A stretch of 64,000 nucleotides of DNA from an uncultured Flavobacteriaceae bacterium (GTDB lineage: Bacteria > Bacteroidota > Bacteroidia > Flavobacteriales > Flavobacteriaceae). Shown here in pieces: positions 1 through 64,000 of the stretch (position 1 is the first letter of the stretch; every line of letters starts with the position of its first letter). A program made the position numbers and the translations under genes. Under the pieces are notes generated by a model. It saw only the letters and a program-made list of their open reading frames with translations. It had not been told where the DNA came from and did not search any database. The DNA lies in assembly GCA_913062575.1 (NCBI GenBank), contig CAJXVT010000004.1, forward strand, positions 1 through 64,000, given 5' to 3'.

Positions 1-255
1 GCTTGGGAACGTACAGAAAATGTATCTGATGTTGTAAAGATGGGAGATGTATTTGATGTAAAATACTTTGGTTTAGACCCAAGAACACGTAAAGAGAAAG
101 TATCTCGTAAAGCATTGTTAGAAAAACCAGAAGGTTATGTAGCAAGACCACCAAGAGACAACAATAGAGGACGTGACAATCGTGGTAGAGACAATAGAAA
201 CCGTGATAATAGAAGAGACGATAGAAAACCTAGAGAAGACAGAAAAGACTCTTAA
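1..255 (+). CDS. pnp: Polyribonucleotide nucleotidyltransferase (PNPase), C-terminal end only
   Basis: The reading frame is open from the first base, so only the last 84 residues are present. PNPase is the phosphorolytic 3'-to-5' exoribonuclease of mRNA decay. The visible part reads as the end of an S1 RNA-binding domain ([15 protein letters not shown], then [14 protein letters not shown]), as found at the PNPase C-terminus. It is followed by a tail of about 35 residues made almost only of R, D, N and K, with [20 protein letters not shown] repeats, which is likely disordered and RNA-binding. An S1-domain ribosomal protein S1 is the main alternative, but the SRKALL ending and the basic tail favour PNPase. 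A strong terminator follows. Confidence 0.8.
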
Positions 256-280
256 TTCTATTATAGAAATTATATAATTA

Positions 281-312
281 AAAAGCATCAAATTTATTTT
301 GATGCTTTTTTT
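281..312 (+). terminator. Rho-independent terminator after pnp
   Basis: A 12-bp perfect stem (281-292 with 298-309) with a 5-base loop runs into a T tract. It lies 26 bases after the pnp stop codon and before folK. The A tract on the left arm could make it work in both directions. Confidence 0.85.
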
Positions 313-362
313 ATGGTTCACTGTTTTATTCTATTCAGATTTAGTTTCTTTGTATTCCATTT

Positions 363-1487
363 ATGAAAATCCAACGAATAATATATCTATCATTAGGAAG
401 TAATCAAGGAGAAAAACTTGATAACCTACAAAAAGCCTTGTATGCAATTGCACAAAAAATTGGAGCAATCCATAAAGTTGCATCTATATATAAGACACCA
501 GCATTGGGCTTTGAAGGAAATGACTTTTTAAACACGTGTATAAAGGTCTCTACTTATTTACCACCAGAAACATTAATCAAACGAATCTTAGAAGTAGAAA
601 AAAGTTTAGGAAGAGTAAGAAATGAAAATAATCATTATACCAATAGGGTTATTGATATTGATGTACTGCTTTTTGATGATGAAATTATATTTTCAAAAGA
701 CCTAATAGTGCCCCATCCAAGGATGCTAGATCGTAAATTTGTTTTAACACCTCTTGCAGAAATTGCTACAAATATAATTCATCCAGTAGAAAAAAAGCAT
801 ATCAGTAAGTGCCTAGATACATGCGAAGACAATTCTGAAATAATAAAAACGGACACTAATTTAACTAGACCTGTTCCACTTACAGAGAAATACAATTATA
901 TTGCTATTGAAGGAAACATTGGTGCAGGTAAAACTACATTGGCAAAAATGATGTCTGATGAGTTTAATGCAAAAATTGTTTTAGAACGATTTGCAGATAA
1001 TCCTTTCTTACCAAAATTTTATGAAGATGAAGAAAGATATGCATTTCCGTTAGAAATGAGCTTTTTAGCCGATAGATATCAGCAACTCACCGATGACCTA
1101 GCCCAGTTTGACCTATTTAAAAACCTAATTGTTTCTGATTATTATATCTTTAAATCATTAATTTTCGCACAAGTAACTTTGCATAAAGATGAATACTTAT
1201 TGTACAGAAAAATGTTCGACTTAATGTATAAAGAGATTACTAAACCAGATTTATATGTATATTTATATCAAAACACAGATAGATTGATCAAGAATATTCA
1301 AAAAAGAGGAAGAGAATATGAACAAAATATCTCTTCTGATTATTTAAATAAAATTCACAATGGGTACACCAACTTCATTAACACTCAACAAGGCTTAAAC
1401 ACCTTAATTATTGATGTTTCTGAATTAGATTTTGTGAATAACCCTATTGATTATCAATTAATAATTGATAAAATAAACAAACATTAG
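363..1487 (+). CDS. folK: Fused folate-pathway kinase (HPPK) and deoxynucleoside kinase
   Basis: This 374-residue protein carries two enzymes. Residues 1 to about 160 are 2-amino-4-hydroxy-6-hydroxymethyldihydropteridine diphosphokinase, which transfers pyrophosphate from ATP to the pterin in folate synthesis. Its marks are SLGSNQGEKLDN, RVIDIDVLLFDD and VPHPRMLDRKFVLTPL. Residues about 178-374 are a deoxynucleoside kinase for dNTP salvage, with the P-loop GNIGAGKT at 184-191, an LERFADNPFL segment, and a KRGREYE stretch that resembles the arginine-rich lid. The frame is unbroken across the join, so this is a true fusion. The same pair is commonly fused in Bacteroidota. Which deoxynucleoside is preferred cannot be read from the sequence. 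Confidence 0.93.
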   Translation: MKIQRIIYLSLGSNQGEKLDNLQKALYAIAQKIGAIHKVASIYKTPALGFEGNDFLNTCIKVSTYLPPETLIKRILEVEKSLGRVRNENNHYTNRVIDIDVLLFDDEIIFSKDLIVPHPRMLDRKFVLTPLAEIATNIIHPVEKKHISKCLDTCEDNSEIIKTDTNLTRPVPLTEKYNYIAIEGNIGAGKTTLAKMMSDEFNAKIVLERFADNPFLPKFYEDEERYAFPLEMSFLADRYQQLTDDLAQFDLFKNLIVSDYYIFKSLIFAQVTLHKDEYLLYRKMFDLMYKEITKPDLYVYLYQNTDRLIKNIQKRGREYEQNISSDYLNKIHNGYTNFINTQQGLNTLIIDVSELDFVNNPIDYQLIIDKINKH

Positions 1488-1556
1488 ATTTTTTTTTTAT
1501 TTTTGTTTTTAGTTTTCCCCCTCATCAAATAACATATTAAATTATAATACCTTTTA

Positions 1557-3068
1557 ATGAGAAAGTTTCTATTCTGTTTCTTCATATTATCTTCATTAAA
1601 TACCATGCTTGGTCAAACTAATGTTGATGAGATTATTAAGAACAATAAAGATGAGTTAAAAGACAGCAATAGCTGGGCTGTTTCTGCAGGTTTCAGTAAT
1701 TTTATTATGCATGGAGATCTACGTTCTATTGGAACTGGTAACCTTGGTAATTTTTGGAACTTTGGTGCGTATGCATATGTAGACAAAATGTTTAACCCTG
1801 TATTAGGAGTAGAACTTAAACTAAACTATTCTAAAATTTCTGGTGGCGCCCAATATTTTTCTGACGTTTATGATATACTTTATCTAAACACGACAAAAAT
1901 CACAAATGATCTATTTTTTAAAGGAACAGCAATAGGAGGTGAATTAAACCTTATTTTAAGTTTTTCTAATTTATACATCCCCAATGCAGACAAATGGCAT
2001 ATAACAGGCTATTGGGGAGCTGGATATCACCAATACGATTCTGCTTTATATGAAAAACTACCAAATGGCTCAAACAACTTAATAATTGACTTTGGAAAAA
2101 ATCCCTCAAGAAATAGTGTAAACGAAGCCAGCTCTATTTATTTAACAGCTCAATTAGGATTAAAATACAGATTAAATAAAGTGATAGATCTAGAGTTTAG
2201 ACCCTCCTGGTATTTTAACCATGAAGATCATTTAGATGCTGCAATTTCTAATAAGCAAGATTGGGAAACATTTTTTGTTAATCATTTTGGTGTAGTTGTA
2301 AAACTTGGCAAGAAAAAAGTATATACTATTTGGGCTAATGAAGAAAACAATATTGAACCATTTAAAATTGTTGATACTGATGACGATGGAGTAATTGATG
2401 AATTAGATAAAGATCCTAATACTCCTGTAGGAGTTCAAGTTTATGGTAACGGAACTCCAATTGATAGCGATGCAGATGGTGTTCCAGATTACTTAGATAA
2501 ATGTAAATTTGAAAAAGGAAGAATTGACAATGATGGCTGTCCATTCATTGGTGACAAAGATAGAGATGGTATTCCAGACAGAGATGATAAATGTCCAGAA
2601 GTTAAAGGATTAGAAAAATATGAAGGATGTCCTGATGAAAATTCTCTAAGAGTCACAGAGTTAGTGACAGTAATGAGCTATTCTAAAAATATTTATTTTG
2701 ACACAGACAGTAATTCAATTAGAAGTGGATTCTATTACACAATGCTAGATGATGTTGCAGAAATCATGCTTAAAAATAAAGATGTAACTTTTAGTGTTTC
2801 TGGATATACAGATAACATTGGAACTGATGATTATAATTTTAAATTATCAGACAGAAGAGCTAATGAGGCAAGAAAATATTTAATTGAAAGAGGTGTAGAA
2901 TCAGATAGAATTACGGCTAATGGATATGGTGAAGTAAATCCAAGTTATACAAATGACACACCACAAGGCAGACAATTAAATAGAAGAGTAGAAATTAAGT
3001 CTGTAGGCCCTTACCAAAGTAAAACAAAGGTTATAGAAGTAAAAATAGATAAGAATAAAGAAAAATAA
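1557..3068 (+). CDS. OmpA-family outer membrane protein with thrombospondin type 3 repeats
   Basis: This 503-residue protein begins with a Sec signal peptide ending near LGQ. An N-terminal beta-barrel-like region of about 240 residues follows. Next come calcium-binding thrombospondin type 3 repeats of the DTDDDGVIDELDKDP, DSDADGVPDYLDKC and DKDRDGIPDRDDKCP kind, around residues 275-360. The C-terminus is an OmpA peptidoglycan-binding domain (YFDTDSNSIRSG, SGYTDNIGTDDYN, LSDRRANEARKYL, NRRVEI). The domain order matches the abundant flavobacterial OmpA/P60 family, which ties the outer membrane to peptidoglycan. The region just upstream is AT-rich without a convincing Shine-Dalgarno site, as is usual in this phylum. 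Confidence 0.9.
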   Translation: MRKFLFCFFILSSLNTMLGQTNVDEIIKNNKDELKDSNSWAVSAGFSNFIMHGDLRSIGTGNLGNFWNFGAYAYVDKMFNPVLGVELKLNYSKISGGAQYFSDVYDILYLNTTKITNDLFFKGTAIGGELNLILSFSNLYIPNADKWHITGYWGAGYHQYDSALYEKLPNGSNNLIIDFGKNPSRNSVNEASSIYLTAQLGLKYRLNKVIDLEFRPSWYFNHEDHLDAAISNKQDWETFFVNHFGVVVKLGKKKVYTIWANEENNIEPFKIVDTDDDGVIDELDKDPNTPVGVQVYGNGTPIDSDADGVPDYLDKCKFEKGRIDNDGCPFIGDKDRDGIPDRDDKCPEVKGLEKYEGCPDENSLRVTELVTVMSYSKNIYFDTDSNSIRSGFYYTMLDDVAEIMLKNKDVTFSVSGYTDNIGTDDYNFKLSDRRANEARKYLIERGVESDRITANGYGEVNPSYTNDTPQGRQLNRRVEIKSVGPYQSKTKVIEVKIDKNKEK

Positions 3069-3386
3069 ATTGCAACACACCTTAAAGTAGGTGGATAGTA
3101 ATTAAAAAAAGCCATAGAAGTGAGCTCCTATGGCCTTTTCACTTTTAAACCTGTATATATATTTATTGACTATAGTACAAGCCTTGCTCAATAAGCTAAG
3201 AGCAGGTACTGCTTTATTATTATTAAATTTATGAAGTATACATGATTGCTACTTTACTTTAACTAACATTAAAATAAAACCAACTTGAATAGGTTGATCT
3301 AATTAACAGTTATAACTCATTGTAGAGACATAAAAAAAAGAGCATGAATATCAATTCATGCTCTTTTTTTATGCTACATTTTCATT
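3069..3386. other. Gene-poor spacer with several hairpins
   Basis: I see no coding region in these 318 bases. Just after the OmpA-like gene, GCCATAG (3111-3117) pairs with CTATGGC (3128-3134) and is followed by CTTTTC, a weak terminator candidate. A second imperfect hairpin spans 3174-3210, with AGTAC pairing with GTACT outside and TGCTC with GAGCA inside. A clear bidirectional terminator at 3332-3371 is listed separately. The middle hairpin could belong to a small RNA, but no promoter motif stands out. Confidence 0.4.
3332..3371. terminator. Bidirectional Rho-independent terminator
   Basis: GAGCATGAAT (3340-3349) pairs perfectly with ATTCATGCTC (3354-3363) around a 4-base loop. An eight-A run lies on the left and a seven-T run on the right, so it can end transcription from the OmpA side (plus) and from the lipoprotein gene at 3387-3923 (minus). 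Confidence 0.9.
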
Positions 3387-3923
3387 TTAATCGACAAAAG
3401 TACCAACGGCAGTGATTCCAAATTCGAAATCAAAATTTAATGAATTAGCAGAGACAGCATCACTTTTATAAGAAATAACAATCTGTTTACTTTGCAATAG
3501 TTTTGAAGCAATGACATCTAATAAACTCTGATTCGTAATTTCAATTTCTACATTATTATTACTTGATTGTAAAAAATCAACGCCCATGTCATCTGTTATT
3601 TGAATTTCATCAACAAAAACCTGAACGTTTGACAGTGTAGCCAAAGAATTTTGAAAATTCTTTATTCTGAAATACATTTTAGGCACAGAAACTTCTTTAA
3701 GGTAAACTGCATTTTCTTTAAAAATTGGTGATGAAAACAATGTAATTGTTGTACTTGAATTCACAGTCACAACATTGCCTTCAGTATCATTGATCTGAAC
3801 GATTAATTCATTCTTTATTTTATCTTTCGAGAAAAACACTACACTTCCATTTGCTTCTTTCTCACAAGAAACAGAAAGAAAGGCAATAATAAACAATACA
3901 CTTAATAATTTTATTACTCTCAT
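3387..3923 (-). CDS. Putative lipoprotein of unknown function
   Basis: I do not recognise the family of this 178-residue protein. It starts with a lipoprotein signal peptide: basic MRVIK, a hydrophobic stretch, then LSVSC with the lipidated cysteine at residue 20. The remainder is rich in beta-forming residues with no cysteines or catalytic motif visible, compatible with an immunoglobulin-like or beta-sandwich fold. It stands alone, ending 16 bases from a shared terminator. The mRNA leader holds a run of six C just before the start codon (plus-strand G run near 3930). The coding sequence looks sound, but no function can be assigned. Confidence 0.7.
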   Translation of the reverse strand: MRVIKLLSVLFIIAFLSVSCEKEANGSVVFFSKDKIKNELIVQINDTEGNVVTVNSSTTITLFSSPIFKENAVYLKEVSVPKMYFRIKNFQNSLATLSNVQVFVDEIQITDDMGVDFLQSSNNNVEIEITNQSLLDVIASKLLQSKQIVISYKSDAVSANSLNFDFEFGITAVGTFVD

Positions 3924-4000
3924 TTTTCGGGGGGAATTTACGAGTTAAACAATAATATAAAGTTAAGAATAAAAAACAATATACCTTCTAAGCATATTTC

Positions 4001-4336
4001 TTATTTTTTTAAATCTAATTTTTCAGCAAAATAATCACAAAAATCTCTCATAGTAGCACTCATTTTTTGATCATCTGTAGCGCGTTCAAATGTATTAGCC
4101 ATAGAAACTAATGTTTGATGATAAAATTGTTTCATTTCATCTACAGGCATATCTTTTGTCCACAAATCCATGCGCAACGTATCTTTTTTAATAGGATCCC
4201 AAACAGAAATCATAATAGCTTTAGATTCAGATGCATTTATACCTCCATCTTCTGCTGTCCATGAAATTGCTTCAGGTACTTTATTTTCATCTAATCCTAT
4301 TTCAAACTTTATTTCTGAAGTGTGCTTTATTGCCAT
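4001..4336 (-). CDS. gldC: Gliding motility protein GldC
   Basis: This 111-residue soluble protein has the typical length and signature of GldC (AIKHTSEIKFEIGLDE, WDPIKKDTLRMDLWTKDMPVDEMK and a C-terminal FCDYFAEKL). Gld proteins support flavobacterial gliding. GldC is accessory and improves motility, and it has no signal peptide, so it is expected in the cytoplasm. The start codon shares one base with the gldB stop (TAATG), showing translational coupling. The gldB-gldC pairing is the same as in Flavobacterium johnsoniae, which supports the call. Confidence 0.93.
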   Translation of the reverse strand: MAIKHTSEIKFEIGLDENKVPEAISWTAEDGGINASESKAIMISVWDPIKKDTLRMDLWTKDMPVDEMKQFYHQTLVSMANTFERATDDQKMSATMRDFCDYFAEKLDLKK

Positions 4337-5295
4337 TATTTTTTCGGTTTGTATTTTGATTTATTAAATATTTCGCTTGGTTGAAGCTGTAATAATTGCT
4401 GCAAAGATACATCATTATGACTCATATATGACCTAACAATTTGCCAACCAACCCAAGCACCAATTCTACCAGGAGATAAGTTATCGTCTTCTCTATAAAA
4501 CTTTGAGAAAGGCGCTAAATCCATAAATCTTTTATTCAGTTTTGTTTCTGTACTAAACAGTAATTTATTTTCTATAAAGTATTTCCACACTTGTTCTTCA
4601 TTGCTTTTAGCCCATTTCAATTTTTCAATAGAATACCCTATTTTTTCGAAATCTTTCTCCATAGGAAGAAATTTATCTAGCATATATAATTTCTTACCTT
4701 CTTCTATCATTTTATCAACAAAACTTCTACTAAAGTTATTTAGAAATTTTGTGTCAATAATTCTTTGAGCTACATCAACAATTATATGCTCTTTAGTAAA
4801 ATTTTGTTTTACATAAATTGGATAATCGGAATAGAACGGATGATTACCTCCTAAATACACATCTAAAGAGATTAACATGTGATTATTTGAATAAATAACT
4901 CTATTCTGATAATCAATATTACTTAAAAGTGTTACTACTTTTGGTGTAGAAAAATTTGGGTAATAATACTTTACATGTTTAAATAACTGTTCTATTTTTC
5001 CCTCAATAAAATCAACATTTTGATATATTTTCTGGGTCTCAGAAAACAACTCTTGTTCGTCATTATTATTTATTTTATGCACCCAAACTGTATCTGGAGT
5101 GTCTTTTGGAAAAAACAAAGGATATTTTTCTTTAACACGTACCAAAGAGTTTTCTCTTGCGGTGTAAAAATCAACATCAAATCTATCAATAGAAAAATTT
5201 ACTTCTATAGCACTTACATCAACTAAACTTTTTTGTTCTGAGTTACATGAAAATAAGAGTATGAAAAATGAAAAAATGAAAAAATGTTTCCGCAT
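4336..5295 (-). CDS. gldB: Gliding motility lipoprotein GldB
   Basis: This 319-residue lipoprotein has the lipobox LLFSC with Cys17, followed by a mostly helical domain with IDRFDVDFYTARENS near the start and LSPGRIGAWVGWQIVRSYM near the end, both characteristic of GldB. In F. johnsoniae GldB is essential for gliding and lies next to gldC, as here. It is expected to be membrane-anchored on the periplasmic side. It diverges from nadE with only 60 bases between start codons, and both promoters fit in that gap. The fold of this domain also recalls zinc-metallopeptidase-like proteins, but no clear HExxH is present. Confidence 0.93.
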   Translation of the reverse strand: MRKHFFIFSFFILLFSCNSEQKSLVDVSAIEVNFSIDRFDVDFYTARENSLVRVKEKYPLFFPKDTPDTVWVHKINNNDEQELFSETQKIYQNVDFIEGKIEQLFKHVKYYYPNFSTPKVVTLLSNIDYQNRVIYSNNHMLISLDVYLGGNHPFYSDYPIYVKQNFTKEHIIVDVAQRIIDTKFLNNFSRSFVDKMIEEGKKLYMLDKFLPMEKDFEKIGYSIEKLKWAKSNEEQVWKYFIENKLLFSTETKLNKRFMDLAPFSKFYREDDNLSPGRIGAWVGWQIVRSYMSHNDVSLQQLLQLQPSEIFNKSKYKPKK

Positions 5296-5311
5296 TATCT
5301 TTGTATATTTG
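5296..5311 (+). promoter_or_regulatory. Two tandem TAnnTTTG -7 elements for nadE
   Basis: TATCTTTG (5296-5303) and TATATTTG (5304-5311) are back-to-back perfect matches to the Bacteroidota -7 consensus TAnnTTTG. They lie 45-53 bases before the nadE start and just behind the gldB start codon. No clear -33 TTG box was found. Confidence 0.55.
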
Positions 5312-5331
5312 ATGTTCTAATTGAACAACGA

Positions 5332-5339
5332 CAAAAGTA
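5332..5339 (-). promoter_or_regulatory. TAnnTTTG -7 element for gldBC
   Basis: On the minus strand TACTTTTG matches the -7 consensus perfectly, giving a leader of about 35 bases for gldB. It lies only 21 bases from the plus-strand nadE elements, so the two promoters face away from each other in a compact divergent region. Confidence 0.55.
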
Positions 5340-5355
5340 CTAAAATAGTTTATAA

Positions 5356-6138
5356 ATGAACACAGAAAAAGTAACAGAACATATTGTGAATTGGTTAAAA
5401 AACTATGCACAAAAAGCAAATGTAAATGGTTTTGTTGTGGGTGTTTCTGGAGGAATAGATTCTGCAGTAACTTCTATATTGTGTGCAAAAACAGGCTTAG
5501 CTACTTTATGTGTAGAAATGCCAATACACCAAGCAGAAAGTCAAGTTTCTAGAGCAAAAGAACATATTCATAAACTAAAATCAACATTTAAAAATGTCTC
5601 TTCAGTAAAAGTGGATTTAACCAGTACTTTTGAAGATTTCCAAAAAAGCACACCAAAAACCAATGATTCTTCTTCTTTAAATTTAGCCCTTGCAAACACA
5701 AGAGCGAGGCTACGAATGACCAGCTTGTATTATTTTGCAGGTATTGAGGGGCTTTTAGTAGCAGGGACCGGAAATAAAGTTGAAGATTTCGGCGTTGGGT
5801 TTTATACTAAATATGGAGATGGAGGAGTGGATTTAAGTCCAATTGCCGATTTATTAAAATCTGAAGTTTATGAATTAGCTTCTCATTTAAATGTTATTGA
5901 TTCTATACAAAATGCAGCACCAACTGATGGTTTATTTGGAGATAGTAGAACTGACGAAGATCAAATAGGTGCTTCTTATGAAGAATTAGAATGGGCAATG
6001 AAAATGACAGCAAGTGGTAAAACCGAATTAAACTTTAAAGATAGAGAGCTTGAAGTATTCAATATTTACACTAGATTAAACAGAGTTAATCAACATAAAA
6101 TGAACCCAATTCCTATTTGCATTATTCCAAATAATTAA
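5356..6138 (+). CDS. nadE: NH3-dependent NAD(+) synthetase
   Basis: This 260-residue enzyme makes NAD from deamido-NAD, ATP and ammonia. The PP-loop SGGIDS sits at residues 31-36. Other family marks are NTRARLRMTSLYY, GTGNKVEDFGVGF and KYGDGGVDLSPIADLLKSEV. It lacks the N-terminal glutaminase domain of long NadE forms, so it depends on free ammonia or a separate partner. It is divergent from gldBC. Its stop codon overlaps by four bases the stop of a small minus-strand gene, with no terminator between them. Confidence 0.96.
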   Translation: MNTEKVTEHIVNWLKNYAQKANVNGFVVGVSGGIDSAVTSILCAKTGLATLCVEMPIHQAESQVSRAKEHIHKLKSTFKNVSSVKVDLTSTFEDFQKSTPKTNDSSSLNLALANTRARLRMTSLYYFAGIEGLLVAGTGNKVEDFGVGFYTKYGDGGVDLSPIADLLKSEVYELASHLNVIDSIQNAAPTDGLFGDSRTDEDQIGASYEELEWAMKMTASGKTELNFKDRELEVFNIYTRLNRVNQHKMNPIPICIIPNN

Positions 6139-6266
6139 AGCATATTAGCTGCAATCATCATTCTTTTTATACGATGATATGCTTTCTTTTTTGAACCATT
6201 CATAATTGAAAACGGGAGTACAATTAGTAACTGAATAATTTTTAAGACTTGTAGTATTTTTTTCAT
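6135..6266 (-). CDS. Small basic membrane-associated peptide, unknown
   Basis: A 43-residue peptide (MKKILQVLKIIQLLIV..., ending MIAANML) is proposed, starting at the internal ATG at 6266. The purine-rich AAAAAGGGGAT just upstream is an unusually good ribosome site for this genome. A longer frame reaching to 6320 has no such support. The peptide has one hydrophobic stretch (residues about 9-20) followed by a Lys/Arg-rich tail. It overlaps the nadE stop tail to tail. It is too short to recognise; it may be a real small membrane protein or a chance frame. Confidence 0.4.
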   Translation of the reverse strand: MKKILQVLKIIQLLIVLPFSIMNGSKKKAYHRIKRMMIAANML

Positions 6267-6348
6267 ATCCCCTTTTTTAGCGGGTACCAATATACAAAAA
6301 ATAAAACATTTGAAAAACACGTATAAATACCTGTTCGTTTAAAAATCA

Positions 6349-8340
6349 TTAAACAACTCTATTTAATTTTTCGAAAAGACGTTTTTTTAACTCTGTATAA
6401 TTAGTAATTAACTCTAGATCCACAACTATAGATTTCTGATTTACAGCCTCTTGCATAATTTCATTAATCTTCTTCTCTATTAACACCCTTCGTAAATTTA
6501 AAATTGCATCAGTAACTAATTTTGGAAGTATTTTTTTCATTTCAGTAACAAATATATCTTTTCGCTCCCAATCACTTAACTCATATTTTTCTTCATCCAT
6601 TAAAATATTAGTTACTTCGTTTGCAACTGTTTTATTTTCATGGTTAATTAAATGCTCTACTTCAATTTTATCTTGCTGATTAATTTGGTGAATTAACTCG
6701 TAATACACTGTTTTAAAAACTTCATTCGTGAATTCTATTTCATCTTCCTGTAAGTTCAAATACAATTCTTGAGAAACTTGATTCGTGTATTTTTCTTTTT
6801 CCAAGGAGATTTTCCCAGCCTCATTTTCTACTTCAACATGCTGTATAAAATCTACTTTCTCATTCCCATATAAGAGCAATATTCTAATAATCTCTTTCTC
6901 AAGAATATCTAATTGATCTACCTTTTGATAAGTTTCACCTCCTTTAACAAGTGCCATAGAAGCTTGTTCTTGTTCTTGAAAATATTCAGCTGGTGGTTGA
7001 TTTGGATCAATATTACTTTGTCCTCTTTTGGGTTTTGTTTCTTTATTTAAAAGCTGAGCCAATTCACTAAATAAAACACGCTCAGAAATCTCCATAATAC
7101 GCGCACATTCTTGCACATATACCTCTCGTTGAATTCCATCTGGGATTTTAGAGATACTGGTTACAATATCACGAATCAATCCTGCTTTTTTAACGGGATC
7201 GTTTTTCGCTTCTTTCATTAATAAAGAAACTTTAAAACTTATAAAATCTTGAGCAGACTCTTCTAAATACGCTTTCAAATCTGCGTCAGAATGAGATTTC
7301 GCAAAACTATCTGGATCTTCTCCTTCGGGAAAACCGACAACTTTTACGTTCATTCCTTGCTCAAGTATCAAATCAATACCACGAATAGAAGCTCTTAAAC
7401 CAGCTGCATCACCATCAAAAAGGACTGTAATATTCTGTGTTAATCGTTTAACCAAGCGTATTTGATCAGAAGTTAATGCAGTACCAGAAGAAGCAACTAC
7501 ATTTTCAATTCCAGATTGATGTAAAGAAATCACATCTGTATATCCTTCAACTAAAAAACAATTGTCTTGTTTTGCTATTTCCTTTTTTGCTTGATAAATT
7601 CCATATAAGATTTTACTCTTATGGTAAATATCACTTTCTGGAGAGTTTAAATATTTTGCTGCTTTTTTATCAACTTTTAATATCCGTCCACCAAAACCAA
7701 GAATCCTTCCTGACATAGAATGTATCGGAAACAGTACACGTCCTTTAAAGCGATCAAACTGTTTGTTTTCTTTTACAATTGTTAAACCGGTTGATGCCAA
7801 ATATTTTAAATCGTATCCTTTTTTTAAGGCTGACTTTGTAAAATTATCCCATTCATCTTTACAATATCCTAAATCAAACTTTTTAATAATGTCATCACTA
7901 AAACCACGTTCTTTAAAATACGACAAACCAATTGCCTTACCTTGCTGGGTATTTAGCATTAAATCATGAAAATATTCTGACGCAAATCTAGACACCAAAA
8001 ACATGCTTTCACGTTCGTTCAGTTGCTGTTTTTGCTCATCTGACTGTTCAGTTTCTTCAATTTCAATATTGTATTTTTTTGCTAAATACTTAATGGCTTC
8101 TGGATACGAATAATGCTCATGCTCCATTAAAAATGAAATTGCATTTCCGCCTTTCCCTGTACTAAAATCTTTCCAGATCTGTTTTACTGGAGACACCATA
8201 AAAGAAGGTGACTTTTCATCAGTAAATGGGCTTAAGCCTTTAAAGTTACTTCCTGCTTTTTTTAGATTGACAAATTCACCAATCACTTCCTCTACTCGAG
8301 CAGTTTCAAAAACACGATCTATCGTTTCTTTAGATATCAT
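6349..8340 (-). CDS. dnaG: DNA primase DnaG with a zinc-less N-terminal domain
   Basis: This 663-residue protein makes RNA primers for replication. The N-terminal CHC2-type region is clear, but all four zinc ligands are replaced: S37, T40, D58 and T61 sit where E. coli has C40, H43, C61 and C64, with identical spacing. The RNA polymerase core follows, with YFKERGFSDDIIKKF, FPIHSMSGRILGFGGR and the Toprim motifs FLVEGYTDVISLHQSG and LFDGDAAGLRASIRG with PEGEDPDSF. The C-terminal 200 residues form the helicase-binding region. It is separated from clpX by a terminator and seems to have its own promoter. Confidence 0.95.
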   Translation of the reverse strand: MISKETIDRVFETARVEEVIGEFVNLKKAGSNFKGLSPFTDEKSPSFMVSPVKQIWKDFSTGKGGNAISFLMEHEHYSYPEAIKYLAKKYNIEIEETEQSDEQKQQLNERESMFLVSRFASEYFHDLMLNTQQGKAIGLSYFKERGFSDDIIKKFDLGYCKDEWDNFTKSALKKGYDLKYLASTGLTIVKENKQFDRFKGRVLFPIHSMSGRILGFGGRILKVDKKAAKYLNSPESDIYHKSKILYGIYQAKKEIAKQDNCFLVEGYTDVISLHQSGIENVVASSGTALTSDQIRLVKRLTQNITVLFDGDAAGLRASIRGIDLILEQGMNVKVVGFPEGEDPDSFAKSHSDADLKAYLEESAQDFISFKVSLLMKEAKNDPVKKAGLIRDIVTSISKIPDGIQREVYVQECARIMEISERVLFSELAQLLNKETKPKRGQSNIDPNQPPAEYFQEQEQASMALVKGGETYQKVDQLDILEKEIIRILLLYGNEKVDFIQHVEVENEAGKISLEKEKYTNQVSQELYLNLQEDEIEFTNEVFKTVYYELIHQINQQDKIEVEHLINHENKTVANEVTNILMDEEKYELSDWERKDIFVTEMKKILPKLVTDAILNLRRVLIEKKINEIMQEAVNQKSIVVDLELITNYTELKKRLFEKLNRVV

Positions 8341-8344
8341 AAAA

Positions 8345-8375
8345 CAAAAATATAAAAAAAGACCTCACAAAAATA
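8345..8375 (-). promoter_or_regulatory. Two candidate -7 elements for dnaG inside the clpX terminator region
   Basis: On the minus strand, TATTTTTG occurs at 8375-8368, in the hairpin itself, and again at 8352-8345, just after the T tract. Both match TAnnTTTG. The second ends four bases before the dnaG ATG and would give a nearly leaderless mRNA. T-rich terminators can produce this motif by chance, so the assignment is tentative. Confidence 0.4.
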
Positions 8376-8391
8376 TCTTTTGTGAGGTCTT
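8352..8391 (-). terminator. Rho-independent terminator after clpX
   Basis: A 14-bp perfect stem (8359-8372 with 8378-8391) and a 5-base loop precede seven T residues on the minus strand. It lies just after the clpX stop, and its T tract ends 13 bases before the dnaG start codon. Confidence 0.9.
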
Positions 8392-8409
8392 CATAATTTT
8401 TAAACTTTT

Positions 8410-9648
8410 TTAAGATGCAACACTTAACTTTTTAAGTGCTGTTTTTGTTAATTTATTCTCAGCATACTCTTTAGTTACCACAAATTCTTTCACATCAGAA
8501 CTTGGCAACTCAAACATGGCATCTGTAAATATTGCCTCACATAAAGAGCGCAAACCACGAGCACCCAATTTATATTCTACTGCTTTAGAAACTATATAAC
8601 CTAATGCCTCTTCATTGATTTCAAAAGTGATATCATCCATACCAAACAATTTTGTGTATTGTTTAATAATTGAATTCTTAGGCTCTGTTAAAATTGCTCT
8701 TAACGTCTCTGCATCTAATGGGTTCATATAACTCAATACTGGTAAACGACCAATAATCTCAGGAATCAATCCAAATGATTTTAAATCTGAAGGAATAACA
8801 TATTGCAATAAATTTTCTTCATCAATTTTATCTTCTGCTACAGACGCAGAATACCCTACAGCTTGCATATTTAAACGCTTGCTAATAATTCTGTCAATTC
8901 CAGAAAAAGCACCACCAGCAATAAATAAAATATCTTTGGTGTTTACTTCAATAAATTTTTGATCTGGATGTTTTCTCCCTCCTTTTGGAGCAACATTTAC
9001 TACAGAACCTTCTAATAACTTCAACAATGCTTGCTGCACACCTTCACCAGAAACATCTCTTGTAATTGACGGATTATCTCCTTTACGAGCAATTTTATCA
9101 ATCTCATCAATAAAAACAATTCCTCTTTCTGCTTTTGTAACATCGTAATCTGCAACTTGCAATAATCTGCTTAGAATACTTTCTACATCCTCTCCTACGT
9201 AACCTGCTTGTGTTAAAACAGTAGCATCTACAATAGAAAAAGGTACATTCAACATTTTAGCAATTGTTTTTGCAACCAATGTTTTCCCTGTTCCGGTTTC
9301 TCCAACTAAAATAATATTACTTTTTTCAATCTCTACTTCATCATCATCAGTTTTTGACTGTAATAATCTTTTATAATGGTTGTAAACTGCCACAGACATT
9401 GATTTTTTAGTTTCAAGTTGTCCAATAATGTACTGATCTAAAAACTCTTTAATTTCTAAAGGCTTTTTTAACATAACATCTTTAGACAGGCCTGATCCTT
9501 GTTTTTCTGTAACTTCTTCATCTAAAATCCCGTTTGCTTGTTCAATACACTTATCACAGATATGCGCATCAATTCCGGCAATTAACAAGTTAGTTTCGGC
9601 TTTTTGACGGCCACAAAACGAACATTCTAAATTTTCTTCTTTCGACAT
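8410..9648 (-). CDS. clpX: ATP-dependent Clp protease ATP-binding subunit ClpX
   Basis: This 412-residue AAA+ unfoldase feeds tagged proteins to ClpP. The N-terminal zinc finger has Cys9, Cys12, Cys31 and Cys34 in the usual CxxC...CxxC spacing. Walker A is GETGTGKT at 116-123, and Walker B is [10 protein letters not shown]. The pore loop region GYVGED and the sensor II region with KLGARGLRS are present. Length and domains are standard. It follows clpP in the same direction with a 78-base gap that carries a small palindromic repeat, so clpP-clpX is likely one transcript ending at the terminator before dnaG. Confidence 0.98.
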
Positions 9649-9697
9649 TTTCTTTTCTTTATTTTATTCTAATTATACACAAAGCAACAATGAACAT

Positions 9698-9726
9698 GAG
9701 ATTCTTCACTTTGTTCAGAATGACAC
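9698..9726. repeat. REP-like palindrome between clpP and clpX
   Basis: The stretch reads on the minus strand as GTCATTCTGAACAAAGTGAAGAATCTC-like sequence starting at the clpP stop. ATTCT pairs with AGAAT around an imperfect middle. Its GTCATTC...GAATC frame is that of common small intergenic palindromes in bacterial genomes and resembles the repeats listed at 41755, 42903, 42949 and 48965. Confidence 0.5.
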
Positions 9727-10386
9727 TTATTTTCTAGTTAAAATTTCGTCAATCATACCATATTCTTTTGCCTCATTTGCTTTCATCCAATAATCTCTAT
9801 CAGAATCTGTGTGCACTTTCTCTATGGTTTGTCCAGAATGATTTGCAATAATTTCATACAATTCATCTTTCAACTTCAAGATTTCTCTTGTTGTAATTTC
9901 TATATCTGATGCTTGCCCTTGCGCTCCACCTAAAGGTTGGTGAATCATAATTCTAGAATGTGGTAACGCAGAACGTTTTCCTTTTTCTCCTGCACACATT
10001 AATACCGCTCCCATTGATGCTGCCATACCCGTACAAATTGTTGCTACATCTGGCTTAATAAATTGCATAGTATCATAAATTCCTAATCCTGCATACACTC
10101 CTCCACCTGGAGAATTGATATAAATTGAAATATCTTTTGTTGCATCTACACTTTCTAAGAATAATAATTGTGCTTGAATCACATTAGCAACTTGGTCATT
10201 AATACCTGTTCCTAAAAAGATAATTCTATCCATCATTAAACGAGAAAACACATCCATTTGAGTGATATTCATCTGGCGTTCTTCCATAATATATGGGGTT
10301 AAACTGCTCGTGATTTCTCCAAAATGTGTACTACTTATTCCGTGGTGCTTTGTTGCGTATTTTTCGAACTCTTTTCCGTAATTCAT
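9727..10386 (-). CDS. clpP: ATP-dependent Clp protease proteolytic subunit ClpP
   Basis: This 219-residue serine peptidase forms the tetradecameric chamber that degrades substrates delivered by ClpX. The catalytic triad is visible as Ser124 (GMAASMGA), His149 ([10 protein letters not shown]) and Asp198 (DRDYWM), with spacings of 25 and 49 residues that equal those of E. coli ClpP. The short N-terminal extension is probably a processed propeptide. It is first in the clpP-clpX pair. It follows tig in the same direction, but a terminator separates them, so it should have its own promoter. No perfect TAnnTTTG is present, though TATATTTA lies about 40 bases before the start. Confidence 0.98.
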
Positions 10387-10465
10387 TGGTGAGTATTTTT
10401 TTTAAAAATGTTTGAACTGTAAATATAAGAACTATAAAGTTAGTATTTTGTTACAGTTGATGGCT

Positions 10466-10497
10466 AAAAAAACTCCTTTAAGGTCTAAAGGAGTTTT
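10466..10497 (-). terminator. Rho-independent terminator after tig
   Basis: A 12-bp stem (10469-10480 with 10486-10497) and a 5-base loop precede a run of seven T on the minus strand. It lies about 65 bases past the tig stop and separates tig from clpP. Confidence 0.88.
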
Positions 10498-10561
10498 ATT
10501 TTTTGATTTAAATAATGAGATTTCTCGACAATCCTCGAAATGATACTCTTTATTTAGCTTC

Positions 10562-11884
10562 TTACTTATAAACCTCTTTAATAAAACCTTCGTAAGAAAT
10601 TTCTTTTGTTTTAAATGTAATGTTCTCTTTGTAAAAAGTTAACAATTTATGAGAAACCAATTGTTCTTGTAAACGTTTTGCTTCATCTTGATTTCCTAAA
10701 ATTCTAGCAGCAATATCATCCAATTCTTTTTCTTCTGGATTCATATTACCAAACTGAGCCATTTGAGTTCTGATAAACCCTTTAGCATAGTCTACTAATT
10801 CTGCATAATCTAATTTGATATCATTATCCTTCATAACCTTTCCTTCGATTAATTGGTAACGTAATCCTTTTTCAGATTTTGAGAATTCTGCAGCTGCTTC
10901 TTCTTCTGTCATTGGTTTTTCACCAGCGGTAGCTAACCATTTTTGTAAAAACGCTGATGGTAAATCAAACTTAGTATTCTCTACTAAATATTCAGTTACA
11001 GAATTTAATAATTGCTGATCTCCTTGTGTTAGAAATTGCTTTTCAGCATCTTCTCTAATTTTATCTTTTAATTCTGATACTGTAGAAACACTTCCATCTG
11101 CAAATAACTTATCAAACAACTCTTTGTCTAATTCTGCTAATTCAGTTTCAGTAACTTCTTCAATTGTTAAAGACACTTTGATATCTAAACCGTGAATATC
11201 GTCGTGAGATAAACCTAAAGTTCCTTCTAATTTATGATCATCAGAGAATAACCCTTTTGTTTTTAATTCTATAACATCACCTACTTTAGCACCCACAAAT
11301 TTCTTTAAGTTTACTTTACCTTTTAAATCAGCTAAAGCAATAGTAGATTTTTTGTTGATTTCTTTTTCTTCGTTTACAAATGTTCCAGTAATGTTAGACG
11401 TTTCTGTTGCAACATCTACAGCATTCATCTTACCATAACGAGATTGTAAGTTTTCAACTTCTTTCTCTATTAAAGCATCATCTGCAACAATATTGTATTG
11501 AGTAATTTTTTTCTTAGCAGATAAATCTACTGTGAATTCTGGAGCTAATCCTAATTCAAATTCAAAAGAAAAAGATTCTGTATCCCAAGAAAAATCATCT
11601 TGAATTCTAGGTAATGGGTTTCCTAAAATATCTAATTTTTCTTCTGTTAAATATTTATTTAAAGACTCTTGTAATAATTTATTTACTTCATCAATCATTA
11701 CAGACTTACCATACTGCTTCTTTACCATTCCCATTGGCACATGCCCTTTTCTAAATCCTGGTATATCAGATTTTTTACGGTAATCTTCTAAAATCCCTGC
11801 TACTTTAGTTTGATAATCTTCAGCAACGATATCAACTTTTACAACTGCATTTAATGCATCTATGTTTTCTTTTGTAATATTCAT
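10562..11884 (-). CDS. tig: Trigger factor, ribosome-associated chaperone
   Basis: This 440-residue protein binds the ribosome exit tunnel and folds nascent chains. The ribosome-binding signature appears as GFRKGHVPMGMVKKQYG near residues 43-59. The C-terminal chaperone arms are rich in charged helices (EELxxK, QFLTQGDQQLLNSVTEYLV). The central FKBP-type domain is poorly conserved, as is common in Bacteroidota. It sits upstream of clpP and clpX on the same strand, the familiar tig-clpP-clpX order, although here a terminator divides tig from clpP. An excellent promoter lies directly upstream. Confidence 0.96.
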   Translation of the reverse strand: MNITKENIDALNAVVKVDIVAEDYQTKVAGILEDYRKKSDIPGFRKGHVPMGMVKKQYGKSVMIDEVNKLLQESLNKYLTEEKLDILGNPLPRIQDDFSWDTESFSFEFELGLAPEFTVDLSAKKKITQYNIVADDALIEKEVENLQSRYGKMNAVDVATETSNITGTFVNEEKEINKKSTIALADLKGKVNLKKFVGAKVGDVIELKTKGLFSDDHKLEGTLGLSHDDIHGLDIKVSLTIEEVTETELAELDKELFDKLFADGSVSTVSELKDKIREDAEKQFLTQGDQQLLNSVTEYLVENTKFDLPSAFLQKWLATAGEKPMTEEEAAAEFSKSEKGLRYQLIEGKVMKDNDIKLDYAELVDYAKGFIRTQMAQFGNMNPEEKELDDIAARILGNQDEAKRLQEQLVSHKLLTFYKENITFKTKEISYEGFIKEVYK

Positions 11885-11912
11885 GGTCTCAATTAATCTT
11901 AAAAATTGGCTG

Positions 11913-11943
11913 CAAAATTAGTGATTTTTACTAATTCCACAAA
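11913..11943 (-). promoter_or_regulatory. Complete flavobacterial promoter for tig
   Basis: On the minus strand TTTG (11943-11940) is followed after exactly 19 bases by TAATTTTG (11920-11913). This is the best -33/-7 pair in the window. It gives a leader of about 25 bases before the tig start at 11884. Confidence 0.7.
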
Positions 11944-11974
11944 GGTTTAAACACTTCTATTTATGTAATCTTAA

Positions 11975-12325
11975 TTATTCTTTCTTTTTGTCTTTCAGCT
12001 GTTTAAACAAGACTGATCTAAAAATAGACAGCAAAATGCTAAACAATAATGCTGAAAAGAAACTTGTAACAATAAATCCCCCTACTAAGTTCGCAGCTAT
12101 TAAAATAATAATTGCATTAATAACAAACAAGAATAAACCTAATGTTACTATTGTTGCTGGTAACGTAAATAAAATCAGCAATGGTCTTACAAACATATTT
12201 AGAATTGCAATTGCAAATGCAACCCAAACAGCTGTTGAAACTGTTGCTATTTCTACTCCTGGCAAAATTGCTGCTAAAACAAACACTGCAATAGCTGTTA
12301 ATACTATTTTCAAAATAAAGTTCAT
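11975..12325 (-). CDS. Four-helix membrane protein of the phage-holin-4/YvlD-like family
   Basis: This 116-residue protein is almost wholly hydrophobic with four predicted membrane helices and a short basic C-terminus (LKDKKKE). The pattern ILPGVEI...VWVAFAIAILNMFVRPLLILFTLPAT matches the PF04020 family, often labelled phage holin but widespread in chromosomes and not linked to phage. There are no phage genes around it here, so a lytic role is unlikely and an inner-membrane stress or envelope role is more plausible. It precedes tig with a promoter in between. Confidence 0.8.
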   Translation of the reverse strand: MNFILKIVLTAIAVFVLAAILPGVEIATVSTAVWVAFAIAILNMFVRPLLILFTLPATIVTLGLFLFVINAIIILIAANLVGGFIVTSFFSALLFSILLSIFRSVLFKQLKDKKKE

Positions 12326-12560
12326 AATCTAAATATTTATAATTGAAATGATTAAAGCTAAAACCAAGCCAACACTCCTTAATCTGCAAAAAAGTCAGAG
12401 ACTACAATTATTGTCATAATAAAGCAAGCACAGCGTTAACTATTGATTTCTAAAAAAATAACCTAATAAAACGCAACAAGAAAGTAGATCCCATAAAAAA
12501 AATGTTTTTTTTGTAACTTACAAGACAATTTAACTACCTATATACAGCAAATTAACTACT

Positions 12561-13421
12561 ATGAAAAAACTATTAGTAATCTTATTTTTAAACTGTTTCT
12601 TTTTAACGAGTAATTACGCTCAAACTTCTGTTTGGAAAGTAACCAACCCTAAAGGGAATTCGATTTTCTTAGGCGGAACCGTTCACTTATTAAGCCCTAA
12701 AGATTACCCTTTGCCAAAAGAATTTCTCACAGCATATGAAAAATCTGAATTAATTGCAATAGAAACTGATATTGATCAAATGAACAACCCAGCTATTGCT
12801 CAAAAAATGATGTCTCAAATAATGTATCAAGACGATAGAACATTATCTAAGGTTCTGGATTCATCTGTTTACCAAATGCTAAAAAAAGAATGTGCTAAAT
12901 TTAATTTACCAATTGCTAATTTAAACAAAATGAAACCGTCAATTGTTATTGTTACTTTAACAGGAATGAAAATGAAATCATCTGGAATTACCTCTGAAGG
13001 TGTTGATATGCATTTTTTAACAAAAGCGAAGAAAGACAAAAAAGAAGTATTGTTTTTAGAATCTATCGATAATCAGATTCAATTACTAGCAAATATGGGA
13101 GATGGCAATGAAAATAACTTTGTGAAAAAATCATTAAAAGAGCTTGATGAAACAGATACAATAATGGATGGGCTTATTTCTGATTGGAGAAAAGGAGAGC
13201 ATACTATTATGGGAAAGCAGATTAAAGAAATGAAAAGTGATTACCCGCAATTATATAAAGACCTTTTGGTAAATAGAAATAACAATTGGATTCCTGTAAT
13301 TGACAACTATTTAGAAACAGAAAAAACAGAATTTGTATTAATGGGAGCTCTGCATTTACATGGAGAGTCTGGCATTCTTAATCAGTTAAAGAACAAAGGA
13401 TACACAATAAAACAACTTTAA
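12561..13421 (+). CDS. TraB/GumN family protein, exported
   Basis: This 286-residue protein has a signal peptide (MKKLLVILFLNCFFLTSNYAQ) and the two TraB/GumN hallmarks: FLGGTVHLLSPKDYPLP near the N-terminus and MGALHLHGESGILNQL at the C-terminus, with conserved histidines that suggest a Tiki-like metalloprotease fold. Tiki proteins are metalloproteases; whether bacterial GumN members cleave proteins is not settled. The product should be periplasmic or surface-exposed. A membrane protein gene follows after 19 bases and is probably co-transcribed. Confidence 0.88.
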   Translation: MKKLLVILFLNCFFLTSNYAQTSVWKVTNPKGNSIFLGGTVHLLSPKDYPLPKEFLTAYEKSELIAIETDIDQMNNPAIAQKMMSQIMYQDDRTLSKVLDSSVYQMLKKECAKFNLPIANLNKMKPSIVIVTLTGMKMKSSGITSEGVDMHFLTKAKKDKKEVLFLESIDNQIQLLANMGDGNENNFVKKSLKELDETDTIMDGLISDWRKGEHTIMGKQIKEMKSDYPQLYKDLLVNRNNNWIPVIDNYLETEKTEFVLMGALHLHGESGILNQLKNKGYTIKQL

Positions 13422-13440
13422 TTAAATACCTAAAACAAAA

Positions 13441-13833
13441 ATGAACACTAAATTATTAATGACGATTAGCGCTGTTTTTACAGGCATAATTGGATTTTCT
13501 TTAACCTTTTTACCACAAGAAATAATTGGAAGCTTACAAATTACTAAAACACCAATTACCCAATTAGCATTTCAATTTCTTGGCGCGCTATATTTAGGGT
13601 TTACCTTATTAAATTGGATGGCAAAAGGATCTATTATTGGCGGCATCTATAACAAACCAATAATTATAGGTAATTTATTGCATTTTGGGATGACAGGTAT
13701 TGCTTTGATTAAAGCGATCTCTTCAATCTCAATTCACAAGAATGTCTTCATCATTCTTACCGTTTTATATTTATTATTCACCGTAAGTTTTGGATATCTA
13801 TTTCTAAACAACCCCAGCAAAGTAAAAAGCTAA
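13441..13833 (+). CDS. Small four-helix membrane protein, unknown
   Basis: I cannot name this 130-residue protein. It has about four hydrophobic segments: TISAVFTGIIGFSLTFL, FQFLGALYLGFTLLNWM, a central helix around GNLLHFGMTGIALI, and a last one around VFIILTVLYLLFTVSFGYLF. This recalls small DoxX/DUF4345-like integral proteins, but no diagnostic motif is visible. It lies 19 bases after the TraB/GumN gene, so an operon is likely. Its end is 16 bases from the stop of the convergent hydrolase gene, with no terminator visible. Confidence 0.7.
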   Translation: MNTKLLMTISAVFTGIIGFSLTFLPQEIIGSLQITKTPITQLAFQFLGALYLGFTLLNWMAKGSIIGGIYNKPIIIGNLLHFGMTGIALIKAISSISIHKNVFIILTVLYLLFTVSFGYLFLNNPSKVKS

Positions 13834-13849
13834 ACTCAATAAATGGTTA

Positions 13850-14614
13850 TTAATTCAAGAATCCTTCTACAGCTTTTAAAAAGTCAGAAGGGTTTTCTGC
13901 ATGCAACCAATGCCCTGCATTTTTGATAGTTACAATTCTAGCGTCCGGAAAGTGTGCTTTAATAATAGGCTCTTCATCGGCAGAAATATATCCTGAATTT
14001 TCTCCTTTGAGGAATAAAGATTCTCCTTCAAAAACGGTAAAAGGTGGCAATCCTACTCCAACTTCGTCATTATTTTCAGTTAAAGACTCTAAATTAAATC
14101 GAAAATCTAGTTGCCCTTTTTCTCTCCAATAAATATTCTTCATCAAAAACTGACGCACGCCAACTTCTGGAATTAATTCAGATAATTTCTTATCTACTAA
14201 AGTTCTCGAAGTCTGAATAGAAAAATCTATAGAATTCAATGCTTCTAAAATATCGTGATGGTGTGGCGGATACATTCTTGGAGAAATATCTGCAACAATC
14301 AATTTATTTACATTTTCAGCATGTTCAACAGCGTATAGCATTACTGTTTTCCCTCCCATAGAATGCCCAAGTAAATTCACATTCTCTAACTGATTATGTT
14401 CTATATAAGTACATAAATCTTCAATCATCAACTCATAATCAAAGTCATCAGAATGAAAACTCCTTCCATGATTACGCTGATCTATTAAATGAACCTGAAA
14501 CCTATCAGATAATTTATTTGCAATTGATTTCCAATTATCACCAGCGCCAAAATAACCATGTAAAATCAACAGTGGCTCTCCTTCTCCGATTATTCTGGAA
14601 TGTAAAATTTGCAT
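13850..14614 (-). CDS. Alpha/beta hydrolase, YbfF-like esterase
   Basis: This 254-residue protein has the alpha/beta hydrolase core. It opens with LHGYFGAGDNWKSIAN (oxyanion HG), the nucleophile elbow GHSMGGKT, a DISPRMYPPH acid-region strand and a C-terminal catalytic His in NAGHWLHAENP. The order and length resemble YbfF, an esterase acting on short acyl esters or acyl-CoA. No signal peptide is seen, so it is cytoplasmic. It begins one base after the pdxJ stop on the same strand, so the two are co-transcribed; whether the hydrolase serves vitamin B6 metabolism is unknown. Confidence 0.9.
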   Translation of the reverse strand: MQILHSRIIGEGEPLLILHGYFGAGDNWKSIANKLSDRFQVHLIDQRNHGRSFHSDDFDYELMIEDLCTYIEHNQLENVNLLGHSMGGKTVMLYAVEHAENVNKLIVADISPRMYPPHHHDILEALNSIDFSIQTSRTLVDKKLSELIPEVGVRQFLMKNIYWREKGQLDFRFNLESLTENNDEVGVGLPPFTVFEGESLFLKGENSGYISADEEPIIKAHFPDARIVTIKNAGHWLHAENPSDFLKAVEGFLN

Positions 14615-14615
14615 G

Positions 14616-15329
14616 CTATTGTAGACGATGTAAATACATATTTACTACATTTTCTAGTCCTAAATATAATGATTCAGAAATTAATGCATGACCAATAGAT
14701 ACTTCTGCCAAATTTGGCATGTTTTCTTTAAAGAACTTAATATTATCTAAACTCAAGTCATGTCCAGCATTAATTCCCATTCCTAAATCATGTGCTAAAA
14801 TTGCAGCCTCTGTATAAGGTTTTATCGCTTCTTTATTTCCTAAATCAAACTGAGCAGCAAACTCTTCTGTGTACAATTCAATTCTATCTGCTCCAGTTTT
14901 CGCTGCAGATTCAATCAGCCTTACATCAGTATCAATAAAAATTGACGTTCTAATCCCTGCTTTTTTAAATTCAGAAATCACTTCTTGTAAATACGATTGA
15001 TTTGTAATTGTATCCCAACCAGCATTAGACGTTAATGTATCAACACTATCTGGAACCAACGTTACTTGTGTTGGTTTAATTGCCAACACCATTTCCATAA
15101 ATTTCGGAATTGGATTTCCTTCAATATTATATTCTGTGGTAACAATATTTTTTAAATCATAAGCATCTTGATACCGAATATGTCGTTCATCTGGTCTAGG
15201 ATGAATGGTAATTCCCTTAGCACCGAAAGATTCAATATCACGGGCCACTTTTAATAAATTAGGAACATCTCCTCCACGAGAATTACGTAACGTTGCTATT
15301 TTATTTATATTTACACTTAACTTTGTCAT
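14616..15329 (-). CDS. pdxJ: Pyridoxine 5'-phosphate synthase
   Basis: This 237-residue TIM-barrel enzyme joins 3-amino-1-hydroxyacetone 1-phosphate and 1-deoxy-D-xylulose 5-phosphate to give pyridoxine phosphate. Typical motifs are [46 protein letters not shown] and INAGHDL followed by EVSIGHALI. Length is standard. It leads a two-gene unit with the downstream hydrolase and has a perfect -7 promoter element 18-25 bases upstream. It is divergent from the CBS-domain gene. PdxJ indicates the DXP-dependent vitamin B6 route. Confidence 0.97.
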
Positions 15330-15346
15330 ATTTAAAATCTAAACAG

Positions 15347-15354
15347 CAAAAGTA
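15347..15354 (-). promoter_or_regulatory. TAnnTTTG -7 element for pdxJ
   Basis: TACTTTTG on the minus strand ends 17 bases before the pdxJ start codon and matches the consensus fully. No TTTG box at the proper distance was found. Confidence 0.5.
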
Positions 15355-15402
15355 CTCATTTCACCAAAATTTATTACTCTTTTTACCTTATATTCGTAAC
15401 TG

Positions 15403-16059
15403 ATGAATATTACCGATTACATACTAAATGATTTTAGCCCTTTAACATTACAAAGTACTGTTAAAGAGGCTTTACAGCTTTTTAAAACCTATCCAATTAC
15501 TCATATTCCTATTTTAGAAAATGACACTTATATTGGTTGCATATCTCAAAGTGATATTTTAACAATTGACAATGAAGATACATTTCTTAAAGAGCAGCAA
15601 GATTTTTTAGATCATTTTCAAACAAAAGGAGACAATTCTATTTTGGAGGTGTTAAAAAAATTTGCCGATAACGACACTAATATAATCCCTGCCATTATAG
15701 AGAACACCTACATTGGCTATTTTGAACTTAATGACATATTAGACATCTTTTCTCAAACACCTTTTTTAAATTCTGATGGCTTCATTCTTGTAATAGAAAA
15801 GAATAACTCAGATTACACAATGAGTGAAATTGCTCAAATTGTGGAATCTAACAATGCGAACTTATTAGGTTGTTATGTCTCTAATAAAACCGGAGACAGA
15901 GCAGAATTAACCTTAAAAATTTCTTCACAAGAAATAAATGAAATTATTCAAACTTTTAGGCGTTATAATTACACAATTATCACAGAACACAAAGATGATT
16001 TCTACCTAGAAGAGTTAAAAAACAGATCAGAATATTTACGAAAATTTTTAAACACATAA
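15403..16059 (+). CDS. CBS-pair domain protein with a possible ACT-like C-terminus
   Basis: This 218-residue protein begins with two CBS motifs (FSPLTLQSTVKEALQLF...THIPILENDTYIGCIS and a second half NIIPAIIENTYIGYFELNDIL), which form an adenosine-nucleotide-binding Bateman module. The last 80 residues (FILVIEKNNSDYTMSEIA, VESNNANLLGCYV) look like an ACT-type fold, as in AcuB-like proteins. It starts the run into nadK, whose ATG lies three bases after its stop, so the two are surely co-transcribed. Sensing of NAD(P) or adenylates near NAD kinase is an attractive inference that the sequence alone does not prove. Confidence 0.85.
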   Translation: MNITDYILNDFSPLTLQSTVKEALQLFKTYPITHIPILENDTYIGCISQSDILTIDNEDTFLKEQQDFLDHFQTKGDNSILEVLKKFADNDTNIIPAIIENTYIGYFELNDILDIFSQTPFLNSDGFILVIEKNNSDYTMSEIAQIVESNNANLLGCYVSNKTGDRAELTLKISSQEINEIIQTFRRYNYTIITEHKDDFYLEELKNRSEYLRKFLNT

Positions 16060-16062
16060 ATA

Positions 16063-16965
16063 ATGAAGAAAGTAGCTATTTATGGTCAATCATATAATAC
16101 CAATGCATTAAAAGAAGTACTTCTTTTACTGGAAGTATTACACGAAAAAAACATTGTTGTGTTTTTTGAAAAAAAATTCTACAACCTATTTCAAGATGAC
16201 AATTCCCTTCCAAAAAAGTACCCTACTTTTTCTCACTTTAATGATTTGAATAGTTCTTTTGATTTGTTTTTTACTATTGGAGGTGATGGAACAATTTTAA
16301 GATCGGTAACATTTATTAGAGATTTAAACATCCCTGTATTAGGAATTAACACTGGTAGACTTGGGTTTCTAGCAACAATTCGAAAAGATGAAATCAAACA
16401 AGTTATTGAATTACTAATAGTAAATGATTATAAAATACAAGAAAGAACCTTGTTAAGTGTTAAAACCTCTCCAGAATCTGAAGCAATTTCAGACATAAAT
16501 TTCGCGTTAAATGAGGTTACAATTGCTCGTAAAAACACAACTTCTATGATTGGTGTTAAAACATATTTAGACGATGAATACTTAACTAATTACTGGGCTG
16601 ACGGACTTATTATAGCAACTCCAACAGGATCTACAGGCTATTCTCTGAGCTGTAATGGCCCTGTTGTTTTACCAAACTCAAAAAGTATTGTAATTACACC
16701 AATTGCTCCACATAATTTAAATGCCAGGCCGTTAATTATTCCTGATAACACAAAAATAAAATTAGAAGTTAGCGGAAGAGAAAATGAATTTTTAATGTCT
16801 TTAGACTCAAGAATTGCAACAGTAAATCAAAACACACACATTTTTATAGAAAAAGCATCTTTTACCATTAAAACGATTGCGCTTACCAACCAATCATTTT
16901 TAAAGACCTTGAGAAGTAAATTATTATGGGGAGAAGATACTAGAAACAACTTAAATCAATCTTAA
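16063..16965 (+). CDS. nadK: NAD kinase
   Basis: This 300-residue enzyme phosphorylates NAD to NADP. Family marks are the diglycine motif TIGGDGTILRSV, GINTGRLGFLATI, FALNEVTIARK, the GLIIATPTGSTGYSLSCNGP loop and ITPIAPHNLNARPLIIP. The length is typical of bacterial NadK. It sits three bases after the CBS-domain gene and 102 bases before the outer-membrane gene at 17068, which has its own promoter. Together with nadE (5356) the window holds two steps of NAD(P) synthesis, though the genes are far apart. Confidence 0.97.
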   Translation: MKKVAIYGQSYNTNALKEVLLLLEVLHEKNIVVFFEKKFYNLFQDDNSLPKKYPTFSHFNDLNSSFDLFFTIGGDGTILRSVTFIRDLNIPVLGINTGRLGFLATIRKDEIKQVIELLIVNDYKIQERTLLSVKTSPESEAISDINFALNEVTIARKNTTSMIGVKTYLDDEYLTNYWADGLIIATPTGSTGYSLSCNGPVVLPNSKSIVITPIAPHNLNARPLIIPDNTKIKLEVSGRENEFLMSLDSRIATVNQNTHIFIEKASFTIKTIALTNQSFLKTLRSKLLWGEDTRNNLNQS

Positions 16966-17043
16966 TTTACTACAATAATTCCCTAAAATAGCTGTTATTC
17001 AAAAAAGACCAGTTATTAACCTTATAAAGCAAATTGAATTAAC

Positions 17044-17051
17044 TATATTTG
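17044..17051 (+). promoter_or_regulatory. TAnnTTTG -7 element for the envelope cluster
   Basis: TATATTTG followed by CA lies 16 bases before the start at 17068. It is the only perfect -7 element found between nadK and bamA, so it may drive the whole run from the DUF6089-like gene through uppS and bamA to the chaperone genes. Confidence 0.55.
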
Positions 17052-17067
17052 CACGCTATTTTTTAAG

Positions 17068-17745
17068 ATGAAGAAACAACTTTTAGCAATAGTATTTGTT
17101 TGTATTACAAGTATTTCATGGAGTCAAATAAATGAGATTGGAGTATTTATTGGGGGAAGTAATTATATTGGAGATGTTGGTAAAACAAATTATATTTCTC
17201 CAAACAAAATTGCTGGAAGCCTACTATATAAATACAATTTAAATCCTAGAATTGCTTTAAGAGGTACATTAAGTTATATTCCAATCGCAGCAGATGACGC
17301 AAAATCATCTAACGCAATTAGAGTAAATAGGAATTTTAATTTTACAAATTCTATTAAAGAATTAGCCATAGGAATTGAGTATAATTTTTTTGAATACGAC
17401 ATGACCTCGATTGACAAAATATATACACCATATATTTTTATTGGAGTTGCAGGTTTTAGTTATGATGGCGCTGATTCTGAAATTATTACAGGTCAGTACA
17501 ATCTAAAAACAAAAATATCATACACAATCCCTTTCGGAATTGGTTTTAAAGGAAAATTAGGGGATAACATCGGTTTTTCTATAGAAACAAAAGTAAATTA
17601 TGCTTTTACAGATGATTTAGATTATACTACAAGATCTATTTCGTCTTTAAACTTTGGAGGAAACTCTAACGATTGGTACATGTTTACTGGAGTTTCATTA
17701 GTTTATGCTTTTGGAAGACCTTCATGCTATGCTGAGTTAAGATAA
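17068..17745 (+). CDS. DUF6089-like outer-membrane beta-barrel protein
   Basis: This 225-residue protein has a signal peptide ending near SWSQ and alternating beta-strand patterns (EIGVFIGGSNYIGDVG, GIEYNFFEYD, FGIGFKGKLGDNIGFSIE) typical of a small outer-membrane barrel. Genes of this DUF6089 type regularly precede uppS and bamA in Flavobacteriia, which is the order here. The uppS start is three bases after its stop. The C-terminus (PSCYAELR) lacks the terminal aromatic residue usual for BamA substrates. Function is unknown; an envelope-assembly role is inferred only from context. Confidence 0.85.
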   Translation: MKKQLLAIVFVCITSISWSQINEIGVFIGGSNYIGDVGKTNYISPNKIAGSLLYKYNLNPRIALRGTLSYIPIAADDAKSSNAIRVNRNFNFTNSIKELAIGIEYNFFEYDMTSIDKIYTPYIFIGVAGFSYDGADSEIITGQYNLKTKISYTIPFGIGFKGKLGDNIGFSIETKVNYAFTDDLDYTTRSISSLNFGGNSNDWYMFTGVSLVYAFGRPSCYAELR

Positions 17746-17748
17746 TAT

Positions 17749-18501
17749 ATGGATAAAAAATTACAAATTGATTTACAGAAAGTCCCTCAACATGTTGCTG
17801 TTATCATGGACGGTAATGGAAGATGGGCCAAAGGTAAAGGGATGGGACGTATTTTCGGACACAAAAATGCCTTAACCGCTGTAAGAGAAACGATACAATC
17901 TGCTAATGAAATTGGCGTAAAAGCAATTACGCTATATGCTTTTTCTACTGAAAATTGGAACCGCCCTAAACTTGAAGTAAATGCGTTGATAAACCTGCTA
18001 CTTACTTCGCTAAAAAAAGAATTACCAAATTTTCAAGAAAACGGTGTCCAAGTGAAAGCAATTGGCAACACAAATAGCTTCCCTAAAAAATTTCAAAAAG
18101 TTTTATCCGAAGTAATTAACGCCACCCAAAACAACTCTAAAATCACTTTAACATTTGCTTTAAGTTATGGTTCTAGAGAAGAAATTGTTAATACAATCAA
18201 AAACATATCTAAAAAAGTTGTTAATAACGAACTTAAAATCGAAGAAATTGATGAAAAAGTTATTAATAATCATTTATATACATTTAATTTGCCCGAAGTT
18301 GATTTAATGATTCGTACTAGTGGAGAAAGACGTGTTAGTAATTTTTTACTTTGGCAAATGGCTTATGCCGAATTATACTTTACAAATGTACTTTGGCCAG
18401 ATTTTAGAAAGAGCGATTTTTTTGACGCAATAATTGAATATCAAAATAGAGAACGACGCTTTGGTAAGACAAGCGAACAAATTGAAACATCAAATGAGTA
18501 A
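17749..18501 (+). CDS. uppS: Undecaprenyl diphosphate synthase (cis-prenyltransferase)
   Basis: This 250-residue cytosolic enzyme elongates farnesyl diphosphate with isopentenyl units to make the C55 lipid carrier for peptidoglycan and polysaccharides. Motifs are HVAVIMDGNGRWAK with the catalytic Asp, LYAFSTENWNRP, MIRTSGERRVSNFLLWQ, and the C-terminal YFTNVLWPDFRKSDF and NRERRFG. Length is standard. The last eight bases overlap the start of bamA, so the two are translationally coupled. The link between carrier lipid synthesis and outer-membrane assembly is common in this phylum. Confidence 0.97.
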   Translation: MDKKLQIDLQKVPQHVAVIMDGNGRWAKGKGMGRIFGHKNALTAVRETIQSANEIGVKAITLYAFSTENWNRPKLEVNALINLLLTSLKKELPNFQENGVQVKAIGNTNSFPKKFQKVLSEVINATQNNSKITLTFALSYGSREEIVNTIKNISKKVVNNELKIEEIDEKVINNHLYTFNLPEVDLMIRTSGERRVSNFLLWQMAYAELYFTNVLWPDFRKSDFFDAIIEYQNRERRFGKTSEQIETSNE

Positions 18502-21025
18502 ACATACTATTTTAGTACTACTTTTATTAAGTTTTTTAACTGTAAACTTAAATGCACAAACAAACAACACAGCTAAAAAGGATACCACAATTACTAAAGA
18601 TACTATTCCTTATGTAAAAGGAAAAGAATACATTATTGGAGGGATTACTGTAACTGGGTTAAAAAAGTTTAGTGAAGAAACTGTGAAAATATTCACAGGT
18701 TTAAGAAATGGTCAACTTATTAAACTTCCTGGAGATAAATTAACCAGTGCTATAAAAAAATTGTACGAAAGCAAGCAATTTAGTGATGTAGACGTGTATT
18801 TAGCAAAACTTGATGGTAACTTGGTATACTTGCAATTCAATGTTACTGAATTACCTCAACTTAAAGAAGTAACAATTACTGGTATTAAAAAAGCAAGAGC
18901 AAAAGAACTTAAAAAAGATACCGACCTTAAAACAGGTACAATGGTTACAGACAACTTGATTGTAACTTCAAATAATTACTTCAAAAAGAATTATACAGAC
19001 AAAGGATTCTTAAAAACAAAAGTTTCTATTAACACTCAAAAAGACTCTGCAGATATTAACGTGGTTAACTTGTTTATTCATATTGATAAAGGTACTCGTA
19101 TCAAAATAAAGGACATCATATTTAATGGCAACAAAGCTTTTTCTAATAGTCAACTTAGAAAAGCGATGAGTAACACAAAGCAAAAGTTCTTAGGTAGATT
19201 CTGGAAAACATCTAAATATATTGATGTTAAATATAAAGAAGACTTAGAAAGTATTCTAGAAAAATATAGTAGACAAGGATATAGGGATGCTCGAATTTTA
19301 AGTGACCGTATTATTTGGAATGATGACAATACAATTACTCTAGAAATAGAAGTTGAAGAAGGTAAACAATATTATTTCAATGACATTATTTTTGTTGGAA
19401 ATAAGAATTACACCAGCAAACAACTTCATTCAATGTTGAAAATTGAAAAAGGAGATGCTTACAACGGAACTGTATTAAAAGAAAGAGTAAAAGGAGACAA
19501 CTCTCCAAACTCACAAGACATACAAACTCTTTATCAAAATAGTGGGTATTTATTTGCAACTGTAAATGCTGTAGAGACCAAAGTTGTTAATGACTCGATA
19601 ACCGTAGAAATTAGAATTCGTGAAGACGAAAAAGCAACAATTAAAAAGGTTACAGTTATTGGAAATGACAAAACAAACGACCATGTTGTTTACCGTGAAT
19701 TAAAAGTAAAACCTGGTGATTTATTTACTAAATCTGAAATCATTAGATCTATTAGAGAAATTGGTCAATTAGGTTTCTTTGACACCAATGTAACTCCAGA
19801 TGTAAAACCAGATTACCAAAATAAAACTGTTGATATTGATTTTAATGTTGTAGAAAAAGGAGGTAGTCAGATTGAATTACAAGGTGGTTATGGTGGAGGT
19901 GCTTTTATTGGAACTCTAGGTCTATCTTTTAATAATTTCGCCATTAGAAATTTGTTTAAAAAAGAAGCATATAAGCCTTTACCTACTGGTGATGGACAAA
20001 AACTATCTTTACGTTTACAAGCAAGTAGAACATATAGTACATATAGTTTTTCTTTTACTGAACCATGGTTAGGTGGTAAAAAACCACAATCATTATCATT
20101 TTCAGTATACAACTCTAATCAATATCAATATGATTATACTACAGGTAAAGTAAATAAAGACCAATACCTTAGTATTATAGGGGCATCAATTGGGCTAGGA
20201 AGAAGATTGCAATGGCCAGATGATTATTTTCAACTATCACAAACTATTAGCTACCAAAGCTTTCAATTGAATAATTATGGGTTTAGAGTAGGAACAGATT
20301 TTTTATCAAAAGGAAATTTAAATAATCTATCATATAATCTTCAATTAACAAGAAACTCAACAGGGCCTTCATTGATATTCCCAACCTATGGTTCAGAATT
20401 TACCATCGCTGCAAAATTGACATTCCCATATTCTTTAGTAAACGGAAAAGATTATTCTAATCTTGAATTAGCTGAAAAATATAAATGGATGGAATATTAC
20501 AAATTAAGCTTTAAAGGAAAATGGTATACAGCTTTTACAAGTAAATTAGTGTTAATGATGAATGTTGAAGGAGGATACTTAGGGAGTTACAACAATAAAG
20601 TTGGAGCGACACCATTTGAACGATTTTTTGTTGGTGGAGATGGGCTAGCGTCATATCAATTAGACGGTAGAGAAACTGTTGGATTAAGAGGTTATGAGAA
20701 CAATCAATTATCATCTATTGAAGGAGGAACAATCTTTAATAAGTTTCAATTAGAATTAAGATACTCAATTACAGATAAACCAACTGCATCTATTTATACA
20801 TTAGGATTTTTAGAAGCGGGTAACTCATATAACAATTTTAGTAGTTTTAATCCGTTTCAGTTAAAAAGGTCAGCTGGATTTGGAGTTAGAGTCTTTATGC
20901 CTGCTTTTGGTTTATTAGGAATTGACTTTGCTCATGGTTTTGATGCATTACCTATCTATAACAATTCACCAAATGCTCCTAAATCGGGCTGGCAAACACA
21001 TTTTATTATTGGAAGACAATTCTAA
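18494..21025 (+). CDS. bamA: Outer membrane protein assembly factor BamA
   Basis: This 843-residue protein inserts beta-barrel proteins into the outer membrane. I chose the ATG at 18494 because it gives a clean signal peptide (MSKHTILVLLLLSFLTVNLNAQ); an upstream in-frame ATG at 18434 lies deep in uppS. Five POTRA-type repeats follow (IGGITVTGLKKFSEE, LKEVTITGIKKARAKE, KIKDIIFNGNKAFSNSQLR, FNDIIFVGNKNYTSKQL, IKKVTVIGNDKTNDHVVYREL), then a 16-strand barrel with VGLRGYENNQLS (the VRGF/Y loop 6 motif). The terminal residue is Phe, as in BamA clients. Confidence 0.96.
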   Translation: MSKHTILVLLLLSFLTVNLNAQTNNTAKKDTTITKDTIPYVKGKEYIIGGITVTGLKKFSEETVKIFTGLRNGQLIKLPGDKLTSAIKKLYESKQFSDVDVYLAKLDGNLVYLQFNVTELPQLKEVTITGIKKARAKELKKDTDLKTGTMVTDNLIVTSNNYFKKNYTDKGFLKTKVSINTQKDSADINVVNLFIHIDKGTRIKIKDIIFNGNKAFSNSQLRKAMSNTKQKFLGRFWKTSKYIDVKYKEDLESILEKYSRQGYRDARILSDRIIWNDDNTITLEIEVEEGKQYYFNDIIFVGNKNYTSKQLHSMLKIEKGDAYNGTVLKERVKGDNSPNSQDIQTLYQNSGYLFATVNAVETKVVNDSITVEIRIREDEKATIKKVTVIGNDKTNDHVVYRELKVKPGDLFTKSEIIRSIREIGQLGFFDTNVTPDVKPDYQNKTVDIDFNVVEKGGSQIELQGGYGGGAFIGTLGLSFNNFAIRNLFKKEAYKPLPTGDGQKLSLRLQASRTYSTYSFSFTEPWLGGKKPQSLSFSVYNSNQYQYDYTTGKVNKDQYLSIIGASIGLGRRLQWPDDYFQLSQTISYQSFQLNNYGFRVGTDFLSKGNLNNLSYNLQLTRNSTGPSLIFPTYGSEFTIAAKLTFPYSLVNGKDYSNLELAEKYKWMEYYKLSFKGKWYTAFTSKLVLMMNVEGGYLGSYNNKVGATPFERFFVGGDGLASYQLDGRETVGLRGYENNQLSSIEGGTIFNKFQLELRYSITDKPTASIYTLGFLEAGNSYNNFSSFNPFQLKRSAGFGVRVFMPAFGLLGIDFAHGFDALPIYNNSPNAPKSGWQTHFIIGRQF

Positions 21026-21093
21026 AAGACATAGTACTTAAAACAAGTATTTAGTTTTTTGGCATGATTTTTTCAAAACAAAAACTATTAAAC

Positions 21094-21825
21094 ATGAAAA
21101 AAGTATTCGTATTAATCGTCCTTTTGTTTTCAATACAAAATAGCAATGCTCAAAAGAGTCAAAATATAGCCTATATAGATATGGAATATATTTTAGAGAA
21201 TGTTCCTGAATATATTGTCGCTCAAAATAACTTAAGCATTAAAGTAGAAGAGTGGAAAACTAACTTAACAAAGCTAGAGAGACATATTGAAGTAATGAAG
21301 ACAGATTTAGCTAATGAAAAAGCTATTCTAACAAAAGATTTAATTGAAGAGAGAGAAGAAGATATAACGATAAAGCAAGAAGAATTAGCTAGATTAGAAT
21401 CTTTATATTTTGGGCCAAAAGGTGATATGTTTTTTTTAAGAAAGCAACTAATACAACCTGTACAGGATTTAGTGTACAGTTCTGTTCAAAGTATAGCTAA
21501 AAGAAAAAAATATGATTTTGTTTTTGATAAATCTAGCGAATTAGTGATGCTATATTCAAATAAAAAGCACGATATTAGCGAGCTAGTTTTAGCAAGTATA
21601 GTTAGAGATAGAAGAATAAACACTTCTAAAAAAAATAGTTCAGCCAAGAAACTGGCAGCTCAAAAGAAAATAGAGACTATTAAAAAAGCAAGACTAGACA
21701 AAATCGAAAAGCAAAAAAAAGCTATTCAGGCCAAAAGAGATGCTAAGTTAAAAGAAAGAGATGCTAAAAGAAAACTCTTATTAGATAAAAAAAACGCAGC
21801 AAAAAAGAAAAACGAGAAAAGTTAA
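21094..21825 (+). CDS. OmpH/Skp-family periplasmic chaperone with a long basic tail
   Basis: The ATG at 21094 is preferred because it starts the signal peptide MKKVFVLIVLLFSIQNSNAQ, giving 243 residues. The Skp pattern is visible: a short strand NIAYIDMEYILENVPEY, a long coiled-coil region (NKVEEWKTNLTKLERHIEV to LARLESLYF), and a return with VQSIAKRKKYDFVFDKSSELVML. Skp carries unfolded outer-membrane proteins to BamA. Unlike the second copy, it continues about 60 residues more with K/A/R-rich helix (AAQKKIETIKKARLDK and following). This extension could be a charged stalk that binds envelope polymers. Confidence 0.88.
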   Translation: MKKVFVLIVLLFSIQNSNAQKSQNIAYIDMEYILENVPEYIVAQNNLSIKVEEWKTNLTKLERHIEVMKTDLANEKAILTKDLIEEREEDITIKQEELARLESLYFGPKGDMFFLRKQLIQPVQDLVYSSVQSIAKRKKYDFVFDKSSELVMLYSNKKHDISELVLASIVRDRRINTSKKNSSAKKLAAQKKIETIKKARLDKIEKQKKAIQAKRDAKLKERDAKRKLLLDKKNAAKKKNEKS

Positions 21826-21862
21826 CAATTAAAGAAATTAAATTAAATTAAAACAAGGAGAA

Positions 21863-22372
21863 ATGAAACAATTTAAAAAGCTATTATTAGTAGTTGTATT
21901 AATGTTAGGGGTTGTAGGGGTTACAAATGCACAAAAAATAGGTCATATAGATACCACAAAGTTGGTTGAAAATATGCCTGCTACTAAAAAAGCAAACTCT
22001 GAACTTCAGAAAATTGAAAAGACTTTCAAAGATGAGATCCAGGCACAATTTTTAAAATTACAAAATAAGTTTAAAAAATACACTGCAGAAGAGAATGCTC
22101 AAACTCCTGAGACAAACGCTAGAAGAAAAGCAGAATTGCAACAAGACAATCAAAAAATTGAACAAGCTAAGCAAATTGCAGCTCAAGAGTTAAGAAAAAA
22201 AGAGATGGAATTAAAAAATCCAATCTATGAGAAAGCTCAACAAGCAATAAAAGATGTTGCTGCTGCTAAAGGTTTAATTTATGTTTTTAACTCAGCTCCA
22301 GGTGGAGGATTAATTATCTTCGAAAAAGGAGAAGATATTTATGAAGCTGTAAAAACAAAATTAGGGTTCTAA
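21863..22372 (+). CDS. OmpH/Skp-family periplasmic chaperone
   Basis: This 169-residue protein has a signal peptide ending at TNAQ and the canonical Skp layout: KIGHIDTTKLVENMP, coiled-coil tentacles rich in K, E and Q, then AIKDVAAAKGLIYVFNSAPGGGLIIF. Its length is close to E. coli Skp. It follows the longer homologue by 37 bases, so the pair arose by duplication and acts with BamA upstream. GGAG lies close before the start (AAGGAGAAATG), a stronger ribosome site than its neighbours. A strong terminator ends the cluster. Confidence 0.93.
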   Translation: MKQFKKLLLVVVLMLGVVGVTNAQKIGHIDTTKLVENMPATKKANSELQKIEKTFKDEIQAQFLKLQNKFKKYTAEENAQTPETNARRKAELQQDNQKIEQAKQIAAQELRKKEMELKNPIYEKAQQAIKDVAAAKGLIYVFNSAPGGGLIIFEKGEDIYEAVKTKLGF

Positions 22373-22394
22373 GAAATTCTTACTTTATAAAAAT

Positions 22395-22427
22395 AAAAAA
22401 ACCTGCTTTATCAAGCAGGTTTTTTTA
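22395..22427 (+). terminator. Rho-independent terminator after the bamA-skp cluster
   Basis: AACCTGCTT pairs with AAGCAGGTT around TATC (22409-22412), extended by A/T pairs on both sides, and is followed by a T run up to 22426. The end of the T tract overlaps the -7 element proposed for murI. Confidence 0.9.
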
Positions 22428-22433
22428 TTTTTG
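22426..22433 (+). promoter_or_regulatory. TAnnTTTG -7 element for murI overlapping the terminator
   Basis: TATTTTTG begins in the last base of the terminator T tract and ends seven bases before the murI ATG. If used, the mRNA leader would be only about five bases. Confidence 0.45.
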
Positions 22434-22440
22434 TTACTAT

Positions 22441-23232
22441 ATGAACTCATCTACTAAACAACCAATCGGTTTATTTGATTCTGGAATTGGGGGAACTTCA
22501 ATTTGGAAAGAAATTCACGAACTTTTACCAAATGAAAGCACTATTTATTTAGCCGACAGCAAAAATGCACCCTATGGTCAAAAAACAGAAGATGAAATTT
22601 TACAGGTATCTATAAAGAACACAGAATTCCTTTTAGAACGCAACTGTAAACTAATTGTAGTAGCCTGTAATACCGCAACAACAAATGCAATAAAGCACTT
22701 AAGGGCGCATTACAACGTTCCTTTTATAGGAATTGAACCAGCAATTAAACCAGCGTCTCTAAACACTAAAACAAACACAATAGGCATCCTTGCTACAAAA
22801 GGAACTCTTAACAGTAATTTATTTGCAAACACATCAAATATAATTAACACGAAAGTTAAAATTGTTGAACAGATAGGTGAAGGATTGGTTGAACTAATTG
22901 AAGGCGGAAAATTGGATTCGTCTGAAATGACACAACTATTAAAAAAACACCTTCATTTATTAACTAAACATACTATTGATTATTTAGTATTGGGATGCAC
23001 GCATTATCCATATTTAATTCCTCAAATAAAAGCGATTATAGATTCCAATATAAACATCATAGACTCCGGTCAAGCAGTAGCAAAACAGACAAAAAAGATA
23101 CTAGAAAAAAACAACTTATTGCATTCTCAAAACTCTAAGACAGAGAATATCTTTTATTCAAACACAAACACAAAAGTACTAAAGGCGGTTTTAAATAATT
23201 CTAACGTTATTGTTGAGAAATTAAATTTCTAA
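22441..23232 (+). CDS. murI: Glutamate racemase
   Basis: This 263-residue enzyme makes D-glutamate for peptidoglycan. Both catalytic cysteines are present, in VVACNTATTNA and LGCTHYPYL, along with the opening IGLFDSGIGGTSIWKEI and DSKNAPYGQK. Length is standard. It follows the outer-membrane chaperones but is separated from them by a terminator, so it is probably a separate transcript with a very short leader. Its stop overlaps by four bases the stop of the convergent PorP-like gene. Confidence 0.97.
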   Translation: MNSSTKQPIGLFDSGIGGTSIWKEIHELLPNESTIYLADSKNAPYGQKTEDEILQVSIKNTEFLLERNCKLIVVACNTATTNAIKHLRAHYNVPFIGIEPAIKPASLNTKTNTIGILATKGTLNSNLFANTSNIINTKVKIVEQIGEGLVELIEGGKLDSSEMTQLLKKHLHLLTKHTIDYLVLGCTHYPYLIPQIKAIIDSNINIIDSGQAVAKQTKKILEKNNLLHSQNSKTENIFYSNTNTKVLKAVLNNSNVIVEKLNF

Positions 23233-24191
23233 AAAGAAGCATTAATGTTGGGACATGCTGCAGCTCTTTGCCTCTTACAAAACACGTTTATCCCTAAACT
23301 AATTTGATGAAACCCAGTGTCAGCAAAAATAATCTTTCCTAATTGCTTTGTATAGGTATAAGAAATCATCATTTTATTATAGTTTACGCCAACTATTGGC
23401 GTAAAATATTGAAGATTTTCTATAGATCCATTATCAAAACTTCTTCTATAAGACAAGGCCGCCCAAAGCTGAGCTTTGCCTATGTTTTTATATGCTTTAA
23501 TGTTAAAATCAGCAACAGTCTCTCCTGTTCCTTCTCTCAACTGTAACATAAATGAAGGCTCTAAGTTTACAACATCTCTGTAATTAAAATAATAACCAGC
23601 ACTAAATATATAGTTTCTTAGATCTAGTGGTTCTAAACTATTGTTTAAATTGTTTTTAGCAGAAAGTAACAAGTTCTTTACTGTAAAATAAGAAGAAAGT
23701 CCTTCTTTATGATAAGCCACACTAAAATCCGCATTAAAATAGCTTGTGCTTTCAATTAACTGCTGTACAGTTCTATCTCCAAAAAATGTTCTTTGATCAG
23801 ATTGATTTTGAACTACAGTTGCAGATAAGCCAAAAGAAAGTTGCTCAAAATTATTACCATTACCAACATTTAAATGATATGCGTAAGTAGCTTGAATCCC
23901 TTTTTGTGAATGATATCCATTTTTATCATTAAAAATAACAAAGCCCATCGCTGCATTATCTCCAAATTTATTATGAAAGCTTAACGTTTGTAATTCTGGA
24001 GCATTTACAACTCCTTGCCATTGCTTTCTTCCTGTCATCCTTATTTTACCACAAGTACCAATACCTGCAGCAGATGGATGAATTAAAAACACATTATCTG
24101 ATAAATAATCTGAATATATAGGTAATGTTTCTTGACCAATTGCTGACAAGGAACTTATAAGGAATAAAAAAAGGATTATAATTCTCTTCAA
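23229..24191 (-). CDS. PorP/SprF family type IX secretion membrane protein
   Basis: This 320-residue protein has a signal peptide ending at AIGQ, then the PorP/SprF opening (YSDYLSDNVFLIHPSAAGI, TGRKQWQGVVNAPELQTLSFHNKF), and a beta-rich barrel with repeated SYTYTKQLG-type strands. PorP and SprF are outer-membrane proteins connected with the type IX secretion system; SprF is needed for delivery of certain C-terminal-domain proteins such as SprB in gliding. This is a lone copy with no adhesin or porK-N genes beside it, so it may be one of several paralogues serving a distant cargo. The gldBC genes support a gliding/T9SS organism. Confidence 0.88.
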   Translation of the reverse strand: MKRIIILFLFLISSLSAIGQETLPIYSDYLSDNVFLIHPSAAGIGTCGKIRMTGRKQWQGVVNAPELQTLSFHNKFGDNAAMGFVIFNDKNGYHSQKGIQATYAYHLNVGNGNNFEQLSFGLSATVVQNQSDQRTFFGDRTVQQLIESTSYFNADFSVAYHKEGLSSYFTVKNLLLSAKNNLNNSLEPLDLRNYIFSAGYYFNYRDVVNLEPSFMLQLREGTGETVADFNIKAYKNIGKAQLWAALSYRRSFDNGSIENLQYFTPIVGVNYNKMMISYTYTKQLGKIIFADTGFHQISLGINVFCKRQRAAACPNINASF

Positions 24192-24363
24192 AAACTTATT
24201 ATTTTTTAATGGAGTTAAGACCCCAAATATAAATATATTCGATATATGAAACCAAATTTAAGCTAATTAATAATTCATTAACTAAATCAGACAAAAAATA
24301 TTGTATTAAAGTTTTATAGAATTGATATCTTTAGGCAATAATCAACCTGTAAAATCATTAAAA

Positions 24364-25371
24364 ATGAAATTAAAATCACTTTTTACAACGCTAGTTTTAG
24401 CTCTCTTAATAGCAAGTTGTAATTCTAATAAAAAAGAAAACTCATCTCAGTTAAATACACCTAATACTTCTGGGGATATTAAAATTGACAACATCAAGCT
24501 ATTAGGAAACATTCAGATTTTAGCAAGTGACTCTTTAGAAGGAAGAGGTTTTGCAAGGCCAGGAAATAGAAAAGCACAAGCCTTAATTGCAAGTGAATTT
24601 AAAAGACTCGGATTAGAAACGGTATTAGAAACTGGATACATCCAAAATTTTAACCATACCTATAAAGGAAAAAGAAGGCAACGTATGTTTCCTGTAAAAG
24701 GAAAAGACAAAAATGATGTTAACGTTCCAGACACAACACTTGTTGGTGGAAATGTTGTTGGAATGATTAAAGGAAAGTCTAATAAAATAATTGTTATTAC
24801 TGGACACCATGATCATTTAGGAATTAGAAATGGCAAAATATATAACGGAGCAGATGACGATGCTTCTGGTTCTGCAGCTGTAATAGCAATTGCAGATTAT
24901 TTTAAAAATAAAACCCCAAACCACACCTTGGTTTTTGCAACTGTAGATGGAGAAGAATCTGGAATGTTAGGTTCTAAACATTTGGTGAAAAACTTCCCAT
25001 TAGGAAAAGAGAACATTGTTTTAAACATTAATATGGACATGATTGCTCATAATGACAAAAACGAGTTGTATGCCTGTGGATTATTTCACTACCCTAATCT
25101 TAGAGAACCGTTAACGAAAGTGAATTCTACTATTAATTTAATTTCTGGTCATGATGACCCAAAAAATAAGACACAAGATAATTGGACAGGCTCTTCCGAT
25201 CACATCTCATTTCACAAAGAAAAGATTCCGTTTATCTACTTTGGTGTAGAAGATCATAAAGATTACCACAAAGACACTGATACTTTTGAAACGATAAATC
25301 AAGAGTTCTATATTGAAGCTGTAAAGCTTATTATACAAGCAGTAGAGAATTTTGATACTGATTTAAAATAA
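24364..25371 (+). CDS. M28-family metallopeptidase lipoprotein
   Basis: I place the start at 24364, giving 335 residues with a lipobox LLIASC near residue 19; an in-frame ATG at 24322 would add a 14-residue polar lead. The M28 catalytic site is intact: ITGHHDHLG (first zinc His), GADDDASGSA (bridging Asp), DGEESGMLGS (general base Glu and ligand Glu), NMDMIAH, and a final His in DYHKDTDTFE. These are di-zinc aminopeptidase features. The lipid anchor puts it at the cell envelope, probably for peptide scavenging. A -7-like TATCTTTA lies upstream. A small membrane gene follows after 15 bases. Confidence 0.9.
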   Translation: MKLKSLFTTLVLALLIASCNSNKKENSSQLNTPNTSGDIKIDNIKLLGNIQILASDSLEGRGFARPGNRKAQALIASEFKRLGLETVLETGYIQNFNHTYKGKRRQRMFPVKGKDKNDVNVPDTTLVGGNVVGMIKGKSNKIIVITGHHDHLGIRNGKIYNGADDDASGSAAVIAIADYFKNKTPNHTLVFATVDGEESGMLGSKHLVKNFPLGKENIVLNINMDMIAHNDKNELYACGLFHYPNLREPLTKVNSTINLISGHDDPKNKTQDNWTGSSDHISFHKEKIPFIYFGVEDHKDYHKDTDTFETINQEFYIEAVKLIIQAVENFDTDLK

Positions 25372-25386
25372 CTAAATTTAAGGGCT

Positions 25387-25695
25387 ATGGCAGATAATCA
25401 AGATATATTAAAAGGTGTTATTCAACTAGTCATTATTGTTGTAGTGACTCTTATATTCTTTGCTATCTTCTCTAAAAAAAACCTAAACTTTAAAAAGTTA
25501 ATTCCATTAGTACTAATACTTGTCTGGATTAGTATTTCAATAATATTAGGGTTTGAATATCTAATTTTTAGAGATTCTAATATCTTATTCTCTTTTGATG
25601 GATTTATATTTCTTATGAAAGAATCTTTACCTATGAGCCTTCTTTTTGGAGGATTGACATTTTTTATTAAATATAGAAGAAGTCTGAAAGCGTAA
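25387..25695 (+). CDS. Small integral membrane protein, unknown
   Basis: This 102-residue protein has three hydrophobic segments (VIQLVIIVVVTLIFFAIF, LIPLVLILVWISISIILGF, and one near ESLPMSLLFGGLTFFI) joined by short basic or polar loops. I see no family motif. It lies 15 bases after the M28 peptidase and ahead of a good terminator at 25720, so it is probably co-transcribed with the peptidase. The opposite strand also has an open frame here, but with poor residue composition, so the plus-strand frame is preferred. Confidence 0.65.
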   Translation: MADNQDILKGVIQLVIIVVVTLIFFAIFSKKNLNFKKLIPLVLILVWISISIILGFEYLIFRDSNILFSFDGFIFLMKESLPMSLLFGGLTFFIKYRRSLKA

Positions 25696-25719
25696 ATAGA
25701 GTATTTCAAAGAAAACACA

Positions 25720-25748
25720 AACCTTCAGATTTCTCTGAAGGTTTTTTT
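25720..25748 (+). terminator. Rho-independent terminator after the M28 operon
   Basis: AACCTTCAGA (25720-25729) pairs perfectly with TCTGAAGGTT (25734-25743) around TTTC, followed by five more T. It ends the peptidase/membrane-protein transcript. Confidence 0.92.
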
Positions 25749-25750
25749 CA

Positions 25751-25767
25751 TAGCACGAACTGGATTC
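25751..25767 (-). other. Degenerate copy of the initiator-tRNA 3' end
   Basis: On the plus strand TAGCACGAACTGGATTC matches 14 of 17 bases of TAGCGGGAACTGGACTC at 25929-25945, the 3' end of the tRNA gene, in the same orientation. It lies 178 bases beyond the tRNA 3' end. It could be a scar of an integrated element or a decayed tRNA duplicate. Confidence 0.35.
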
Positions 25768-25797
25768 ATTTCTTTGCCTGCAAAGAAATGAATCCAG
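25760..25797. repeat. Perfect 18-bp inverted repeat
   Basis: CTGGATTCATTTCTTTGC (25760-25777) is followed by CT and its exact reverse complement (25780-25797). A near-continuous cruciform or RNA hairpin of this quality in non-coding DNA is unusual. There is no T tract next to it, so it is not a standard terminator. Confidence 0.8.
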
Positions 25798-25818
25798 ATT
25801 ATGGGTAGCTTTACAAGC

Positions 25819-25887
25819 AAAACCAATTGCGATGCAATTGTTGGTTTTTTGTGAATCAAAAGTTCAAGTGCAGACACTACACTTTTG
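25819..25887. other. Two further hairpins between terminator and tRNA
   Basis: CAATTGC pairs with GCAATTG around GAT, with outer AAAACCAA/TTGGTTTT pairs separated by a 3-base bulge (25819-25848) and a following T run. Next, CAAAAGT (25857-25863) pairs with ACTTTTG (25881-25887) with an inner AGTG/CACT. With the flanking terminators and the 18-bp inverted repeat, five hairpins fill about 200 bases without a gene. Confidence 0.6.
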
Positions 25888-25892
25888 TCCAC

Positions 25893-25923
25893 AAAAAAAC
25901 CAGATACATTTGTATCTGGTTTT
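25893..25923 (-). terminator. Rho-independent terminator after the initiator tRNA
   Basis: A 13-bp perfect stem (25896-25908 with 25911-25923) with a 2-base spacer leads, on the minus strand, into seven T residues. It starts six bases after the tRNA 3' end. Confidence 0.9.
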
Positions 25924-25928
25924 AATAG

Positions 25929-26001
<73 letters not shown>

Positions 26002-26140
26002 ATTTGGACTGCAAAGGTACAACCCTTTTCTTATTTATACCAAAAGAAAATCAATTTTTATTTTTTATTTTTTTCGAAGCTACATAATCTTCACACTAAC
26101 AATATTCTATCTTTTAAATTCTTAGAAAGAAAAAACAAAC

Positions 26141-26148
26141 TATCTTTG
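26141..26148 (+). promoter_or_regulatory. TAnnTTTG -7 element for era, four bases from the ATG
   Basis: TATCTTTG followed by CAGC leads straight into the era ATG at 26153. A normal start point for this element would fall within one or two bases of the start codon, so the era mRNA is predicted to be leaderless. Confidence 0.55.
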
Positions 26149-26152
26149 CAGC

Positions 26153-27034
26153 ATGACACATAAAGCAGGTTTTGTAAACATTATTGGAAATCCAAACGTT
26201 GGTAAATCAACATTAATGAACGCCTTAGTTGGAGAGAAATTATCTATCATAACTTCTAAAGCACAGACTACCAGGCATCGTATTTTAGGAATTGTAAATA
26301 ATGACGACTATCAAATTGTTATTTCTGATACTCCTGGAATTTTACAACCAGCTTATGAGCTACAAGAATCTATGATGGATTTTGTAAAGTCGGCTATTGA
26401 TGATGCAGATGTTTTGATTTATATGGTAGAAATTGGAGAAAGAGAGTTGAAAAACGAAGCTTTCTTTAAAAGAATCATCAATGCGAAAATCCCTGTTATA
26501 TTATTGCTAAATAAAATTGACAGATCTTCTCAAGACGAAGTTGAAGAGAAATTGGCTTATTGGAGTGAAAAAGTCCCAAATGCTTCTGTGTTTATTATTT
26601 CTGCTTTAGAGAAATTTAATATTGATGTAGTCTTAGCTAAAATCATTGAGAACTTACCAGAAAGCCCTGCATTTTACCCTAAAGATCAACTAACAGACAA
26701 GCCAGAACGTTTTTTTGTGAACGAAAAGATTAGAGAAAAAATCTTGATGCATTACAAAAAGGAAATTCCGTACGCTGTTGAAGTAGAAACTGAGGAATTT
26801 GTAGAGGAAGAAAAAATCATAAGAATCCGTTCAGTAATCATGGTAGAACGTGAAACGCAAAAAGGAATCATTATTGGTCATAAAGGTGCTGCTATAAAAC
26901 GTGTAGGTACTGAAGCTCGTAAAGATTTAGAGATCTTTTTTGATAAAAAGGTTTTTATGGAACTGTATGTAAAAGTGAATAAAAACTGGCGTAGTAACAA
27001 GATTCAATTGAAACGATTTGGATATAAAGACTAA
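26153..27034 (+). CDS. era: GTPase Era
   Basis: This 293-residue GTPase helps mature 16S rRNA and the small ribosomal subunit. The N-terminal G domain shows [12 protein letters not shown] (G1), the SDTPGIL G3 motif, LLNKIDRSS (G4) and ISALEKFN (G5). The C-terminal KH RNA-binding domain is seen in IIGHKGAAIKRVGTEARKDL. Length is typical. There is essentially no leader between the promoter motif and the ATG, and no Shine-Dalgarno site is possible in that space. It ends right at the stop of a convergent membrane-protein gene. Confidence 0.97.
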   Translation: MTHKAGFVNIIGNPNVGKSTLMNALVGEKLSIITSKAQTTRHRILGIVNNDDYQIVISDTPGILQPAYELQESMMDFVKSAIDDADVLIYMVEIGERELKNEAFFKRIINAKIPVILLLNKIDRSSQDEVEEKLAYWSEKVPNASVFIISALEKFNIDVVLAKIIENLPESPAFYPKDQLTDKPERFFVNEKIREKILMHYKKEIPYAVEVETEEFVEEEKIIRIRSVIMVERETQKGIIIGHKGAAIKRVGTEARKDLEIFFDKKVFMELYVKVNKNWRSNKIQLKRFGYKD

Positions 27035-27538
27035 TTAGTTTTCTAAAATATTGGTCATTAAATCATGTAAATCATCCATTTGACTATGCCCTGTACTCTT
27101 TCCTACTCTTCCTATTAAATACAACGACACCCAAAGTAATGGCAAAAATAGAGTCATCATTAATGGAAAAACAATCCCCTTTTCCAAACTCCATCTAACA
27201 TACAACATTACACTAAAAACTAAAAATGTAAGTCCAACTGCAAAATGGATAAACATAAACAACGTCCAAACTTGTGGTTTAGGGCCAAACAGCCCTTTGA
27301 GTAAACTTTTGTTTTCTTCTAAGCTTTCAATTTCTAAGTTTAACTGCGGAGACCAAAAATGCTCTTCTTTTTTTGGTACATCAATAATAATATGTCCGTC
27401 ATAAAATCTGCTTGGAAATTTACTATTGCCCTCATTTAGTGCTTTTTTAAATTTATTAATTACTAATTCTTGGTCTCCATTTAGATCTATTGTAAACCTT
27501 GGTCTTAAGTGTATTGGACTATTGGTTTTCTCGCTCAT
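27035..27538 (-). CDS. Membrane protein of unknown function
   Basis: This 167-residue protein has a soluble N-terminal part of about 95 residues (LRPRFTIDLNGDQELVINKFKKAL, then GHIIIDVPKKEEHFWSPQLNLEIE) followed by two strong membrane helices (TLFMFIHFAVGLTFLVFSVML and a helix near FPLMMTLFLPLLWVSLYLIG). I do not recognise a catalytic motif; the N-terminal part could be a small beta-rich domain sensing or binding at the inner face. It lies between era and der, both GTPases, but on the opposite strand, and ends exactly at the base next to the era stop. Confidence 0.75.
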   Translation of the reverse strand: MSEKTNSPIHLRPRFTIDLNGDQELVINKFKKALNEGNSKFPSRFYDGHIIIDVPKKEEHFWSPQLNLEIESLEENKSLLKGLFGPKPQVWTLFMFIHFAVGLTFLVFSVMLYVRWSLEKGIVFPLMMTLFLPLLWVSLYLIGRVGKSTGHSQMDDLHDLMTNILEN

Positions 27539-27616
27539 ACTAATTTGAAATAACTGATTTAAAAGAGGTTAAAATTATAACTCACTAAAATTAAACAAAA
27601 ATCATTCTCTTATTAG

Positions 27617-27624
27617 TATCTTTG
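27617..27624 (+). promoter_or_regulatory. TAnnTTTG -7 element for der
   Basis: TATCTTTG followed by CAG lies 17 bases before the der start. Its ten-base core TATCTTTGCA is the same as the one before era. Confidence 0.6.
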
Positions 27625-27641
27625 CAGAAATTTTTCAAGAA

Positions 27642-28952
27642 ATGAATAGTATTGTAGCGATTGTAGGAAGACCAAATGTAGGGAAATCGACGTTATTTAA
27701 TCGATTAGTCCAACGTAGAGAAGCTATTGTAGATTCTGTTAGTGGGGTAACCCGTGATAGACACTATGGAAAGTCAGATTGGAACGGTAAAGAGTTTTCT
27801 GTAATTGACACAGGAGGTTATGTGGTTGGTTCTGATGATATTTTTGAAGAAGAAATCCGTAAACAAGTACAATTAGCTTTAGAAGAAGCAGATATTATTG
27901 TTTTTGTGGTTGATGTAGAGCAAGGAATTACTCCAATGGATACTGAAGTTGCTAAATTGCTTAGAAAAGTTAAAAAACCTTTGTTTGTTGCTGTAAATAA
28001 AGTTGACAATGCAATGCGTGACGCAGATGCTGTTGAATTTTACAATTTAGGCTTAGGAGAATATCATACAATCTCTTCTATTAACGGAAGTGGAACTGGA
28101 GAATTATTAGATGCCTTGGCAAAGGAAATGCCTAAACCAGAAGAAATTGACTTAGAAAAAGAAGAACTACCAAGATTTGCCGTAGTTGGGAGACCAAATG
28201 CAGGAAAATCATCTTTTATCAATGCATTAATTGGAGAAGAAAGAAATATTGTAACAGATATTGCGGGTACAACTAGAGATTCTATCGACACAAAATACAA
28301 TCGTTTTGGATTTGACTTTAATTTGGTTGATACTGCCGGAATTAGAAAAAAATCTAGAGTAAAAGAAGACTTAGAGTTTTATTCTGTAATGCGTGCAGTT
28401 AGAACTATTGAATACTCAGATGTGATCATTTTAATGATTGATGCAACTAGAGGATTTGAAAGTCAAGATCAGAATATTTTTTGGTTAGCAGAAAAAAACA
28501 AAAAAGGAGTTATTATTTTAATTAACAAATGGGATTTGGTAGAAAAAGAAACCAATACCATGCGTGATTATGAAGCAGCAGTGAGAAAACAAATTGCTCC
28601 TTTTACAGATGTGCCAATTATTTTTGTTTCTGTATTGACAAAGCAACGTATTTTTAAAGCAATCGAATCTGCGGTAACTGTTTTTCAAAGTAGAAAAAAC
28701 AGAATTCCTACCAGTAAGCTAAATGAAACGATGTTGGAGATTATAAAAAGCTACCCGCCACCAGCAATCAAAGGGAAGTTTGTAAAAATAAAATACTGTA
28801 TGCAATTGCCAACTAAAACTCCTCAGTTTGCATTCTTTTGTAATTTACCACAGTATGTTAAGGACCCATATAGACGCTTTTTAGAAAATAAAATGCGTGA
28901 AGTATACGATTTTAATGGAGTTCCGGTTATCATCTATTTTAGACAGAAATAA
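27642..28952 (+). CDS. der: Ribosome-assembly GTPase Der (EngA)
   Basis: This 436-residue protein has two tandem G domains, the hallmark of Der, which acts in 50S subunit assembly. The first has [18 protein letters not shown] and VNKVDN. The second has [24 protein letters not shown] and [10 protein letters not shown]-terminal KH-like domain follows ([20 protein letters not shown]). Length and order are standard. It lies close to era but is transcribed separately from its own promoter, and ends at a terminator. Confidence 0.98.
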
Positions 28953-28998
28953 GAGAAAACAGTAATCATAATATAAAGACCTTTTAGGTCTTCACCCT

Positions 28999-29031
28999 AA
29001 ATCTTGATATATTTTTATATCAAGATTTTTT
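28999..29031 (+). terminator. Rho-independent terminator after der
   Basis: AAATCTTGATATA (28999-29011) pairs perfectly with TATATCAAGATTT (29016-29028) around TTTT, followed by more T. It is strong for plus-strand transcription. Confidence 0.9.
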
Positions 29032-29220
29032 CGTTTACTTGATATATAGATTTCTTTTTATACTTATCAATAAAAAAAAGGCATAGTATTTGAGACTTCG
29101 CTCAAGTTATTTCGTCTTTATGATAACAAGAGTTTAACAATTTGTACTAAAAAATTGTTAAAAGAGTCTGAATTCATAAATCTAGACCCAAACAACTTGT
29201 TTTATAATTTGTATTGCTGT

Positions 29221-29228
29221 TATATTTG
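29221..29228 (+). promoter_or_regulatory. TAnnTTTG -7 element for the barrel protein
   Basis: TATATTTG lies 33 bases before the start at 29262. A TTG at 29197-29199, 21 bases upstream, could serve as -33 box. Confidence 0.5.
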
Positions 29229-29261
29229 ATGAAAAACTATTGCTAAATTCAAAAAATCACT

Positions 29262-32048
29262 ATGAAAAAACTCTCATGCTTACTAGCATTACTTTGTGCT
29301 ACAACTTTTTATGCTCAATCTGTTTCCTATAAAATTACAGGAACAATTCAGTCAGAAAACGATAAAACCCTTTTAGAATCTGCAACAATTCATTTAGAAA
29401 AAATAAAGGACAGCTCTGTTGTTTCTTATACTATTTCAAATGATAAAGGTCATTTTTCTTTGAAAGGAAAATCTTTTGAAAAAGAATTGCGCCTATATGT
29501 ATCCTATATTGGACTAAAGACATATTCAAAGAAAATTTCGATCAATAACAAGTCTTTAAACTTAGGTGATATCATTATGAAACCTGAAGAAAACATATTG
29601 GATGAAATTGTTATTAGGTCTAGGTCTCCAATTACTATTAAAAAAGACACATTAGAGTTCAACGTAAAATCATTTAAAACAAAAAAAGATGCATCTGTTG
29701 AAGATCTATTAAAAAAACTACCTGGAGTAGAAGTTGATGAGCAAGGAAAAATTACTGTAAATGGAAAACCCGTAAATAAAATTCTCGTTAATGGAAAACC
29801 TTTTTTCGGGAATGACCCAACTATAGTCACAAAAAACTTAACTAAAGAGATTATTGAAAAAGTTCAGATTACTGACACAAAAACAAAGTCGGAAGCTTTT
29901 ACTGGGCAAAAAGGAGATCAAAATAGCAAAACGATTAACCTAACCATCAAAAAAGAAAACAATAAAGGTTGGTTTGGTAGACTTGCAGCTGGTACAGGAA
30001 CTGATAATCATTATGAATATGCAGCACTTGTTAACCGATTTGACAATGACAGGCGTTTTAGTGTCCTTTTAGGTGGAAACAACGTTAATTCTCCTGGGTT
30101 TAGCTTTGGCGAAATTCAGAAGATGTTTGGAAGTGGTGGAAATACAAGTGTTTCTGTTAGTTCTGGCGGCGGCTATAACTTTAGTATTGGTGGAAGATCA
30201 TTTGGAACTGGGGAAGGTATTGTAAAATCTAAAAACTCTGGGTTTACCTTTGCAGATGAATTTGGAAAGAAAGTTGATGTGAGTGCAGATTACTTTTTCT
30301 CTGGAAGTAATTCTACTAATGCATCTATAAGCAATAGAGAAAACATTTTATCAACTGGTAGATACTTCTCTAACTCAAACTCTACTAGTAATAACGATTA
30401 CGAATCTCATAGTTTTAATACTGGAATAGAGATAAAAGTAGATTCTACTTTCATGATTAACATTAAACCTTCATTTACTTTTAATAAAAATGAAGGGATC
30501 AGTACGAACTATCAAGAAACACTTGATGAAAACAGACAATTAACAAATAAATCTACAAGTAATAATTCATTAAAGTCAACAATTAATCAATTTAAAAACA
30601 ACATTAGCTTTTCAAAAAAGTTTGGTAAAAAAGGTGCGTTTATTGGCTTAACAATTAACAATCAATTTGACAAAACTGACGGAGAAAGTTATAATAATTC
30701 TGAAATTGAAATAATAAATTCTACAACGATTAAAAGAAATCAATTTAGCAATAACAACTCAGAATATTCGAGTTTTGATACTAGATTGTCTTATAGAAAA
30801 CCATTAATTGCTAAAAGATTATTTTTGGATTTTGCCTATCAATATTCAAAAAGTAATCGTGAGAATGTGAAAAGCACCTATGATTTCAATAATAACACGC
30901 AAGACCATACAGACTTTAACACACTACTAAGCACCGATTTTTCTTATAAAAACACAAAGAGCACACCATCAATACAATTGTCTTTTAGAGAAAAAAAATG
31001 GTCTTTAAGTCTTAAAGGAGGATATGTTAGTAGAAACATAGAAAGTGAAGATAAATTGCGCCCAACCTTAAATTTAAGTAGAGACTTTAATGCTTTAGAA
31101 GCAAGATCTTGGTTTAGTTATAGGTTTAAATCTAGAGCTCGTATATACTCTAGTTATTCTGTATCTAATAGCATCCCTTCTACTTCACAAATTCAACCTT
31201 TTGTAAATGAAAACAATCCGTTAAATATAATCACAGGAAACCCCAATTTAAAACCTACCAACAACCATAGATATTCTATAAGTTATAATAAATACAACTT
31301 TCAAGCTGGAACAGGTTTCTTTATGCACGCTAGGTTTAATAGCTCTAGAAATAAAATAGTTACAAATACGACTATAGACCCTGTTAATTTAGTTAGAAAT
31401 ACCACCTATGAAAATGTAAATGGTAATTATGATGTAAATTTTGGTGGAAGTTATAATAAGAAAATTAAATTAGATTCCATTAATACCTTAAAAATTAATC
31501 TAGGAGCTTATTATTCAGAGAGAAAGAATGTTTATTTTTTCAACGGAATAAAAAACAATTCACACACAAAGACTATATCACCTAACTTAGGATTTACATT
31601 AAATTTAAAAAACCTAATTCAAATTCAACCTAGGTATAGAGTTTCATTTTCTAAAACAGCTTTTGACTTAAACAATATTGAAAAACAAAATTACGTAACG
31701 CATAACTTAAGTATCAACACAAAAACGCTTTCTTCTAAAAGGTTTGAATGGCAAAATAATGTTAGATTCAACCACAATCCAAATGTTGCTGATGGCTTTA
31801 ACAAAAGCGCTTGGTTCTGGAACTCTTCATTAGCATATTCTGTTCTAAACGATAAAGGAACACTTAAGTTAAAAGTGTATGATTTATTAAACCAAAACAC
31901 AAATGCAAGAAGAATTGCAACTGCAAACTATATTGAAGACAGACAGAGTACCGTTTTACAGCAATATTTTATGCTAAGTTTTAGCTGGAAGTTTAACAGC
32001 TTAGGTAAAAAAGGAAAAGTGAGAGATTTTGGAATGTTTGAGTTCTAA
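29262..32048 (+). CDS. Large outer-membrane beta-barrel protein with CarboxypepD-like N-terminal domain
   Basis: This 928-residue protein has a signal peptide (MKKLSCLLALLCATTFYAQ), a carboxypeptidase regulatory-like beta-sandwich (YKITGTIQSENDKTLLESATI to LKTYSKKISINNKSL), and a plug-like segment (SVEDLLKKLPGVEVDEQGKI, VNGKPVNKILVNGKPFFGND) before a long barrel with many aromatic strands. This matches the TonB-receptor-related OMP_b-brl_3 group. The last residue is Phe. No SusD-like partner follows, so it is not a typical glycan-uptake pair; the substrate is unknown. It has its own promoter and terminator and forms a single-gene unit. Confidence 0.9.
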   Translation: MKKLSCLLALLCATTFYAQSVSYKITGTIQSENDKTLLESATIHLEKIKDSSVVSYTISNDKGHFSLKGKSFEKELRLYVSYIGLKTYSKKISINNKSLNLGDIIMKPEENILDEIVIRSRSPITIKKDTLEFNVKSFKTKKDASVEDLLKKLPGVEVDEQGKITVNGKPVNKILVNGKPFFGNDPTIVTKNLTKEIIEKVQITDTKTKSEAFTGQKGDQNSKTINLTIKKENNKGWFGRLAAGTGTDNHYEYAALVNRFDNDRRFSVLLGGNNVNSPGFSFGEIQKMFGSGGNTSVSVSSGGGYNFSIGGRSFGTGEGIVKSKNSGFTFADEFGKKVDVSADYFFSGSNSTNASISNRENILSTGRYFSNSNSTSNNDYESHSFNTGIEIKVDSTFMINIKPSFTFNKNEGISTNYQETLDENRQLTNKSTSNNSLKSTINQFKNNISFSKKFGKKGAFIGLTINNQFDKTDGESYNNSEIEIINSTTIKRNQFSNNNSEYSSFDTRLSYRKPLIAKRLFLDFAYQYSKSNRENVKSTYDFNNNTQDHTDFNTLLSTDFSYKNTKSTPSIQLSFREKKWSLSLKGGYVSRNIESEDKLRPTLNLSRDFNALEARSWFSYRFKSRARIYSSYSVSNSIPSTSQIQPFVNENNPLNIITGNPNLKPTNNHRYSISYNKYNFQAGTGFFMHARFNSSRNKIVTNTTIDPVNLVRNTTYENVNGNYDVNFGGSYNKKIKLDSINTLKINLGAYYSERKNVYFFNGIKNNSHTKTISPNLGFTLNLKNLIQIQPRYRVSFSKTAFDLNNIEKQNYVTHNLSINTKTLSSKRFEWQNNVRFNHNPNVADGFNKSAWFWNSSLAYSVLNDKGTLKLKVYDLLNQNTNARRIATANYIEDRQSTVLQQYFMLSFSWKFNSLGKKGKVRDFGMFEF

Positions 32049-32088
32049 TTGAAAGGTTTTCTTTCTAAGGCTTAACATGTAACATCTT

Positions 32089-32130
32089 AAAAACCTAAAT
32101 AATCAACTTGATAATTATTTAGGTTTTTTT
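32089..32130 (+). terminator. Rho-independent terminator after the barrel protein
   Basis: AAAAACCTAAATAAT (32089-32103) pairs with ATTATTTAGGTTTTT (from 32114) with a loop of about ten bases, followed by T residues. Confidence 0.88.
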
Positions 32131-32208
32131 GTATCTGCGAGCGATATAAAAAAGTTACTCTTTTTTTGCAAGATTCTTATAAAGAACCGTCTATAAAGAT
32201 ACAATTTG

Positions 32209-32216
32209 TACCTTTG
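32209..32216 (+). promoter_or_regulatory. TAnnTTTG -7 element for the 795-residue protein
   Basis: TACCTTTG followed by CAG lies 21 bases before the start at 32238. It is a perfect -7 match. Confidence 0.55.
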
Positions 32217-32237
32217 CAGTACTAATAAGAAAATCTT

Positions 32238-34625
32238 ATGAAAATATTAAAATCTGAAAATCATCAACCAATTGAACTGCCTTTACAGCTTAAAATAAGT
32301 TTTGAGAAGGTTTTTTTAATGTATAAAAAATACACTGAAGAGGATTTTAAAGAACATCCTTTTCATAAGTCTGCAAAAATAATGGTGGCTAAAATAGAAC
32401 AACATCCTGAACTGATTGATGGGTTTTCAGATTTTAGTTTGCTTGAAAAATTGCAAAACGAAATTAGTTTATTACTAGAGCCGTTATTTCCAGAACCGTT
32501 ATTGTTAAATGAAATTAAATCAGCAACAATTCCGTTTACATTTACCTCATTTAATTTCACTACTCGATTTGAAAATATTATAAAAAACGCTGGAGAAAAC
32601 TTTGAAATAAAAGTTCGTAATTTTGAAGATGACCTCTTATATATTTACGGATGTACGATGATTTTAGCCACCGTTTATGATTACAATATAGATTTAAAAA
32701 GACCTTTCTTTTTTGATATCCCAGATATAAATACCGGAATTACAAGACATTACAGAGCCGCTTTTAATGGCGATTTTGGTGAAATTCACCCAACAGAAAA
32801 CGCTCCAAAAATCACCGATGAAGATATTAAAATATTACTCGATAATTTTGATAATGTTGACATTTGGAAAGAAAAATTCCCGCCAAACAGTTATGTTTAT
32901 AAAGGATTTGGAATTATGAATCTGTTTGATGTAACAACAGATGAAACCATTACAAATATTAGAACAAACTTACTTAGAGCTAACGATAATTTAATTAGTG
33001 ACTTACAAGAAAATATTCGAGAGTTTTACAACATAAAAGACTTGCGTTTAGGCTATTCTGTGTTTGATATTTCAAACATCGGAGCAAAATCGATTACAAC
33101 GAAAAACTCTGAAAGCATCATATTAAAAGATTTAAAGCAAATTGATTGCAGTAATTTTTTCTGTGATGATACGATACATAATCTTTTTAAAAATCACGAA
33201 GCTATTGCCATTTCTGATGTAGAAAAACATGGGAAACAAACGAACAAAAATGATTTCTATAAAAGATTAAAAACTAATGGAATAGGCAGTATTATTCTTA
33301 TCCCTATAAAAGCTTCAACAGGTAACGATTTATCAATTTTAGAAATTGCCTCACCTAGACCTTTTGAGTTAAACTCTATAAATCAGAATAAATTAAAAGA
33401 TATCATTCCTGTTTTTAAAGCTGCAGTAGATCGTTTTTCTGAAGAACATATAAATGTAATCGAAGCTACAATTCAAGAACATTACACAACCATACACCCT
33501 GCTGTAAAATGGCGTTTTAGTGAAGCCGCAGAAAATTACCAGCAACAATTATTTAATAAAGTAGAAAAACCAAAATTAGACGAGATCATTTTTAATGATG
33601 TCTATCCTTTATTTGGACAAAGTGATATTAAGGGTTCGTCTATTGCCAGAAATAATGCTATTAAGGAAGATTTAACTACGCAATTAACATTGGCAATAAA
33701 CATCTTAAACCAAGCATGTTTAGTAGAGAAACTCCCCATTTATGATGAATTAATATTCAGAATTAATGAGTACTCTACGAATGTTTCTGACGGATTAAAA
33801 GCTGGAGATGAAATTGCTATTATTGATTTTCTAAAACGAGAAATTTATCCGGTATTTAATCACATTAAAAAAGTTAATAACAGTTTATCTGAACATGTAG
33901 CTGTTTATATGGATCGAATAGATTCTAAACTGCATGTAGTTTACGAAAAGCGTAAAGATTATGAAGATAGTGTTACACTATTAAATGACAAATTAGCTAA
34001 GTTTTTAGATCAAAAGCAAGAAGATGCCCAAAAAATGTTTCCTCATTACTTTGAGCGTTATAAAACTGATGGTGTAGAATACAATATGTACATCGGAGAT
34101 TCTTTAGTGAAAAATAAATCTTTCGATAAATTGTTCCTATACAATTTAAGATTGTGGCAATTGCAAATGATGTATGATTTAGAAAATCTTGCTTTTAAAG
34201 CAAGATCAGAAATGAATCACGATTTAAGAGTTGCTTCATTAATATTAGTACATAGCAACCCAATGGCTATAAAATTTAGAATGGATGAGAAGCAATTTGA
34301 TGTTGATGGGGCTTACAATATAAGATACGAAATAATCAAAAAACGTATTGATAAAGCGCATATAAAAGACACGAATGAACGTTTAACAATCCCTGGTAAA
34401 ATAGCGATTGTATATTCTCAAGACAGCGATGCAATAGAGTATTTAAAATACATTAAATTCTTACAGTCTAAAAAATATTTAGGCACAGTAGAAAAGTTAG
34501 ACATTGAAGATTTACAAGGAGTTTCGGGACTAAAAGCTTTACGTGTAGAAGTTATATTCAACAAAAATTACAACGAAGAAAAGTCAATCTCGTTTAATGA
34601 TTTAATTGAAGAACTAAAAGCATAA
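32238..34625 (+). CDS. GAF-like domain protein of unknown function
   Basis: This 795-residue cytosolic protein lacks a signal peptide or membrane segments. Residues about 250-410 resemble a GAF sensory domain (LRLGYSVFDISNIG, then FKNHEAIAISDVEKHG, GIGSIILIPIKASTGNDLSILEIASP). The rest is long helical sequence with unassigned ends, including AVYMDRIDSKLHVVYEKRKDYEDSVTLLNDKL and a C-terminal beta-rich piece near KIAIVYSQDSDAIEYLKYIKFL. There is no kinase, cyclase or DNA-binding output that I can see. Its stop is six bases from that of the convergent HD-PycTM gene. It may be a sensor whose partner acts elsewhere; the function is unknown. Confidence 0.7.
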   Translation: MKILKSENHQPIELPLQLKISFEKVFLMYKKYTEEDFKEHPFHKSAKIMVAKIEQHPELIDGFSDFSLLEKLQNEISLLLEPLFPEPLLLNEIKSATIPFTFTSFNFTTRFENIIKNAGENFEIKVRNFEDDLLYIYGCTMILATVYDYNIDLKRPFFFDIPDINTGITRHYRAAFNGDFGEIHPTENAPKITDEDIKILLDNFDNVDIWKEKFPPNSYVYKGFGIMNLFDVTTDETITNIRTNLLRANDNLISDLQENIREFYNIKDLRLGYSVFDISNIGAKSITTKNSESIILKDLKQIDCSNFFCDDTIHNLFKNHEAIAISDVEKHGKQTNKNDFYKRLKTNGIGSIILIPIKASTGNDLSILEIASPRPFELNSINQNKLKDIIPVFKAAVDRFSEEHINVIEATIQEHYTTIHPAVKWRFSEAAENYQQQLFNKVEKPKLDEIIFNDVYPLFGQSDIKGSSIARNNAIKEDLTTQLTLAINILNQACLVEKLPIYDELIFRINEYSTNVSDGLKAGDEIAIIDFLKREIYPVFNHIKKVNNSLSEHVAVYMDRIDSKLHVVYEKRKDYEDSVTLLNDKLAKFLDQKQEDAQKMFPHYFERYKTDGVEYNMYIGDSLVKNKSFDKLFLYNLRLWQLQMMYDLENLAFKARSEMNHDLRVASLILVHSNPMAIKFRMDEKQFDVDGAYNIRYEIIKKRIDKAHIKDTNERLTIPGKIAIVYSQDSDAIEYLKYIKFLQSKKYLGTVEKLDIEDLQGVSGLKALRVEVIFNKNYNEEKSISFNDLIEELKA

Positions 34626-34631
34626 AGCTTC

Positions 34632-35837
34632 TTAAACCAAGCCTCTTTCTTGCATTTTAAATGCAAGAGCAAACGAAATTACAGAAACAATAATCCCAAC
34701 CATAAACACCAAATAAGTTACTCTTAATAGCTTATATTTCCTATCCAACACCTTTCCCAAAAAATACAAGTCTTTAGTCATAGAACTGTATAAGTATTGC
34801 TTGTCTTTCATTAATTCTCCCATTGCCCATTCAAATTCTGGCAAGCTCATTTTATGAAAATTCCCGAAAAACAATAAATTCACCTTTTTATCTTCTACAT
34901 CTTTTTTTGTAAACTTACCGCCAGTTACATTTGGTCTTGTAGCTATAACAGATAAAATAATTGTAGTAACTGTAAATATGATAAAAATGATTGTAGGTGT
35001 AATTAAGTATTGATTTGATGGGTTGTCTAATTTTGGCAATAAGCTAGATAAAGCCAACGAAATAATAATTGCATTTACAGACAATAAAATATTGGCTTTT
35101 GTATCTGCAATATCACTTAATGTGATATGATTTCTTAAGGTAACTCTAAACATGGTTTCTATCCCTCGTTCTGGAGTTTTTGCTTTTTGCTTTTTAAGTT
35201 TTAATTCTTCTTTTTTAACAGATTCTTTGCGCTCTTCTTGCTTTATTTTTTTTTGTGATTTAAATAATTGAGCTAAGTTTTTGTCTTTTCCTTGTTGCCA
35301 ATTTTCTTGAGCGTAATTAGTGTAATAATGGTGTTTATTTGCTAAAAAACCAATATTCTCTAGAATCCATTCTGAATCCGAATAGTTTTTATTATGAACA
35401 AGATTTACTTCTTCCTTTAATAAATCGCTGACATCAGAAAAACTTTTTTTAGCCAAATGATTACTATCAGCATCTTTCAATATTTTCTCTAAAACATCAT
35501 CAGCTTCAACACCCATTTTTGTAGCTCTAATCAATCTGTTTACATTATTAATAATACTATCATCAATATTGTATTCTTCTAAAAAATTAGTGGTAATTCT
35601 TACACTCGACTCTTCATGATTCTCGGTTCCTTTAATGTAACCAACATCATGAAACCAAGCTGCTAAAAGCAATATATTTGCATCAGTTTCAGAGATCTTC
35701 TCTCCTTCAATTAACTCCTTAGTAGCATTCACAACACGTTGTGTATGACTCAAATTATGGTACAAATAATCAGTACTTAACTCTTTGGTTAATAATGAAA
35801 AAACATATTTTTCGGTTTTAAGTAACAATGTCTCCAT
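34632..35837 (-). CDS. HD-domain phosphohydrolase fused to a Pycsar TM effector-like domain
   Basis: This 401-residue protein has an N-terminal HD domain (YHNLSHTQRVV with His31, AAWFHDVGY with His63-Asp64, and a distal Asp in KDADSNHL), expected to hydrolyse a phosphoester, perhaps a nucleotide. A Lys/Glu-rich linker (about 190-225) leads to a domain resembling DUF5706/PycTM: MFRVTLRNHITLSDIADTKA, then membrane helices near residues 248-268, 279-299 and a last one near 375-395. PycTM domains are membrane effectors of Pycsar cyclic-nucleotide defence. No cyclase gene is adjacent. The HD part may destroy the signal or regulate the effector. Confidence 0.8.
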   Translation of the reverse strand: METLLLKTEKYVFSLLTKELSTDYLYHNLSHTQRVVNATKELIEGEKISETDANILLLAAWFHDVGYIKGTENHEESSVRITTNFLEEYNIDDSIINNVNRLIRATKMGVEADDVLEKILKDADSNHLAKKSFSDVSDLLKEEVNLVHNKNYSDSEWILENIGFLANKHHYYTNYAQENWQQGKDKNLAQLFKSQKKIKQEERKESVKKEELKLKKQKAKTPERGIETMFRVTLRNHITLSDIADTKANILLSVNAIIISLALSSLLPKLDNPSNQYLITPTIIFIIFTVTTIILSVIATRPNVTGGKFTKKDVEDKKVNLLFFGNFHKMSLPEFEWAMGELMKDKQYLYSSMTKDLYFLGKVLDRKYKLLRVTYLVFMVGIIVSVISFALAFKMQERGLV

Positions 35838-35873
35838 AAAAGAATTATTTTTATACTAAAGTAAAAAAATTAG

Positions 35874-38800
35874 ATGAACAGTACAAAGTATTTAAGCCTA
35901 ATTGCAATCTTTCTATTACTAAGTAATTGCGCAACACATCAACCACAATTCAAAAATAAAAAAGAACTATACAATGTAACTTCACTAGAAGACGTAAAAC
36001 ATTCTTTTTACTTACTTGGTGATGGTGGAAATTCTCCAATAGGAGATGTAGCAATTACTTTAAAAAGACTGGAAAAAGAATTAGAATATGCTTCAAAAAA
36101 TAGCACTATTTTATTTTTAGGAGATAATATATATCCCGCAGGATTACCTAAGAAAAATGACAAAGGAAGAGTTTTTGCTGAACATCAATTAAATGTTCAG
36201 ACAAGTACTGTTAAAGGCTTTGAAAAAAGCACCATTTTTATTCCAGGAAATCATGATTGGTATTCAAATGGACTGAAAGGTCTAGAAAGACAAGAAAATT
36301 ACATCACTAAACTACTAGGAAAGGATTCATTTTTACCCAAAAAAGGTTGTCCAATTGATAAGGTTAACATCTCTGATGATATAGTTTTGATTATTATTGA
36401 TAGCGAATGGTTTTTAACAAATTGGAACAAACACCCAACGATAAACGACAATTGTGAAATAAAAACACGAACTCGTTTTTTTGATGAATTTGAAAGTTTG
36501 ATAAAAAAAGCAAGAGGAAAAACCACCATTGTTGCTATGCATCACCCAATGTATACAAATGGGCCTCATGGCGGACAATTTTCTTTAAAACAACAATTAT
36601 TTCCGGCAGGAAATAAGCTTCCAATTCCAGTTTTAGGAACCTTTTTAAACCTAATTCGTAAAACAAGTGGACTTAGCAATACTGATCTTCAAAACAAAAG
36701 ATATTTAGAGTTTAAAAACAGGGTTGTCACCTTATCACAAGAAAATGAAAAAGTTATTTTTGTTGCAGGACACGAACATAGTTTGCAATATATTGTACAA
36801 GACAATCTACCTCAAATCGTTAGTGGAGCAGGTTCTAAAACTACTGCTACGAGAAATGTAGGTGGCGGACAGTTTTCATTTGGTGGTGCTGGATATGCAA
36901 GATTAGATGTTTTTAATAACGGATCATCTGAAGTTACATTTGTAGATACAGAAAAAAATGAAGTTGTTTTTAAAACTCAAGTTTTCAACCCTAATACACC
37001 TTATGAAGATCATAAATTTAAAGCGATAACAGACTCACATACTTCTGCATCAATTTATACAGATGAAGAAATTACAAAAGGTAACTTATACAAATATCTA
37101 TGGGGAGATCGTTACAGAAAATACTACGGAACAAAAGTTAGGGCAAAAAATGTTGATTTAGATACACTTTTTGGAGGTCTAACTCCCAAAAGAAAAGGTG
37201 GTGGACATCAATCAAAATCATTGCGATTAGAAGATAAAGATGGACGAGAATATGTAATGAGAGCTTTGCGTAAAAATGCCTTGCAATATCTACAAGCTGT
37301 TGCTTTTAAAACACAATTTATTGAAGGTCAATTTGACAACACTTATTCTGAAGACTTATTATTAGATGTGTTCACAGGATCACACCCATATGCTCCATTT
37401 ACTGTTGCTACTTTAGCTGAATCTATTGATGTGTTACACACAAAACCTCAACTATTTTATGTTCCAAAGCAAAAAGCTTTACTGCATTTTAATAATGATT
37501 TTGGAGATGAATTGTACATGATAGAAGAACGTGCCGCTTCTGGCCATGGAGATAAAGCCAACTTTGGATTTTCTAATAAAGTAATTAGCACAAATGATGT
37601 ATTAAAAAAACTTACAAAAAATGCCAATTCAAAAATTGATGAAGAAGCCTATATCAGAGCAAGATTGTTTGACATGGTCTTAGGAGATTGGGATAGACAC
37701 GAAGATCAATGGCGTTGGGCAGCATTTAAAAAAGGGGAAACAACGGTTTATAAACCGATGCCAAGAGATAGAGATCAGGTTTTTTCTATTATGGCAGACG
37801 GCGCCTTACTTAATTTTGTGACCAAAGCGGTTCCTTCACTACGATTAATGCAATCGTATAATGAAGAATTGGCAAATACAAAATGGTTTAATTTAGAACC
37901 TTATCCTTTAGATATGGCCTTGATAAACCAAGCCAATAAGCAAATTTGGGACACCCAAGTAAATCATATTCAAAGTAACTTAACCGATGCTGTAATTGAA
38001 TCTGCTTTTTCACATTTCCCTGAAGAAGTAACAGACAATACCATTACTGACATTAAAAGAAAGTTAAAAGGAAGAATACAGAATCTAAAAAAGATATCTA
38101 ACGAATATTTCATACATATTAACAGATACTCTGTTATAAAAGGAACAGATAAGGATGATTTATTTGAAGTAGAAAGATTAGACAATGGAGTTACTGAGGT
38201 GAGAGCATATAGAATCATAAAAGGAGAAAAAGGCGAGTTATTTCACCAAAAGAAATACTCTAAAAACCTAACCAAAGAAATTTGGATTTATGGTTTAGAC
38301 GACAAAGATGTTTTTAAGGTTTTCGGCGATAAGTCTGCAAGTATTAAAGTGAGAGTTATTGGAGGGCAAAACAACGACACTTATGATGTTTCTAACGGAA
38401 ATAAACTAACTATTTACGACTATAAATCGAAAGAAAACACTTTTACCACTAACAAAGGGGGAAGAAAGTTAACTGACGTATACGATACGAATGTGTATGA
38501 CTACAAGAAGCTAAAATACAATGCTATTACTGTTTTGCCAACAATTGGAATGAATCCTGATGATGGCCTTAAAGTTGGCTTAGAGAGTTCTTTTACCAGT
38601 TTTGGTTTTGAAAGAAATCCTTTTACTTCTCAACATAGCATTGCCATGTCTTATTACTTTGCAACCAAAGGGTTTGATATTCAGTTTAAAAGCGAATTTG
38701 CAAACGTAATTAGCAATTGGAATCTAGGTTTAGAAGCAGGTTTTACCAGTCCAAATTATAGTGTAAATTTCTTTGGGTTTGGGAACGAAACTAGCAATCC

Positions 38801-39557
38801 ATATTTTATCAATGAAGACATATACGATGAAGATTACAATCGTATTAAAATTAGAAAGGCTTTCTTTTCTTCGTATTTAATTTGGAGAGGAGAATTAGGT
38901 GCTAGCTTTAAAATCGGTTTAAATTATGAAACAAACAATGTAGAAAACACCCCTGGACGATATATAACGACCACTTCACTTACTAATAAAAACACTTTTC
39001 TTGGAGCTGAAGCACATTACAATTTTGAAAATAGCGACAATAAAGCATTTCCAACATTAGGGATGAAAGCAGATTTAAAATTCGGATATAAATCAAACAC
39101 AGATACAAATGCGAGCTTTGGTTATATCATTCCTTCTTTAAGTTTTGACTACAAATTAATATCAAGCGGAAAATTAGTATTGGCAACCAAAGTAAAAAGT
39201 CATTTTAATTTTGGTAACGGTTTTGAGTTTTATCAAGCAGCATCTATTGGAGCAAATGATGGTTTACGCGGCTATAGAAATCAACGTTTTACTGGTAAAA
39301 ATGCATTTTATCAAAATACTGATATTCGTTTAAATTTACGAAAAATGAGAACCGGCCTATTGCCTTTGCATATTGGTTTGTATAGCGGATTTGATTATGG
39401 AAGAGTTTGGTTAGAAAACAGTTCTTCTGACACTTGGAATACATCTTTTGGTGGCGGAATTTTCTTAAATGGTGCAGATATGCTAGCTTTAAACCTTGGG
39501 GTTTTTAAAGGAAAAGAAGAAGCTAGAATTGCATTTTCTTTAGGTTTCACATTTTAA
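35874..39557 (+). CDS. Metallophosphatase / FAM20-like kinase motif / Omp85-type barrel fusion
   Basis: This 1227-residue protein seems to have three parts. After a signal peptide with a possible lipobox (LLLSNC, Cys19, atypical Asn before Cys), residues about 45-330 are a calcineurin-type phosphatase: LGDGGNSP, FLGDNIYPAGLP, GNHDWYSNG, HHPMYTNGPHGG, GHEHSLQYI. Residues about 400-720 carry a segment with DMVLGDWDRHEDQW (D607) and PRDRDQVF (D634), recalling the catalytic loop and metal-binding Asp of FAM20/HipA/CotH kinases. Residues about 860-1227 look like an Omp85 barrel, with GLRGYRNQRF and terminal Phe. No frame break was found. It diverges from the HD-PycTM gene. Confidence 0.8.
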   Translation: MNSTKYLSLIAIFLLLSNCATHQPQFKNKKELYNVTSLEDVKHSFYLLGDGGNSPIGDVAITLKRLEKELEYASKNSTILFLGDNIYPAGLPKKNDKGRVFAEHQLNVQTSTVKGFEKSTIFIPGNHDWYSNGLKGLERQENYITKLLGKDSFLPKKGCPIDKVNISDDIVLIIIDSEWFLTNWNKHPTINDNCEIKTRTRFFDEFESLIKKARGKTTIVAMHHPMYTNGPHGGQFSLKQQLFPAGNKLPIPVLGTFLNLIRKTSGLSNTDLQNKRYLEFKNRVVTLSQENEKVIFVAGHEHSLQYIVQDNLPQIVSGAGSKTTATRNVGGGQFSFGGAGYARLDVFNNGSSEVTFVDTEKNEVVFKTQVFNPNTPYEDHKFKAITDSHTSASIYTDEEITKGNLYKYLWGDRYRKYYGTKVRAKNVDLDTLFGGLTPKRKGGGHQSKSLRLEDKDGREYVMRALRKNALQYLQAVAFKTQFIEGQFDNTYSEDLLLDVFTGSHPYAPFTVATLAESIDVLHTKPQLFYVPKQKALLHFNNDFGDELYMIEERAASGHGDKANFGFSNKVISTNDVLKKLTKNANSKIDEEAYIRARLFDMVLGDWDRHEDQWRWAAFKKGETTVYKPMPRDRDQVFSIMADGALLNFVTKAVPSLRLMQSYNEELANTKWFNLEPYPLDMALINQANKQIWDTQVNHIQSNLTDAVIESAFSHFPEEVTDNTITDIKRKLKGRIQNLKKISNEYFIHINRYSVIKGTDKDDLFEVERLDNGVTEVRAYRIIKGEKGELFHQKKYSKNLTKEIWIYGLDDKDVFKVFGDKSASIKVRVIGGQNNDTYDVSNGNKLTIYDYKSKENTFTTNKGGRKLTDVYDTNVYDYKKLKYNAITVLPTIGMNPDDGLKVGLESSFTSFGFERNPFTSQHSIAMSYYFATKGFDIQFKSEFANVISNWNLGLEAGFTSPNYSVNFFGFGNETSNPYFINEDIYDEDYNRIKIRKAFFSSYLIWRGELGASFKIGLNYETNNVENTPGRYITTTSLTNKNTFLGAEAHYNFENSDNKAFPTLGMKADLKFGYKSNTDTNASFGYIIPSLSFDYKLISSGKLVLATKVKSHFNFGNGFEFYQAASIGANDGLRGYRNQRFTGKNAFYQNTDIRLNLRKMRTGLLPLHIGLYSGFDYGRVWLENSSSDTWNTSFGGGIFLNGADMLALNLGVFKGKEEARIAFSLGFTF

Positions 39558-39654
39558 CTAAGAGTTGATTATTTCATCAACAAATAAAACTCTTCTACCT
39601 TAGAATAGGTGAATCTAATATCAAACTGTAAACGAAAATTAAGTCCAACTCAGG

Positions 39655-41748
39655 TTAATAATTTAAAAGTTCTAAAATTTTCTTTTTTACTTTTTCTGTT
39701 GATGGAATCATCGTCTGTTCCAAGGTACTATTTAATGGAATTGCAGGCATGTTTTCACTACCAATAGTCATCACTGGCGCGTCTAAATACTTAAAGCATT
39801 CTTCTTGTATTTTCCCTGACAATGCTCGTGCAAACCCAGTACTTGAAGGCTCTTCTGTTACCACCAAACATTTTCCATTTTTCTTTACCGACTTTACAAT
39901 CGTTTCTTCGTCTAAAGGGTATAAGGTTCTTAAATCAATAACCTCAATCGTATCTTTCATTCCCAATTCAGCACTTGCATTCATTGCCCAATGAACTCCC
40001 ATTCCGTAGGTAACAATCGTTAAGGTTTCTTCCTCTTCCTGTTTCCATATTTCTTGTAAAACCCATGCTTTTCCAAAAGGCAAGACATAGTCTTCCGAAG
40101 GCTCTATAGAGGTTGCTCCTTGAGTTCCTGGAACTTTACTCCAATACAAACCTTTATGTTCTAAAATCACAACTGGATTCGGATCATAATACGCTGCTTT
40201 TAACAAGCCTTTTAAGTCGGCACCGTTACTTGGATACGCTATTTTAATTCCTCTAATATTGGTCAATATACTTTCTACCGATGATGAATGATAAGGACCT
40301 CCACTTCCATAAGCCCCAATAGGAACTCTAAGAATCATACTCACAGGCCATTTTCCATTGGACAAATAACAACTTCTACTTACCTCTGTAAATAATTGAT
40401 TTAGACCTGGCCAAATATAATCTGCAAACTGAACTTCTACAATTGGTTTTAGCCCAACAGAGCTCATTCCAACCGTTGAACCAACAATAAATGCTTCTTG
40501 GATGGGTGTGTTAAAAACACGATCGTCACCAAATTTTTGAGCCAAGGTTGCAGCTTCACGGAAAACACCTCCTAATCGACCTCCAACATCTTGTCCGTAT
40601 AACAAACATTCTTTGTGCTTCTTCATCAACTCTTCAACAGCAAACAAAGCACAGTCTACCATCACCACTTTATCATTTCCCTTTGGAGAACGCTCTCCTA
40701 CTTCTTCTACAATTGGTGTTGGTGCAAAGTCATGTGTAAATAAATCTTCTGGCTTCGGATCTTCTGCCTTTTGTGCTTTTTCTAAATCAGCTTTGACTTT
40801 TACTTTGGCAACACTTTCAATAGCATCAACTTCTTCTTGAGTACATCCATTGTCTAACAATTGCTGTTTCAATACTGGATATGGGTCTCTAGAACGAGCT
40901 TCTTCCAAATCATCCCGATACCACTCCATACGAACACCAGATGTATGGTGATTTAATAGTGGAACTTTAGCATGTATCAAGAAAGGTCTACGTTCTTTAC
41001 GAATAGTAGCGATTACTTTTTCTACTGCTGCATAACTCTCCATAAAGTTTGCTCCGTCAATTGTAATTGCTTCTAAACCATGAAATCCTTGTGCATATTC
41101 AAAAGCATTTTGCGCTCGCGTTTCTTCTGCATTGGCTGATATATCCCAACCATTATCTTGTACTAAATATAAAATTGGCAATTGCTTTAAAGCAGCCATT
41201 TGAAAAGCTTCTGCAATCTCTCCTTCTGTTACTGAAGCATCTCCTAAACTACATACCGTAATTGGTGCTAAAGTGTTATCGACTGGATCCGAATTGTCAT
41301 CTGTTTCCTCTAACGCAATTGAAAGGTTCTCTAAACCTTGCAATTCTTTGTATTGCATTCCCATCGCTGTTCCAGTTGCTGGAATAGCTTGCATTCCGGT
41401 TGCAGAAGATTGATGTGGGATTTTCGGTTTGTCAGCATCTTTTAAACTTGGGTGACAATAGTATGTTCTACCTCCAGAAAATGGATCTTCTTTCTTTGCC
41501 AACAACTGCAACATTAAATCATAAGGTTGTAATCCGAAAGACAACAACATTGCGTCATCTCTATAATAAGGATATGCATAATCTTGTGGTAACAATTGCA
41601 TCCCCAAAGCAATTTGAATAGCTTCGTGACCTCTAGAAGTAGCATGTACGTACTTTGATACTACTTTAAAATTATCTTCGTACAATTCTGCCATTGCCTT
41701 AGCTGTACAAAGATTTGAAAACCCTTTTTGTAGAATGTGTTTCTTCAT
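39655..41748 (-). CDS. Branched-chain 2-oxo acid dehydrogenase E1, fused alpha and beta
   Basis: This 697-residue protein joins E1 alpha (about 1-330) and beta (about 355-697). The alpha part has HEAIQIALGMQLL, TGMQAIPATGTAMG, and the thiamine diphosphate motif GDASVTEGEIAEAF...NGWDISAN. The beta part has YGQDVGGRLGGVFR, FNTPIQEAFIVGS, EVQFADYIWPGLNQL, AYGSGGPYHSSSVES. It decarboxylates branched 2-oxo acids and passes the acyl group to E2. It follows ilvE and E2 on the same strand, and E3 is absent nearby. The fused layout is common in Bacteroidota. Confidence 0.92.
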   Translation of the reverse strand: MKKHILQKGFSNLCTAKAMAELYEDNFKVVSKYVHATSRGHEAIQIALGMQLLPQDYAYPYYRDDAMLLSFGLQPYDLMLQLLAKKEDPFSGGRTYYCHPSLKDADKPKIPHQSSATGMQAIPATGTAMGMQYKELQGLENLSIALEETDDNSDPVDNTLAPITVCSLGDASVTEGEIAEAFQMAALKQLPILYLVQDNGWDISANAEETRAQNAFEYAQGFHGLEAITIDGANFMESYAAVEKVIATIRKERRPFLIHAKVPLLNHHTSGVRMEWYRDDLEEARSRDPYPVLKQQLLDNGCTQEEVDAIESVAKVKVKADLEKAQKAEDPKPEDLFTHDFAPTPIVEEVGERSPKGNDKVVMVDCALFAVEELMKKHKECLLYGQDVGGRLGGVFREAATLAQKFGDDRVFNTPIQEAFIVGSTVGMSSVGLKPIVEVQFADYIWPGLNQLFTEVSRSCYLSNGKWPVSMILRVPIGAYGSGGPYHSSSVESILTNIRGIKIAYPSNGADLKGLLKAAYYDPNPVVILEHKGLYWSKVPGTQGATSIEPSEDYVLPFGKAWVLQEIWKQEEEETLTIVTYGMGVHWAMNASAELGMKDTIEVIDLRTLYPLDEETIVKSVKKNGKCLVVTEEPSSTGFARALSGKIQEECFKYLDAPVMTIGSENMPAIPLNSTLEQTMIPSTEKVKKKILELLNY

Positions 41749-41754
41749 GTTTAT

Positions 41755-41782
41755 TTTCCTGAAAAAGGAAATCTATTTTTTA
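41755..41782. repeat. Small palindromic repeat between ilvE and E1
   Basis: TTTCCT (41755-41760) pairs with AGGAAA (41766-41771), followed by TCTATTTTTTA. The same hairpin-plus-TCTATTTTTTA pattern recurs at 42903 and 48965. Confidence 0.6.
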
Positions 41783-41826
41783 TAATTTACTAGTAATCTT
41801 GTGTCAAATACAGAATGAAAAGGTTT

Positions 41827-42894
41827 TTACACCAACTCTTTTTCAACTTTTATCATCCAATTAAATGGGTCTTCAATCTTTCCTGTTTTAATCGCATTCA
41901 ATGTATCGTTTACATCCAAACCTACCGGACTCTCATCTGATACATGAATCGTTCTACCTTCGAACCCAATTTCTTGAATATACGCAATTCCAACAGCCGT
42001 TCCAGTTCCAAAAGCCTCCTCTAAGGTTTTGTTTTTAGAAGCTTCTTCTATTTCATCAATCGTTATTGAACGTTCAGTTACTTCATATCCTTTATGTCTT
42101 AGCAAATCAATCACACTCATTCTTGTGATCCCATCTAAAATAGCGCCATCACGTTTTGGTGTTACAAATTTCCCATCAATTTTAAAGAAGATATTCATGG
42201 TTCCTACTTCTTGAATATATTTATGTTCAACAGCATCCAACCATAAAACTTGATCGTATCCTTTTGATTTTGCAATCTCAGTTGGACGAATTGCTGCGGC
42301 ATAGTTTCCTGCTGCTTTTGCTTCTCCTGTCCCTCCTTCTACGGCTCTTATATACTTTGTCTCAGCATACAACTTAATTCGATTGGTAAAGAATGGACCC
42401 GCTGGTGAAGCCATAACAATAAACTTGTAATTATTTGCTGCACGCATTCCTATAAACGGTTCATCTGCATACATAAAAGGTCTTAAATACAAAGCGCTTC
42501 CATCCATCGGAGGAATCCAATTGTGTTCCAATGCAACCAATTGCTTTAGCCCTTCAACAAATAAATCTTCAGGGAAATCTGGCATTCCCATTCTATCAGC
42601 ACTAAAATTCAATCGCGCTGCATTTTTATCTGCTCTAAACAGCATTGGTGAACCATCGACACCAACAGTCGCTTTCATTCCTTCAAAAATAGCTTGACCA
42701 TAATGTAAAGCCATTGCCGCAGGATGCGTAGGAATCAATTCTAAAGGTTGAATTCTAGGTACTCCCCATTCTCCATTTGCATAATCACAGATAAACATAT
42801 GATCTGTAAAAGTGGTTCCTAATGGAATGTTACTAAAGTCTAATTCTCCAGCTTTAGATGTTGCTACTTTTTGTATTTCTATGTGATGCTTCAT
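41827..42894 (-). CDS. ilvE: Branched-chain amino acid aminotransferase
   Basis: This 355-residue PLP enzyme swaps amino groups between Leu/Ile/Val and their 2-oxo acids. The family motifs are MALHYGQAIFEGMKA, the catalytic lysine in GGTGEAKAAGNYAAA, LWLDAVEHKYIQEVGTMNIFF and ILDGITRMSVIDLL. The length fits the class of about 355 residues. Placed between E2 and E1 of the branched-chain dehydrogenase, it most likely serves catabolism here, making the 2-oxo acid that the complex burns, although it could also act in synthesis. Confidence 0.93.
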   Translation of the reverse strand: MKHHIEIQKVATSKAGELDFSNIPLGTTFTDHMFICDYANGEWGVPRIQPLELIPTHPAAMALHYGQAIFEGMKATVGVDGSPMLFRADKNAARLNFSADRMGMPDFPEDLFVEGLKQLVALEHNWIPPMDGSALYLRPFMYADEPFIGMRAANNYKFIVMASPAGPFFTNRIKLYAETKYIRAVEGGTGEAKAAGNYAAAIRPTEIAKSKGYDQVLWLDAVEHKYIQEVGTMNIFFKIDGKFVTPKRDGAILDGITRMSVIDLLRHKGYEVTERSITIDEIEEASKNKTLEEAFGTGTAVGIAYIQEIGFEGRTIHVSDESPVGLDVNDTLNAIKTGKIEDPFNWMIKVEKELV

Positions 42895-42902
42895 AATTTC
42901 TT

Positions 42903-42975
42903 GTCATTCCTGTAAAGCAGGAGTCTATTTTTTAATTAGTACTGATAATGATTCCGCACATGTGGGAATGGCAAC
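42903..42975. repeat. Two oppositely oriented palindromic repeats between E2 and ilvE
   Basis: Copy one (42903-42935) has TCCTG/CAGGA with TAAAG between, then AGTCTATTTTTTA, the pattern of the 41755 repeat. Copy two (42949-42975) has ATTCC with CACATGTG and GGAAT and reads as the family on the minus strand. The facing pair fills almost all of the 82-base gap. Confidence 0.6.
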
Positions 42976-42976
42976 A

Positions 42977-44266
42977 CTATAATTTTCTATTCGTATCAAA
43001 TTGCTCAAAATAATCTGCAATACGACGTAAAAAGCTTCCTCCTAAATATCCATCAACAACACGATGGTCAAAAGAAAGTGATAAATACATCATGCTTCGA
43101 ATTGCAATTTCATCTCCTTTTTCTGTTTCAATAACTTCTGCTCTTTTCTTAATGATTCCAATAGCTAAAATGGCTACTTCAGGCTGATTTATAATTGGAG
43201 TCCCCATCAAACTCCCAAAAGTTCCTACATTAGAAATTGTAAAAGTACCTCCTTGAATATCGTCTGCTTTTAATTTATTATCTCTTGCTTTCCCTGCCAA
43301 TTCATTTACCTTTTTACTCAACTCTGCCAAACTCTTATTATCTGCATCCTTTACTACTGGAACAATTAAATTTCCACTAGGTAGCGCTGTAGCCATACCA
43401 ATATTAATGTGCTCTTTTACAATAATATTTTCTCCATCAATAGAGGCATTAATCATTGGAAAGTCTTTTACTGCTTTAGCAACAGCTTCAACAAATAAAG
43501 GTGTGAACGTCAATTTACAATCATACTTTTCTTGAAATGCAACTTTATGTTCATTTCTCCAGTTAACCATTTCTGTTAAATCAGCTTCAACATATGCAGT
43601 TACGTGTGGTGATGTATGTTTTGAATACACCATATGATCTGCAATCATTTGACGCATTCTGTCCATCTTCACTATCTTACCTGTTCCTTTATCTAGATTT
43701 AACTGTGGAATTCTATAAGCTGTCGGATCTAGCTCAGCAGTAGGTTGTACAAATTGAGAAGGCCTTCCTTCATCAACATATTTAAACAAATCACTTTTTC
43801 TTAATCTGCCATCTTTTCCTGTAGCTGGGATGCGTGCCAATTCTTCAAAACTTATATGTTTCTCTTTGGCTACAGCTATAATTAAAGGAGAAAAGAAGGT
43901 GTTATTATTTTGGGTTGCATTTGTAATAGCTTTCTTTTGTTTTGATTTCCTTTTCACAAAAGATGTAGTCTTTTTCTTTTCAGTAACTTCAGATTTATCG
44001 GCAGTATCCTTTGCAGATGATGTAGCGTCATCCATTTCAATAATAGCAATTGTTTTACCAACTTCCACCACGTCATTTGCAGCAAACAAAATAGACTTAA
44101 GGACTCCAGATACTGTTGATGGCACTTCAGAATCTACTTTATCAGTAGCAACTTCCAACACCATTTCGTCTTCTTCAATACGATCTCCTTCATTTTTGAG
44201 CCATGCAAGAATTGTAGCTTCCTTAATGCTCTCACCTAACCTTGGCATTTTCAATTCAAATTCCAT
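42977..44266 (-). CDS. 2-oxo acid dehydrogenase E2, lipoyl acyltransferase
   Basis: This 429-residue protein takes the acyl group from E1 to CoA. The lipoyl domain has the lysine to be lipoylated at K43 in EVATDKVDSEVPS. A linker rich in K, S and T (about 85-125) leads to a peripheral-subunit-binding domain (SPLIIAVAKEKHISFEEL, GRLRKSDLF). The catalytic core ends in LSFDHRVVDGYLGGSFLRRI with the active His and Asp. It starts the E2-ilvE-E1 run. Pyruvate or oxoglutarate complexes are alternatives, but the E1 and aminotransferase neighbours favour branched-chain acids. It is divergent from an Lrp-type regulator. Confidence 0.92.
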   Translation of the reverse strand: MEFELKMPRLGESIKEATILAWLKNEGDRIEEDEMVLEVATDKVDSEVPSTVSGVLKSILFAANDVVEVGKTIAIIEMDDATSSAKDTADKSEVTEKKKTTSFVKRKSKQKKAITNATQNNNTFFSPLIIAVAKEKHISFEELARIPATGKDGRLRKSDLFKYVDEGRPSQFVQPTAELDPTAYRIPQLNLDKGTGKIVKMDRMRQMIADHMVYSKHTSPHVTAYVEADLTEMVNWRNEHKVAFQEKYDCKLTFTPLFVEAVAKAVKDFPMINASIDGENIIVKEHINIGMATALPSGNLIVPVVKDADNKSLAELSKKVNELAGKARDNKLKADDIQGGTFTISNVGTFGSLMGTPIINQPEVAILAIGIIKKRAEVIETEKGDEIAIRSMMYLSLSFDHRVVDGYLGGSFLRRIADYFEQFDTNRKL

Positions 44267-44344
44267 AAAACTTCGTTGATTTTAGAAAGGAATAAAATTA
44301 CTGTTTTCACAATTAACAATATCATTTTTCGTTTTATTTCGATT

Positions 44345-44436
44345 AAATTTGTATTTTTATTCTATAAAATACAAATTTTAAGTATTTATATTCTTTACAA
44401 GGGTTGTATTTATCACAAAAAAATAATATTACAACC
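44345..44436. promoter_or_regulatory. Two inverted repeats, candidate Lrp/BkdR-type operator region
   Basis: AAATTTGTATTTT (44345-44357) repeats perfectly inverted as AAAATACAAATTT (44366-44378) with an 8-base spacer. A second pair, GGTTGTA (44402-44408) and TACAACC (44430-44436), follows. They sit in the 281-base gap between the divergent E2 and Lrp-type genes. AT-rich dyads fit Lrp-family sites. Confidence 0.6.
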
Positions 44437-44547
44437 TCTTCTTTCACCAAACGAAGATGTTAAAAAAATGATTACCCAAAGAAATGACTACAAACCTGTA
44501 CTAAACTTATCAAAACACAGCACTTAACAAACAACACATATACACCT

Positions 44548-45021
44548 ATGAAACTTGACAACTTAGACGTTGAGATTATGAAAATTCTCCAAAAAAATTC
44601 TGATCGAACGATAAAAAGCATTGCCGAAGAACTGAATCTATCTACTACACCTATTTTTGAACGCATTAAAAAATTAAAAAAAGAAGGATATATTTCTAAT
44701 TACGTAGCGCGGTTGAATCATAAAAAACTAGGGTTAAAACAAATTGTATTTATTGGGATTACACTTCAAGGTCATACAAGAAGTTATTTAGAGAAGTTTG
44801 TAAAAGAAATACAAGGATTCCCAGAGGTAATTGAATGCCACAGGGTAAGTGGTAATTTTGATTACTTACTCAAATTAATTGTTGAAGATATTGAAGCCTA
44901 TGAAAAGTTTATCATTACGAAGTTAACACTGTTACCGTATTTAGGAAGTATTCAAAGTTTAATTACGCTATCAACAGGAAAAGAAACGAATGAAATTGAT
45001 TTAGAGAAATTACTGGTTTAA
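44548..45021 (+). CDS. Lrp/AsnC-family regulator, BkdR-like by context
   Basis: This 157-residue protein has an N-terminal winged helix (LDNLDVEIMKILQKN, IAEELNLSTTPIFERIKKLKKEG) and the RAM ligand-binding domain (QIVFIGITLQGHTR, VSGNFDYLLKLIVEDIEAYE). It is the only plus-strand gene between 39.6 and 57 kb, and it faces away from E2-ilvE-E1. Lrp-type BkdR controls the branched-chain dehydrogenase operon in Pseudomonas, so the same job is likely here. It also precedes paaY tail to tail with a 13-base gap, so it may influence the phenylacetate genes less directly. Confidence 0.9.
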   Translation: MKLDNLDVEIMKILQKNSDRTIKSIAEELNLSTTPIFERIKKLKKEGYISNYVARLNHKKLGLKQIVFIGITLQGHTRSYLEKFVKEIQGFPEVIECHRVSGNFDYLLKLIVEDIEAYEKFIITKLTLLPYLGSIQSLITLSTGKETNEIDLEKLLV

Positions 45022-45034
45022 CAAGAAAATATAC

Positions 45035-45631
45035 TTACTTCTTAAACTGCTCTCTTAAGGTTTTATAAACCTCATCTTGTTTAGGTCTGTCTTTTGGAAC
45101 TTCTCGTAGAGGCGCTACTTCTCGTAAACCCTCATGGCAATCAGCTGGCAATTGTTGGTACAATTGTGTTCCTTTTGTTTTCCAAGCAAGCATCTCATCA
45201 CTTACCTGCTTAATCACTTTTGCAGGGTTCCCAACGACTAAACTTCGTTTCGGGATCTTAGTCTCTGCTTTTACAAATACCATAGCACCTACAATAGATT
45301 CATCTCCTATTTCGGCATCGTCCATAATAACAGTATTCATACCAATAAGGCAATTCTTACCAAGATTAGCTCCATGTATAATAGCTCCATGACCTACATG
45401 TGCACTTTCTTTAAGAGTAATAGATTTTCCAGGAAACATATGAACTGTACAGTTTTCTTGTACATTTACACCGTCTTCCAAAATAATTTGTCCCCAATCT
45501 CCTCGAATTGCTGCTCCTGGTCCAATATAACAGTTCCTGCCAATAATAACATTACCAGTAACCGCAGCCAATGGATGCACAAAACTACTTTCGTGCACTA
45601 CAGGTATGTATCCGTTGAAACTATATATCAT
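45035..45631 (-). CDS. paaY: PaaY-type hexapeptide thioesterase/gamma-carbonic-anhydrase-like protein
   Basis: This 198-residue protein has a left-handed beta-helix built of hexapeptide repeats (AVTGNVIIGRNCYIGPGAAIRGDWG, ENCTVHMFPG, HVGHGAIIHGANLGKNCLIGMN, GAMVFVKAETKIP). Histidines in VHMFPG, HVGHGA and IIHG match the metal site of gamma-carbonic anhydrases. PaaY hydrolyses dead-end CoA thioesters formed in phenylacetate degradation. It is the last gene of the paa run, and its ATG follows the crotonase stop codon directly. Confidence 0.88.
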   Translation of the reverse strand: MIYSFNGYIPVVHESSFVHPLAAVTGNVIIGRNCYIGPGAAIRGDWGQIILEDGVNVQENCTVHMFPGKSITLKESAHVGHGAIIHGANLGKNCLIGMNTVIMDDAEIGDESIVGAMVFVKAETKIPKRSLVVGNPAKVIKQVSDEMLAWKTKGTQLYQQLPADCHEGLREVAPLREVPKDRPKQDEVYKTLREQFKK

Positions 45632-46384
45632 TTATTTAAACCCTTTTAATTTTTCTTTCGTAAAGTCCGAAAGCACCAATCGTCCACTTGTTTGAGCACG
45701 TTCTGCTAATAATGAATCCCAATCTTCCGTTCCTTTCCAAAAGACAGATTTCATTTCTTTCATAGCTTCAGTGTTATAAGTACATAAATGCTCTGCAGTT
45801 GTTTTTACCGCTTTGTCTAATTCTTCATTAGATTCAAAAACATGTGTAAACAACCCTTTTTGTTTTGCCCATTCGGCAGGATAAAACGAATTTGCGTCAA
45901 TCGCAATTTGTGACATTCCGCTTAATCCAATTTTACGCTCAATAGCTGGCCCAACCACAAATGGTCCAATACCAATGTTTAATTCGCTTAATTTAATAGA
46001 AGCAAATTTTGAAGCCATACAATAATCTGTTGATGCTGCTAGGCCAACTCCTCCACCAACTGTTTTTCCTTGAATACGTCCTATAATAAACTTTGGACAC
46101 TTTCGCATCGCGTTAATTACATTGGCAAACCCTGAAAAGAAAACTTTACCAGTTGCTTCATCATTGATGTTAATCAATTCTTTAAAACTAGCACCGGCAC
46201 AAAATGTTCTGTCTTTTCCACTTTTTAAAACAATTACTTTAATAGCATTATTTTTTCCTGCGTCTGTTATAGTTTGAGCCAATTTCGCCAAAATATCTCC
46301 TGGAAGAGAGTTATGTGCAGGATGAAAAAACTCTATATATCCTACTTCATTTATAATATCCAGTTTTACATATGGATCACTCAT
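45632..46384 (-). CDS. Crotonase-family enoyl-CoA hydratase (PaaF-like or LiuC-like)
   Basis: This 250-residue crotonase shows FCAGASFKELI (oxyanion loop), QGKTVGGGVGLAASTDYCMAS, and the glutamate-bearing LSELNIGIGPFVVGPAIERKIG. The latter stretch resembles methylglutaconyl-CoA hydratases, so the enzyme may hydrate 2,3-dehydroadipyl-CoA (PaaF role) or an intermediate of leucine breakdown. The first is suggested by its place between paaZ and paaY, which it abuts; the second by the nearby branched-chain dehydrogenase. Length and fold are normal. The exact substrate cannot be decided from sequence. Confidence 0.83.
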   Translation of the reverse strand: MSDPYVKLDIINEVGYIEFFHPAHNSLPGDILAKLAQTITDAGKNNAIKVIVLKSGKDRTFCAGASFKELININDEATGKVFFSGFANVINAMRKCPKFIIGRIQGKTVGGGVGLAASTDYCMASKFASIKLSELNIGIGPFVVGPAIERKIGLSGMSQIAIDANSFYPAEWAKQKGLFTHVFESNEELDKAVKTTAEHLCTYNTEAMKEMKSVFWKGTEDWDSLLAERAQTSGRLVLSDFTKEKLKGFK

Positions 46385-46403
46385 AATTTAATTTCTTTAT
46401 AAT

Positions 46404-48947
46404 TTAGATCAATCCGAATTGCTCGAAATGATGATTTAAATGTTTTCTTTCTAACAAATACGACTCGTATTTATTTAACTCTCCAAAAACTAAATTCTTT
46501 AACACTGCATCTGGGTTTTCTTTAAAAAATGCGAGATACTTAAATCGTTCGGCTAAGAATTTTTCTTTTGCAGTTTGTAAATCTGGGTACACCAAAGGCG
46601 ATAACTTGTCTTTTTCCAATAAAGGGAAATTAGAATTTTTAGGGAACTCTTTAAAGTTGTATAAACTATCGTGTACCTCTTGTAGATATTTTTCTGGAGT
46701 TGAAATGTCAAAATCTTGAATTTCACCCGAAGCAATTCTATAGGTATACTCTAGATGCTCTAGCATATGCTGAGGCGTCATAATGCCCCACTTAGGTTTG
46801 CTATCTTCTGAAATTTCAGCAAGACAAGAATTAATTTTTTCAGTTGTCATTTCGGTAAAAACTTCTTGTTTCTTTTCTACCATTGTAAGAATAGTTGCTA
46901 TACAAACTAATGAATCTTCCTTTTCTGCTCCAGCAGGTAAAGTAGCGTTTGCAGAATCTACATTTGCATCAAAAATTTCTACATACCATTTTACAATTCC
47001 ACTAGGATGCTCTTGCCCTCTACTGTCTCTATCTACTTTTTGCTTGCATGTTAAACGTACATACAAAGTATCATTATGATAAATAGGGCGCAGAAATCTT
47101 ATTTCTTCTAAGCCGTAGTTCGCAGCTACCGGCCCTTTATTTGGATACACAAACAATCCCGCTGCCATCGAAATAATAAAATATCCGTGAGCTGTTCTTT
47201 TTTCAAAAATACTACCGTCCAGACTTGTAATATCTGTGTGCGCATAAAAGTGATCCCATGTAATATTTCCGAAGTTAACAATATCTGTATCTGTTATTGT
47301 TCGGTTATGTGTTTTGAGTGACATTCCTGGTTGAATATCTTCCCAATGATAGGCAAACGGATGTTCTATAGATTCTTTATAACTGGATTTTGGCTGGTAA
47401 ATACCAGTAATTTCTGTTAATGTTGTTGGTGATCCCTGAATGGCTGTACGTTGTAAATAATGCTTTATACCACGCATTCCTCCCATTTCTTCTCCACCTC
47501 CAGCTCGTCCTGGACCTCCATGAACTAAACTTGGTAAAGGAGAACCATGACCTGTGCTTTCTTTAGCCATATCACGATTTATTACCATTATTCTTCCGTG
47601 GTGACTTGCTGCGTTTACAACATATTCTTTCGCAATTTGATCGTCATTTGTGGTAATTGAAGACACCAAAGATCCTTTACCCATTTCTGCCAAGGTAATC
47701 GCTTCCTCTAAATTTTTATAGGGCATTAGGGTACTCACTGGACCAAATGCCTCACGTTCGTGAATTGCTGTATTTTGAAAAGGGTTATCTGCTCTTAATA
47801 AAATGGGGCTAATGAAAGCACCCTTTTTTGCATCTGCGCCTATAGTTTCTATTTTATCTAAACTTCCATAAACAATTTGTGCTTCTTTTGCCAAATCATT
47901 GACTGAATCTCTAACTGCTTGAACTTGTTGATGACTTACTAAAGACCCCATTCTTACTTCTTTCAATCTCGGATCACCAATAGTTACTTTATCTAATGCT
48001 TTGCCTAATGAAATTTGAACATCTTCAATTAAATTTTCTGGAACGATAATTCTACGAATTGCAGTACATTTTTGCCCTGCTTTTACCGTCATTTCTTTTC
48101 TAACTTCTTTGATGAATAAGTCAAATTCTGGAGTTCCAGGAACGGAATCTTCTCCTAGAATAGAAGCGTTTAAAGAATCTGCTTCCATTGTAAAAGGCAC
48201 TGCCTCATTAATAATTCTAGGATGTGCTTTTAACATTCTCCCTATTGCTGCAGAACCTGTAAAGGTCACAACATCTTGAGATTCTACAGTTTCTAATATT
48301 GTTTTAACGGTTCCGTTAATGATCTGTAATGCACCTTCAGGTAAAATTCCAGAGGCAATAATTTCTCTAGCAACTGCTTCTGCCAAATAGGATGAAGATG
48401 GTGCGGGTAAAACAACTGCAGGAACTCCTGCCATCCAATTCACAGCGCATTTTTCTAACATTCCCCAAACAGGGAAGTTGAATGCGTTTATGTGCACAGC
48501 TACTCCTTTTTTTGGAACCATAATATGATGTGCCATAAACCGTCCACCTCGAGATAAATCAATAGCATCTCCTTCAACGTGGTAAGGTTGGTTTGGGAAT
48601 AATTTACGTAAAGAAGCATTCGCGAATAAGTTTCCAAATCCACCTTCAATATCGATCCAACTATCAACTTTAGTTGCTCCTGTTCTATAACTTAACTCAT
48701 AAAAAGAATTCTTACGTTTTGTAAGATATAATGCTAATTTCTTCAGCATATTTCCACGTTCTTGAAAGGTCATTTTTCGAAGTGTTTCACCACCTTTAGT
48801 TCTTCCATATTGAAGAATTTCAGGGATGTCTAATCCTTCAATGGCAACACTTGTAAATGCTTCGCCTGTAATAGCGTCTAATACAGGAGTTCCTTCTTCT
48901 TTTCCTTCAGTCCATTGACCTTGAACGTAATGTTGTATTTTTTTCAT
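46404..48947 (-). CDS. paaZ: PaaZ with an added DUF1569-like C-terminal domain
   Basis: PaaZ opens and oxidises the oxepin-CoA ring. Residues about 1-510 are the aldehyde dehydrogenase with TMEADSLN (Glu base) and GQKCTAIRR (catalytic Cys). Residues about 530-685 are the R-specific hydratase, with WDHFYAHTDI and HGYFIISMAAGLF. E. coli PaaZ ends near residue 681, but this one runs to 847. The extra 150 residues (PKWGIMTPQHMLEHLEYTYR, LERKHLNHHFEQFGL) resemble DUF1569/DinB-like helical-bundle proteins. No frame error is apparent. A small palindrome precedes it. Confidence 0.93.
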   Translation of the reverse strand: MKKIQHYVQGQWTEGKEEGTPVLDAITGEAFTSVAIEGLDIPEILQYGRTKGGETLRKMTFQERGNMLKKLALYLTKRKNSFYELSYRTGATKVDSWIDIEGGFGNLFANASLRKLFPNQPYHVEGDAIDLSRGGRFMAHHIMVPKKGVAVHINAFNFPVWGMLEKCAVNWMAGVPAVVLPAPSSSYLAEAVAREIIASGILPEGALQIINGTVKTILETVESQDVVTFTGSAAIGRMLKAHPRIINEAVPFTMEADSLNASILGEDSVPGTPEFDLFIKEVRKEMTVKAGQKCTAIRRIIVPENLIEDVQISLGKALDKVTIGDPRLKEVRMGSLVSHQQVQAVRDSVNDLAKEAQIVYGSLDKIETIGADAKKGAFISPILLRADNPFQNTAIHEREAFGPVSTLMPYKNLEEAITLAEMGKGSLVSSITTNDDQIAKEYVVNAASHHGRIMVINRDMAKESTGHGSPLPSLVHGGPGRAGGGEEMGGMRGIKHYLQRTAIQGSPTTLTEITGIYQPKSSYKESIEHPFAYHWEDIQPGMSLKTHNRTITDTDIVNFGNITWDHFYAHTDITSLDGSIFEKRTAHGYFIISMAAGLFVYPNKGPVAANYGLEEIRFLRPIYHNDTLYVRLTCKQKVDRDSRGQEHPSGIVKWYVEIFDANVDSANATLPAGAEKEDSLVCIATILTMVEKKQEVFTEMTTEKINSCLAEISEDSKPKWGIMTPQHMLEHLEYTYRIASGEIQDFDISTPEKYLQEVHDSLYNFKEFPKNSNFPLLEKDKLSPLVYPDLQTAKEKFLAERFKYLAFFKENPDAVLKNLVFGELNKYESYLLERKHLNHHFEQFGLI

Positions 48948-48964
48948 CGATAAACTTATTTATC

Positions 48965-48992
48965 GTTTCCGTATAAACGGAAATCTATTTTT
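48965..48992. repeat. Small palindromic repeat between the thiolase and paaZ
   Basis: TTTCCGT (48966-48972) pairs with ACGGAAA (48977-48983), followed by TCTATTTTTAA, the same design as the repeats at 41755 and 42903. On the minus strand it lies just after the thiolase stop. Confidence 0.6.
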
Positions 48993-50196
48993 AAACTCTT
49001 TCTATGATAGCCGCATAACCTTGGCCTACACCAATGCACATTGTGATTAGTGCATATCTTTTATTTTGCTCGTGCAATTCTAAAGCCGCAGAATACGCAA
49101 CTCTTGCTCCTGTAACACCTAAAGGATGGCCAATTGCTATTGCGCCCCCATTTGGATTCAATCTTGGATCGTTATCTGCCAATCCCCAAGCACGAGTACA
49201 TGCTAATGCTTGTGCTGCGAATGCTTCGTTTAATTCAATAATATCTATATCATTCATAGTTAAACCCGCTTTTTCTAATGCTTTATTAGAAGCTTGTACA
49301 GGTCCTATTCCCATAATTCTTGGCTCTACACCAACAACAGCAGAACTTACGATTCTAGCTAATGGTTTTAAATTGTATTTTTTTACAGCGGCTTCAGACG
49401 CAATGATTGTTGCTGCTGCTCCATCATTTAATCCTGATGAATTCCCTGCTGTCACACTTCCGCCTTCTTTTTTGAATGCAGGACGTAATTTTCCTAGGAT
49501 CTCTAAAGACGTTGTTGGTTTTACAAACTCATCTTGTGAAAATAGAATTGAATCTTTTTTACGTTGTGGAATTTCAACAGTTACTATTTCTTTTGCCAAT
49601 CTTCCATTCTCTTGTGCTTTGGTTGCTTTCATTTGACTCCAATGCGCAAATGCATCTTGATCTTCACGAGAGATATTGTATTTTTCTACTAGGTTTTCAG
49701 CAGTATTTCCCATTCCATCTGTACCATATAGTTTTTGCATTTTTGAATTGATAAAACGCCATCCGAATGTAGAATCGTACATTTTAGAATCGCTTCCAAA
49801 TCCTGTTGATGGCTTTCCAATAACGTAGGGTCCACGGGTCATGTTTTCAACACCTCCAGAAATAAACAAGTCTCCATCGCCTGCCTTTATAGCACGATTG
49901 GCATGGATAATTGCTGACAAACCAGAACTACATAAACGATTCACAGTTTCTCCTGGAACAGTAAAAGGCAATCCTGCTAATAAAGAGGACATTCTCGCAA
50001 CATTCCGGTTGTCTTCTCCTGCTTGATTTGCACAACCCATAATAACATCGTCATAAGCTTCTTTTGGAATACTCGGGTTTCTCTTTACCAATTCTTCAAT
50101 TACTATTGCTCCTAAATCATCTGTACGAACTGCTGATAAGGTTCCTTTGTAACTTCCTATCGGCGTTCTTATTCCGTCTATGATATATGCTTCCAT
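48991..50196 (-). CDS. paaJ: Acetyl-CoA acyltransferase, 3-oxoadipyl-CoA thiolase (PaaJ/PcaF type)
   Basis: I start at the ATG at 50196, which gives 401 residues, the usual length for this thiolase; an in-frame ATG at 50226 adds ten residues of poor fit. The enzyme cleaves 3-oxoadipyl-CoA to succinyl-CoA and acetyl-CoA. The active Cys is in VNRLCSSGLSAI, the His in NPNGGAIAIGHPLGVTGA and the second Cys in LITMCIGVGQG. VENMTRGPYV and GNSSGLNDGAAA are other thiolase motifs. It lies between paaI and paaZ on the same strand. Confidence 0.9.
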   Translation of the reverse strand: MEAYIIDGIRTPIGSYKGTLSAVRTDDLGAIVIEELVKRNPSIPKEAYDDVIMGCANQAGEDNRNVARMSSLLAGLPFTVPGETVNRLCSSGLSAIIHANRAIKAGDGDLFISGGVENMTRGPYVIGKPSTGFGSDSKMYDSTFGWRFINSKMQKLYGTDGMGNTAENLVEKYNISREDQDAFAHWSQMKATKAQENGRLAKEIVTVEIPQRKKDSILFSQDEFVKPTTSLEILGKLRPAFKKEGGSVTAGNSSGLNDGAAATIIASEAAVKKYNLKPLARIVSSAVVGVEPRIMGIGPVQASNKALEKAGLTMNDIDIIELNEAFAAQALACTRAWGLADNDPRLNPNGGAIAIGHPLGVTGARVAYSAALELHEQNKRYALITMCIGVGQGYAAIIERV

Positions 50197-50250
50197 ATTT
50201 ATTATTTTTAATTTTGAAATCTTCAATCGACACTCATCAATCGTTAATCT

Positions 50251-50664
50251 CTAATCGTTTTCTTGCCACTCTTTTTGTGTTCTATAAACCACGCCTTTAA
50301 ATAAGGCCACTAATTCATCACCTCTTTTAACTTCAATAATATTAAAGCCTAATTTATTAGTTACCTTTTCAATTACAGATTCAGCAATTATTACATCTCC
50401 CTTATTCAATGCTGCAATATGATTGATCGATGTTTCGATAGAAACCGCAAATCTCCCATGGGTATTTGCTGCAAATCCAAATGCCGTATCTGCCAATGAA
50501 TAACTAATTCCTCCATGCGCTTTTTCCATGCTATTAAGCATTTCCTTACGGATGGTCATACCAACTTTACATCGCCCTACTTCGCATTCTAAAATTTCAA
50601 TACCTAACCATTGACTGTAGGCATCTTGACTTAGCATTTTATGTGGAATTAATTCTCCTTTCAT
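50251..50664 (-). CDS. paaI: Hydroxyphenylacetyl-CoA thioesterase PaaI
   Basis: This 137-residue hotdog-fold thioesterase has the family run MEKAHGGISYSLADTAFGFAANTHG with the catalytic acid in the long helix, and AVSIETSINHIAALNKGDVIIAE. PaaI clears phenylacetyl-CoA-type intermediates that stall the pathway, recycling CoA. The start overlaps the paaH stop by one base (TAATG), so the two are translationally coupled. The 54-base gap to the thiolase start contains several AATCG-like repeats of unclear meaning. Confidence 0.92.
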   Translation of the reverse strand: MKGELIPHKMLSQDAYSQWLGIEILECEVGRCKVGMTIRKEMLNSMEKAHGGISYSLADTAFGFAANTHGRFAVSIETSINHIAALNKGDVIIAESVIEKVTNKLGFNIIEVKRGDELVALFKGVVYRTQKEWQEND

Positions 50665-51818
50665 TAAAAGAATGTTTTGTTTTCTCTGTTCATTTTACGT
50701 AATAATGGGCTACAACGATATCTATCTTCATGATATTCGCTGTATAAAGCATCTAAGGTATTTACACACCAATCAATTCCTTTTTCATCTGCCCAAGCCA
50801 ATAATCCCTTTGGATAATTCACTCCTTTTGTCATGGCAATATCAATATCTTCAGCTGAAGCAATATTTAAAAACAATGCATCAGCCGCTTCGTTTATTAA
50901 CATGACTAAAACTCTATCAAAAATTAGCTGTGCTAATTCTTTATCTTCTGTAGGAACAGGTTTAGTTGCTCCTTCTGAATAATCGTAGTATCCTTTTCCG
51001 GATTTCCTTCCTAAATACCCCGCTTCAGAAAAACGTTTTTGGGTAAATGCAGGTTTATATCTTGGGTCGAAATAAAATGCTGTAAATACAGTTTCAGTAA
51101 CTGTATAATTCACATCATTTCCTATAAAGTCCATCAATTCGAATGGCCCCATTCTAAATCCTCCAAGAGTTTTCAGACTCCAATCTATCGTTGCAAAATC
51201 TGCCAATCCTTCTTCATAGATTCGCAATGCCTCTCCGTAAAATGGTCTTGCTACACGATTTACAATAAATCCTGGTGTGTCTTTTGCAACAGCAACTATT
51301 TTTTTCCAATCAGCAATAATTTTTGTTGATTTATCCAGTACTTCTTGTGATGTTTGAATCGCCGGAATTACTTCAACCAATTTCATTAAAGGCGCTGGAT
51401 TGAAAAAATGAATTCCGACACAACGTTCAGGTTTCTGTAAAGATGATGCAATAGATGCGATGGATAAGCTAGAAGTATTGGATGCGATGATACAATCGTC
51501 TGCCACATATGTTTCTAATTCAGAAAAAACTTTTTGTTTGATTTCTAAATTTTCTATGATTGCTTCAATTGTCAAATTAGAATCATGTAATTCTTTCAAG
51601 GAGTTTACATAAGAAATGTTCCCTTGTATTCTTGATTTTTCATTTGAGTCAATGCGACCTTTTTCGATTAATCTAGACAATACTTTTTCTAAAACTGCTT
51701 TACTTTTATCAAGTACACTCTGATTTGTATCGTATAATTTCACTTTACAACCAGAAGTTGCGGCTACTTGCGCAATACCACTTCCCATGGTTCCAGAACC
51801 AATTACTCCTACATTCAT
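50664..51818 (-). CDS. paaH: 3-Hydroxyadipyl-CoA dehydrogenase PaaH
   Basis: This 384-residue NAD-dependent dehydrogenase oxidises 3-hydroxyadipyl-CoA. The Rossmann motif is GVIGSGTMGSGIAQVAATSG at the N-terminus; then come IASNTSSLSI and the catalytic His in GIHFFNPAPLMKLVEVI, TPGFIVNRVARPF and GPFELMDFIGNDVNY. The C-terminal helical domain is repeated, as in PaaH/3-hydroxybutyryl-CoA dehydrogenase, giving a length above the 280-residue short form. Its ATG follows the paaG stop without a spacer. The position, between paaG and paaI, supports the assignment. Confidence 0.92.
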   Translation of the reverse strand: MNVGVIGSGTMGSGIAQVAATSGCKVKLYDTNQSVLDKSKAVLEKVLSRLIEKGRIDSNEKSRIQGNISYVNSLKELHDSNLTIEAIIENLEIKQKVFSELETYVADDCIIASNTSSLSIASIASSLQKPERCVGIHFFNPAPLMKLVEVIPAIQTSQEVLDKSTKIIADWKKIVAVAKDTPGFIVNRVARPFYGEALRIYEEGLADFATIDWSLKTLGGFRMGPFELMDFIGNDVNYTVTETVFTAFYFDPRYKPAFTQKRFSEAGYLGRKSGKGYYDYSEGATKPVPTEDKELAQLIFDRVLVMLINEAADALFLNIASAEDIDIAMTKGVNYPKGLLAWADEKGIDWCVNTLDALYSEYHEDRYRCSPLLRKMNRENKTFF

Positions 51819-52601
51819 TTAGTTTCCTTTAAAATTTGGTTTTCTTTTTTCTATAAATGCGACAACTCCTTCTGCATAGTCTTTACTTTGAGCTGCTTCT
51901 ATTTGATATTTCGATTCCATTGCTAATTGCTCTTCCAATGTATTTGTCATCGATTTATTAAACAGTTCTTTAATCATTCCTAATGCTTTGGTTGGCATGT
52001 TTGCCATTTTTAAAGCAAGTTTATGTACTTCTTCTTCAAAGTTTTCTAAAGGAATCATTTTGTAAATCATTCCTAGTCGTTCTGCTTCTTCTGCTCCAAT
52101 TTTATCTCCTAGCATGGCTAAAGCCATTGCTTTTTGAAACCCAATCAATCGAGGTAAAAAATAGGTGCCTCCACTATCAGGCACTAAACCAATAAGACTA
52201 AATGCTTGTATAAAGCTTACTTTTTCATGTGCAACAACAATATCACATGCCAAAGCGATATTAGCTCCTGCTCCTGCTGCTACTCCGTTTATAGCTCCAA
52301 TTACGGGTTTCTTAATTGAGCGAATCTTTGATATAATTGGATTGTAATGTTCTTCTAGTATTTTTTTAAACCCTGGATTTAAGTTAGGATCTGTTACTTC
52401 TTTTAAATCTTGTCCAGCACAAAAAGCTTTTCCGTTTCCTGTAAGCACCAAGGCTCTTACCTCATCATTTGCTTCACAAGCGTCAAAGGTGTCCTGCAAT
52501 GCCAAAGCCATTTCACGATTAAAACTATTAAAAACCTCTGGCCTGTTTAAGGTTATAAAGGCTATTTTGTTTTCAATTTTTACTTGAATTGTTGTGCTCA
52601 T
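51819..52601 (-). CDS. paaG: Ring-oxepin isomerase PaaG
   Basis: I choose the ATG at 52601 because it begins the crotonase fold directly (STTIQVKIENKIAFITLNRP), giving 260 residues; an upstream ATG at 52643 would add a hydrophobic lead. PaaG isomerises the epoxide of phenylacetyl-CoA to oxepin-CoA. The motifs FCAGQDLKEV and GVAAGAGANIALACDIV are clear, and the catalytic acidic residue is in LVPDSGGTYFLPR, an Asp as in E. coli PaaG rather than the Glu of true hydratases. It is followed with no gap by paaH. Confidence 0.92.
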   Translation of the reverse strand: MSTTIQVKIENKIAFITLNRPEVFNSFNREMALALQDTFDACEANDEVRALVLTGNGKAFCAGQDLKEVTDPNLNPGFKKILEEHYNPIISKIRSIKKPVIGAINGVAAGAGANIALACDIVVAHEKVSFIQAFSLIGLVPDSGGTYFLPRLIGFQKAMALAMLGDKIGAEEAERLGMIYKMIPLENFEEEVHKLALKMANMPTKALGMIKELFNKSMTNTLEEQLAMESKYQIEAAQSKDYAEGVVAFIEKRKPNFKGN

Positions 52602-52700
52602 ATTCTTATTAAAATGCAAAAACGAAAAAATATAAATGATCAAATTCTTTTTATGAAGTTGCTAATCATTTATCCTTTCACATTTTGCTATGTATTTTTA

Positions 52701-53198
52701 TTATAAACATTTAAAATAATCAAACGGTTCCTGACAGTCATTACACTGAAATTGTGCCTTGCATGCTGTAGACCCAAACTGACTTACCAATCTGGTATTT
52801 GTTGAATTACAATTGGTGCATTTTACTAATTTTTGCCCTTCAAGCAATACACTTTTATCAGCTTCAGCATCTAATGGTGCTGCAATACCATATTCTTCTA
52901 ATGCTTTTCTTCCTTTTGGCGTAATCCAATCGGTAGTCCAAGCAGGAGAAAGAATCAATTCTATTTCAGATTGATAACCTGCATCTAACAATGCTTTCTG
53001 AATATCTTCTCCAATAACATCCATCGCTGGACATCCACTATAGGTTGGTGTTATTTGAACTTTAACCAAAGTGTTTTCTATAACTGCTGTACGAACAACT
53101 CCCATTTCCATAATTGATAATACAGGGATTTCTGGATCAGAAACTTGTTCCAAAATTGGAATCAGTTCTTTATCTATATTTTGTTCAGTCATTGTCAT
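52701..53198 (-). CDS. paaD: Phenylacetyl-CoA epoxygenase subunit PaaD
   Basis: This 165-residue protein has an N-terminal MIP18/FeS-assembly domain (ILEQVSDPEIPVLSIMEMGVV, TPTYSGCPAMDVIGEDI, LSPAWTTDWITPKG) and a C-terminal zinc ribbon with CTNCNS, CNDCQE and a last Cys in FKCL. PaaD is needed for activity of the PaaABCE oxygenase, probably in maturing its metal or iron-sulphur sites. It follows paaC by 84 bases and precedes paaG. Confidence 0.94.
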   Translation of the reverse strand: MTMTEQNIDKELIPILEQVSDPEIPVLSIMEMGVVRTAVIENTLVKVQITPTYSGCPAMDVIGEDIQKALLDAGYQSEIELILSPAWTTDWITPKGRKALEEYGIAAPLDAEADKSVLLEGQKLVKCTNCNSTNTRLVSQFGSTACKAQFQCNDCQEPFDYFKCL

Positions 53199-53282
53199 AG
53201 TTAATATTGAATGATGAAGTTTTTGATTCTATACTATTTTCACTTCTTTATTCAGTATTCGATGTTTCGTATTCATTCACTT

Positions 53283-54035
53283 TTACCATTCCATATTAGG
53301 ATATGTTCTTTGCATGTATTGCAAATCACTTAACAAATACCCTAAATGTTCTGTATGTATTCCTTGTTTCCCTCCTTTTTGAAACCATTTAGACTCAGGA
53401 GTGCTTAATGATGCTTCTTGTAAGAGCTCAGAAACCAGATTGTAATAAGTCTCTTTTAATTGTGTTACATCAACGCCAATAGCTTCAGAAACAATTATTT
53501 TATCTATATCTGTTTGATGAAAAAGCTCATCTGTGTAGGTCCATAATCCATCAATTGCGCTCTGCATTTTTTGATGACTTTCTTCCGTTCCATCACCTAA
53601 TCGCTTCACCCAATCAGATGAAAAACGTTGATGATAACTTACTTCTTTTATTGATTTTGCAGCAATCGCTGAAAGCGTTACATCTTTACTCTTTTGCAAT
53701 TCATTTAAAAATAATAAATGATATACATCGAATAAAAATTGTCTTGCCATAGTATAAGCAAAATCTCTGTTTGGCTGTTCAACTAACAAGACATTGACAT
53801 ACTCACGTTCTTTTCGAAGCATTGCAATATCATCTTCTGATCTTCCATCACCAATAATTTTTGCAGCATATTGATAATAACTTCGTACTTGTCCAAATAA
53901 ATCTAATGAAATATTGGTACATGCAATATCAGTTTCTAGACTTGGTCCATGCCCACATAACTCTCCAAGTCTTTGTCCAAGAATTAGTGAATTATCAGCA
54001 ATTCCAAGGATATATTTATATAAATTTTCTTTCAT
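53283..54035 (-). CDS. paaC: Phenylacetyl-CoA epoxygenase structural subunit PaaC
   Basis: This 250-residue protein is the non-catalytic partner that forms the heterodimer with PaaA. It shows the ferritin-like helical pattern without a full set of metal ligands: LGQRLGELCGHGP, EREYVNVLLVEQPNRDFAYTMARQFLFD, KSIKEVSYHQRFSSDWVKRLGDGTEESH. The length matches PaaC of about 250 residues. It follows paaB by 26 bases in the same transcript as paaE-A-B. Confidence 0.94.
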   Translation of the reverse strand: MKENLYKYILGIADNSLILGQRLGELCGHGPSLETDIACTNISLDLFGQVRSYYQYAAKIIGDGRSEDDIAMLRKEREYVNVLLVEQPNRDFAYTMARQFLFDVYHLLFLNELQKSKDVTLSAIAAKSIKEVSYHQRFSSDWVKRLGDGTEESHQKMQSAIDGLWTYTDELFHQTDIDKIIVSEAIGVDVTQLKETYYNLVSELLQEASLSTPESKWFQKGGKQGIHTEHLGYLLSDLQYMQRTYPNMEW

Positions 54036-54061
54036 AAATTTGAAATTAAAATTTCTACTTT

Positions 54062-54349
54062 TTACATGTGCTTTACTTCGTCTGGTAAATCATAAAATGT
54101 AGGGTGACGATAAATTTTATCTTGTGCTGGTTCGAATAACTCACCATTATTTTCAGGATTTGAAGCGGTAATATCTTTCGATTCTACAACCCAAATACTT
54201 ATTCCTTCATTACGTCTAGTATAAACATCTCGCGCGTTTTCTAGAGCCATTTCTGCATCAGCTGCATGAAGACTACCAAAATGGCGATGTTCTAATCCGT
54301 TTTTGCTTCTTACGAAGACTTCCCAAAGAGGCCAGTTTTTTGTTGACAT
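54062..54349 (-). CDS. paaB: Phenylacetyl-CoA epoxygenase subunit PaaB
   Basis: This 95-residue protein has the full PaaB signature: WPLWEVFVRSKNGLEHRHFGSLHA, ALENARDVYTRRNEGISIWVV, and a C-terminal FYDLPDEVKHM. PaaB is required for a working oxygenase and links the PaaAC heterodimers in the complex. It starts 13 bases after the paaA stop. No unusual residues are seen. Confidence 0.96.
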   Translation of the reverse strand: MSTKNWPLWEVFVRSKNGLEHRHFGSLHAADAEMALENARDVYTRRNEGISIWVVESKDITASNPENNGELFEPAQDKIYRHPTFYDLPDEVKHM

Positions 54350-54362
54350 TTCTTATTAGTTT

Positions 54363-55316
54363 TTATACTGCTTGTTTTTGTTTTTGTTTTTTCTCGGCAT
54401 GTGCCATTGCTGCATCGCGAACCCATTCTCCGCGTTCCCATGCACCAACTCTTGCATTCATTCGTTCTTTATTACAAGGTCCATAACCTTTTACAACTTG
54501 CCAAAATTCATTCCAATCAATTTCCCCAAAATCATAACTTCCACGTTCTTCATTCCATTTTAAATCAGCATCTGGAATTGTAAGTCCGATTAATTCTGCC
54601 TGCGGGACTGTTTGATCTATAAATTGCTGACGTAAGTCGTCATTAGATTTACGTTTTAACTTCCACTTCATGGATTGTGCAGTATGTATGGATTCTGCAT
54701 CAGTAGGCCCTAGCATCATAAGACTAGGCCACCACCAGCGATTCAATGCATCTTGAGCCATTTCTTTTTGCTCAGGAGTTCCATTAGCCAATTTTATCAT
54801 GATTTCATAGCCCTGGCGTTGGTGAAAACTTTCCTCTTTACATACACGAACCATAGCGCGTGCATAAGGCCCATAAGACGTATTACACAAAGGAACTTGA
54901 TTGATAATTGCTGCACCATCTACGAGCCAACCAATTGCGCCCATATCTGCCCAACTCACTGTAGGATAATTAAAAATACTCGAATATTTTGCTTTCCCAG
55001 AGTGTAGTTGCTCATAGAGTTCATCTCTAGAAGTACCTAAAGTTTCACAAGCACTGTATAAATACAATCCATGTCCTGCTTCGTCTTGAACTTTTGCTAA
55101 CAAAGCTACTTTACGTCTTAGCGATGGTGCTCTTGTAATCCAATTTCCTTCAGGAAGCATTCCAATAATTTCTGAATGTGCATGCTGTGACATCTGTCTG
55201 AGGTGCGTCTTGCGATATTTCTCAGGCATCCAATCTTTAGGTTCAATTTTTTCATCACGAGCAATACGTTCTTCAAATTGAATTTCTAAATTTTTTATTT
55301 GTTCTTCACTCATCAT
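54363..55316 (-). CDS. paaA: Phenylacetyl-CoA epoxygenase catalytic subunit PaaA
   Basis: This 317-residue di-iron monooxygenase subunit adds one oxygen atom to the ring of phenylacetyl-CoA. Iron ligands are visible as two ExxH pairs, in [14 protein letters not shown] and [33 protein letters not shown] near the N-terminus is also characteristic. An alternative start one codon later (MSEEQ) is equally possible. It follows paaE by 13 bases, so electrons from PaaE and the oxygenase come from one mRNA. Confidence 0.96.
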
Positions 55317-55329
55317 GTTGAGTTTTATT

Positions 55330-56400
55330 TTATACGTCGAAATCTACAACTACCTTTTCGGTAGTTGGGACTGCTTGACAACTTAATACTAAATTTTGTG
55401 ACACTTCTTTTTCGTCTAAAGCGTAATTGATTTTCATTTCAACAGAACCTTCAATCACTCTACATTTACAGGTGCTACAAACACCACCTTTACAAGCGAA
55501 AGGTAAATCTGCCCCTGCAGCCAATGCTCCGTCGAGAATATTATCATATTCATCTTCCATAATAAAATGAAATTCTTTACCTCCATCAACAATGGTAACA
55601 TCTGTCCCTTCAACTTTATGTTCCAATACTTCTGCAATATGTTTATTGTCTTCTGGATTTCCAGAAAAGAATAATTCATAATGGATATTGTTTTTATCTA
55701 AGCCCTTTTCTTCTAAATGATCTCTAATTAAGAATATCATGTCTTGAGGACCGCAAATAAAACAATGATTGGTATCTTCTATATCAATAAATGTTTTCGT
55801 TAAAACGTTTAATTTTTCTTTGTCAAATCGTCCATTTAAAAATGGAATATCACGCTGTTCTTTTGTTAAAAAATAAAAGACTTGAAAACGATTGAAAAAT
55901 TCATTTTTTAATTGCTCAATTTCCTCTTTAAAGATAATAGATTTTACCTTTCTATTTAAATAAAACAGTTTAAACGTACTATTAGGCTCAGACAGCAAAT
56001 GTGTTTTAATGATAGAAAGCATTGGTGTAATTCCACTTCCAGCAGCAAAAGCAATGTGATTTTTAGCAGATGCTGGCTCAACATCAATATAAAAATTTCC
56101 TGAAGGCTCCATTAACTCCAACGTGTCTCCACTCTTTAGTGTACTATTTGCATAGGTCGAAAATACGCCTCCTGGAATTTGTTTTATTGCGACTTTCCAT
56201 TCTTTATCAAGAGGACTAGAGCATAAAGAATAGGAACGACGAATGTCTTCTCCGTTAATTATTGCTCGCAAAGTTAAATGCTGCCCTTGAATAAAGTTGA
56301 ATGTATTTTGTAATTGCTCTGGAATATCAAAACTAACAACAACTGTGTCTTTAGTTTCTTTATAAACTTGAGCGATTTTTATTTGATGAAATTCAGCCAT
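55330..56400 (-). CDS. paaE: Phenylacetyl-CoA epoxygenase reductase PaaE
   Basis: This 356-residue reductase moves electrons from NADPH to PaaA. The FAD-binding site is [10 protein letters not shown], the NAD(P) site [17 protein letters not shown] and [10 protein letters not shown], and the C-terminal 2Fe-2S ferredoxin domain has the cysteines of [11 protein letters not shown] plus the Cys in VLSCQAV. It is the first gene of the paaE-A-B-C-D run, an order different from E. coli (A-B-C-D-E). A palindromic operator and a -7 element lie in the 77-base gap upstream. Confidence 0.95.
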
Positions 56401-56429
56401 TAATACTAAAGTTGTTTCTATAATTTAAA

Positions 56430-56453
56430 GTAGACTAACGATCGTTAGTTTAC
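56430..56453. promoter_or_regulatory. Near-perfect palindromic operator at the paa promoter
   Basis: ACTAACGATCGTTAGT (56434-56449) is a perfect 16-bp palindrome, extended to 24 bp with a single mismatched symmetric position. It begins five bases after the -7 element on the minus strand and so covers the start point. The TetR-family gene next door is the obvious binder. Confidence 0.85.
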
Positions 56454-56457
56454 TTGT

Positions 56458-56465
56458 CAAAAGTA
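56458..56465 (-). promoter_or_regulatory. TAnnTTTG -7 element for paaE
   Basis: TACTTTTG on the minus strand matches the consensus perfectly and lies five bases upstream of the operator, 57 bases before the paaE start. Repressor on the operator would block initiation. Confidence 0.6.
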
Positions 56466-56477
56466 CAAAAATTATTT

Positions 56478-57050
56478 TTACTTATTCAAAATCCCATTAA
56501 TTAAAACCTTACTAAGGTTATCAGACAGCTCTTTAGGATTAATCTCCTCCATTTTAGGAATCCATAAATACAAATGTCTTAAAGTAGATAACATAGAAAA
56601 CAACGTAACTTCTGGGTTCGAATTTATCAATTCTCCAGACTGAACGCCATTATTAATAATAGCTCTAAAATTATCTTCATAGCTATTTCGTAATTCTAGA
56701 TAATAAGTGATTCCGTTTTCCAAGTGCATCCAGTTATTATTTAACGATGCCATCTCGTATTGATTTCTATAAGCAATATCTACATGCAGCGCTACAATTT
56801 GATGAAGTTTACTGATGTTATTTTCATTTGAAGAATAAATAACAGTCATTCTTTTAGTAAATTCTTCTGCAAGGGAAATGATAATTATTTTTAAAATATC
56901 TTGCTTTGATTCAATATGATTATACAAACTAGCTGCTTTGATATCTAGTTCTTTTGCGATATCTCGCATACTCACCGCCGCGTACCCTTTATCTTTAAAA
57001 AGTTTTGCTGAAATTTGGATGATCTGCTCCTTACGTGTTTCTTTTTTCAA
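56478..57050 (-). CDS. TetR/AcrR-family repressor of the paa operon (PaaR-like)
   Basis: This 190-residue regulator has the TetR helix-turn-helix at the N-terminus (RKEQIIQISAKLFKDKGYAAVSMRDIAKELDIKAASLYNHIESK) and a helical ligand domain after residue 60. Phenylacetate operons are often repressed by TetR proteins that release DNA on binding phenylacetyl-CoA. It sits just upstream of paaE on the same strand, and a 24-bp palindrome at the paaE promoter is its likely site. The ligand and its self-regulation are inferred. Confidence 0.9.
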   Translation of the reverse strand: MKKETRKEQIIQISAKLFKDKGYAAVSMRDIAKELDIKAASLYNHIESKQDILKIIIISLAEEFTKRMTVIYSSNENNISKLHQIVALHVDIAYRNQYEMASLNNNWMHLENGITYYLELRNSYEDNFRAIINNGVQSGELINSNPEVTLFSMLSTLRHLYLWIPKMEEINPKELSDNLSKVLINGILNK

Positions 57051-57103
57051 ACATAAAAAATTTAAGTAAATATCGACAATTTAAATATATTGAAATAAGA
57101 TAA

Positions 57104-57943
57104 TTATTTTTTTAAACTGAACTGGTACAAGTTCCCTTTTGTAGACATTGAATATTCATCTGTAATAAACAATGTGTTTTCATCTTTATAACAAACCCCT
57201 TCTTTCTGAGAAGTATGTCCTAATGGAAGCTCCTTTAGTTTTCCTGAGAAAAAATCATCACTAGTAAAGTCGGTCAATACAAAAACAGATTTGTGACTTA
57301 GCAAAACCACCTTTTTTCCATCTTCAGAGATATCTGCTGCTGTAATTCTACAATTTACACTATTACAAAAAGAGTATTCAGAAACAAATTCTGCTACATG
57401 TTTTCCTTTTACATTAGGCACCTTAAACAATAGTGTTCTCCTTAATTTTTTCTTTTGTCTACTTTTTGTAAAAATGTAAAAATATCCTTGATGATAGATA
57501 ACCCCCTCGGCATCAAAAGAAACTTTCTTTTTTTTTGCTAACTTCGGATATTCAAAGCTGATTTTTTCTACTTCAACTTTATCATTATTTAATACATCTT
57601 GATTGGCTATTTTAAGAATGGTAAGTTTTTTTCTCTTTTGGCTATTATTCCCAAAATCCCCAATATATAAATTGCCTTCCTCGTCAGAAGTTAGATCTTC
57701 CCAATCGTAATTCTTTGCATTTACAGTAACAACCTTTTCAATTTTTCCCTGCTGATTTACTCCAAACACTTCTGATTTGTTTCCAGAGTCATTGATCATC
57801 CAAATCAGGTCCGAATTGGAAAGCATTTCATTTCCAGAAACTTCTTTTAATGATTTTGACAAATCAGCAACCAGAGTTAACTGCCCAAAATCAGTGCATG
57901 AAATAAAGATGAGAAATAGAAAGTATACATGAGATTTTCTCAT
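57104..57943 (-). CDS. Exported beta-propeller-like protein, unknown
   Basis: This 279-residue protein has a hydrophobic lead with a cysteine (IFISC, Cys16), probably lipidated. The rest shows repeated beta-blade patterns: LIWMINDSGNKSEVFGV, EDLTSDEEGNLYIGDFGNN, SFDAEGVIYHQGYFYIFTKS, ITAADISEDGKKVVLLSHK, EGVCYKDENTLFITDEYS. This suggests a propeller of about five or six blades that may bind a ligand. I do not recognise the exact family. It closes the minus-strand run from the M23 peptidase, ten bases after the Gly-rich TPM gene. Confidence 0.75.
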   Translation of the reverse strand: MRKSHVYFLFLIFISCTDFGQLTLVADLSKSLKEVSGNEMLSNSDLIWMINDSGNKSEVFGVNQQGKIEKVVTVNAKNYDWEDLTSDEEGNLYIGDFGNNSQKRKKLTILKIANQDVLNNDKVEVEKISFEYPKLAKKKKVSFDAEGVIYHQGYFYIFTKSRQKKKLRRTLLFKVPNVKGKHVAEFVSEYSFCNSVNCRITAADISEDGKKVVLLSHKSVFVLTDFTSDDFFSGKLKELPLGHTSQKEGVCYKDENTLFITDEYSMSTKGNLYQFSLKK

Positions 57944-57953
57944 AAGTCACGTT

Positions 57954-58772
57954 TTACCAACTTCCTCCAGCTCCACCTCCACTAAAACCTCCGCCTCCGA
58001 AGCCTCCACCGAAACCGCCACCAAATCCACCAGATGAACCGCTGCCTCCGCCAAAACCTCCGCGACTTCCACCAAGACTATTACCTACACTACTCAAAAT
58101 AATAGCATCTAGAATAGAGAATCCTCCGCTGCGTTTTCCACCTCTTCCTCCTTTACCTCCACCTTTATTTCGGTTTGACATAATGATAAACAGAATGATG
58201 AAAAATATAATTGGTATAATTCTAAAAAAGCTAGAAGACTTTTTACTCTTCGTTTGTTTTCTAGTTCCTTTATATTCTCCTTTTAATACTTCAAAAATGG
58301 CATCAGAAGCTTTGTCTAAACCACTATAATAATCACCATTTTTAAATTCTGGTATAATTATGTTTCTTGTCAATTCTCCAGTTATACCTGCTGTTAATAA
58401 ATGTTCAACTCCATATCCGGGCGAAATCCATATTTTTCTATCGTCTCTAGCTAATAAAATAAAAACTCCATTATCTTCTTTTGCTTGACCAACTCCCCAC
58501 TTTTGAGCCCATCTTGAAGACAAAATCCCAATACTTTCTCCTTTTGTAGATTTTATAATTGCAACAACTATTTGTGTAGAAGTAGTATCTGAATATCGAA
58601 TTAATTTTGCTTCTAAATTTTGCTTCTCTAAATTCGACAAAAGTTTATAATAATCATAAACACTTGTTTGAAGTTTAGGTTTCGCAGGGATTTCATACTG
58701 TCCAACAATTGTTTGAACTGCAAAAAAACTTAGAAATAAAGCTACTATTTTTAATTGATTTTTTAATCGCAT
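57954..58772 (-). CDS. TPM-domain membrane protein with glycine-rich tail (YgcG type)
   Basis: This 272-residue protein has a signal peptide ending at IVGQ, a TPM domain (VYDYYKLLSNLEKQNLEAKL, TQIVVAIIKSTKGESI, KEDNGVFILLARDDRKIWIS, GYGVEHLLTAG) thought to face the periplasm, one membrane helix (IIPIIFFIILFIIM), and a Gly/Ser-rich tail ending FSGGGAGGSW. Such YgcG proteins commonly sit beside LemA. Function is unresolved; links to photosystem repair exist for plant relatives. It overlaps by one base the stop of the second TPM gene. Confidence 0.88.
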   Translation of the reverse strand: MRLKNQLKIVALFLSFFAVQTIVGQYEIPAKPKLQTSVYDYYKLLSNLEKQNLEAKLIRYSDTTSTQIVVAIIKSTKGESIGILSSRWAQKWGVGQAKEDNGVFILLARDDRKIWISPGYGVEHLLTAGITGELTRNIIIPEFKNGDYYSGLDKASDAIFEVLKGEYKGTRKQTKSKKSSSFFRIIPIIFFIILFIIMSNRNKGGGKGGRGGKRSGGFSILDAIILSSVGNSLGGSRGGFGGGSGSSGGFGGGFGGGFGGGGFSGGGAGGSW

Positions 58773-59209
58773 TACCCTTTAGAGATTTCGTTAGACAATT
58801 CGTTTGTGTCATCAGTTTGATAAGGGAAAAAGTGTTTCAATTGTTCTCCAGCATTTAAAATACCGGCAACAATTCCTCTTTTAAAGTCTCCTTTTTTAAA
58901 GTGTGATGCCATAATATCTCTGGTACAGTCCCAAAAATCATTCGCAACAACGTTGTCAATCCCTTCATCACCACAAATTGCAAATTGATGGTCATTCGCT
59001 GCTATATACAATAGCACTCCATTTCGTTGCTCTGTAGCATGCATTTTTAGTTCTCCAAAAACTTCCAAAGCTCTATCATAAGGTTCACTTTTTGACGTTG
59101 CTTCGATATGAATACGTATCTCTCCAGAAGTATTTAATTCAGCTGTTTGAATTGCTGCTACAATTTCTTGTTCTTCTTCTTTTGATAAAAACTGATTGTC
59201 TTTTGCCAT
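58772..59209 (-). CDS. Cytosolic TPM-domain protein
   Basis: This 145-residue protein has only the TPM domain (EQEIVAAIQTAELNTSGEIRIHIE, NGVLLYIAANDHQFAICGDEGI, DFKRGIVAGILNAGEQLK), with neither signal peptide nor membrane helix. It lies between lemA and the exported TPM gene and shares one base of overlap with each, so all three are translationally coupled. The two TPM proteins thus come from one operon but are expected in different compartments. Confidence 0.88.
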   Translation of the reverse strand: MAKDNQFLSKEEEQEIVAAIQTAELNTSGEIRIHIEATSKSEPYDRALEVFGELKMHATEQRNGVLLYIAANDHQFAICGDEGIDNVVANDFWDCTRDIMASHFKKGDFKRGIVAGILNAGEQLKHFFPYQTDDTNELSNEISKG

Positions 59210-59814
59210 TACTCTTTTTTATTGAAGTCAAAATTTACATCTGGGGCCTTATCTGCACCTTCAACAGATTTAAAATAAGGTTTTGCATCAAAACCAAACC
59301 AACCTGCAAATATTGAATTTGGAAATGTTTTTATATGAGTATTATATGGTCTTGTAGCTTCATTAAAACGAGTTCTAGCGGTCAGAATTTGGTTTTCTGT
59401 ACTTGCTAATTCATCTTGTAGTTTTAAGAAATTTTGATTTGATTTTAAATCAGGATATCTTTCTACTGTCACTAACAAACTTTTCAAAGCACCACTTAAT
59501 CCACCTTGAACTTTATTAAAGGCTGCTAATTGTGCTGGCGTTACATTTGAAGGATCTATATTAATAGAAGTTGCTTTTGCTCTAGCTTCAATCACTGCTG
59601 TTAGCGTATTCTTTTCAAAATCAGCAGCTCCTTGTACTGTTTTCACTAAGTTTCCAATCAAATCATTTCTTCGTTGGTACGTTGTTTCTACATTCCCCCA
59701 AGACTCTTCAATAGTTTCATTTAGTTCTACCGCTGTATTGTTAAATCCAGCGGTCATTTTGTAGCCTACAAAGACTAGTATAACTATAATAATTAACGGT
59801 AACCATTTTTTCAT
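59209..59814 (-). CDS. LemA family membrane protein
   Basis: This 201-residue protein has an N-terminal anchor (WLPLIIIVILVFVGY) and a long helical bundle with the LemA pattern (WGNVETTYQRRNDLIGNLVKTVQG, LKSNQNFLKLQDELASTENQI, RTRFNEATRPYNTHIKTFPNSIFAGWFGF). LemA proteins are widespread and of uncertain role. It starts the lemA-TPM-TPM group and lies 19 bases after the MerR gene. The conserved neighbourhood is typical of Bacteroidota. Confidence 0.93.
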   Translation of the reverse strand: MKKWLPLIIIVILVFVGYKMTAGFNNTAVELNETIEESWGNVETTYQRRNDLIGNLVKTVQGAADFEKNTLTAVIEARAKATSINIDPSNVTPAQLAAFNKVQGGLSGALKSLLVTVERYPDLKSNQNFLKLQDELASTENQILTARTRFNEATRPYNTHIKTFPNSIFAGWFGFDAKPYFKSVEGADKAPDVNFDFNKKE

Positions 59815-59833
59815 AATTCTACTTCTTTAAATT

Positions 59834-60163
59834 TTATAATTGATTTTTTATTTTAATAAGTTCTGCTTTTACTCCTTCAAGTCTACTAATAATTTCGTGA
59901 TTGTTAATCGTACTATCCGGGTTTTTCTTTAATTTTTGTTTTGCGCCATCTAAGGTAAATCCACGTTCTTTTACAAGATTATAAATCAGCTTAAAATTAG
60001 CAACATCTTCTTGGGTAAATAGCCGATTTCCTTTGGCATTTTTTTTTGGTTTTATAATATCAAATTCCTTCTCCCAAAAGCGAACCAAAGATGTATTTAC
60101 ATCAAAAGCTTTCGCAACTTCTCCTATTTTGTAATACCTTTTTTCTGGTAAATCTATGTGCAT
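59834..60163 (-). CDS. MerR-family transcriptional regulator
   Basis: This 109-residue protein has a MerR winged helix (RYYKIGEVAKAFDVNTSLVRFWEKEFDIIKPKKNAKGNRLF) followed by a short helix. It lacks the usual cysteine-rich effector region, so the signal is unknown. It sits between the M23 peptidase (31-base gap) and lemA on one strand, so it may control or be part of the same transcript. Its length is at the short end of the family. Confidence 0.9.
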   Translation of the reverse strand: MHIDLPEKRYYKIGEVAKAFDVNTSLVRFWEKEFDIIKPKKNAKGNRLFTQEDVANFKLIYNLVKERGFTLDGAKQKLKKNPDSTINNHEIISRLEGVKAELIKIKNQL

Positions 60164-60194
60164 GTTTTATTTGAAATCTAGATTTTAAAAGAAG

Positions 60195-61166
60195 TTAATC
60201 GTACGATTGCCCTTCCAATTCAGCAACTTTTAACATGGCAGCAAATTCTTCTGCTGTTAAACTTCCATAATAGAAGTTAATTGGATTTATATGACGTCCA
60301 TTTTTACGAACTTCGTAATGTAAATGAGGTGCTTTAGATCTTCCTGTGCTTCCAACATATCCAATCAAATCTCCTCGTTTTACCTTTTGCCTTCTTCTTA
60401 CAACATATTTTGTCATGTGTCCATACAACGTAACATATCCAAAACCATGATCAATTCTTACATGTCTTCCATAACCAACTGCTCTACCATCTGCTCTAAT
60501 TACAACACCATCTCCAGATGCATAAATAGGTGTTCCTTGTGGAGCCGTAAAATCCATTCCTTTATGAAATTTACGTGCTTTGGTAAATGGATCGTTTCTC
60601 CATCCATAACCAGAAGCCATTCTAGATAAATGCTGGTTACTTATAGGTTGAATTGCCGGAATAGAAGCCAACATTTTTGCTTTTGATTTTGCCAATTTCA
60701 CAATTTCATCCAAAGAATTAGATTGTACTGACAATTGTTTATCTAAAATATCTAACTCTTTAGTTGCCTTTTTAATCATTGAAGAATTGTCAAATCCTTC
60801 TAAATATCTATATCTATTTACTCCACCAAAACCTGCTTTACGCTGTTCTTCCGGAATCGGGTTTGCTTCAAAAAATACTCGATATACATTATTATCTCTC
60901 TCTTGCAACTCCGTTAAAACATTGGAGTTTTCTTCGATACGCTTGGTCAATAAATCGTAATGTAGCTGTAAATTATCAAACTCTCTCTTTTGAGCTCTTT
61001 CATTTGGCGACATTAAAAATTGGCTAAAGCCAATAAAACCAAAGAATGCAACTAAAACGATTGCTATTAGAACAAAACTTGTTTTTCTAAAAACATCCTT
61101 TTTCTTACGCTCAATCTTTCTGTACGATAATGTGTCTGCGTCATAATAATATTTTACTTTTGCCAT
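60195..61166 (-). CDS. M23-family (LytM) peptidoglycan metallopeptidase
   Basis: This 323-residue protein has a basic N-terminus, one membrane helix (about residues 30-52) and a coiled-coil stalk, then the LytM domain with HKGMDFTAPQGTPIYASGDG (His and Asp zinc ligands), GYVTLYGHM, and KAPHLHYEV, where the HxH provides the last ligand and the base. The site is complete, so it should cleave peptide cross-links. It is anchored in the inner membrane facing the periplasm. It starts a minus-strand run and is divergent from alaS. Confidence 0.93.
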   Translation of the reverse strand: MAKVKYYYDADTLSYRKIERKKKDVFRKTSFVLIAIVLVAFFGFIGFSQFLMSPNERAQKREFDNLQLHYDLLTKRIEENSNVLTELQERDNNVYRVFFEANPIPEEQRKAGFGGVNRYRYLEGFDNSSMIKKATKELDILDKQLSVQSNSLDEIVKLAKSKAKMLASIPAIQPISNQHLSRMASGYGWRNDPFTKARKFHKGMDFTAPQGTPIYASGDGVVIRADGRAVGYGRHVRIDHGFGYVTLYGHMTKYVVRRRQKVKRGDLIGYVGSTGRSKAPHLHYEVRKNGRHINPINFYYGSLTAEEFAAMLKVAELEGQSYD

Positions 61167-61232
61167 AATCTTAAATGTACTATTTTTGTTCCTTTAACAA
61201 GAGCATCATTAATGTTCTTATTAGATAACAGG

Positions 61233-61240
61233 CAAATTTA
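61233..61240 (-). promoter_or_regulatory. TAnnTTTG -7 element for the M23 gene
   Basis: TAAATTTG on the minus strand is a perfect match and gives a leader of about 60 bases for the M23 gene. It may drive the run through merR, lemA and the TPM genes. Confidence 0.5.
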
Positions 61241-61305
61241 CAAAATGTTTTATAACTACCTTTTATTGTAGCTTATTTAAACATTAATAAACATTTTTAG
61301 ATACT

Positions 61306-61350
61306 CATTTTGCAAACTCTATTTTATATGTAGTCGAGTTGAGCAAAATG
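61306..61350. repeat. Imperfect inverted repeat upstream of alaS
   Basis: CATTTTGCAAACTC (61306-61319) is matched by GAGTTGAGCAAAATG (61336-61350), with one extra base and one mismatch, around a 16-base loop. Downstream a small hairpin GGGC TATC GCCC (61402-61413) could alternatively pair with AGGGC at 61377-61381. Together they may shape the alaS leader, or be remnants of repeats. Confidence 0.5.
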
Positions 61351-61441
61351 TTACAAAATTAAAGAACCTCTACATAAGGGCACGAGGTAATAAATACAGT
61401 TGGGCTATCGCCCTGCGATTAAAGTATAGAAATTGACATCT

Positions 61442-64000
61442 ATGAAATCACAAGACATAAGAGCTACTTTTTTAAATTTCTACAAAGAAAAGCAACACGA
61501 CATTGTACCATCTGCGCCAATGGTGTTGAAGAACGATCCAACATTGATGTTTACCAATTCTGGTATGGCGCCGTTTAAGGAGTTTTTCTTAGGAAATAGC
61601 ATTCCAAAAAACAATCGTATTTCTGATTCTCAAAAATGTTTGCGTGTTTCTGGTAAGCACAACGATTTAGAAGAAGTTGGTTATGATACCTATCATCATA
61701 CCATGTTTGAAATGTTAGGAAACTGGAGTTTTGGTGATTATTTTAAAAAAGAAGCAATTGCTTGGGCTTGGGAATTATTGACCGAAGTTTATAAGATTGA
61801 TACAAATATTTTATACGTTACCGTTTTTGAAGGAAGTGATGATAAAGACAACTTATCTTTAGATCAAGAAGCATACGATTACTGGAAACAAATTATCCCA
61901 GAAGATAGAATCTTGATGGGAAATAAAAAAGATAATTTCTGGGAAATGGGAGCGCAAGGACCTTGTGGACCATGTTCAGAAATCCATGTTGATATTAGAA
62001 CTCCAGAAGAAAAAGCAGCTGTTGACGGAAGAACATTGATAAATGAAGATCATCCGCAGGTTGTAGAAATTTGGAACTTAGTTTTTATGCAATACAACAG
62101 AAAGGCAAATGGTTCTTTAGAGGATCTACCTTCAAAACATATTGATACAGGAATGGGCTTTGAGCGTTTGTGTATGGTTTTACAAGATGTAAAATCGAAT
62201 TACGACACAGATGTTTTTACACCATTAATTAGAGAAATAGAAACCATTACAAATGCATCTTATGGTAAAGATGAAAAAACTGATATTGCCATTCGTGTAA
62301 TTGTAGATCATGTTAGAGCAGTTGCTTTTTCTATTGCTGACGGTCAATTACCCAGTAATACAGGTGCTGGCTATGTAATTAGAAGAATTTTACGAAGAGC
62401 AATTCGTTACGGATTTACCTTCTTAAATCAGAAAGAGCCTTTTATTTACAAATTAGCAGATGCTTTGGGGCAACAAATGGGAAATGCTTTTCCTGAAATT
62501 AAAAGTCAATCAAATTTAATTCACAATGTAATTAAAGAAGAAGAAGTTTCTTTTTTAAGAGCATTAGATCAAGGATTGGTGTTATTAGACAAAGTAATCT
62601 CAACTACTAAAGGGTCAGTAATTTCTGGAACCAAAGCTTTTGAGTTATATGACACTTTTGGTTTCCCTTTAGATTTAACGCAATTAATTGCAAGAGAAAA
62701 AGGATTTACCATTGATGAGAATGAGTTTTCATTAGAAATGACAAAGCAAAAAGAACGTTCTCGTTCTGCCTCAACTTCAGAAACTAGTGATTGGACTATT
62801 TTATCTACTGATGAATCGAAAGGTTTTATTGGTTATGATGCCTTATCCGCAGATGTTATTATTACGCGATATAGAAAAGTATCCACAAAGAAAGATGGCG
62901 ACTTATATCAATTAGCTTTTAATCAAACGCCGTTTTACCCAGAAGGTGGTGGACAAGTTGGAGATAAAGGTTTTTTAGAAGATATTCATGGTGATGTTAC
63001 TTACATCATCGATACTAAAAAAGAGAATAATGTACTTATTCACTTTACCAAGACATTACCAAAACACGTTAATGAAACATTTAAAGCTGTAGTTGGTGAA
63101 GAAGCGAGACAATTGTCTGCAAGCAATCACTCAGCAACACACCTATTACATCAAGCACTGCGCACTATTTTAGGAACACATGTAGAGCAAAAAGGATCGT
63201 TGGTAAGTCCAAAACATTTACGTTTCGATTTTTCTCATTTTTCTAAAGTTGATGCAGATCAGATTCAAGAAATTGAAGATTTTGTAAATGCTCGTATTCG
63301 CGAGAGCTTACCATTACAAGAACAAAGAAGTATTCCAATGCAACAAGCAATTGACGAAGGTGCAATGGCATTGTTTGGAGAGAAATATGGAGATTCTGTA
63401 AGAGCAATCCGTTTTGGGAAATCAATGGAATTGTGTGGTGGAATTCATGTACAAAACACCAGTGATATTTGGCATTTTAAAATCAAATCTGAGGGAGCAG
63501 TTGCTGCTGGGATAAGAAGAATTGAAGCGATTACAAATCAAGCTGTAGGTTCTTATTTCGAAGCAATGGACAAAGAGTTTGGATCTATTAAACAATTGCT
63601 AAAAAACCCAAAAGACACTGTAAAGTCAATTGCTAGTTTACAAGATGAAAACGCATCTTTAAAGAAAGAAATTGAGCAGTTATTAAAAGACAAAGCAAAA
63701 AATTTAATTGGAGATTTAAGAAGTCAATTACAAGAAATAAACGGAATTCAATTCTTAGCAACTAAAGTAGATTTAGATGCCAACGGAATTAAAAACTTAG
63801 CCTTCGATTTAGGAAAAGAGCACAAAAACTTATTTTTAGTATTTGGATCTGCAATTAAAGACAAGGCATTACTAACCTGTTCTATTTCTAAAGAATTGGT
63901 TGAAGAAAAAGGATTAGATGCTGGTAAAGTAGTTCGAGAATTAGGAAAATTCATCAACGGTGGCGGTGGTGGCCAAAAGTTCTTCGCAACTGCAGGTGGA
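61442..64000 (+). CDS. alaS: Alanine-tRNA ligase, C-terminus cut by the window end
   Basis: The frame opens at the ATG at 61442 and stays open to the last base, giving 853 residues of about 870. The aminoacylation core has [46 protein letters not shown] and DTGMGFERL. The editing domain has [14 protein letters not shown] and ELCGGIHV with the zinc-binding His and Cys that clear Ser/Gly-tRNA. The C-terminal DHHA1 region reaches [14 protein letters not shown]. It is divergent from the M23 gene and has a leader with hairpins. Confidence 0.97.

Follow-up and report, generated by a model that had tools for sequence, protein, structure and literature searches.

Although unrecognised by the Pfam and NCBIfam models used here, a kinase-fold domain encoded in the 64,000-nucleotide stretch of DNA analysed (the window) represents a family found, with 138 match rows, in 112 of the 296 Bacteroidota genomes sampled. 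Its 1227-aa protein joins this domain in one chain to a calcineurin-like phosphatase and an Omp85-type barrel. From computed domains, fold, conservation, barrel layout and gene association, we consider it probable, at roughly two chances in three (0.66), that the protein acts as a phosphotransferase of the envelope, with a phosphatase as its partner, in one pathway with a neighbouring HD-PycTM membrane protein.

Gene and domain order

A preliminary description of this DNA had placed a series of phosphatase, kinase-like and barrel motifs in one open frame, and both the frame and the position of every motif were confirmed. The gene is single-copy in its source genome (2.36 Mb, 87 contigs, 68% complete) and comprises the following features.

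35874..39557, + strand: whole gene, ATG start, 1227 aa; order lipobox, calcineurin-like phosphatase, kinase-fold domain, beta-rich linker, 16-strand barrel
35874..35930, + strand: predicted lipoprotein signal, lipobox LSNC, Cys19, then ATHQP
36018..36980, + strand: calcineurin-like metallophosphatase, residues about 49-369
37044..38153, + strand: kinase-fold (PKL) domain, residues about 391-760
37194..37274, + strand: putative N-lobe hairpin, residues 441-467, with GGG loop 442-444 and strand 459-467 bearing R463 and K467
37683..37712, + strand: putative catalytic loop GDWDRHEDQW, residues 604-613, D607 proposed as catalytic
37761..37784, + strand: putative metal-binding motif PRDRDQVF, residues 630-637, with D632 and D634
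38154..38483, + strand: linker rich in beta strands (DSSP on the model), residues about 761-870
38523..39554, + strand: Omp85-type barrel of 16 strands, residues about 884-1227, terminal Phe

Pfam matched Metallophos at residues 57-239 (38.7 bits, cutoff 21.5) and ShlB at residues 1121-1191 (23.2 bits, cutoff 22.7). The phosphatase part is a calcineurin-like phosphoesterase (PF00149) both by its score and by its full metal site, with all seven site residues present (D50, D84, N85, N126, H127, H300 and H302) and the motifs GDGG, GDNIYP, GNHDW, HHPMYTNG and GHEH starting at residues 49, 83, 125, 223 and 299. An intact phosphatase thus shares the chain with the kinase-type domain, as had been proposed.

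The middle domain has a predicted kinase fold

Neither Pfam nor NCBIfam matched residues 370-760 at E ≤ 1. The predicted structure of the middle domain, together with its Foldseek matches, revealed a two-lobed kinase fold with structural matches to both CotH and PI4KII, the latter being the closest fold to the model; the TM-scores, normalised by query length, run low, at 0.22-0.33 for the first ten matches listed. FAM20 matched more weakly than PI4KII, CotH, CtkA and HipA, with Foldseek E-values of 1.4e-3 for a 'golgi casein kinase' (4kqa) and 8.2e-3 for Fam20 (5yh2), and was absent among the 50 matches listed in a further structure comparison.

In a profile comparison of 487 family sequences with 28 CotH and 26 HipA_C domains, the GDWDRH/PRDRDQAF region aligned with the GNWDNY/PYDYDN region of CotH and with the HipA loop. 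The family scored 36.8 against CotH (probability 39%) and 29.7 against HipA (probability 12%), both low probabilities, and CotH against HipA, taken as a yardstick, scored 33.5 (31%). For CotH and HipA, respectively, the best of 150 shuffles each reached 21.5 and 25.3 and reversed profiles 15.7 and 12.6, while the protein's own phosphatase scored 19.6.

For the 1227-aa protein and 76 family members, no Pfam kinase family reached its cutoff, HipA (PF07804) included, and the Fam20C and PI3_PI4_kinase models gave no match. CotH (PF08757) gave none at E ≤ 1 for the protein and was missing from the 20 families that the 76 members matched at E ≤ 0.1; HipA_C matched 5 of the 76 (best E 0.023, not significant) and not the protein itself, and one relative, P0181, bears the NCBI name 'HipA domain-containing protein'. 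Searched against solved structures with phmmer, the whole protein found six purple acid phosphatase sequences (best E 0.004) and no kinase, and the family profile, which contains barrel columns contributed by its longer rows, found 24 outer-membrane assembly chains, one ribosomal protein and no kinase among PDB sequences. Direct sequence matching to solved kinases having failed, the kinase relation rests on the fold and the profile comparison.

The preliminary description had called the middle domain kinase-type, and its predicted fold agrees. The proposed kinship with FAM20, HipA and CotH stands as a shared kinase-like fold, but FAM20 is the weaker structural match and the Pfam cutoffs were not reached. 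Collectively, the predicted fold and the acidic site residues support membership of the PKL superfamily, with putative activity.

Conservation of the putative kinase site

Residues 370-760 were matched by 6754 of 7995 scored candidates at E ≤ 0.001. The protein has D, R and D at residues 607, 608 and 634, within GDWDRHEDQW (from 604) and PRDRDQVF (from 630), and D607, R608, H609, Q612, D632 and D634 are invariant in a 76-sequence alignment whose members share 26-80% identity with it. Invariance across such divergent relatives rules out that the motifs arose by chance.

The wider sample covered 120 loci holding 125 of the 138 match rows; all but the L256 row could be recovered, giving 124 members in 119 loci. 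Among these relatives, D607 was retained in 113, R608 in 119, H609 in 109, Q612 in 114, D632 in 115 and D634 in 113, and G643 and R734 in all 124. D607, R608 and D634, whose free replacement would have spoken against the preliminary description, are thus replaced in only 11, 5 and 11 relatives. By profile alignment, D607 would be the catalytic Asp, and D632 and D634 would bind metal. The N-lobe had been tentatively placed near residue 460, in agreement with strand 459-467 of the model, which offers two candidate bases: R463, retained in 113 of 124 and unusual for this role, and K467, retained in 118. R463 disappears with the rest of the site, whereas K467 persists even in the majority of degenerate copies. 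Residue 463 (R or K) lies 171 residues from D634, and the two vanish together ([[113,1],[0,7]], counting sequences, not events, and excluding three gapped rows), as a single site would predict.

The five-residue site R463, D607, H609, D632 and D634 is complete in 107 of 124 members and changed in 17. Classed by how much sequence precedes and follows the kinase domain, not by domain calls, the members comprise 72 phosphatase-kinase-barrel fusions (site complete in 69), 39 with kinase and barrel (27), 8 with kinase and beta linker (6) and 5 with the kinase alone (5), so that 13 of 124 have no barrel. By eye, the lone kinases have an apparent N-terminal membrane helix. On the tree, about 6 changes in kinase-site state are needed, and phosphatase presence needs 8, at least 5 of them on well-supported branches. 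Of the 72 fusions, 64 have a complete phosphatase site, and 6 of the 8 exceptions keep the kinase site, so the kinase looks more constant than the phosphatase. Polaribacter and other Flavobacteriaceae are among the named close relatives, and members are mostly named 'hypothetical protein', 'metallophosphoesterase' or 'BamA/TamA family' in their sources.

Neighbouring genes and the HD-PycTM association

Two conserved neighbours precede the gene in the window.

34632..35837, - strand: HD domain and PycTM membrane domain, divergent neighbour and conserved companion, 36 bp from the kinase-fold gene
32238..34625, + strand: conserved 795-aa neighbour, no Pfam match above cutoff, sub-cutoff GAF_2 match in one relative

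The divergent neighbour matches Pfam PycTM at 126 bits. Its single-linkage cluster, which takes in HD-PycTM, PycTM alone and HD alone, has a member no more than three open frames from the family in 62 of 119 loci (a lower bound, the flanks being about 5 kb) and in 16 of 23 taxonomic families; gene order varies between loci, and the HD-PycTM company persists. Among genomes with strong PycTM (94 bits or more, a threshold picked after the scores were seen), 93 of 96 carry the kinase family, compared to 19 of 200 others, and at the plain family threshold PycTM occurs in 96 of 112 kinase genomes compared to 16 of 184 others; the Fisher values assume an independence that genomes and sequences do not have. 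The two lie within 15 kb of each other in 81 of the 93 genomes and within 5 kb in 65. Strong PycTM was also present in 83 of 89 genomes with an intact kinase site and in none of 11 without. On the tree, 6 independent pairs were available, in which PycTM changed the same way in about 2.2 and the opposite way in 0.2 (sign test not significant, median P = 0.5), and this tracking is a lead only.

Other clusters, each named from one representative, include an SdiA-regulated beta-propeller near 25 loci and a second such cluster of 25 whose representative falls just below the cutoff, the 795-aa protein with its sub-cutoff GAF match (33 loci), a histidine phosphatase like SixA (9 loci) and class III cyclases (15 and 6 loci), neither cyclase cluster having a member near HD-PycTM in the f1 loci. 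The PycTM domain is known mainly from phage defence. With PADLOC the neighbour was hit by PycTM, the cyclase of one relative drew weak hits to PycC, and residues 578-742 of the 1227-aa protein had a weak match to PDC-M03A (E = 6e-4); a defence-system reading was not adopted.

The polyphosphate kinase PPK1 lies within three genes of the family in 15 of 119 loci from 7 families, where well under one of the 119 would be expected by chance (estimated for six positions among about 3700 genes). Polyphosphate would make up for the lack of ATP in the periplasm, and this favours an alternative in which the PKL enzyme is not an ATP-dependent phosphokinase, transferring instead AMP or another group or drawing on a different donor, for example polyphosphate, with the phosphatase-type domain as the reversing activity. 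PKL proteins that carry out AMPylation or glutamylation exist (PMC10870513), and R463 would be an unusual N-lobe base. However, both acidic site residues are retained as in true kinases, and no PPK1 was seen at the other 104 loci within flanks of about 5 kb, so we regard this alternative as quite unlikely.

Barrel topology and the side of the membrane

The full model (residues 28-1227; pLDDT 83.4, pTM 0.79) has a barrel of 16 long strands in which GLRGY (1130-1134) lies between strands 11 and 12, as in Omp85 proteins. In the PDB it matches the BamA and TamA barrels best, and its fifth match is GAP50, a protein with a phosphatase fold. The barrel bears out the Omp85-type tether that had been suggested; the NCBIfam Omp85_fam score was 58.1 bits, below the cutoff of 200. 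No POTRA domain appeared among the Pfam matches, and in the model the kinase fold and beta linker fill its place. The RGY loop of Omp85 proteins is established to lie outside, and with an even strand number the region before strand 1 would therefore be periplasmic.

A lipobox is present in 104 of 115 close relatives longer than 1150 aa. Two acidic residues at +2 to +6 form the export signal of Bacteroidota surface lipoproteins (PMC5080379); none of the 104 has them, and the 1227-aa protein has ATHQP. Phylum-wide, a crude lipobox pattern matched only 33 of the 72 fusions and 5 of the 39 members with kinase and barrel, so lipidation would not be general. For the patatin-Omp85 protein PlpD, the enzyme domain is described as periplasmic, against an earlier belief in Omp85 translocation (PMC11116518). 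Because the barrel layout, the missing export signal and the PlpD precedent agree, we infer that both enzyme domains probably occupy the periplasmic face, and the surface location given in the preliminary description is not supported.

CotH kinases act outside the cytoplasm, and 24 of the 61 genomes sampled from the phylum have CotH-family genes, which counts towards an exposure of the enzyme domains at the cell surface, where they would act on outside proteins or polymers. Translocation by the Omp85 barrel was, moreover, formerly accepted for PlpD (PMC11116518). The same three observations that place the domains in the periplasm make this alternative improbable. We likewise give little credence to a kinase-fold domain that substitutes for POTRA as a structural or binding part of a protein mainly assembling or transporting other envelope molecules: it occupies the POTRA position and 15 of the 17 members with a changed active site still have the barrel, but 107 of 124 keep a complete site amid surroundings that diverge to about 26% identity, and 13 members lack a barrel entirely.

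Proposed mechanism

In the phosphotransferase reading that we prefer, the exported protein would carry a lipid on Cys19 and sit in the outer membrane through its C-terminal barrel of 16 strands, and the phosphatase and kinase-fold domain would hang into the periplasm at the POTRA position of other Omp85 proteins. The kinase-fold domain (atypical PKL, of the PI4KII/CotH/HipA kind) would transfer phosphate to an envelope protein, lipid or glycan through a site formed by the glycine loop 442-444, R463 or K467 as N-lobe base, catalytic D607 and metal-binding D632/D634, and the fused calcineurin-like phosphatase may remove phosphate from the same or a related substrate. The neighbouring HD-PycTM membrane protein would act in the same pathway.

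The periplasm is described as an environment lacking ATP (PMC11116518), and scarce periplasmic ATP is the main difficulty for this reading. Since PPK1 lies nearby in some lineages, polyphosphate is a testable donor, and since PI4KII is the closest fold, lipids are a testable substrate, although function does not follow from a shared fold. For some families near FAM20/CotH, a survey of Legionella points to the phosphorylation of lipids (PMC9758233). If envelope molecules are phosphorylated, the outer membrane would bear its own phosphate writer and eraser, the question of the phosphate donor would be raised where ATP is lacking, and the PycTM domain would have a part in the everyday life of the cell. 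A speculative extension, which we hold to be unlikely, is a system of phospho-signalling in the envelope throughout Bacteroidota, with writer and eraser in one outer-membrane-anchored chain coupled to HD-PycTM (in some lineages also to class III cyclases), that joins periplasmic phosphorylation and cell nucleotide signalling in one circuit, perhaps supplied by polyphosphate instead of ATP.

Comparison with known systems

Searches of the literature by title and abstract found no description of the kinase-like domain; the KINtaro table or a survey of bacterial kinase-like families could already list it. PMC8262856 (HipA-like families) does not contain 'Bacteroid', 'outer membrane', 'periplasm' or 'CotH', PMC5865150 (Fam20) does not contain 'bacteria', 'HipA' or 'CotH', and PMC12045153 (F. 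johnsoniae TamL) does not contain 'kinase' or 'phosphoesterase'.

The barrel architecture is known: the combination of phosphatase and Omp85 was published in 2014 as the Omp85 subfamily 'Metallo', which has an N-terminal PF00149 domain and a C-terminal Omp85 barrel, as here (PMC4104836). Its members are probably of the same kind as the 1227-aa protein, although they were labelled metalloprotease, the word 'kinase' is absent from that paper's text, and the subfamily was said to be conserved only at the genus level, in contrast to the 112 of 296 genomes that carry the kinase family. PlpD likewise has a periplasmic enzyme domain before an Omp85 barrel, but this is a patatin combined with POTRA, with neither kinase nor phosphatase (PMC11116518). 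The HD-PycTM neighbour shares its PycTM domain with the Pycsar effector PycTM and differs by the HD fusion, and as far as searched this companion gene had no earlier link to the kinase-fold family. FAM20 secretory kinases share the PKL fold and the loop likeness first pointed out in the preliminary description, with a weaker structural match and no Fam20 Pfam match. PI4KII, CotH, CtkA and HipA share the atypical kinase fold of the middle domain, from which the present protein is set apart by lying outside their Pfam families and by its GDWDRHxDQ loop, R463 and fused phosphatase and barrel; what is new here, as far as searched, is thus a kinase-fold family outside the named ones.

Variation in domain composition and active sites

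Kinase-fold members that stand alone, with neither phosphatase nor barrel, were found in five of the sampled Bacteroidota loci:

L087, 4882-6150
L088, 4859-6133
L089, 4839-6107
L090, 4959-6227
L091, 4942-6210

These proteins are 423-425 aa long, with a hydrophobic stretch at the N-terminus and an intact kinase site (R463, D607, H609, D632 and D634 in the window protein), and the L087 protein gave matches to 816 of 5594 candidates. Paralogues without the barrel were adjacent to one another in two further loci:

L092, 4636-6255 and 6392-7975
L093, 4629-9648

D607 is replaced by serine in two of these five paralogues, the rest being intact. Degenerate, pseudokinase-like kinase sites were observed in members retaining the barrel (L103, L104, L106, L122, L123, L124, L125, L251, L253, L254 and L255), and a strong PycTM gene (match of at least 94 bits) was absent from all 11 of their genomes. 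Six fusions (L107, L118, L211, L212, L213 and L214) carry a changed phosphatase site and an intact kinase site. In the window protein, the kinase C-lobe is spanned by a weak PADLOC match to PDC-M03A, a candidate phage-defence model:

37605-38099 (+), PDC-M03A match, residues 578-742, E 6e-4

Genes neighbouring the kinase gene

Two neighbours lie upstream in the window:

32238-34625 (+), 795-aa protein
34632-35837 (-), HD domain and PycTM membrane domain (Pycsar effector) in one protein

The 795-aa protein, for which the window copy returned no family match above cutoff, is conserved close to the kinase gene in 33 loci. PPK1 (polyphosphate kinase), beta-propeller and kinase-barrel genes form a same-strand tandem in some lineages (L243, 1451-6936; L218; L224), and a kinase match and a CotH-family match lie about 1.5 kb apart on one contig of genome G019 (L101). 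Phylum-wide, the HD-PycTM fusion gene stays close to the kinase gene, and this proximity suggests a function for PycTM outside phage defence.
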